From positions 1-28,593 of the IMG/VR virus record IMGVR_UViG_3300008470_000317: a stretch of 28,593 bases of DNA; one strand, written 5' to 3'. Positions within the stretch are counted from its first letter, which is position 1. Every line of letters starts with the position of its first letter. Below are positions 1 through 28,593 of this stretch, piece after piece. The notes under the pieces were generated by a model, which saw only the letters and a list, made by a program, of their open reading frames with translations, had not been told where the DNA came from and searched no databases. Origin of the DNA: a virus. Made by a program: the position numbers and the translations under genes.

Positions 1-205
1 CCCGTACGTTCACAGGCTTGTGGCTGCGGCGTTTGGCGCAAAGATTGATGGCAAGGAGGTCCTGCACAAGTCGGACGACCAAGACGACAACAGGGCTTCT
101 CAACTGCGCGCGGGTACTCGGAAGGACAACGCACAGGACCGACTCAAGAACGCCGCCAAGAAGCAGCGCAAGGGTACCAAGAAACCAAAAGTAGGTGGCC
201 GATGA
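1..205 (+). CDS. HNH endonuclease, C-terminal fragment (cut by window edge)
   Basis: The reading frame is open from position 2 to the TGA at 203-205 with no stop before the edge, so this is the 3' end of a longer rightward gene; a GTG at 20 is not needed as a start. The visible order is VHRLVAAAFG, then DGKEVLHKSDD, then DNRASQLRAGTRKDNAQD, then a Lys/Arg-rich tail. This matches the end of phage HNH endonucleases (HNH_3/NUMOD4-associated type), where 'VHRLV..AF', 'V.H.dgd..nN...NLR.GT..eN..D' is the usual ending. The His of LHKSDD and the Asn of DNRAS would be the second and third signature residues; the first His lies outside the window or in VHR. It is the only plus-strand gene and converges on the late operon. 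It could be a free-standing homing-type nuclease or a nicking enzyme. The assignment rests on about 65 residues. Confidence 0.7.
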   Translation, partial: PYVHRLVAAAFGAKIDGKEVLHKSDDQDDNRASQLRAGTRKDNAQDRLKNAAKKQRKGTKKPKVGGR

Positions 206-206
206 A

Positions 207-239
207 GCGGCTAGTGACCTAGACGGGGGTCGAAGCTGC
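207..239. other. Convergent-gene hairpin, possible weak terminator
   Basis: The gap between the two converging genes holds a two-part dyad. GCGGCT (207-212) pairs with AGCTGC (234-239) with one G-T wobble, and GACC (216-219) pairs with GGTC (228-231) inside it. There is no T-tract on either side, so it is not a classical intrinsic terminator. Its place between converging stop codons is the main reason to list it. Confidence 0.25.
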
Positions 240-247
240 GCAACTGC

Positions 248-733
248 CTAAAGTGACAACATGGCAGCACCCCACCAACCCTCAATTTCGCCGGGACTAA
301 ACCTCTCGACGAAGTAGGGTGTCTCTGCATGGTAGGGGTACATCACGTCAAGTGGGTCACCTGAGTGGATTCGTCCAACCAGGTGACCAAACTCGTGCAG
401 GGTGGTCCTGCTGTCGGCGCCCTTGGGCAGTCTGACAACGCCCTGGTACGCGAGCCCCACGTAGTTGTTCAGAAGCAGTACAGACCGCTCGGTGACGGCG
501 AGGGTTGCCTCGTCCATTGAGAGGGTGTTCTTGTCCGCTTCAGTGAACAACCTGACCTGGACTATGCCTGGCTCGGGCAAGGGCTCACAGCGACCCCTCA
601 CGACGGTGTACAGGTCCTCTGGGTAGTCCCAGACGTCTAGGGCGGCCCGCACCTCCTGGGCGCTGACAGGTGAGTCCCTGCAGACCTTGATGATCACGTC
701 TGGCATTAGTATGGTGTAGATGAGTCCGAACAT
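248..733 (-). CDS. Metzincin (matrixin-like) zinc metalloprotease
   Basis: This 161-residue protein starts at the ATG at 733, one base after the TGA of the upstream lipoprotein gene (TGACATG); a longer frame to 823 lies wholly inside that gene. Residues 113-123 read HEFGHLVGRIH, the HExxHxxGxxH zinc site: His113, His117 and His123 as ligands, Glu114 as general base. DVMYP at 129-133 supplies the Met-turn (Met131). Eight residues from the third His to the Met is the spacing seen in matrixins (M10A). The N-terminal half (PDVIIKVC, then VRAALDVW) resembles the opening beta strand and helix of metzincin catalytic domains. Cys18 and Cys49 could form a disulphide. No cysteine-switch prodomain and no clear signal peptide are visible, and the length is about that of a bare catalytic domain. 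The target is unknown: host surface protein, virion maturation and lysis are all possible. Family is confident, role is not. Confidence 0.85.
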   Translation of the reverse strand: MFGLIYTILMPDVIIKVCRDSPVSAQEVRAALDVWDYPEDLYTVVRGRCEPLPEPGIVQVRLFTEADKNTLSMDEATLAVTERSVLLLNNYVGLAYQGVVRLPKGADSRTTLHEFGHLVGRIHSGDPLDVMYPYHAETPYFVERFSPGEIEGWWGAAMLSL

Positions 734-734
734 G

Positions 735-1268
735 TCACTTGTCCTCTCGGTGGATTGTCCCTGTGGTGGCCTCCTGCTGATTCCATGCGGCCACATGGAT
801 GGCAACGACGTCGCCAATCTCATCAGTGGTGACTGATGCCACGTCTATCGCTACGGGGAGTCTTCCGCCAACGAGCGGGCCCCACACGCCACCAACATCC
901 ACAACGGCGCTACCGTCCCGGCAGTACCAGACTACTGGAAAATTCGCGGGTTCGCCGTCCAGGCAGATTTCGGTGTCGCCAGACTCCAACAGGCGGAAGG
1001 TCACGCCAGAGGGAAGCCCGGTGAGGTCCATCAGGTCCCCATCCATGCGCCACCAGTCAGTGAAAAGGACGTCCTCGGCCAGGATGTCAGGACACAGCTC
1101 TGCAACAGTCACATCAACGATGCCGTCGCCATCGGTGTCCCACCCAGACTCGTCGTTCCAAGTGTTGGTGATAACCTCATCAAAGCCTAGGCCGAGTTCA
1201 GGTTTGGGTTTGCAGGCCCCAAGAGCAAGGGCCAGGCAGAACAACCAGACACAGATACGAGTTGACAT
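735..1268 (-). CDS. Predicted lipoprotein with a Ca-binding-like DxDxDG motif
   Basis: The 177-residue product begins with an N-region containing Arg4, a hydrophobic stretch (residues 5-16) and a lipobox LGAC with Cys19 as the expected lipidation site. Lys20 at +2 does not act as the Asp inner-membrane retention signal, so outer-membrane sorting is possible if the host is Gram-negative. Residues 44-52 read DTDGDGIVD, the loop pattern of EF-hand, dockerin and thrombospondin type 3 calcium sites. The rest is acidic, apparently beta-rich, with several cysteines. No family was recognised. It ends one base before the metalloprotease start, so the two are probably translated together. An AAAGG sequence precedes the ATG. 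Phage lipoproteins are known in superinfection exclusion and as spanins; this is too large and lacks the layout of a typical o-spanin. Cofactor, anchor or inhibitor of the protease is inference from position only. Confidence 0.75.
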   Translation of the reverse strand: MSTRICVWLFCLALALGACKPKPELGLGFDEVITNTWNDESGWDTDGDGIVDVTVAELCPDILAEDVLFTDWWRMDGDLMDLTGLPSGVTFRLLESGDTEICLDGEPANFPVVWYCRDGSAVVDVGGVWGPLVGGRLPVAIDVASVTTDEIGDVVAIHVAAWNQQEATTGTIHREDK

Positions 1269-1277
1269 TGGGGACCT

Positions 1278-1730
1278 TTAGTTTTCTCGGGTTGCTACCT
1301 TGATGGTGACGGAACTCGAAGTACCAGCGCCCGCGCCATCCCAGAACAGCAGGGTCACATGGCCGCCCCGCACAGGGATGGTGGCGCCCAACTTGTCTGG
1401 GGCAGTGGCGAAGAAGTCGGCCTTGGCAAAGGTCATCTCGTAGGGCTTCATAGTGGCCACACCAGCGGAGAGGGCCTGGCTAGGTACGGGAGCCCAGTCG
1501 GTCGCAGTCCCAGTGGTCCAAGCGGCGGGGTCTTTCTCAAGGGTGAACACGGCCTGCACCCGTAGGTCAGTTAGACTGCCCACTGTGGCGACATCAACTG
1601 TGAAGTCAAGGAAGTCTCCACCACTGACCGGGATGGCGGTCGAAGCGAGGGGCGCGGTCAGGGAGTCGCCCACAAGGCTGCCCGCGGCGCACACGATGTA
1701 ACCCGACGTGGGGTTGATTTTACTTGCCAT
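1278..1730 (-). CDS. Small beta-rich probable structural protein
   Basis: A 150-residue protein of unrecognised family. It is Ala/Gly/Thr/Val-rich with alternating hydrophobic residues, a pattern common in beta-sandwich virion proteins. The C-terminal part (GATIPVRGGHVTLLFWDG) loosely echoes GATFPLRRG in the 240-residue protein encoded at 2303-3025, suggesting the two may belong to one fold class. The ATG overlaps the end of the preceding membrane-protein gene by 11 bases, with GAGG upstream as a ribosome site. It has no signal peptide or membrane segment. A virion accessory role, such as decoration or fibre attachment, fits its position in the late operon but is not shown. Confidence 0.6.
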   Translation of the reverse strand: MASKINPTSGYIVCAAGSLVGDSLTAPLASTAIPVSGGDFLDFTVDVATVGSLTDLRVQAVFTLEKDPAAWTTGTATDWAPVPSQALSAGVATMKPYEMTFAKADFFATAPDKLGATIPVRGGHVTLLFWDGAGAGTSSSVTIKVATREN

Positions 1731-2040
1731 TTGAAGAAGCCTCTACAGTGTTCTGTGTGTATTGCGTGGGTGCGAGGGTGAGGTACTTTGTGGATACCCC
1801 GACACCTGCAAGGGCCAGAAGCCCAAAGAGCAGGGCCAAAGTGATCATGCGTTGGTCTGTGCGACTATCGCTGGCCGCCTGGACAACGGCATCCTCGACC
1901 CGAGTGATAGACGTTGTTAGTCTGGAGAAACCCTCTTTGGTGACAGCGGAGTTCTCCTCAAGCGAGTTGGCTAGAAGCCCAATCAGCGCGCTCTCGGTTG
2001 TGGTCTCGGGGGCATGGTCTTCGAGAAGTTTGACAGCCAT
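1720..2040 (-). CDS. Small single-pass membrane protein
   Basis: This 106-residue protein has a polar, helical N-terminal two thirds (Glu/Ser/Thr-rich, probably a short coiled coil), one strong membrane segment at about residues 70-86 (ITLALLFGLLALAGVGV), and a short polar tail. It starts in a TAATG overlap with the gene before it. The position near the end of the late operon and the small size make a lysis-related role (holin-like or i-spanin-like) conceivable. Holins of this type are usually more charged at the tail, and i-spanins carry the membrane helix at the N-terminus, so neither fits well. It is left as a membrane protein of unknown function. Confidence 0.6.
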   Translation of the reverse strand: MAVKLLEDHAPETTTESALIGLLANSLEENSAVTKEGFSRLTTSITRVEDAVVQAASDSRTDQRMITLALLFGLLALAGVGVSTKYLTLAPTQYTQNTVEASSNGK

Positions 2041-2303
2041 TAGCGCCGCCCGTTGATAGACGCGAGGAGCGCCACCGCCGCAGGTCGCCCTGGGTTGCCT
2101 GGTGCCGCGGAGTGCTCATTGGCGAGCGCCTGCAGGAGTGCGCTGGAGACGGCCTGCGTGGGACCTGGGCCACCCTCCCCACCATGACTGCCTACGAGGA
2201 GGCCTAGGCTGGTGGCGTAGGCTCGGAGCGCCGTGTAATTGGCCGCGGTGTACGTCTCGACGATTGAGCCGTCTGGGTCTACAATGTGTCCAGTGATTGC
2301 CAT
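2040..2303 (-). CDS. Small hypothetical late protein (87 aa)
   Basis: The start is the ATG at 2303, which overlaps the TAA of the upstream gene as TAATG. A longer frame reaching 2402 is rejected because it runs through that gene. The protein opens with AITGHIVDPDGSIVETYT, then has an Ala/Leu-rich helical part, a Gly-rich linker (GSHGGEGGPGP) and an Ala-rich helix. No family was recognised. TAATG overlaps at both ends place it firmly in the translation-coupled late operon. Confidence 0.6.
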   Translation of the reverse strand: MAITGHIVDPDGSIVETYTAANYTALRAYATSLGLLVGSHGGEGGPGPTQAVSSALLQALANEHSAAPGNPGRPAAVALLASINGRR

Positions 2304-3025
2304 TAGGCCAATCCCCCTATCTCGATTTGACGAATCCACGCGGTAGGCGAGAATGTAATGGTGGCGGTGGCGGAGGCGGCGTGAGGGAAGACGCCGAAAC
2401 AAAGCCAGGTTTGTCCGGTAAGCGCTAAGTTCATGGTCTTGGCCGCTGAGGTGTTCACCGAGCCATTCGCGTTCTCCAGCACCGTCGTAACGGCGGCCAC
2501 TGTGCCGTCGGTACCTAGCACACCTCGACGCAGCGGGAAGGTCGCGCCGAAATTCTTGAGCCCCCCGCGTACACCGGACAGGGCCACAGCACCGTCCAGC
2601 CCAGCATTAGCCCTCGCCCCAGCGCCATCCCAGTCGAGCCCTGACCACACTATCGACGTACCAGCCGCATCCGTCGAGAGCCCGGCCCACACCACAAGGC
2701 CACTGGAGTCGGACGGAGGTGTGCCTGTATCGCTGTGGACCGCGAATGCGGCGGGCGTGCGGTCGGCTAGATTGCCATCGCTGTCTCGCCACGGCAGGAT
2801 GACAAACCAGCCTCGGTTTGGCAGCGTCTCGGCGGTCGTAGCCGTCATAGTGCACGTCACGGAGCCGTCTGCATTCCAGGTGAGGGCGGTGTCCAGGCAG
2901 CCTGTAGGGTCACCTGTGACGCCATCTGCGTTTGGGGTGACGACGTCAGCTTCCGCGGGGGCCAGAAACTTGTCAGAGGTATTATGCTCGTTCAGGTCCA
3001 TAGGGATTGCGAGGAAGTCAGCCAT
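2303..3025 (-). CDS. Beta-rich virion-type protein (240 aa)
   Basis: This is probably a structural protein. The sequence is rich in Gly, Ala, Thr, Asp and Val, almost without Lys, with alternating hydrophobic residues and repeated TATTAE/TATITF-type strands. It has no signal peptide or membrane helix. It resembles phage fibre, decoration or neck-accessory proteins in composition only; no specific family was recognised. It lies between the 130-residue decoration-like gene (6 bases upstream) and the 87-residue gene (TAATG overlap). The ATG at 3025 is preceded by a weak ribosome site, so expression may depend on coupling to the gene before it. Confidence 0.6.
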   Translation of the reverse strand: MADFLAIPMDLNEHNTSDKFLAPAEADVVTPNADGVTGDPTGCLDTALTWNADGSVTCTMTATTAETLPNRGWFVILPWRDSDGNLADRTPAAFAVHSDTGTPPSDSSGLVVWAGLSTDAAGTSIVWSGLDWDGAGARANAGLDGAVALSGVRGGLKNFGATFPLRRGVLGTDGTVAAVTTVLENANGSVNTSAAKTMNLALTGQTWLCFGVFPHAASATATITFSPTAWIRQIEIGGLA

Positions 3026-3031
3026 GGGTGC

Positions 3032-3424
3032 CTAACCGCCGAAGTGGATGAGGTTGTCGTTGAGCACGCTGCCGATGACTCGACGCGGGCCAGTCTTGTC
3101 AGGAACGTTGGACCACTTGCCACCGGCAACCAGGAACAACTTTTGGTCTTCCGCCAGGTCAACATCGGTGTCAGCGACACGGGCATCCTCAAAGGGCAGG
3201 TAGGCCCACGGGTAACACGCGGTGAAGTCATGGGAGTCCGACATGTGAGCCAGGATGAACAGCGGAGCGGTCTTGGGCGTGGTCACGGGGTCAGCCAGAC
3301 CCATCACAAGGTATGAGCCTCGCACGTTTCGAGGGGTGACAATGGTACCCTTGGGCCAGACACCTTCAGTGGCCGCCAGTGTTGGGTTCAGTGGCAGCGC
3401 CTTGTCGAATTCGGTTTTGGGCAT
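3032..3424 (-). CDS. Decoration-like small structural protein (130 aa)
   Basis: The N-terminal part (PKGTIVTPRN) and the C-terminal beta pattern (LFLVAGGKW, RRVIGSVL) are reminiscent of small capsid-decoration or head-tail accessory proteins, where a PxGTxV-type turn and a final 'viGsvl' strand are common. This is a weak similarity from memory. The start has a good ribosome site (AAGGAG, six bases from the ATG). It is the first gene after the giant ejection protein. In the 59-base gap before it lies a small dyad (GTGAG TAT CTCAC, 3443-3455) without a T-tract. Confidence 0.55.
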   Translation of the reverse strand: MPKTEFDKALPLNPTLAATEGVWPKGTIVTPRNVRGSYLVMGLADPVTTPKTAPLFILAHMSDSHDFTACYPWAYLPFEDARVADTDVDLAEDQKLFLVAGGKWSNVPDKTGPRRVIGSVLNDNLIHFGG

Positions 3425-3483
3425 AGATAGCTCCTTCCCTCTGTGAGTATCTCACCCGGGCTTCCGCCTTGGGCAGATTGCTG

Positions 3484-6400
3484 CTAGTCACTGTAGACTG
3501 TGTTCTCTGCCTCGGCGAACAGCGCCTGGGCCCCGCGCACGACATTCTCGGGCTCATGGGCCATATCCTCGGCCACGTTGTAAGTGGTCATCCGGGGACC
3601 ACCCATAGCCTGGAGTGCGGACATCACACCAGACCTACGCACACCCCACTCGGAGAGCAGTTGGGCATAGGGGCCAAGTTCGCTACCCAGTAGAGGGTAC
3701 CGTTTCATCGCGGAGAGCATGTGGCGCTCGGTCTGCCAGCCGCCGTCAGCACTGCGGGTGACCCGGTTCTTCGCACCCAGGGGTATCCAGTTAGCTTGCT
3801 CTAGTACAAACTTCTGGTAGCCGTTGACTTTGACCAGGGCCTTGTCTCGGGAGTCCTCTTTGCCCAGGAACGCCATGATATACTGGTCAATGATTTGGCT
3901 CTTGAAACCAAGCATCTCGGCAGTGTGCTCAATGAGGTGTTCCTGCCAGTACCCGTTGGGGGCTGTGGCGCCAATGTCCACACCACCCTTGTTACCAAGG
4001 AAGTTCGCGGCGACTGTGCCAGCCATGAAGGTCATGTGGGTGGTGTTCATGGCGAATTCGATACCGTACAGTGCGCCGTCCTCTGGACTGCTGTAGTACG
4101 CGTGGGTGTCGTCGAAACCACCCGCAAGGGCAGCCTGCCTCTGCTCATAGGATAGCACTGAACTGAACCCGTGCGTCGCGCCACCCATGTAGGACGGCTG
4201 GAAGTTGGTCAGACGCTGTTCATTCAGGGCGCGGCCCTTGAGGGTTTCATCCTGCTCGGCCTTGTCGTTGACGTACTGGGTGACAGCGTGGGAGGCCTGC
4301 GCGCGGTTTCTGGACCGGCCCAGGATTGTCTGGCCCATCATGGACTTGGCGAGGAACCGCGGGTCCTGGGCCTCGAAACCCTCAAACAGCGCCCGCATAC
4401 CGTACTTCAGGGCTTGTTTGTGGAACCGGTAGAACGGCACAACCCGGGCGACGTGGGCAAGCTCCCACTGGGAGTAGTCATGGCTCCAGTCAAACAAGGC
4501 GTTGGTGGCCCGCTTCTTGGCGGTGCGGGGGTCGGCGCCCTCGGACAATAGGTGCATGAACAGGTGGGACCGTTGCCGCCGTTCAATGTCGGTGTTGAGG
4601 TCTGCGATGCCGCGCTTGCTGTCAGCAAAGGCACCACCCAACTTGTTGGTCCACCCCTCACGACCAGCGCGTTCAGTTGACTGTAGGAACTCGTGTGAGG
4701 CCTCGGCGTCCATCATACCATAGTCAGCGAGCATTTCCCGCACTTCGTCGTAACTGTAGGCTGAACCACTTTTGGTCTTAAACGTACCTTTCTTGCCCGC
4801 AAAGATGTCGTTGGTGATTCGTGAGGAGTAGCTCTGCGTGATCGTGGGGAGTATGTCCGAGCCAGCCTTAACCACGGATCCCATGGCTTTGCGAATTGGG
4901 TTCCAGTATGGTTGGAGGGACGACGTGACAGCGCGTGCCCCAGCGTTGCGCTCATGGAACTTGAACGCTTCGTGGACTGTGTTACTCGCGGCGACCCCAA
5001 TGGCACCAGCCCAGATAGCCCGGATTGGGCCTGTAGCTACTGGGATGGTCACGTTGACGGCGGCCGTCATGCCCTCGTTGGACGCAACCTGCAGGGTGTT
5101 ACCAAAGATGTTGGCGCTGACGTGCTTAGGGTCACCCACAAGTACGCCCGCTGTGAGGCTCTGGAGCACCACGTTGACAGCGGCTGGTCCAAGGTCTACC
5201 AGGTTACCCATACCATTGGATTTCGAGTGGTACAGTGTCATCTCCTTGATAAGCCCGTCTAGCTCAGTGCCCAATTCGTCCATCAGGGACTTAGGCAGGA
5301 ACGTGGGAGCCTCGCCGGGGTACTCGTCTCGGAGTACAACCAGGGTCTTAAACGCGCCCTCACCCCCGTCGACCTTGTGCTTCTCACCTATCACGTTGAA
5401 GCCGAGCTCGTTCGAGATGGCCATGACAGAGTCAATGTTGAATGCGTCGCTGGCTAGGTCTTCAGCGGACATCCCCCCCGTGATAAAGTTGTTGAACATG
5501 GTCATGTCTGCGGCGGAGTACTTCCCAGTCACCATCCGACTGGCGGTGTTAGCCACACGGGTCTCAAGGGCGAGGTGAGCGAGACCAGCGGCAATCATCA
5601 GGCGAGTCTTGTCAGATGCGCCCGTCTTGCCGAGCTCGGCGGCGAGCTTGGTTGGGGTCACGTCCAACAGGGTCTCCTCGACAATCACTCTGGCGGCACG
5701 CTTCAGACGACTGCGCATCTCCGCCATAGTTGTCACAGTGCTGTCAGCCAGTATGTCGACAGTCGCCTGGAATAGCGCGGTAGACACGTTGCCACTGCCA
5801 GGGTGCCTGGCCATGATTTCGGGGATGACCGAGTTCGCGATGGCCGCAATTCCAGGGTAGTTCTTCTGGCGCTGGGCGGCACCCTCGGAGGCGCCTTCAA
5901 GCTTGGCTGCAGCCTTCTGGTCGGCCTTGAACGCTAGTATCTCGTCAGCGGTGAGTCCCGCGGGGACAGTCTTGGGGTCACGGAGACGCTTGATGTCTAC
6001 AGCGCGGCCCTTGGCGTCGATGAATAGCGACCGGTCCGACACGTTTCCCATGGTGGCGCCGCGCCCGTCAATGTCCATAGGCGCAGTCGTCTCAAAGTAC
6101 TGGTCCAGGTCGGCCCAGTCGTTGCCACGCGCGGCCAGGCGGGAGGCGTCATCACGGATGAGTGCTGAGCGGCTCTTTGTCTCGTCGATTACAACCACAA
6201 ACTTCTCGTTGATTGCCCCGTGGTCTACGACGGCACGCCCTTTGAAGAGGCCCGCGGTGCTGCGCGCGGCCAGACTGTACACACCCACCGCCAATCGTGT
6301 GAACGCGTTGTTAGACGCCAGGGGCATCGTGGGGTCGTCCATCATAATCTTCAGCGCGCGCACCCGGGTAATCTCCGGGGTGAGGTCCCGACGCTCGGCG

Positions 6401-9400
6401 AACTGGAGGAAGTCGTTGACCAGTTCCTCGGTGTGCTTCAGAGCATCCCGTGGGATGAGTTCTGTGGCATTGACTAGAGCCTGACCCTTGGGCGAGGTTG
6501 ACCACTCGGCGAACGCCGCCGAGTACTCACTCTGCATAAGCTTGGTGAGGGTGGACTTGTTGATTGCGGTACCGGCGTCATCATCGAATGACTTGTGGAT
6601 TAGGTCTGACGAGATGTCATCCCACTTGTATGTATCTCGGGCGGCATCTTGCTTGATACCCTCGGCGAGTGAGCGGGCCACTTTGGCGTAGGTCTCGCGG
6701 TACAGGTCATTGGCATCCTGGTAGGCCTTCTTGCGGTCCATAATCGCGAGGTCTTTGTCAGCCTTCACGAGCTCCGGGCTTCTGTTCTTGGGCGTGTGCT
6801 TGGCCTTAGAGGCCTTGAGGTCCGCGCGCTTCCGGGCGTTGTCTTTGCGGCTGGCTAGGATAGAGTACCGCCCCGCCTGCACGTCCTGGTCGAGCAAGGT
6901 CTTGTGGAGCTTGGCCTTCTTAGCCTTCAGCATCTCCCGGGCCCGGGCCCACGATGCCTTTGAGATAGCCTCACGCGCCTGCGCAGCGGCGACACTTAGC
7001 CGGGTGGCTTCGGCCTGTGCTTTAGCAACATACGCCTTGGAAGAGCGTTTGTAGTCCTTCAGGTTAGCCCTGGTCTCGGCGAGCTTGTTTCTGGCGGCCA
7101 GCAGGTCCTTTGTGGGGTTGGTCTTGATGGCTGCACTAATCACAGCCTCCGTGTGCCCTCCAGCTACCTCTGTGACCACCCGCTTAGCCTCTGTGACCTC
7201 GGCTGCCATTTCGGTAACCTTGTCGGCGGCGAGGGCTTTGGCACGTTGTGCGGATGCCTCTGCGCGGCGGGCGTGGCTTTCAGCTTGCACGGTGGTCTTG
7301 ATAGGAGCCTTGCGGTCGTGGGCTATCCTGTCAAGTTGTGCGTTGATTTTGACAATCTGCTCCTTGACAGCGTTGGACTCACTCAAAGTGACCTTCTTGA
7401 CGTTGGCACCCTTTGGAATCTTGTCGGCTTCAACCTTTAGTACAGCGTCGAGGCGCACAAGCTGGATGTCCAGGGCGTCAATAAGCTCCCGCTGAAGGGC
7501 CACGACCTGGTTGGCCTGGTCAATCCGTTTGCCCTCCTCGGCTAGAGCCATGGTGCTCTTCCTGTCAACAATATCAACCTTCAGCCGGTGAATCTGGTCA
7601 CCAGAGGACTTGTATGCCTCCGCCATACGTGGGTCAGCCCGCAGAGCCTGACCAAACTCCCCACGAACAATGGACTCAAGGAAAGGTGAGACAGCCTGAG
7701 AGAGCATGCTCAATTCAAGTGTCTTGCCTAGGGCCTCCAGGTCGTCCCCGCGCTCGGCCGCAGTAGCCGCAGCCTCAAAGGCTTTCCGGGCCTTAGACGC
7801 CTTCCGGAGCTTGTTGACCTTTCCGCCCGCCTTGACCACGTTGCCTGCACCGTACGTGATCATTCCCACGGGGTCAGGCTGTGCGGACTCACCTACGAGG
7901 GCGTAGAACCAGGGTAGGTTGTTGGCTATGAGTCTCTCCGCCGCCCAGTCGCTGTCTGTGTCAAGACCAATGCGGGCCACAAAGGGCTTCATCGTGGTGT
8001 CGATGTCGGTGAAGAAGTCAGCATCTCCACGCAGGGCGGAAATCTCCTCCGGGGTCTCGCCCATGGCGAAGGGGATGTTGAGTCCGTCCCAGTCTTCACT
8101 CCACCCTGGCGTGGTCAGGTCACCTAGAAAGTCACGGTTCATCTGGTTGAAAGACTTCAGCGCGTCCGACGACTTCTTTGGGAACATAGCCGTCACAAGC
8201 GCAGACTGGACCCCAGTGCCCAGGGCGTACAAGTCACCCAGGTCGAGCACCTGGTCGGGGGTGCGGGAGCCCACGGAAATCATCGCAGATGGTGACACAC
8301 CACGCCCCAGCATCTCAAGCAGACCCAGCGCGGACTGCTTGACCACACCGGACTTGAACGTGGTGTCATTCCCGAAGGTGACATAGGCGGCCTCTGGGGA
8401 GTACATGGCCAGGATGCCACCGGCGCCCACAGGTAGGGTGGACAGCCACTCGTTGTAGGCCTCCTGGTCAGCGTCGCTCCGGTTGAACCGGGGTACGCCT
8501 GGGTGGGAGTTCACCAGGTCTTCGATGTCTTTTTGTGAAGATGTACTTGCGTTCTTGACGGCTACATCGTACTCCTCACCACCACGTAGGTTGTTTCGGA
8601 GTCGAATCTTGTACAGTTTGAGCTTGGCGTCTGCGGGGCTCCACGCGGCGGTCTCTCCACCCGGTGTCCGCGACAGCTTGATCATGACCCCAGGGATGCC
8701 CAGGTCGGCAGCCTGCGCCATCATCGCGGCATGCGTGGCCGGCAGCTCCGCGTTGACGTTGCGCAGTTCCTCCGGGGGCTCCGCGTCACCAAAGCCCTTG
8801 GTGGTCTTCTCCATGTACGTGTCATAGGCGTCCTTGCTCACGTCACCTGCAGAGTACGCGTCTAGCCCCAACCAGCCTTGGGGGGTGGCGTTCCTAGTGA
8901 GGAATTCCATGCCATCCAAGGAACCATTCCAGGCGGTACCAATGGTCAGGCTGAGGGCGCCCATAGTGCCCATCATGGCACCCCGCCCTGCGTGCTTTAC
9001 GAAGTCGTACTCACCAGTCTCTTCGTCGATGAAGCCATCATCAAGGGCCAGGATTTTGTCAACCCGGTCGTTGAATGCGTTCTTAGCCTTGTCGAGCATG
9101 CCAGCATTCGAGCGAGCTTGCACTTTGCCCACCGCGGAGGCCAACTGGGCACTCTGGGTGTTGGCTACATCATCAGCCTCGGCCTGTCGGTCTGCGGTAG
9201 ACTTCGATGCGACCTGGGGCACAGTGCCCTCACGCTCCTCTGGGATGTCATCAGAGCTCACAGGTGGGGCGTCACCCTCAACGGACACCTGGTCAGCTAG
9301 GGGAGGCGCGGTGGGCTTGCGGTAGCCGGGCATACCCGGAGCGGCCTCGGAGTTACCCTCATAGCCCTCTGGGGCGTCCAGTAGAGCTTCAGGGGCTGGT

Positions 9401-9711
9401 GGGCCCTGGTCGGGTGTCAGGGGGGCCAGGACAGGCTCTGGGGCGGTCTGTGGCTCTGGTGTGGGCTGCGCACTGTCCCAGATGGTGGCACGGCGCTGTG
9501 TGGTATCAGTCTCACCCTTGAGGGCTAGCAGGCGGCTGCGTGCGGCGACGTCCTCGGCGTGGGTGGCAGACTCTAGGCGGGCGTCACTAATCTCGACTGG
9601 AACAGAGGCACCCACAGAGGTGCCCTGCTCATTGGCCACCCTGACCGCAATCTGGCGCTCTAGGAGTCGACGTCTACGCGCGGCTAGGACATCTTGGTAC
9701 GCTGAACCCAT
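3484..9711 (-). CDS. Giant internal virion / DNA-ejection protein (T7 gp16-like by position)
   Basis: This 2075-residue protein takes up over a fifth of the window. By size and order (after a glycine-zipper protein and a 519-residue helical protein) it occupies the slot of T7 gp16, which is expelled from the head and helps carry DNA through the cell envelope. Visible parts: a basic helical N-terminus, a Pro/Glu-rich linker at about residues 90-170, a Gly/Ala/Met hydrophobic stretch near 240-260, a long Ala/Lys/Glu coiled-coil region at about 650-1010, a second hydrophobic stretch near 1550-1580 (VTIPVATGPIRAIWAGAIGV), and near 1740-1765 WSHDYSQWE followed by VVPFYRFHKQ. The last resembles a 'DYs..e...r...PFY.w...N' signature I recall from very large phage ejection proteins. 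I see no lysozyme or transglycosylase motif, although T7 gp16 carries one. The ATG at 9711 has GGAG nine bases upstream. Confidence 0.75.
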   Translation of the reverse strand: MGSAYQDVLAARRRRLLERQIAVRVANEQGTSVGASVPVEISDARLESATHAEDVAARSRLLALKGETDTTQRRATIWDSAQPTPEPQTAPEPVLAPLTPDQGPPAPEALLDAPEGYEGNSEAAPGMPGYRKPTAPPLADQVSVEGDAPPVSSDDIPEEREGTVPQVASKSTADRQAEADDVANTQSAQLASAVGKVQARSNAGMLDKAKNAFNDRVDKILALDDGFIDEETGEYDFVKHAGRGAMMGTMGALSLTIGTAWNGSLDGMEFLTRNATPQGWLGLDAYSAGDVSKDAYDTYMEKTTKGFGDAEPPEELRNVNAELPATHAAMMAQAADLGIPGVMIKLSRTPGGETAAWSPADAKLKLYKIRLRNNLRGGEEYDVAVKNASTSSQKDIEDLVNSHPGVPRFNRSDADQEAYNEWLSTLPVGAGGILAMYSPEAAYVTFGNDTTFKSGVVKQSALGLLEMLGRGVSPSAMISVGSRTPDQVLDLGDLYALGTGVQSALVTAMFPKKSSDALKSFNQMNRDFLGDLTTPGWSEDWDGLNIPFAMGETPEEISALRGDADFFTDIDTTMKPFVARIGLDTDSDWAAERLIANNLPWFYALVGESAQPDPVGMITYGAGNVVKAGGKVNKLRKASKARKAFEAAATAAERGDDLEALGKTLELSMLSQAVSPFLESIVRGEFGQALRADPRMAEAYKSSGDQIHRLKVDIVDRKSTMALAEEGKRIDQANQVVALQRELIDALDIQLVRLDAVLKVEADKIPKGANVKKVTLSESNAVKEQIVKINAQLDRIAHDRKAPIKTTVQAESHARRAEASAQRAKALAADKVTEMAAEVTEAKRVVTEVAGGHTEAVISAAIKTNPTKDLLAARNKLAETRANLKDYKRSSKAYVAKAQAEATRLSVAAAQAREAISKASWARAREMLKAKKAKLHKTLLDQDVQAGRYSILASRKDNARKRADLKASKAKHTPKNRSPELVKADKDLAIMDRKKAYQDANDLYRETYAKVARSLAEGIKQDAARDTYKWDDISSDLIHKSFDDDAGTAINKSTLTKLMQSEYSAAFAEWSTSPKGQALVNATELIPRDALKHTEELVNDFLQFAERRDLTPEITRVRALKIMMDDPTMPLASNNAFTRLAVGVYSLAARSTAGLFKGRAVVDHGAINEKFVVVIDETKSRSALIRDDASRLAARGNDWADLDQYFETTAPMDIDGRGATMGNVSDRSLFIDAKGRAVDIKRLRDPKTVPAGLTADEILAFKADQKAAAKLEGASEGAAQRQKNYPGIAAIANSVIPEIMARHPGSGNVSTALFQATVDILADSTVTTMAEMRSRLKRAARVIVEETLLDVTPTKLAAELGKTGASDKTRLMIAAGLAHLALETRVANTASRMVTGKYSAADMTMFNNFITGGMSAEDLASDAFNIDSVMAISNELGFNVIGEKHKVDGGEGAFKTLVVLRDEYPGEAPTFLPKSLMDELGTELDGLIKEMTLYHSKSNGMGNLVDLGPAAVNVVLQSLTAGVLVGDPKHVSANIFGNTLQVASNEGMTAAVNVTIPVATGPIRAIWAGAIGVAASNTVHEAFKFHERNAGARAVTSSLQPYWNPIRKAMGSVVKAGSDILPTITQSYSSRITNDIFAGKKGTFKTKSGSAYSYDEVREMLADYGMMDAEASHEFLQSTERAGREGWTNKLGGAFADSKRGIADLNTDIERRQRSHLFMHLLSEGADPRTAKKRATNALFDWSHDYSQWELAHVARVVPFYRFHKQALKYGMRALFEGFEAQDPRFLAKSMMGQTILGRSRNRAQASHAVTQYVNDKAEQDETLKGRALNEQRLTNFQPSYMGGATHGFSSVLSYEQRQAALAGGFDDTHAYYSSPEDGALYGIEFAMNTTHMTFMAGTVAANFLGNKGGVDIGATAPNGYWQEHLIEHTAEMLGFKSQIIDQYIMAFLGKEDSRDKALVKVNGYQKFVLEQANWIPLGAKNRVTRSADGGWQTERHMLSAMKRYPLLGSELGPYAQLLSEWGVRRSGVMSALQAMGGPRMTTYNVAEDMAHEPENVVRGAQALFAEAENTVYSD

Positions 9712-9787
9712 GTAGAAACACTCCAGGCAATGCTATTGCTAGAGTCTAATTACCACCGTGCGAGGTGTTTGGGAGTCAGTTTGCTGT

Positions 9788-11347
9788 TTAGTACCTTCCA
9801 CCGGTCGTACGCCTAGCGGGATTCACGGGCGCCTTGAGCGATGCCGCCATCTCGGCTATATCTTTGGCTCTCTGGGCTGGGGTCAGTGCCATCCTACCAG
9901 GTGCCCCCCGGACTGGAGGAGTCTCCGAGGCCTGAATGGTGGCGCTACCGGCACCCTCTGCGACATTCGCCCGAAGCTTAGCCTCTGCGCTACGTTTAGG
10001 ACCGACCATGTCTTTTGCCATGAGCATGGGGCTACCGTCTAAAGGCATAACTTGGCCTGACTGGGCCTCGGTGGCCTGAGCGGCAGTGGAAGCCTGTGGG
10101 GCCGTGGCCACCGCCTGTTCAGCCCCAGCACGCTCCTCCTCAAGCTTGGCCTTTTTCCAGCGGTTGAGCTTACCTTGAGCGGGCGCCTGCTTCATCAGGA
10201 ACTGGAACGCGGCCTCATCAGTGGCGAAGCCCTGGTCCTGCTTCATGGCGGCGAACTGCGGGGTGGCAATCACACTGGCCTTCATGGTCTCAAGGGTCTG
10301 GTCAGGGGTGCTCGTGTCGACCAGAGCCGCGTCAATCCCGTCTGTGTTCACGTCGGTGGGTTCAATGCCCATAAGGGCCAACATCTCGGCACCCTCGGGT
10401 CCCGCAGCCTTGAGCAGTTCCCGGCCAGCACGTCCACCAGCACTCCCCTGGATTTTATGGGCCGCGGCGAGGTCTGCGACGATTAGGCCATCCATACGTT
10501 TGGCTTCTAACTCTAGGTTGCCAATCTCACCCATAGCGGTCACTATGGATGGAGTTGTTGTGTCGACGGCGGCTACGAGGGCTTTTATCTCGTTGGCCCC
10601 CATGGGGTTGTCGGGGCGGAGTGCCTGGAGCGACTCAATGAAGGCCTCCTGACCCTCTGCGTCTGAACCTGCGTAGACCATCTCCATCAGGGGGATGTCG
10701 GGCATCTCCTGGGCTATGCTGTTCAGTAGCTTGAGTGTTTCGGGCCCGTTCTTGCCCTTGAGTTTGCCCCGCAGCCCAACCCAGAATTTGGGGTTAGCCA
10801 CTTGGTCTGCGTAGGACGACCGGTTGATGTCCTCACCCGGGGCAACCGACGTGGTGGGCCCCACACCGGAGCCCTCACTCTCGAGGAACTCCATGGCCTC
10901 GTTTGTCGAGACTGTGTCTGGTTCCCCATTGATTTGGTGGACTATCTTGAGGCGCTCTTTCATGGCTGTCATTGACGCCTCAACGCGGACCTTACCCATG
11001 GCCTCACCCGAGGTGGAGTTCGCAGCGGCCAGTCTGCCCATAGCCTCATACAGCTTTGACTTCTTGTCAGCCGCCAGCTTGTTCATGGCCACCTCGCTGG
11101 TCTGGTTAGACACCTGGGCTGCCATGTCCAACTTGGCGTACTCGACTCGGAGTTCACTCTTGGCCATCTCGGCACTAAGCAGCTCCTGCTGGGTTGGGGC
11201 CGAGCCAGTGCCCTGGACGACACCGTCAGCCACGGCCTCACCAGTACGTGCGCTCTCGGCGGTGCGCTTCATAGCTCGGCCACGCGCGCCTCTCTTGTAG
11301 CTGTTGGCGGCGGCGATTAGACGGGGATTGATGTAGGCCTCGGCCAT
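9788..11347 (-). CDS. Helical internal virion protein (T7 gp15-like by position)
   Basis: The 519-residue protein is almost wholly predicted helical: rich in Ala, Glu, Lys and Met, with coiled-coil stretches around residues 50-130 and an Ala/Gln/Pro-rich linker near 400-450. There is no signal peptide or membrane helix. Its place between a membrane-type protein and a giant protein fits the middle component of a podovirus ejectosome (gp15 in T7, which forms the periplasmic tube). The basic C-terminus (NPARRTTGGRY) is suited to nucleic-acid or partner contact. The start has TAGGAG six bases before the ATG. There is no sequence-family recognition; the role is inferred from order, size and composition. 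Confidence 0.6.
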   Translation of the reverse strand: MAEAYINPRLIAAANSYKRGARGRAMKRTAESARTGEAVADGVVQGTGSAPTQQELLSAEMAKSELRVEYAKLDMAAQVSNQTSEVAMNKLAADKKSKLYEAMGRLAAANSTSGEAMGKVRVEASMTAMKERLKIVHQINGEPDTVSTNEAMEFLESEGSGVGPTTSVAPGEDINRSSYADQVANPKFWVGLRGKLKGKNGPETLKLLNSIAQEMPDIPLMEMVYAGSDAEGQEAFIESLQALRPDNPMGANEIKALVAAVDTTTPSIVTAMGEIGNLELEAKRMDGLIVADLAAAHKIQGSAGGRAGRELLKAAGPEGAEMLALMGIEPTDVNTDGIDAALVDTSTPDQTLETMKASVIATPQFAAMKQDQGFATDEAAFQFLMKQAPAQGKLNRWKKAKLEEERAGAEQAVATAPQASTAAQATEAQSGQVMPLDGSPMLMAKDMVGPKRSAEAKLRANVAEGAGSATIQASETPPVRGAPGRMALTPAQRAKDIAEMAASLKAPVNPARRTTGGRY

Positions 11348-11356
11348 GAAATGCTC

Positions 11357-12235
11357 CTAGAATTTGGTCTGGAATTGTGGCAGGGTCAGACTGTTATCTG
11401 TACCCGTGGGGCCCTGGTAGACGGCCTTGGTTTCGATGCCGCCCCCAAATTCGGTAAGGTAGGATTGCATGTCATCCGAAAAGTACTGCATGTCGTCCTC
11501 ACCGAAGTCCAAGCTGGCCCCGAGGGCTTGGAAGTTTGAGGCCATGAGTCGACTTGACTCATTCATCGCACCAACCTCACCCGAACCTGCTGTGATGGCG
11601 TTAACCTCAGCCTGCGCGCCTGCACCCTCAAGTGCGGTGGTCGTAGCGGCCATTGCAGACCCCAACTGGGACAGCCCAGTCATGGCCTCCTGGTTAGCGT
11701 TCACACGCTCCTGCTCGGTCTGGGCGCGCTGCTGGGCCATACCTGACTGGGCCGCCGCCGCACGCTTCTGGGCCATCTGGTCAGAGTCAGTGTTGGCCTG
11801 GGCTGAAGCCTGCGCGGCTACCGTAGCCTGTGCGTCCTGCATCTTCCGACGCTCCTCGGCCTCTTGACCACTGAAGCCTCCCCCACCCTGCTGACGGGTT
11901 GCCTCCAACTGGGCCGCCTGGATTTGGGCCCCCGCGGTCAGGTTGGCCTGGGCGATACGTTGGTCTTTTTCAGACTGTGACAGACCAAGCTCACCCCGGC
12001 GCATGCGAGCGATTTCCTGCTGCAACAACATCCTCTGCTGCTTCTTTAGGGGGTCTTCCTTCTTCATGGCGCCCCCGATGGCACCTGCGAGTAGGCCCAC
12101 ACCAGCGCCAACGGCAGTTCCGACACCGGGGATAGGCAACAGCGCCGTACCCAAGGCCGCGCCCATACCCACACCTGCCGAGGCGCCCGTACCTGCGCCC
12201 TTCAAGGTGTTCTGTACTGCTAGTGGATTTCCCAT
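11357..12235 (-). CDS. Glycine-zipper membrane-active internal virion protein (T7 gp14-like by position)
   Basis: This 292-residue protein has a striking N-terminal glycine zipper (about residues 13-55: GAGTGASAGVGMGAALG, then PIPGVGTAVGAGVGLLAGAIGG), enough for two short membrane-inserting helices. A Lys-rich patch (KKEDPLKKQQ) follows, then about 150 residues rich in Ala, Gln, Glu and Met that should form a coiled coil, then an acidic tail (FGEDDMQYFSDDMQSY). The layout fits the outer-membrane pore component of a podovirus ejection complex. It begins after a 66-base gap with a good ribosome site (AAGGA, seven bases from the ATG) and ends 9 bases before the gp15-like gene. Glycine zippers also occur in holins, but the size and coiled coil argue against that. 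Confidence 0.65.
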   Translation of the reverse strand: MGNPLAVQNTLKGAGTGASAGVGMGAALGTALLPIPGVGTAVGAGVGLLAGAIGGAMKKEDPLKKQQRMLLQQEIARMRRGELGLSQSEKDQRIAQANLTAGAQIQAAQLEATRQQGGGGFSGQEAEERRKMQDAQATVAAQASAQANTDSDQMAQKRAAAAQSGMAQQRAQTEQERVNANQEAMTGLSQLGSAMAATTTALEGAGAQAEVNAITAGSGEVGAMNESSRLMASNFQALGASLDFGEDDMQYFSDDMQSYLTEFGGGIETKAVYQGPTGTDNSLTLPQFQTKF

Positions 12236-12264
12236 TTACTTATCCTTGTAGTCTTGATTCAATC

Positions 12265-12284
12265 ATACCCTGGGATACCCTGGG
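12265..12284. repeat. Perfect 10-bp tandem duplication
   Basis: ATACCCTGGG is repeated twice head to tail in the short gap before the glycine-zipper protein gene. A small dyad, TTGATTCAA, lies beside it at 12254-12262. The pair could be a protein-binding or promoter element, or a replication-slippage scar. The sequence alone does not decide. Confidence 0.5.
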
Positions 12285-12301
12285 GCCCGTGAGGATTACC
12301 A

Positions 12302-12859
12302 TTAGACCTGAATCATCAGGACACACATCCGGCGCGCGCCCACTTGGACGTTGTCACCGCTGGAGACCCAAACGCCCAGGGCTTCAACTACAGGGCCACC
12401 GCCGGACTTTAGGAACTTGAACGAACCCTGGTAGAGCCCCTCCCCCCGGTAGCTTGTCCCCGCCACTGCGGTGAGTGCGCGTGCATCACGGGACACAAAG
12501 AACTCCGAGTTTGGGAAGTCGGCCTGGAGCACATCCACAGCCAGTGACCATGACACCAGGACGTCCCAAGTTCCCGCGGGTATGTCCAGGGTCATGCAGG
12601 CACCAGAGACTGGCACAGGCTCTCCCGGCTTCTGGATCTCCAGGAAGCTCGACGCAGACACCCTGGCGATGCGCACAAGTGTACCCTTTACTACCATGTC
12701 AGCTTCGACCTTAAACGCGGCGTCCAAGTTGGCCAGGCTAAGCTTACCGTTGAGTTGCTCGTATGACACACTTGAGGCGAAGTCGTACAGAACATCATTG
12801 ACCGCGGCGGCGGTGAGAATGGTACCATCAGCGAACGTCGGTTGGGTGATGTCAGCCAT
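12302..12859 (-). CDS. Tail-fibre-like protein, third of three (185 aa)
   Basis: The N-terminus (QPTFADGTILTAAAVNDVLYDF, then EQLNGKLSLANLDAAF) has the short 'G..l.A..vN..' start cassette seen in small phage fibre and collar-attached proteins. The body is beta-rich, ends in a cysteine-containing strand (RRMCVLMIQV), and looks like a trimeric head or receptor-binding domain. It starts in a TAATG overlap with the 248-residue gene. It is the last of three consecutive small genes between the tail nozzle and the ejection proteins, whose N-termini share the same general plan. Receptor binding is inferred from position. Confidence 0.55.
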   Translation of the reverse strand: MADITQPTFADGTILTAAAVNDVLYDFASSVSYEQLNGKLSLANLDAAFKVEADMVVKGTLVRIARVSASSFLEIQKPGEPVPVSGACMTLDIPAGTWDVLVSWSLAVDVLQADFPNSEFFVSRDARALTAVAGTSYRGEGLYQGSFKFLKSGGGPVVEALGVWVSSGDNVQVGARRMCVLMIQV

Positions 12860-13605
12860 TACAGTAGCCCACAGTGTAGAGGGGTCGTGTTCAGGGTAGC
12901 GTTCAGGATTTTGAAGTCCTTGAAAGTGTCTATGACTGCCCCAGACTCTGACGCGTCGTAATTCGCGATGACAAGGCGCACGCCGCCATAGCTCCCAACC
13001 CCCCCAATGACGAGCAGGGAGTTTGCCTCCGTGATGAGGTAAGACCCTGTCAGCCGGAACTCCTGGGTGAGGGAGGCAACATTAACTGTAGCCGCGAACC
13101 CCACCGTGTTGTTGATGAGTAAGTTCGTGGCTGTAGCGGGGACAAACTGCATCAGACCAATGATTGGCCTACACCGCTGGTTGTCGGCGAGCATCTTGAC
13201 TGTCACACTATACCGCACGAGGACAGCGCCTATGCCCTGTGATGACATGTCTAGTGGCTGGGTCGTGCCTGTGGTAAGTTTGTGCTCCATAGGTAGGAGG
13301 TCTGTAGGGTTTACAACCATCCAACCCACAACGTCACCGCCCGCAACGCCCACAGTGCCTAGCACAGTATTGTCAGTCACATCCAACATCATGTTTGAGT
13401 ACTCTGTAGACCCCGTGTTAGCCCGAGAGCCCCCCTCCAGGTTTATAGCGTACAGGTTGGCTGCAGGAGCGAGGGCGTACAAGTGCCTATCATCAAAGGC
13501 CTCTTTGACGACCTCACCAGACACGATGTCGTTCAGAACCGGCACACTCAAGGCTTGGTTTAGGGTGTACGCATTAAACAGGTCACTGGGGTTGATGGAT
13601 GACAT
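12859..13605 (-). CDS. Tail-fibre-like protein, second of three (248 aa)
   Basis: A beta-rich 248-residue protein. It opens with INPSDLFNAYTLNQALSVPVLN, again an 'A..lN' start cassette, followed by EAFDDRHLYALAP and a long body of Thr/Val/Gly strands. It is joined by TAATG overlaps to the gene before and the gene after, so expression is probably tied to both. No catalytic motif, membrane helix or signal peptide is visible. The position right after the tail nozzle gene makes a fibre, adaptor or tail-sheath role likely. No family was recognised. Confidence 0.55.
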   Translation of the reverse strand: MSSINPSDLFNAYTLNQALSVPVLNDIVSGEVVKEAFDDRHLYALAPAANLYAINLEGGSRANTGSTEYSNMMLDVTDNTVLGTVGVAGGDVVGWMVVNPTDLLPMEHKLTTGTTQPLDMSSQGIGAVLVRYSVTVKMLADNQRCRPIIGLMQFVPATATNLLINNTVGFAATVNVASLTQEFRLTGSYLITEANSLLVIGGVGSYGGVRLVIANYDASESGAVIDTFKDFKILNATLNTTPLHCGLL

Positions 13606-14246
13606 TAGCTCCGCACCTCAATTACAATCAGGGTGGGGTTGAGTACGCCACCGTCTTTCGGGATATAGTAGCGCTTGGCCACCAGTTCAACCACATGGGA
13701 GCCTCTGGGGACCTCCACGAAGAACTCGGCCTCGCCACACACCACGGTCTGCTGGGAGTCGTCGTGGCCTGAGTCTACGAAGAAGCCTGTGGCGTCGTTG
13801 ATGAGCCTGCCGTCAACCTTAATGCCAAAGATGCCTGTGGTGCGGGTGTCTGGGGTCAGGTGTGTGGGCGCGCCTGAAATGTCCATGGCCCCAATAGTCA
13901 TCCCCCCGATAACCCACAGGGTCGATTCCCCGGTGGTCACAGGGACTGTGGCATAAGTGACCCACTCACTGGCGCTTGCTGCGTTGAAGGCCGCCTGGTT
14001 TATCTCAGGGATTACGTAGTCCGAGGTCGCGTGGGCACTCTCCCCTGTATCCTGGGCCACACTGAGTGCGATGTCGTCGGCGTAGTGTGACAGGCGCAGG
14101 GCGCCTGAGTCAAAGATACCTGTGGCGAAGTTGTCCCCGTCAAGGTGGCCAGACTCCTGGACAATCTCGCGTCAGTTGCGGTTAATCGTCTCCGCATCAA
14201 TGGATTCGCCCGTGACGAGAACCTGTTTGGTGTGCCTGTGGCCCAT
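13605..14246 (-). CDS. Tail-fibre-like protein, first of three, interrupted by an in-frame TGA
   Basis: The ATG at 14246 has an excellent ribosome site (AGGAG, five bases upstream) and encodes 24 residues (MGHRHTKQVLV..., ending TINRN) before a TGA at 14174-14172. The same frame then continues for 188 sense codons to the TAA at 13605. Reading through, the join is TINRN-[TGA]-REIVQESGHLDGDNF, where Trp (TGG to TGA) would fit naturally. The downstream part has no convincing start of its own: the best candidate is a GTG at 14060 without a Shine-Dalgarno sequence, and using it would discard 38 well-formed residues. TGA is a genuine stop elsewhere here (terminase, portal), so the code is not reassigned. 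Options are a real nonsense mutation, a one-base sequencing error, or suppression at a leaky TGA-C context. Apart from this the protein resembles the next two fibre-like products. Confidence 0.65.
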
Positions 14247-14251
14247 GAACG

Positions 14252-14257
14252 CTCCTA
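14252..14257 (-). promoter_or_regulatory. Ribosome binding site deciding the start at 14246
   Basis: TAGGAG, whose TAG is also the stop codon of the nozzle gene, lies five bases before the ATG at 14246. It shows that the TGA-interrupted frame begins here and not at the internal GTG at 14060. Confidence 0.8.
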
Positions 14258-16336
14258 GTTAGGCTCTCTATGGCCCTTATCATTGTGGTCTTGGATGTAC
14301 ACCTTGAATCCCACTAGCTCCCAGCGGCCTGTACCCACCAGGGCTAGCTTGAACGTCTCGACATTGGACAGGTAGATGTCCTGCTTGACGACCATGGGAC
14401 GTCTGTTGCCCCACCTGCGGCCCTCACCCAACTCTGCGGTTCCGAGGCGTAGCCCAAGGTCTGCGGGCTGTTGTGAGCTAAGCTCGTAGGTGTTGTGCAA
14501 GTCAGAGCGCCAGTCCTTGTAGACCTCAAGAGTCACCCCCCCAGTCTCGTACTCCCTAAGCCACACGGTGACCCTGTACACAGACTTCCTGGACGACCCC
14601 AGCGCGCCCATCCAGGCAGTTTCAAGTCGGGCTTCCCTAGGCGAGAATGTCGCATGAGTGTGTTGGTTCTCGTGGTCCAGGCAGTACACAGCTTCACCCA
14701 GCGAGGAGGTGCCCGCGGCGTAGATGTAGTTTCTGTGGTCGTCTATGATAGTCGCAGCCCGGGCAGAGGTGTCGAAACGTCTGCGCCAACCGTCACTGTC
14801 GCGCACGAAACAAGTGTCATTGTACCCGTTGTCTGTCACCCAGCACCGGTACTCACCATCGTGGACAATGGCCACCGCACTTACTCCCTTGCTGAAATCC
14901 AGCGTGGACATCCGGAACTCATTCTCCTTGGACGCAAACTCCACACTGTTGTTCTTGTAGGTGTAGAACCCCCCGTCACCGTACCAGAGTGTGGTCCCAT
15001 CCCGGGTAGTTCCCAGGGACGACGGGGCAATGCACCCAATCATGGTGCTGACAGGATACGAGCGGAAGCCTGTGCCCGAGTCGTTGTTCGTGATGAAGAA
15101 CGTGGAGTGTCTACTGAAGACGAGCATACCACCTGCAACTGGGTGGATACCTGTGATATCGACCTTCTGCGCATCAGGCCAGATTACGTCTGACTTGAGG
15201 AACGTGCCCCAACGACCCTCCATTGAGAACATCACCGCACCATCTCTGGTGCCAATCCAGGCCCGGCCCATACCGAGAGCGGCACAGGTCACTTGGGGTA
15301 CAGGTGCTACATCCCGGATGGGGAGGATAAGCTGTGAGTCAGGGTTGTTGTCAGTGAACACATACACGATATTGTCGGGGAGTGTGCCCACATTGTATTC
15401 GGAGGGCCTGTCGTGCTGGGGCACCTCAAACAGCTGGGTGGAGCCTGAACTAAAGAGATCATGGGACCGGCCCAAGATGCGCGCGATAGTGTTCTTAGGC
15501 CCCAGGTCAATGTCACGCCACCCAATCTGGATGAGTGCATCGGAGTCAGCGTCATCAGAGGCGCCCGCGTACCCCGGCGGGACACCAGGCACTGTAGCAG
15601 TCGCCGCCCGTGTGCTCCGACCCTCCACTTCAAGGGTACCCGTCCTGACGCTGGGTGGGGACAGGTTAAACCAGCGGTCCTCCCACTGGGTGCAACCATT
15701 CCAGCCACCCTTGAGTTTGACACCCAACCAAGCCGTCCCAGTGTTAGCCGTCTGGACAAAGGTGCCAACGCGAGCCCGCTTGGCCATAGCCTTGGACTGG
15801 TGGCTGACCTCGTCCCGGGCCCTCAACGTGGGGCTGCCGGGACCCACCGAGTACCCAAGCTGGCCTAGGAACTCCCCATCATAGAACAAAGGTTGCCCAC
15901 CACCACGCGGGACGATAATGAAGCCCGTTGGCGTTGCCAGAAACTGAGTGGGTGACTGGGGTCTGTCCTCGTCATTCAGTTCAGCCTTAAACTCTAGGAT
16001 GTCTGCCGCAGCGGCCACAGTCTCCCATGTGCCCCCGTTGTTGCCTTTGAACACCTGGAGGGACGTGCCATTGTGCCTGGCCAGGACCTTGCGCTTGTTG
16101 AACACCCCAAAGCCTAGGCCATACGTCTTGGCTGCGTCCAGGGATGCCTCAGGCCCGTCGTTCCCGTTGGAGAGAATCAGAGGGGCAGGACCAGACACGG
16201 ACACCAGCGTCTGCTCCTTTGTCCGCGTCATGTTCTCCACAGCGGTCGCACCGTTGTCAGACCCAAACAGTAAGGAGTTCTCCTCCTGCGGGGTGAGCAT
16301 GCGGGTGGCAAGAGTCATTGGAGAATCTTGAGGCAT
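14255..16336 (-). CDS. Tail nozzle / tail tubular protein B-like (T7 gp12 position)
   Basis: The 693-residue protein has a repetitive beta pattern: short strands ending in W or F between Gly/Asp turns (GRAWIGTRDGAVMFS, GTTLWYGDGGFYTY, YIYAAGTSSLGEAVY), as in the beta-propeller platforms of podovirus nozzle proteins. The length is close to that of T7 gp12 (about 790 aa). It follows the adaptor-like gene through a TAATG overlap, the usual gp11-gp12 order, and precedes the fibre-like genes. A second Met at residue 7 (MTLATR) could be an alternative start. No enzyme motif is visible. The assignment depends on order, size and fold pattern. Confidence 0.7.
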   Translation of the reverse strand: MPQDSPMTLATRMLTPQEENSLLFGSDNGATAVENMTRTKEQTLVSVSGPAPLILSNGNDGPEASLDAAKTYGLGFGVFNKRKVLARHNGTSLQVFKGNNGGTWETVAAAADILEFKAELNDEDRPQSPTQFLATPTGFIIVPRGGGQPLFYDGEFLGQLGYSVGPGSPTLRARDEVSHQSKAMAKRARVGTFVQTANTGTAWLGVKLKGGWNGCTQWEDRWFNLSPPSVRTGTLEVEGRSTRAATATVPGVPPGYAGASDDADSDALIQIGWRDIDLGPKNTIARILGRSHDLFSSGSTQLFEVPQHDRPSEYNVGTLPDNIVYVFTDNNPDSQLILPIRDVAPVPQVTCAALGMGRAWIGTRDGAVMFSMEGRWGTFLKSDVIWPDAQKVDITGIHPVAGGMLVFSRHSTFFITNNDSGTGFRSYPVSTMIGCIAPSSLGTTRDGTTLWYGDGGFYTYKNNSVEFASKENEFRMSTLDFSKGVSAVAIVHDGEYRCWVTDNGYNDTCFVRDSDGWRRRFDTSARAATIIDDHRNYIYAAGTSSLGEAVYCLDHENQHTHATFSPREARLETAWMGALGSSRKSVYRVTVWLREYETGGVTLEVYKDWRSDLHNTYELSSQQPADLGLRLGTAELGEGRRWGNRRPMVVKQDIYLSNVETFKLALVGTGRWELVGFKVYIQDHNDKGHREPN

Positions 16337-17805
16337 TAGGGCGTCCAGTCAATGAGGGGCTGACGGTACGTGGGGCGCAGGCCTTGAATACCACTGTCGA
16401 ACTTCACACCATCTCGTATCACCTTCTGGGCTCTGGGGGCCGCAGTTCCGTATAGGTCCGAGATTTCAAGCAGGGTCTTGGCCGCCATCTTGTACTCAAT
16501 GGCCCCACCCTGCGGGTTGCCTCCCGCGGTCTTGAGGTCACCAGCCACCTGGTGGATTAACCATGAGGAAGCCTCCGCGTGCAGTGCGAACACGTCCTCA
16601 TCGTCGTACTGTGGTGAGGGCCGCTCAATGACCCTTAGACGCAGTTCAGCGGCCTGGGAGGGTCTAGGGTACACCCCAAGGGTGAACGAGCCGTGAGAGG
16701 CCACCAGGGGCACACCATAGTCAGGTGTGAGTGAGCCATTATCTTCCCATGAGGCTGTCCCGGCCTCGACGGTGTGGATAAGGTGGAACGCCTCACTCCC
16801 GGGAAGCCGCTCCGTAGACGCGTCCTTCACCCGGCGGCGGTAGATGTAGAGATACAGACCACTAAGGTCCAGGCTACCTCGAAGCCCGGCGGTGAAGCCC
16901 ATCATGTGCTCAATGGCCGGCAACCTCAATGTGACGACTTCGGTCAGCCCCGCGTCCACAGCCACCACTGTGGTGGCCAGGCTGGGGGCAGACTCCAGGA
17001 TAGGCTCAAACCGGGTGGCCACCGTGCCAGACTGTTTATCCACACCTCGCCGGGGTCGGTTGGTGTCTACGCCAGCTACGAGGGTAATCTTGTACTCGAA
17101 TGAACCTACGGGCTCGGAGTTAGTCCAGGTGGACGCGGTCTTAATGACGGCCAGGACAAACTTGGGTACGGGGAGCATCCTGTGGTCCCGCCTGTACAAG
17201 GCCAGGGCTGACCCGCTGTGACCGTTAGCTCCCGAGTTTAAGGTTCGGTCCCCTTCGCGTTGGTTGATTACGGGGAGGTCCCATTCGAGGCCAGTTGTGT
17301 TACTGACGTACTTGCAGTTGTCCATGAGTACCATGTTCGATGGTAGGTACACAACTGCGTCGAAGATTTCCCACGTGAACACCTGGGTGGCTGAGCCTGG
17401 AATAGGTCTGTCTAGGGCGGCATAGACGTTGACACCGTCACCTTTCACAGTGCGGACCTCACGGTCATACCGTATCCCGGTGGTCGTGTCTGTCAGCTCG
17501 ATGGTGCGCAGTGCCCAGGACCCATCGAGGGACCACACGGTGGCGAGGGGGTTGCCGATGACCAAGTCAGAGATGCACAACCAGCGGTCAGTGCTTACAG
17601 TGACAGTGTCAGTGGCGCCCAGAGAATTGGCCGAGTCACGCAACCACACGCTGCGGGTCTTCTGCCAAAAGGCATACGGAGCGCGGCGGATGAGTGTGTC
17701 AACTGCGGTGTTAAGGAACCGATTGAACAACGCAATGGCTTCGTCATCTTCAGCGTGCCAGTCAGTGCGGTCGCCAACCCTTTGTCGAAGCTCTTGGATG
17801 TTCAT
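16336..17805 (-). CDS. Tail adaptor / tail tubular protein A-like (T7 gp11 position)
   Basis: The chosen start at 17805 gives 489 residues and has AAGGA six bases upstream. The frame stays open to 18120, but that part crosses the terminator and the decoration gene and is rejected. The N-terminus (IQELRQRVGD, then EAIALFNRFLNTAVDTLIRRAPYAFWQKTR) has the two-helix look of phage head-tail adaptors, where 'N.A...l.rr.pw.f' is typical. A long beta-rich insertion follows, and the C-terminal part is again helical (HAEASSWLIHQVAGDL, EYKMAAKTLLEISDLYG), as in adaptors with a split helical bundle. It is longer than T7 gp11 (about 196 aa), so it carries a large extra beta domain. It starts a new transcriptional segment after the terminator. 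Confidence 0.65.
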   Translation of the reverse strand: MNIQELRQRVGDRTDWHAEDDEAIALFNRFLNTAVDTLIRRAPYAFWQKTRSVWLRDSANSLGATDTVTVSTDRWLCISDLVIGNPLATVWSLDGSWALRTIELTDTTTGIRYDREVRTVKGDGVNVYAALDRPIPGSATQVFTWEIFDAVVYLPSNMVLMDNCKYVSNTTGLEWDLPVINQREGDRTLNSGANGHSGSALALYRRDHRMLPVPKFVLAVIKTASTWTNSEPVGSFEYKITLVAGVDTNRPRRGVDKQSGTVATRFEPILESAPSLATTVVAVDAGLTEVVTLRLPAIEHMMGFTAGLRGSLDLSGLYLYIYRRRVKDASTERLPGSEAFHLIHTVEAGTASWEDNGSLTPDYGVPLVASHGSFTLGVYPRPSQAAELRLRVIERPSPQYDDEDVFALHAEASSWLIHQVAGDLKTAGGNPQGGAIEYKMAAKTLLEISDLYGTAAPRAQKVIRDGVKFDSGIQGLRPTYRQPLIDWTP

Positions 17806-17837
17806 TGTCAGTCCTTGAAAGGAAGTAAAAAGTTGCG

Positions 17838-17879
17838 AAAAAAGGGGGCCGAGGCAGGTTATCCCCGACGCTCGGCCCC
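17838..17879 (-). terminator. Rho-independent terminator after the capsid genes
   Basis: Read on the minus strand, GGGGCCGAG (17879-17871) pairs perfectly with CTCGGCCCC (17853-17845) around a 17-base loop. After one C comes TTTTTT (17843-17838). A nine-base GC-rich stem with a six-base T-tract is a textbook intrinsic terminator. It sits directly after the capsid and decoration genes and before the tail genes, as T-phi does after gene 10 in T7, so it should raise head-protein mRNA relative to tail mRNA. Confidence 0.93.
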
Positions 17880-17893
17880 AAGATATCAGTCCA

Positions 17894-18445
17894 CTATGCG
17901 CTGAAGCACACCTTGCACAGAGCCTGCGCGGCGATGGTGGCCCCGCGAGCTTCAAGAGCCTGCGCAACCACGGTGGAGCCAATGTCGGGGTGACCCGTGG
18001 TGGCGGTGACATCCCAGTTGTCCAAGGCCCCAGCAACGCCAGAAGCGGTGGGCGTAGACAAGATGGCGTCAGCAGCGACACCACCGGCGTCAACGATGAC
18101 AGAGACGACACCCTTGGCACACACCCAACCGGCCTTCAGGTTGGCGATGCCGCCAGCTTGAACGACACCAACAGCGCGGAACGAGGACTCGCCCGCGGCG
18201 GACGACACGACGTCGTAGTCGAAGGACGCAGAGGCCGCATCATCAAGACTCACGACCGTGCCAGCGACCAATGCGCCACCAGTGTTGTTGAGGATGTAGA
18301 CGTACTCGAAGGCACCCCGACTGGACGTATTACCGAAGGGTACACGGGCCCGGGTTCCCGCAGCAGCAACCAGTCCCGAAAGACCGTCTGCGCGCGTGAT
18401 GAGTTGAGTAGCCGAGAAGTCGGCGGAGATAGCAAGAAGAGACAT
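17894..18445 (-). CDS. Capsid decoration / head-stabilising-like protein
   Basis: A 183-residue Ala/Gly/Val-rich protein placed just after the capsid gene. Its central pattern (YILNNTGGALVAGTVVSLDDA, FRAVGVVQ, GWVCAKGVVSVIVDAGGVAADAIL) is that of small beta-tulip or DUF2190-type head proteins, where 'n.tG..l.aGtvv' and 'avGvv...' strands recur. The ATG has AAGGAG six bases upstream, as expected for an abundant virion protein. It lies 10 bases after the capsid gene and 14 bases before the terminator stem. An alternative is a second minor capsid protein. Confidence 0.65.
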   Translation of the reverse strand: MSLLAISADFSATQLITRADGLSGLVAAAGTRARVPFGNTSSRGAFEYVYILNNTGGALVAGTVVSLDDAASASFDYDVVSSAAGESSFRAVGVVQAGGIANLKAGWVCAKGVVSVIVDAGGVAADAILSTPTASGVAGALDNWDVTATTGHPDIGSTVVAQALEARGATIAAQALCKVCFSA

Positions 18446-18455
18446 GAGAAGCTCC

Positions 18456-19544
18456 TTATGGGGTTGCGGTACCGGTGACGACGCCGTTCAAACGGAGGTT
18501 GTCGCAGAAGGTGTTGAAGTTCATGAGAAGTTCGGTGCGGACAAGGTCCTGCAGGCCGACACGGGTGGGACCCTCAAAGCCGAAGAACGACGTACCAGCG
18601 AGGTCCTGGTTCTGCTTGGGCATAAGCAACTCGTGACTTTCCGGCGAGATGAAGTACATCAGACCATCGGTGAAGTTACCACCCATGGCGGACACGTCCA
18701 TCAAGTCTTCAATGTACATACGGGTGCGGCCGATGAGTACGCCCTCACTGTCTTCCGTGTTGTACTTGTCATTCGTGCGAGGATGGTCCGCCGTGTAGCG
18801 CACCTTGTCATCAAGCTCGGAGATGTAGTTGTGGTACGAGGTGCTGTCACAGAAACCGATTTCCGCGGTAGGCTTCATCTTCCGGCCCGTGCGGGACAGG
18901 AGGCTCTGCATCTCACGAATCTTGCGCAGACCATTGGTCGCGAAGGACGTGACATCGTCATACTGGTTACCCCAGCCAGTGACACCGTCGGCACCACCCT
19001 GCTTCACAACGCCGTGGACAGTACCAGTCTGCGAGGCGATAGCCGCGTCGTAGAACAGGCCCTGCTTGGCAATGCCCGAGGGGCTGTAGGACTTGCGACC
19101 ATTCCAGGTCGTGAAACCTTCGTAGCCACTGTCGGAGACGCCCGAGAGCGTTTGCTTCGTGAAGTTGTCGTGTGCCTTGAGCAACGCGAGGTCAGGATAG
19201 GCCTCGATGATGCGGCCCATGTCGACCTTGGAGCCAGACAGAGCAAGCTCACCACGGGGGATGTCGAAGGCAACGATGACACGAGTCAGTTGCTCACTTC
19301 CGCGAACGGAAATCTTCTTCATTCCACCTTGAATCTCTTCGCCACCGTGGACGATGATGTTGGCAGTACCAGGGGCATCATGAACAAGCAAGAACTCCTT
19401 GGAAATCTGGCCAGCAGGTGCGTGTGCAATACGCTTCTTCTCAACCATTTCTCGGAGGAATGGGGAAAGGTCTGCGAAAAGCAGGTTGTATTTGGGCTGC
19501 AGGTCCGTGATGACGGACGAAAGCAGGTTCTCGCTCGCTTGCAT
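18456..19544 (-). CDS. Probable major capsid protein
   Basis: The 362-residue product has the size and place of a HK97-fold capsid protein: after a scaffold-like gene, before a decoration-like gene and a strong terminator. The ATG is preceded by AGGAGG, the strongest ribosome site in the window, five bases away, as expected for the most abundant protein. The sequence is mixed alpha/beta: an N-terminal helical arm (residues 1-45), a central region with SRTGRKMKPTAEIGF followed by a helix (a typical P-domain arrangement), and a C-terminal beta strand set (GVLIGRTRMYIEDLM). No close family was recognised, so the call rests mainly on context. Confidence 0.75.
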   Translation of the reverse strand: MQASENLLSSVITDLQPKYNLLFADLSPFLREMVEKKRIAHAPAGQISKEFLLVHDAPGTANIIVHGGEEIQGGMKKISVRGSEQLTRVIVAFDIPRGELALSGSKVDMGRIIEAYPDLALLKAHDNFTKQTLSGVSDSGYEGFTTWNGRKSYSPSGIAKQGLFYDAAIASQTGTVHGVVKQGGADGVTGWGNQYDDVTSFATNGLRKIREMQSLLSRTGRKMKPTAEIGFCDSTSYHNYISELDDKVRYTADHPRTNDKYNTEDSEGVLIGRTRMYIEDLMDVSAMGGNFTDGLMYFISPESHELLMPKQNQDLAGTSFFGFEGPTRVGLQDLVRTELLMNFNTFCDNLRLNGVVTGTATP

Positions 19545-19620
19545 GTGTGCCTCCTAGGGGCTTCGGTCGGGGGAATATTGCGTCAGACAGAAGCTGACCT
19601 AAGGCTAGAACAGCCCATTT

Positions 19621-20481
19621 CTACGAAAAGTATTTGTCGAGGGTGGCGTTCTTGGCGGCTCGGAAACCACCCTGACCTTGAACCCGGGGGGCCACCTTGA
19701 CGGGATTTGGTAGTACGGTCTTGCGACCATTGGATACCAGCTTTGCAGCCGCGCGAGGTACAGGTACCAGAGACTGCTCTGCGACCACGGCGGCCTTGCC
19801 TTGTTTCACTTCGTACTGTTTGGCGTACTTCAGGGCGAGGACATCGGAGACTCCGCTACCCTTGAACTCCAGGAATACCTCTTGGAACGCCTTAGACTCG
19901 CGCATGACATCCGCGCCAATCTCCATGTCAGTGCCAGCGTCGATGAACTCCAGGAGCCTCGTCTGACGCGCAATGGACTTGCCGTCATCGTTGTTGAACA
20001 GGGCTTCATTTCGAGACTTGAAAGTGTTCATGTAGTTGGCGGAGACGTCAGCCTCGTACTCTTCCGAGGCGGCACGCTGTGACGCAAGCTCGGCCTTGAG
20101 TGTGGCAATCTCAGCCTTGAGTGTGGTTTCACCTTCTTGGAGGCGTCCCAGTCGGGGATCAACTTCGTTGTAGGTGAGGGCCTCCAGGACCTCCTTCAGA
20201 TTGGTGAGTTCGGCCTTTTGGTCGGCGATTTGGGGACTGTACAGGTCCGAGAAGGCCTGCGCGGTGCTTTGCTGGGCTTCGGGTAAGGTAGCAACCTCAC
20301 CATCCCAGCTATCCGGGTCCCAAGTTCCCCAATCCCAACCAGGCTCAGTGTCAGCGCCACCACTATCAGCAGGAGCATCGCCTTCGACAGAAGTGTCAGC
20401 GACAGGCTCTGCGACTGGTTGTTCTGTTTCAACTGACGTCTCCGCGGGCTCTGCGCCCAGGCTGCCTACGACGGTTTCCAT
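19621..20481 (-). CDS. Scaffolding protein-like
   Basis: The 286-residue protein has the classic scaffold make-up. There is an acidic, Pro/Glu/Asp-rich disordered N-terminal part (about residues 1-65), a coiled coil at about 75-150 with in-register repeats (TLKAEIATLKAEL), a helical region, and a basic C-terminal end (VAPRVQGQGG, AAKNATLDKYFS) suited to capsid binding. It precedes the capsid gene by 76 bases. Its ATG overlaps the TAA of the frame-shifted upstream gene (TAATG), so translation should be coupled to ribosomes that leave the 119-codon frame and end at that TAA. Confidence 0.75.
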   Translation of the reverse strand: METVVGSLGAEPAETSVETEQPVAEPVADTSVEGDAPADSGGADTEPGWDWGTWDPDSWDGEVATLPEAQQSTAQAFSDLYSPQIADQKAELTNLKEVLEALTYNEVDPRLGRLQEGETTLKAEIATLKAELASQRAASEEYEADVSANYMNTFKSRNEALFNNDDGKSIARQTRLLEFIDAGTDMEIGADVMRESKAFQEVFLEFKGSGVSDVLALKYAKQYEVKQGKAAVVAEQSLVPVPRAAAKLVSNGRKTVLPNPVKVAPRVQGQGGFRAAKNATLDKYFS

Positions 20482-20868
20482 TACTTACCCTGCGACTTGG
20501 CGCGCTTCTCAAAGGCGGCATCTAGTGCAGCCTGTCGCGCTCTTCATGCCCGAGGGGCTGGTATCTTCCAGGGCAGTGACCTTTGGGCCTGCAGGGGTAG
20601 CACCAGGCTCAATTTCAGGGGCAGTCGCGCCCTCAATGCCCAGGGCACCAACGTCACCAGTTTCACCGGCACCCTCTTCGAGAAGAGCACCGCCGGCAGC
20701 ATCATCAATGGGAGCATCATCAATGGCTGCGGCGGGCTCGGGGAGGGAGTAACCAAACGACTCAAGGGTCTTGAGAGCTTCAGGATGAGCCCCGGTGAGC
20801 TTTCGGATGAGGTCGACCATGTCAACGTCAGGGCTGTCAGAGGTATCGGTGTCAGGCTTGTCGGACAA
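20481..20868 (-). CDS. Acidic pre-scaffold protein with an apparent +1 frameshift
   Basis: The start is a TTG at 20868 with GGGAG six bases upstream. The first frame gives a very acidic chain (MSDKPDTDTSDSPDVDMVDL...), then a suspicious cysteine-rich end (SATGCTRCRL) and a TGA at 20511-20509. If the ribosome or the sequence moves forward one base between 20543 and 20512, the frame continues as QAALDAAFEKRAKSQGK, a natural basic helical C-terminus. It then stops at a TAA forming TAATG with the scaffold start, the junction type used across this operon. No long homopolymer lies in the shift window, so a simple homopolymer error is less likely, though a base error remains possible. The function is unknown; an accessory scaffold or internal core role is inferred from charge and position. 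The full product would be about 128 residues. Confidence 0.6.
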
Positions 20869-20951
20869 GGGGTGCTCCCAGAGAGTGTTCAGGTGATGAA
20901 AGGATATCGCGTGGGTGGGCCCAACGTAGACCCTTTGTTGTTAGAGACTGG

Positions 20952-22061
20952 TCACAACTCCACGCCGCCTCTCACAAGGGCTGTGAATCGGAGTAGTCCG
21001 CTCATGTTGTCACGTACCCGGATGGCAATGTGGGAAAGCTCCCCAGGCCCGACCAACACAAGGGGTGGGTCGAAAGCGAGCGTTATGACGGCCATAGAGT
21101 TGATTCCATCACTGATGGTGTTTGTGATTGTTGCCCCGGTTGCTAGCAGGTCCCCAAGGTTAGTTACGGGGAACTCAATTCGGTTCTGACCCTGCGCGCG
21201 GTGAACCAGCTGAAACCCGTTAGTGTAGGCCAGGTCAGACATGAACTTGTTGTATGCCAACCCCGTCATTGTACCGTCAGCTACCGTCCCGGCCAGGGCA
21301 TCAGCGACAGTGATTACCAACTCCTGAACGAAATAGCGCTTATCCTTCACGGGGGAGACCGCCGTAAACGTTATTTCGCCGCCGGTTTCTTCCAGGTTGA
21401 AGTTGTCGATATAGAACTTCGGGGCCTTGCCATCCTTCGCCACAAACTGCATCCGCATGGCCGTGATGGTCTCCCCCACCAGATTCATGTCTGCGAGGGG
21501 GATGGCTAAGCCTTGCCACACGTCGAAGAACAGCTCGTCGAAGTAGTCCTCCAGCTTGACTCGCGTGCCCACCTCTGCTGCCCCATCCCACCCGTACACT
21601 TCTATGGAGTCTCCAACGCTCCAGTCCTTGTCGACGTTTACGCCCATTGAAAAAGAGGCAAAGCCCGTAAGCGCCTGACTGCTACCCTTGTCCCACTCCC
21701 AAACGTTGTTTAGGCCTGGGTTATCCACGTACACACTTTTTGTGCCGGTCTCCGGGCGATTCGTCGAGGCGAACTTAATCTTAGTCCCGGAAATATTAGA
21801 GCCTGCCCATCCCGCGCCTGTCTCCTCTCCATCTGTAATGAGGACGGGCGTACCACCAGTTGAGGCGTCCTGGTTCATCGCAGCGCCGTAATCACTGTTG
21901 GTCAGGGGAACAAACCTAGATTGAAGCTCCAGAAGAGGTTGAGTCAGGGTGACCAAGCCGTGGAGGCGCCCGCGCCCAGACGGGGACTTTGGGACCGGGT
22001 CAATTGAGACGTCCGCCCCAGCGTTACCCAGCTGTGTGCGAAGTAGGATTTGTTCGTCCAT
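20952..22061 (-). CDS. Structural protein with a carbohydrate-binding-like beta domain
   Basis: The 369-residue protein combines a central jelly-roll-like region (about 85-235) with a C-terminal beta domain. The central part has WEWDKGSSQAL, WSVGDSIEVYGWDG, DVWQGLAIPLADM and KFYIDNFNLEE; the last is the closing-strand pattern common in carbohydrate-binding modules and galactose-binding-like folds. The C-terminal end (HIAIRVRDNMSGLLRFTALVRGG) resembles the last strands of beta-sandwich proteins often encoded near phage portal and capsid genes. It lies between a beta-rich gene and the scaffold cluster, so head decoration that binds surface glycans is a reasonable inference. There is no signal peptide. 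Confidence 0.55.
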   Translation of the reverse strand: MDEQILLRTQLGNAGADVSIDPVPKSPSGRGRLHGLVTLTQPLLELQSRFVPLTNSDYGAAMNQDASTGGTPVLITDGEETGAGWAGSNISGTKIKFASTNRPETGTKSVYVDNPGLNNVWEWDKGSSQALTGFASFSMGVNVDKDWSVGDSIEVYGWDGAAEVGTRVKLEDYFDELFFDVWQGLAIPLADMNLVGETITAMRMQFVAKDGKAPKFYIDNFNLEETGGEITFTAVSPVKDKRYFVQELVITVADALAGTVADGTMTGLAYNKFMSDLAYTNGFQLVHRAQGQNRIEFPVTNLGDLLATGATITNTISDGINSMAVITLAFDPPLVLVGPGELSHIAIRVRDNMSGLLRFTALVRGGVEL

Positions 22062-22069
22062 TGTATACC

Positions 22070-22645
22070 CTACTCGTAGTAGCCGAAGATGACACCCCAG
22101 AAGTCTCCTGTAGTGCCCTCCACGTACTCAAGCGCAATAGCGTCGTCCTGCCCCAATCGGATAAGGTCGCCCAACCGAAGCTCCTCGTGGCCCGCCACTG
22201 TGCCAGTTCCTGGGACAGACACGAAGTCAATAGGGCTTTCAGATGTAATACCTGTGATGGCATCTCCACTGGCGCCTTGGCGACACTCGGCAGTACTTGA
22301 TGCGGTGTGGCTGGCGGTTTTGTTTGTGTTTGTTGGCGTTATCACCGTGCCTCCAGCCGCAGTCCCAGTGACAAAGTGGAGCTTGATTCGAGCTGACTGG
22401 ACAGCGTTGAGGCCAACGTGTGAGATTACCAGCTGGCGGTCAGGGTCCTTGTTTTTCCAGAGGACAGCGAACTCACCTGCGGCTGCGCCCTGGTGGTCAA
22501 AAACCAGTGTGAAGGCTAAGCCCTTATCCCTGGAGTTGTAGTATCCCCGAGAGTCATTGCGAGCTGAGGTGTTCAGCCGCTGGTCGCTGCCGCGTACTTC
22601 TGATTTGAAGCCCGTACTGTCGTCGGTGTAGTCAATAATTCCCAT
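22070..22645 (-). CDS. Beta-sandwich structural protein (191 aa)
   Basis: The start is the ATG at 22645 (MGIIDYTDD), with GAGGA five bases upstream; the longer frame to 22732 overlaps the previous gene and is rejected. The pattern GEFAVLWKNKDPDRQLVISHVGL, ARIKLHFVTGTA, VITPTNTN and a final ALEYVEGTTGDFWGVIFGYYE matches a widespread small phage structural type I know from head-proximal clusters ('w.NP.g....i.rv.l', 'TPvN.n', final 'fyE'). A minor virion role is likely. It ends 8 bases before the 369-residue gene and, with it, forms a two-gene beta-protein block. Confidence 0.6.
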   Translation of the reverse strand: MGIIDYTDDSTGFKSEVRGSDQRLNTSARNDSRGYYNSRDKGLAFTLVFDHQGAAAGEFAVLWKNKDPDRQLVISHVGLNAVQSARIKLHFVTGTAAGGTVITPTNTNKTASHTASSTAECRQGASGDAITGITSESPIDFVSVPGTGTVAGHEELRLGDLIRLGQDDAIALEYVEGTTGDFWGVIFGYYE

Positions 22646-22670
22646 GGGAGTCCTCTGAGTGTGTGCCTTG

Positions 22671-22880
22671 TTACAAGTCGTCAAGGTCGCTGATTTCGAT
22701 GTGCCGCCCAACCAGTAGGGCAAGGTAAGCATTGCTGAGGCGCAGTTGGTCCACCGCCTGGGAAAGAAGCCCCGCGACCATATCGTCAGCTACAAGCATC
22801 TCGAAAGGTGTCAGGATCTTCTTGGTGGTGGAATCCTCAACAGCCTGGGCTACACCGCCGTTGTCGATTAGAAGCGCCAT
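22671..22880 (-). CDS. Small helical protein (69 aa)
   Basis: A short, mainly helical protein (EDSTTKKILTPFEMLVADDMVAGLLSQAVDQLRLSN is the core) with an acidic C-terminus (EISDLDDL). It lies three bases after the zinc-ribbon gene and 25 bases before the next start. No family was recognised. The size, charge and position near the portal would suit a small portal- or scaffold-interacting protein, but nothing in the sequence proves it. Confidence 0.5.
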   Translation of the reverse strand: MALLIDNGGVAQAVEDSTTKKILTPFEMLVADDMVAGLLSQAVDQLRLSNAYLALLVGRHIEISDLDDL

Positions 22881-22883
22881 GGT

Positions 22884-23378
22884 CTACCTGAACTGTGGGA
22901 GGTTGGACAGACGCTCTACGGTTTCTTTCTTCAGAGCCTTAGACTTGGAGATGAAGTCCGCGTGTCGACGCTGTGTGACGGGCCCGTTCTCGGAGACAGA
23001 CAGTCTCCCCTGGCGTTGAGCGAACGTACCAGACAAACGGGCTTCCCCCTCTGCGCCAGAGCTTCGGTAACCATTGCGTCGAGCCTGCCAGTCCGCGGCC
23101 TCGTTGGCTCGGTAGGTTTGCCGGGAGGTCTCGTTGTCTTCCATGACCCTGACCTTGTTGGTCTTCAGCCACTGGGCCTTCTGGGAATTGGACGTGAACG
23201 TCGTCTTCAGTTGGGCTGACTCTTCCACTGTGAATAGGATGCCAGAGAAGCCCGCGGTGGCATAGACCGAGGACTGCACACTTTCTGCGCAACCCGGGCA
23301 TGTAATGTTCAACGCGTCGGGCACGATGGCGTCTTCCTCGGCGTAACCACAGGCGCATGAGATGTCTACGAATGGCAT
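22884..23378 (-). CDS. Zinc-ribbon protein next to the portal
   Basis: The N-terminal 30 residues hold two cysteine pairs, CAC (Cys8, Cys10) and CPGC (Cys27, Cys30), separated by 16 residues, a zinc-ribbon or rubredoxin-knuckle arrangement. The remaining 134 residues are basic and helical (QKAQWLKTNKVRVM, RQTYRANEAADWQARRNGYR, KALKKETVERLSNLPQF), suited to nucleic-acid or partner binding. It starts in a TGATG overlap with the portal stop. Small zinc-ribbon proteins occur next to portal genes in several phages, where they are usually listed as hypothetical head proteins. No enzyme motif is present. Confidence 0.65.
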   Translation of the reverse strand: MPFVDISCACGYAEEDAIVPDALNITCPGCAESVQSSVYATAGFSGILFTVEESAQLKTTFTSNSQKAQWLKTNKVRVMEDNETSRQTYRANEAADWQARRNGYRSSGAEGEARLSGTFAQRQGRLSVSENGPVTQRRHADFISKSKALKKETVERLSNLPQFR

Positions 23379-25183
23379 CAGACACCGCCTTGGGGAAGCC
23401 CGACACCAGGTCCGCCAGCACCGATGTTAGCGGGCATGGCTCCCGTGGGACCCTGTGGACCAGGCGCCGCGCCAGTCTCCTCGCGTCTGGGGGGCTCTAG
23501 GCCTCCACCCTGTGCACCGGGTTGCCTGTCAGCCTCGGGGTCTCCTGTGGGCACTGTACCCACGGGGTCGGGCGGAACCAGTTGGTCAAGTCCGATGAGT
23601 TCAAGGAGGGTCGTGTAGAACTTGTCGGGCGGAATGTGTCCAGCCTGCATGCCTGAGATGAGGGTTGCACTGTGCGCGGACATGTTACCCAGTTGGGTAG
23701 CTCGGTTGTCTTCAGAACCTGCATACACGGACACGGTGAAGTCAATCAACTGGCCAAGCTCGCCCTGGGCTTCCACAATCATGTGCATCGCGGTCAACTG
23801 GCGGTTGACAATCATGGGTACACGGTCACCCGCATGCCGCAGCCACTTGCTGCTGCCCTGGGGCAGGAGTTCCGCATACAACTTCAACGAAGACTCTGCC
23901 ATCCAGGCCACTGTCTTGAAGATGCCACGCTGGCGTCTGCCCTGACGTGTCTGTAGGAACCCATCGGAGAGCATTGCATTGGTCGCGAGCTTGTCGGTGC
24001 CTTGCCCACGGGTGTACGAGGGCAGCCCCAGCAGGTGTGCAATTGACTCCTGGATACGGGCGCGCATGATATGCACAGCCTGACCCACAACGGGTGCGGG
24101 AGGCGTGTAGAAGATTTGGGAGATTGGGACAGTGTTACCGCTCTTGATGGGGATAACACCACCCGGCACCCGGGGGCCCTTCATCATCGCAAAGAATGAC
24201 TCGGGGTCTTGAAGTAGGGCGGTCTGTACGAAGGTCTCGGACACAGACTGCAGAGCCGTGGCGAATTCAATCGTATCCAGCTCGTTCAGTTGGTTCTGGA
24301 GAGAGGCCAACATACTCGCGTCACTGACGCCTCGTACAGACTTCCGACCCGGCGTGAACAAGGTCATGTAAAATGGGTTGGGCAGGTGAGCGTAGGGGAG
24401 CTTGCCCGAGAACAGGGCTTCCTCAATGTCATCCGAGAAGTGGTGGAACTGTTCGCCCACAAGGTCGTAGACTTCGTAGATGACCACAGACTCGTAGATG
24501 CCCTGTAGCTTGGACTTCAGGCCCTTGGCCTCACCATCAATCTTGGACTTGAGGAAGTCAGGGAAGCTGGCGGACTTCAGTTTCTCTTTGGTCGACGCGG
24601 GGTACTGTGCGGGAACGGTCTTGCCGTCCTCATCCTTGGATGGCTTGCAGCGGCGTCGGAGTTCGGCCTTGGAGATGGTCGTGACTTCAATCACGTAGCG
24701 CAAGTTCTTCCAGTAGCGCGAGGACATGTCGTACCAGAGACGACTGTTGTCGAGGTTCTCGATGATGGGGTCTTCGTCCTCAAAGTCCCAGGAAATCTTG
24801 GTGATGCCCTGGCCCTTCTTAACCGAATCGGTGGCCAAGTCCCAGCACATGTCCTCAACTTCGTTCTTGGTCAGGGCCCAGTTGGCCAAAGCCTCTAGGG
24901 CCTTAGCGGGGTCGCGGAAGTCTTCCCGGCGGGGCTTGAGTGTGACCGTAGGCTTGTTGGGCACGGCAGACGCCGCGATGGTGTCAACGGTGGCATACAG
25001 GTGGTTCTGTGAGAACGAGTCAGACTGCCCAGCCATCCCTACGACTTCGGTCTTGAGTTCACTGCGGAACCACGCATCCACGATGTCCCACGTCTTGTGG
25101 TCCGTGATGGACTGGGCCTTGTGCAAGCCAATAAGCTCTACAATCTGCTCGTCGGTTAGTGCATCAGGGTTTGTCTTGGCCAT
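23378..25183 (-). CDS. Portal protein
   Basis: The 601-residue protein follows the large terminase and has the features of a podovirus portal: an N-terminal helical wing-like region with SDSFSQNHLYATVDTIAASAVP and a PTVTLKPRRE strand, the long stem/clip-like middle (VKKGQGITKISWDFEDEDPIIENLDNSRLWYD), a helical NQLNELDTIEFATALQSVS region and a Pro/Gly-rich disordered tail (last 60 residues). The ATG at 25183 has GGAG upstream. Twelve such subunits would form the DNA channel and the docking site for the terminase and the tail adaptor. The 71-base gap before it is the largest in this packaging block and holds no clear terminator. Confidence 0.85.
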   Translation of the reverse strand: MAKTNPDALTDEQIVELIGLHKAQSITDHKTWDIVDAWFRSELKTEVVGMAGQSDSFSQNHLYATVDTIAASAVPNKPTVTLKPRREDFRDPAKALEALANWALTKNEVEDMCWDLATDSVKKGQGITKISWDFEDEDPIIENLDNSRLWYDMSSRYWKNLRYVIEVTTISKAELRRRCKPSKDEDGKTVPAQYPASTKEKLKSASFPDFLKSKIDGEAKGLKSKLQGIYESVVIYEVYDLVGEQFHHFSDDIEEALFSGKLPYAHLPNPFYMTLFTPGRKSVRGVSDASMLASLQNQLNELDTIEFATALQSVSETFVQTALLQDPESFFAMMKGPRVPGGVIPIKSGNTVPISQIFYTPPAPVVGQAVHIMRARIQESIAHLLGLPSYTRGQGTDKLATNAMLSDGFLQTRQGRRQRGIFKTVAWMAESSLKLYAELLPQGSSKWLRHAGDRVPMIVNRQLTAMHMIVEAQGELGQLIDFTVSVYAGSEDNRATQLGNMSAHSATLISGMQAGHIPPDKFYTTLLELIGLDQLVPPDPVGTVPTGDPEADRQPGAQGGGLEPPRREETGAAPGPQGPTGAMPANIGAGGPGVGLPQGGV

Positions 25184-25254
25184 AGGGCGTAGCTCCAGGG
25201 ATGTCGTTGGATTATCACCACACAGGCTGGGGGCCTAGCGGTTTGCGGTTAGGG

Positions 25255-27030
25255 TCACTTGCGTCGGAGGGCTGTGCCCATCTTGTAGGGAACCACCCTA
25301 CTCTGGTTGGGCCTGTTGAGTGCATCTGCACCAGCCTTGTCAGCCTTGAGCGCGTTCCGGTACTCCGCCCACTCATCCGCAGTCAGTGTAACCTTCAGCC
25401 TCTGCTGGTTATTGATGCGGGGCTTGGAGGCGCCTCCGATAGCTCGTGCAGCCCACAGGGCCACCATGAGTGCGGACAACCGGTCATAGTGAGACCGGTC
25501 ACCTGCGCGCTTAAGTTGCTTCACACTGGCCAACTGCCTATCGCTGGGTGCGATGAGCTTCTGGTTCTGGTACCGGGCCGCCTGTGAGACAATCTCCGTG
25601 TCGAGTATCACCAGGCTGTCCATCAACTTGTCAATGTGGTGAGTCAACAGACGTGCGTTCGACGCCTGGCTGGCCCAGAGCCCCGGCTTGTAGGGCTTCT
25701 CGCAGTAGATGTTTGGGTAGTGCGCTGCGATGAGGTTGTCGATGATGGCCTGTCCGATTCCGTTACGTTCAACCGCAACCATAGCGTTTCCGTATCTAAC
25801 CGCCGCGGTCTCAACTGCCTTGCTGAAGGCTACGGTGTCAACGTGGGGGCTCGAATAGGATGCCACCTGGCGGATTTCATCGTTCCAGACTTCGAGCACA
25901 ACAAAGGCACTGTGGTCAGCGCCCGTGGATGCAGGGTCGACCCCGATGACGTAGCGGCCAGCGGCCTGCGCTGTGGGAGGCTCAAACTCGTGGTAGACTG
26001 CACCGGGCGGCATGTCCGTGTGGAGTGCGCTATCAATGTGAGGTTGGATGGCGTGGTTGGGCACAGCCGAGAACCCAGCCTGAATCCAACAGGACACGTC
26101 ATCGGACAGGAACCACACGTCGAAAAGCTCAGGCCAACGCTTGAGCGCGGGGTTGGAGGCCAACATGATGCGGCGGAACTGAAGGTTTCCAAAGGTCAGA
26201 CCCTTGTCTTCGTACTTGTCCAGGCGACGGAGTTCGTCCACAGTGGGTACGAAGTCGTCAGGCACAGGTCGGGAGTTCAGGACACTGTCCCAGTGAGGGG
26301 CGCACACGTATGTCCACCGACCCTCACCACGCTTGGCCAGGGCGCACATGTCACGCCAGTACTCCATGGAGGGTGCGCTGGGAGGGGCTGGAGTACACTC
26401 TGCGACGAAGAGGGCGTTCTCACGGTTGAACAGTGCGGGGGTCAGACCTGTGATGACACTAGCGGCGTCAGGCCAGAATGCGACCTCACTGGCGTGGAGG
26501 GCATCGACGGATAGACCGATACCAACATCTTCCTTCTGTGCAGACAGGATGCTGTAGGTGCCTCCGACTTCTGGGATGAAGTTCAGGTGCTTCATGGCCT
26601 TGTCATGGATGAGCGGCACCCGGAGTTCAGCGGGGAACGACCGGTACATCGAGTGAGCGCGCTTCAGAAGCCCAAGTGCGCGACTGTCCTTATCGGCGAT
26701 TGTAGCGGCCTCAAACTCCGGGTTGCGCATGGTCTTGATGAGGAAACCAGCTGCAGGTGTGTTGCTCTTACCTACCTGACGGGAACCCAGGGCACACAGG
26801 AACTTTGACTCACCACTGGACATACGTGGGGGGTTGTCGATGTACGAAAGCATCGTCGACTGCAGGTTGTGCGTAATCCGGTAGGGGTCGAATGGAATCT
26901 TTGCCCCGGTCTTCATGTCCCGGATATGCCCGAAGGAGGTCAAGAACTCCGAGGGCAGTAGATCCCGAGTCAGGTCCAGTGCGCGACTGCTAAACTTGGG
27001 ACCACTGTCATCTCGTGCGATGCGGCCCAA
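25255..27030 (-). CDS. terL: Terminase large subunit (DNA packaging motor)
   Basis: The 591-residue protein has both catalytic halves. The ATPase has a Walker A site GSRQVGKS (residues 82-89), a Walker B-like stretch SVDALHASEVAFW (about 174-186) with Glu182 as the likely catalytic acid, and a coupling motif VAECTP (209-214). The RNase H-like nuclease shows VIGVDPASTG (Asp365), VAVERNG (Glu421) and HYDRLSALMVALW (Asp516), the usual three acids. It would cut concatemers and drive DNA through the portal encoded next. The start is a TTG directly after the TAG of the preceding gene, with GGAGGG five bases from it. The two genes are in the same frame, so amber read-through would fuse them. Confidence 0.95.
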   Translation of the reverse strand: MGRIARDDSGPKFSSRALDLTRDLLPSEFLTSFGHIRDMKTGAKIPFDPYRITHNLQSTMLSYIDNPPRMSSGESKFLCALGSRQVGKSNTPAAGFLIKTMRNPEFEAATIADKDSRALGLLKRAHSMYRSFPAELRVPLIHDKAMKHLNFIPEVGGTYSILSAQKEDVGIGLSVDALHASEVAFWPDAASVITGLTPALFNRENALFVAECTPAPPSAPSMEYWRDMCALAKRGEGRWTYVCAPHWDSVLNSRPVPDDFVPTVDELRRLDKYEDKGLTFGNLQFRRIMLASNPALKRWPELFDVWFLSDDVSCWIQAGFSAVPNHAIQPHIDSALHTDMPPGAVYHEFEPPTAQAAGRYVIGVDPASTGADHSAFVVLEVWNDEIRQVASYSSPHVDTVAFSKAVETAAVRYGNAMVAVERNGIGQAIIDNLIAAHYPNIYCEKPYKPGLWASQASNARLLTHHIDKLMDSLVILDTEIVSQAARYQNQKLIAPSDRQLASVKQLKRAGDRSHYDRLSALMVALWAARAIGGASKPRINNQQRLKVTLTADEWAEYRNALKADKAGADALNRPNQSRVVPYKMGTALRRK

Positions 27031-27462
27031 CTAGCCCTCCGCCTTGGCGTCGTCTGGGGTGATGACTGTGACGACCTCCACCTCTTCAACGTGGAACCCT
27101 GGGACCACACCACGCTTGTCTTTTGCGGCTGCGACAGCCAGGGCCAGCGCCTGGTGACCTCCAGCCACACCACCCACCTTCACCACAGTCTGGGAATTGC
27201 CCAGAGCCTGCGCCGACACAATGTCCAGGTAGGGCTTCAGGGCCTTGAGCATGGCGGGTGGAATCTGGCCGAGGAGACCAAAGGACACCATCATCAGTGC
27301 AAGCTTGCCCCCAGTCGCAGGGTCATTGAGGTCTAGTCCAGCCACCAGTGCGGCCATCTTGGACCGGTCGTCGGGCTTCACCAGGAGCAGGAACGAGTCA
27401 TACTCCGAGGTGAACATCTCGGCAGACTCACCGGTGTTGGCTTGTAGTTCTCGCTTAGACAT
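27031..27462 (-). CDS. Small protein before terL, candidate small terminase subunit
   Basis: A 143-residue protein whose TAG touches the TTG of the terminase gene. The centre is helical and hydrophobic (KLALMMVSFGLLGQIPPAMLKALKPYLDIVSAQAL), followed by a Gly/Ala stretch (VGGVAGGHQALALAVAAAKDKR) and a beta-rich acidic end (EEVEVVTVITPDD). Small terminase subunits usually lie here and have similar lengths, but I see no clear helix-turn-helix. Direct adjacency and strict coupling to terL are the only support. It starts in a TGATG overlap with the gene before it. Confidence 0.5.
   Translation of the reverse strand: MSKRELQANTGESAEMFTSEYDSFLLLVKPDDRSKMAALVAGLDLNDPATGGKLALMMVSFGLLGQIPPAMLKALKPYLDIVSAQALGNSQTVVKVGGVAGGHQALALAVAAAKDKRGVVPGFHVEEVEVVTVITPDDAKAEG
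27035..27040 (-). promoter_or_regulatory. Ribosome binding site for the TTG start of terL
   Basis: GGAGGG inside the last codons of the preceding gene lies four to five bases from the TTG at 27030. The next in-frame Met is residue 39, which would remove the conserved N-terminal region, so the TTG is the likely true start. Confidence 0.75.
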
Positions 27463-28160
27463 CAGTGCTCCCTGACGGTGTGTAGCCGGGTCACGCGGGG
27501 ACCCTCTCGACGAGTTAGCATTCCTTCACGGACCATAACCCAGCCTTGTAGGGTGAACATAGGCCGAAGCAGCCGCTGGGGCACAGTGTATGGGGTGGTG
27601 TAGAGCTTGCCGTAGTCCTCTGCATCCTCCTCCTTGAACCCCCAGCTACGGAAAGGCACCTTGGCAAGGTCCACATTCTGCGCGAACAGGTTGAACCCGT
27701 TCATCTGGCGTAGCTCTCTAACAGCATTGTGGAGGTGGCTATAGATGGCAGTCGTGGAGGTAGAGTGCAGCGTAAGCGTATCCACCCCAGCGCACCACAG
27801 GGCGAGCAGACAGATGTTCCTAGTGATGTTCTTGCGACCAACAGCCCCCACGAACAGCCCGTCGTCCAGGACGTTGGCGACCTCGGCAGGGGTTGGAGGG
27901 TTGTCGCCCCAAGGTAGACCTTCGGGCCAAGCCTCGGGAGCTTTTAGGAAGCTGGGCCCGTTCAGTGCTCGGAACACCGTGGGACTGGAGCCACTGAACC
28001 TGCTGACGAACGCGGCGTTGTCCCAGTCCATCTCCTCGCGGGTGAACACGAAGTCGCGGAGCGCAGGGAGTAGCGCCAGGCCACCCCAGATACAACCCGA
28101 GCCCACCATGGCGCGCATATTCTTAACGGGAGTCTTGCGAGTGAGTGTACGGCTGCTCAT
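27462..28160 (-). CDS. Unknown late protein (232 aa)
   Basis: No family was recognised. The protein is basic at both ends (SSRTLTRKTPVKNMR; RREGPRVTRLHTVREH), with a Pro/Trp-rich middle (APEAWPEGLPWGDNPPTP) and two hydrophobic helices (GSGCIWGGLALLPALRDF and RNICLLALWCAGVDTL). It starts within an ATGA overlap with the gene before it and ends in TGATG with the next. The tight coupling to the terminase block suggests a packaging or head-assembly partner, which is inference only. Confidence 0.55.
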   Translation of the reverse strand: MSSRTLTRKTPVKNMRAMVGSGCIWGGLALLPALRDFVFTREEMDWDNAAFVSRFSGSSPTVFRALNGPSFLKAPEAWPEGLPWGDNPPTPAEVANVLDDGLFVGAVGRKNITRNICLLALWCAGVDTLTLHSTSTTAIYSHLHNAVRELRQMNGFNLFAQNVDLAKVPFRSWGFKEEDAEDYGKLYTTPYTVPQRLLRPMFTLQGWVMVREGMLTRREGPRVTRLHTVREH

Positions 28161-28477
28161 GGTGCAGTCTCCAAGTGTTCAGCCCAGGCAGGCTGGATGC
28201 AGTACTCCTCTAAGCGTCGCATGCCCTCCTTGCCCGAGCAGGCCGCTAGGTACCGCTCGTCGACGTCAAAGGTCGTCGTCTTGTAGTCCGTCTGTACAGT
28301 GAAGCGCACCACACCCTGTGCGGGTATCGTCACACAGGTCCAAGTGGTGTGGGGGGAGGTGGGCTGTGAGTACTCTCGGCCCAGGTCCATGAGGATTTGG
28401 CAGGCCATGTCCACACTGGCGATGGCACGGATGACATCGAATTTCACTACATCGAGGTTGGGGAGGTACACGTTCAT
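28157..28477 (-). CDS. Unknown small protein (106 aa)
   Basis: This 106-residue protein has a mixed alpha/beta pattern (NVYLPNLDVVKFDVIRAI, VVRFTVQTDYKTTTFDVDERY) and a helical C-terminus with three scattered Cys. No family was recognised. The ATG overlaps the TGA of the truncated upstream gene (ATGA) and its own TGA overlaps the next ATG in the same way. It belongs to the same translation-coupled string that leads into the terminase. Confidence 0.55.
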   Translation of the reverse strand: MNVYLPNLDVVKFDVIRAIASVDMACQILMDLGREYSQPTSPHTTWTCVTIPAQGVVRFTVQTDYKTTTFDVDERYLAACSGKEGMRRLEEYCIQPAWAEHLETAP

Positions 28478-28593
28478 TTGTCAACCGGGAAGGTGTTGTT
28501 GTAGCGCCAGTGCCTGGCCGAGGGGCTCAACAGGGTGTGCAGCATCTTCTCGGAGCACATGAACGCGTTGAACTGTGGGTCCCAGGTGAACAC
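28474..28593 (-). CDS. 3' end of an unknown gene, cut by window edge
   Basis: The frame is open from the right edge to a TGA at 28476-28474 and encodes 39 residues (VFTWDPQFNAFMCSEKMLHT, then a Leu/Ser/Arg stretch ending NNTFPVDK). The stop overlaps the next ATG as ATGA, the junction type used throughout this operon, which supports it as real. Too little is visible to assign a function. Confidence 0.6.
   Translation of the reverse strand: MFTWDPQFNAFMCSEKMLHTLLSPSARHWRYNNTFPVDK

Follow-up and report, generated by a model that had tools for sequence, protein, structure and literature searches.

The operon described here raises the question of what a small zinc protease contributes to a phage that encodes it behind its structural genes and next to a lipoprotein gene. 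The window, which is the whole stretch of DNA that was analysed, comprises an entire IMG/VR record of 28,593 bases and is a linear fragment. Its minus strand codes for a podovirus-like late operon with TerL (Terminase_6C), a P22/SU10-type portal, structural genes, and small late genes. A probable ejection or virion protein of 2075 residues, encoded at positions 3484–9711, has no match in Pfam or PHROGs, and single-sequence searches of viral contigs retrieved no relatives of either this protein or TerL. The final gene of the minus-strand operon (positions 248–733, stop codon included) encodes a matrixin-like metzincin of 161 residues, which is a leaderless, bare catalytic domain. It is opposed by the 3′ part of a convergent HNH endonuclease gene on the plus strand (positions 2–205). 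The location of the protease gene at the end of a late operon, proposed in a first-pass annotation of the DNA, is thus correct.

A coding gene with a complete active site

The protein encoded by the minus-strand open reading frame 248–733 reads MFGLIYTILMPDVIIKV...HEFGHLVGRIHSGDPLDVMYP... The codon score of the protease frame is +0.25, compared to −0.16 or lower in the other five frames, and a Shine-Dalgarno-like GAGAGG (743–748, minus strand) is positioned 9 nucleotides before the ATG at position 733. A start at position 823 was rejected, because the extension contains no leader-like stretch and the start at 733 has a good Shine-Dalgarno sequence. The open reading frame is a real coding gene.

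The zinc-binding motif HEFGHLVGRIH occupies residues 113–123 of the protein (365–397, minus strand) and is followed by the Met-turn DVMYP at residues 129–133 (335–349, minus strand). His113, Glu114, His117, His123, and Met131 are all present, and the eight residues that lead from His123 to Met131 represent MMP-like spacing; the residues sit exactly where the first-pass annotation had placed them. A search of the window with the DNA pattern encoding HE[hydrophobic]GHxxGxxHx7M[YF]P gives one match (336–397), and 100 dinucleotide shuffles give none. The predicted elements of the protease include a strand at residues 13–18, a helix at residues 25–34, and the zinc helix at residues 108–118, so that an opening strand and helix precede the motif as had been anticipated.

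Predicted fold and relationship to matrixins

The structure of the protease predicted by AF2 from 46 aligned sequences has a pLDDT of 86.5 and a pTM of 0.81, and is weak mainly at both ends of the chain. The 46 PDB structures matching the model at E ≤ 1e-3 are all catalytic domains of MMPs, which speaks for a metzincin core, and the clustering of His113, His117, and His123 is predicted from this match of the fold. The Foldseek TM-scores are moderate, reaching 0.42–0.50 for PDB structures and 0.58 for the best viral match. A profile built from the 46 aligned sequences, which include the window protein and phage matrixin members, aligns with MMPs and karilysin across almost the entire domain at about 1e-20. 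The PDB sequence matches of the window protease itself are also MMPs and are confined to the active site. The Pfam profile PF00413 (Peptidase_M10) recognizes the protease with an E-value of 3e-4; however, the score of 21 bits is below the curated cut-off of 24.

The protease shares the zinc motif, the eight-residue spacing to the methionine, and the predicted fold with karilysin and the catalytic domains of MMP-8, -11, -12, and -13 (MEROPS M10A). Unlike these enzymes, it has no signal peptide, and it lacks the structural-zinc histidines of vertebrate MMPs, as there is no histidine before residue 113. The approximately ten residues ahead of the first strand contain neither a propeptide nor a cysteine switch, in agreement with the earlier description of a bare catalytic domain. 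A propeptide with a cysteine switch is also missing from some bacterial matrixins. Because the propeptide, cysteine switch, and structural-zinc histidines are missing, the protein is a matrixin-like metzincin and a predicted enzyme rather than a strict member of M10A. Of the earlier assignment to M10A, the matrixin type endures, with MMPs as the neighbours in structure and profile searches, whereas strict membership is not borne out by the Pfam score and the missing histidines. The predicted identity of the protein as a metzincin is highly probable, and it would be expected to have zinc-dependent endopeptidase activity.

Relatives among phage matrixins

The first-pass annotation took phage-encoded metzincins to be rare. 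This view is refuted by at least 119 IMG/VR contigs that contain the DNA pattern of the motif and Met-turn at identical spacing, and by phage proteins in BFVD to which the names 'Peptidase M10' or 'Matrixin family metalloprotease' have already been given. Among the matches listed, nearly all lie in open reading frames that resemble matrixins and belong to several groups. An isolate-dominated phage collection contains few matches to the motif. Judging by these sequence matches, matrixins are common in phages. A PRCG motif resembling a cysteine switch precedes the catalytic domain in seven phage matrixin open reading frames (L013, L017, L029, L044, L050, L072, and L110), and some of the PRCG-bearing proteins have long N-terminal regions resembling a peptidoglycan-binding prodomain. 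The matrixin motif also occurs inside very long phage proteins, such as that encoded by a 1544-residue open reading frame of L102, and within the annotated tape measure protein of Arthrobacter phage Shambre1 (OP297545.1, 14014–14169).

When the active site is masked, the window protease still reaches 14.8 bits with the profile built for one group of phage matrixins, group B (L019, L027, L034, L098, L111, L121, and L122), while the best of 2000 shuffles reaches 5.5 bits. The identity to group B is 21–24%. Sequence comparison thus indicates that the protease is homologous to the group-B matrixins beyond the active site, across a domain that includes both cysteines, the first strand, the helix, the zinc motif, and the Met-turn, and these homologues keep both motifs. 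By contrast to the window protease, several members of group B carry an export leader, which is either a lipobox or a signal sequence. Group C (L045, L062, L076, and L123) is borderline when the active site is masked, as 12 of 2000 decoys reach its score, and the remaining groups of phage matrixins match the window protease at the motif alone. Cys18 and Cys49 of the protease fall in the region aligned with the group-B cysteines, which suggests a Cys18–Cys49 disulfide; the cysteine pair fits an oxidizing destination. In L122, a trypsin-like protease gene and a gene for a vWFA-like lipoprotein (5612–7215), identified by eye, are located just upstream of the group-B matrixin.

No relatives of the protease were found by a single-sequence search of viral contigs or by tblastn against 50,697 phage records, and a tighter motif pattern revealed none closer to it. 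A scan of genome contigs produced matches mainly at the active site. The matrixin family metalloprotease of Maribacter phage Colly_1 and the Peptidase M10 A0A6J5P205 of an uncultured Caudovirales phage share the phage-encoded matrixin fold; however, they are distant, with 11–14% identity. The missing close homologue and the Pfam score under the cut-off would be explained if the motif had arisen by chance in a non-coding frame or if the protease were degenerate. Such an origin is highly implausible in view of the codon bias, the Shine-Dalgarno sequence, the confident fold, the intact catalytic residues, and the homology that extends beyond the motif.

Export signals and destination of the protease

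A crude scan for leaders, based on simple searches for hydropathy, lipoboxes, and Tat motifs, recognized a leader or anchor in 54 of 82 phage matrixin representatives. Fourteen of the 82 are fused to large proteins or are open at the 5′ end, and in 14 the scan recognized no leader. By inspection, the leader-negative representatives are mostly start-call problems or Tat-like, and a handful are left that lack a leader, some with an additional N-terminal domain. Tat-like RR signal sequences are present in a group of phage matrixins that includes L013, L044, L050, L086, L088, L096, and L104. The same scan detected no recognizable leader in the window protease. The absence of an export signal together with the position directly behind a lipoprotein gene mark the protease as unusual among phage matrixins.

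One alternative is that the protease is an exported accessory enzyme for trimming surface proteins of the host while infection proceeds, for superinfection exclusion or for the removal of an S-layer or matrix. Most phage matrixins have Sec, Tat, lipoprotein, or membrane-anchor leaders and occur in varied contexts other than lysis. Moreover, residues 2–9 of the window protease (FGLIYTIL) are hydrophobic and could enable export, as could an unrecognized route. However, the segment before the first core strand is short and has neither a charged n-region nor a cleavage site, and this role is unlikely.

The missing leader would also be explained if the protease were packaged into the virion or processed structural proteins inside the cell. 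The position of its gene among structural and ejection genes and the occurrence of matrixin domains in tail tape measure proteins of other phages are in line with a virion-associated or maturation protease. However, typical maturation proteases are encoded next to capsid genes, whereas this gene closes the operon at the opposite end; the majority of phage matrixins are exported, and the conserved cysteine pair is better suited to the periplasm. A function in the virion or its maturation is therefore also improbable, to about the same degree as that of an exported enzyme.

The adjoining lipoprotein gene

The gene directly upstream of the protease gene (735–1268, minus strand, 534 bp) encodes a 177-residue lipoprotein with a signal sequence and the lipobox LGAC. 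Its stop codon TGA ends one base ahead of the ATG of the protease gene (1-nucleotide gap), which confirms the coupling of the two genes that had been noticed previously. The lipoprotein contains the DxDxDGxxD-type loop DTDGDGIVD, which resembles calcium-binding repeats. Neither a single-sequence search of viral contigs nor tblastn against the 50,697 phage records identified a homologue of the lipoprotein, and its sequence does not match solved structures, including those of inhibitors. A model predicted from the single sequence is uninformative (pLDDT 36.6). No relative among phage matrixins was found to have the same lipoprotein–protease gene pair. A general pairing of phage matrixins with lipoproteins is not supported, because lipoprotein genes are not enriched next to matrixin genes (2 of 161 immediate neighbours versus 1 of 392 distant genes).

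Two bacterial systems resemble the gene pair. The genes of the KLIKK proteases of Tannerella forsythia, including the matrixin-like karilysin, are directly preceded by lipoprotein genes of 360–550 bp, the products of which share no mutual similarity (PMC4404884). These lipoproteins, called potempins, have been described as specific inhibitors (PMC7296668). The gene order and the size of the lipoprotein gene in the window are alike; however, KLIKK proteases are secreted enzymes with a sorting domain at the C-terminus, similarity of the window lipoprotein to potempins is not detectable, and its function as an inhibitor is putative. The second system is Mtz-Tim of Listeria monocytogenes, a phage-derived pair of a metzincin and a lipoprotein. 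The pair makes cells more sensitive to phage lysis, and the lipoprotein Tim is cleaved by Mtz (PMC8235301). Unlike the window protease, Mtz has a signal peptide, its gene precedes tim, and the pair is a chromosomal remnant in a Gram-positive host, outside any late operon (PMC8235301).

The gene order shared with the KLIKK operons and the phage origin of Mtz-Tim raise the alternative that the matrixin and a dedicated potempin-like or Tim-like lipoprotein inhibitor serve mainly in competition or in the protection of the infected cell, and not in lysis. As the lipoprotein sequence resembles no solved inhibitor and lipoprotein genes are not generally enriched beside phage matrixins, this alternative is less likely than either export or a role in the virion.

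Lysis context and proposed role

A candidate holin gene is located three genes upstream of the protease gene (1720–2040, minus strand). The encoded 106-residue protein has a coiled-coil-like N-terminus and a strong single transmembrane segment, with a 19-residue hydropathy of 2.27 at residue 65, and it has no family match in any of the libraries scanned. A late protein of 150 residues with no assigned function is encoded between the transmembrane protein and lipoprotein genes (1278–1730, minus strand). No endolysin was recognized among the window proteins scanned, which represent a fragment of a genome. In Pseudoalteromonas phage H6/1, the TerL of which is distantly related, the corresponding position, at the end of the late operon and facing an HNH gene of opposite orientation, is taken by an endolysin gene.

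Links to lysis genes occur in several other lineages of phage matrixins. In group B, an Amidase_2 gene precedes the matrixin gene in L034 and in L111, and this is the only phage type of the group with an endolysin link, as L019, L098, and L121 have none. In group C, a Peptidase_M15_4 gene is located directly after the matrixin gene in L062 and L123, and a homologue of the L123 enzyme is encoded after the matrixin in L076. A gene for a small coiled-coil/transmembrane protein precedes the matrixin gene in L123, and the matrixin gene of L118 follows a gene with an SLT domain. Group-C matrixins have a lipobox or a coiled-coil/transmembrane N-terminus. Those of L045, L062, and L076 have an N-terminal coiled coil and a transmembrane or lipobox segment, and a peptidoglycan-peptidase gene adjoins in L062 and L076; matrixins of this type are possible membrane-anchored lysis proteases. 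Hydrophobic N-termini are enriched among the products of immediate neighbours of phage matrixin genes (30 of 161, compared to 26 of 392 for distant genes, p = 7e-5, with thresholds chosen for the present analysis and simple gene calls), which is consistent with envelope-directed modules. Among the top 25 families listed, endolysin-type families are about equally frequent beside phage matrixins and four to seven genes away. A role in lysis for phage matrixins in general is therefore not supported, and the link to lysis appears to be limited to some lineages.

The absence of an export signal and the adjoining lipoprotein gene suggest that the window protease is set free when the host lyses and then cleaves envelope proteins of the host. 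The small matrixin-type zinc endopeptidase would be produced late and, because it has no export signal, would build up in the cytoplasm. Opening of the membrane at lysis would allow it to enter the periplasm or the medium, in the manner of leaderless endolysins, where it may cut envelope or extracellular proteins and so aid the release of virions. The co-translated lipoprotein, already placed in the envelope, would be its partner, most likely as an inhibitor or anchor and otherwise as a substrate. The holin-type release, the substrate, and the partnership with the lipoprotein are presumed. This scenario, in which the protease is freed at lysis and the lipoprotein is its partner, is given a probability of roughly 0.45, and an envelope-directed role of the protease, in whichever form, is somewhat favoured. 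Of the roles suggested in the first-pass annotation, action on the envelope at lysis is the one that the circumstantial evidence favours most. It is doubtful that the locus is a full protease-based lysis module, in which a holin-released leaderless matrixin and its envelope lipoprotein inhibitor would replace endolysin and spanins or act beside them.

The remaining interest of the locus is that it combines a leaderless matrixin, coupled to a lipoprotein gene, with the position of a lysis cassette, and that no endolysin is recognized in the sequenced part. Phage matrixins are apparently widespread in uncultivated phages and almost unstudied, with Mtz-Tim of Listeria as the one experimental precedent in the literature consulted. 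If endolysin-like delivery and pairing with a lipoprotein hold for some phage matrixins, envelope proteolysis would be an additional, testable step of phage lysis in some hosts, and small metzincins together with their own inhibitors could be used as tools.
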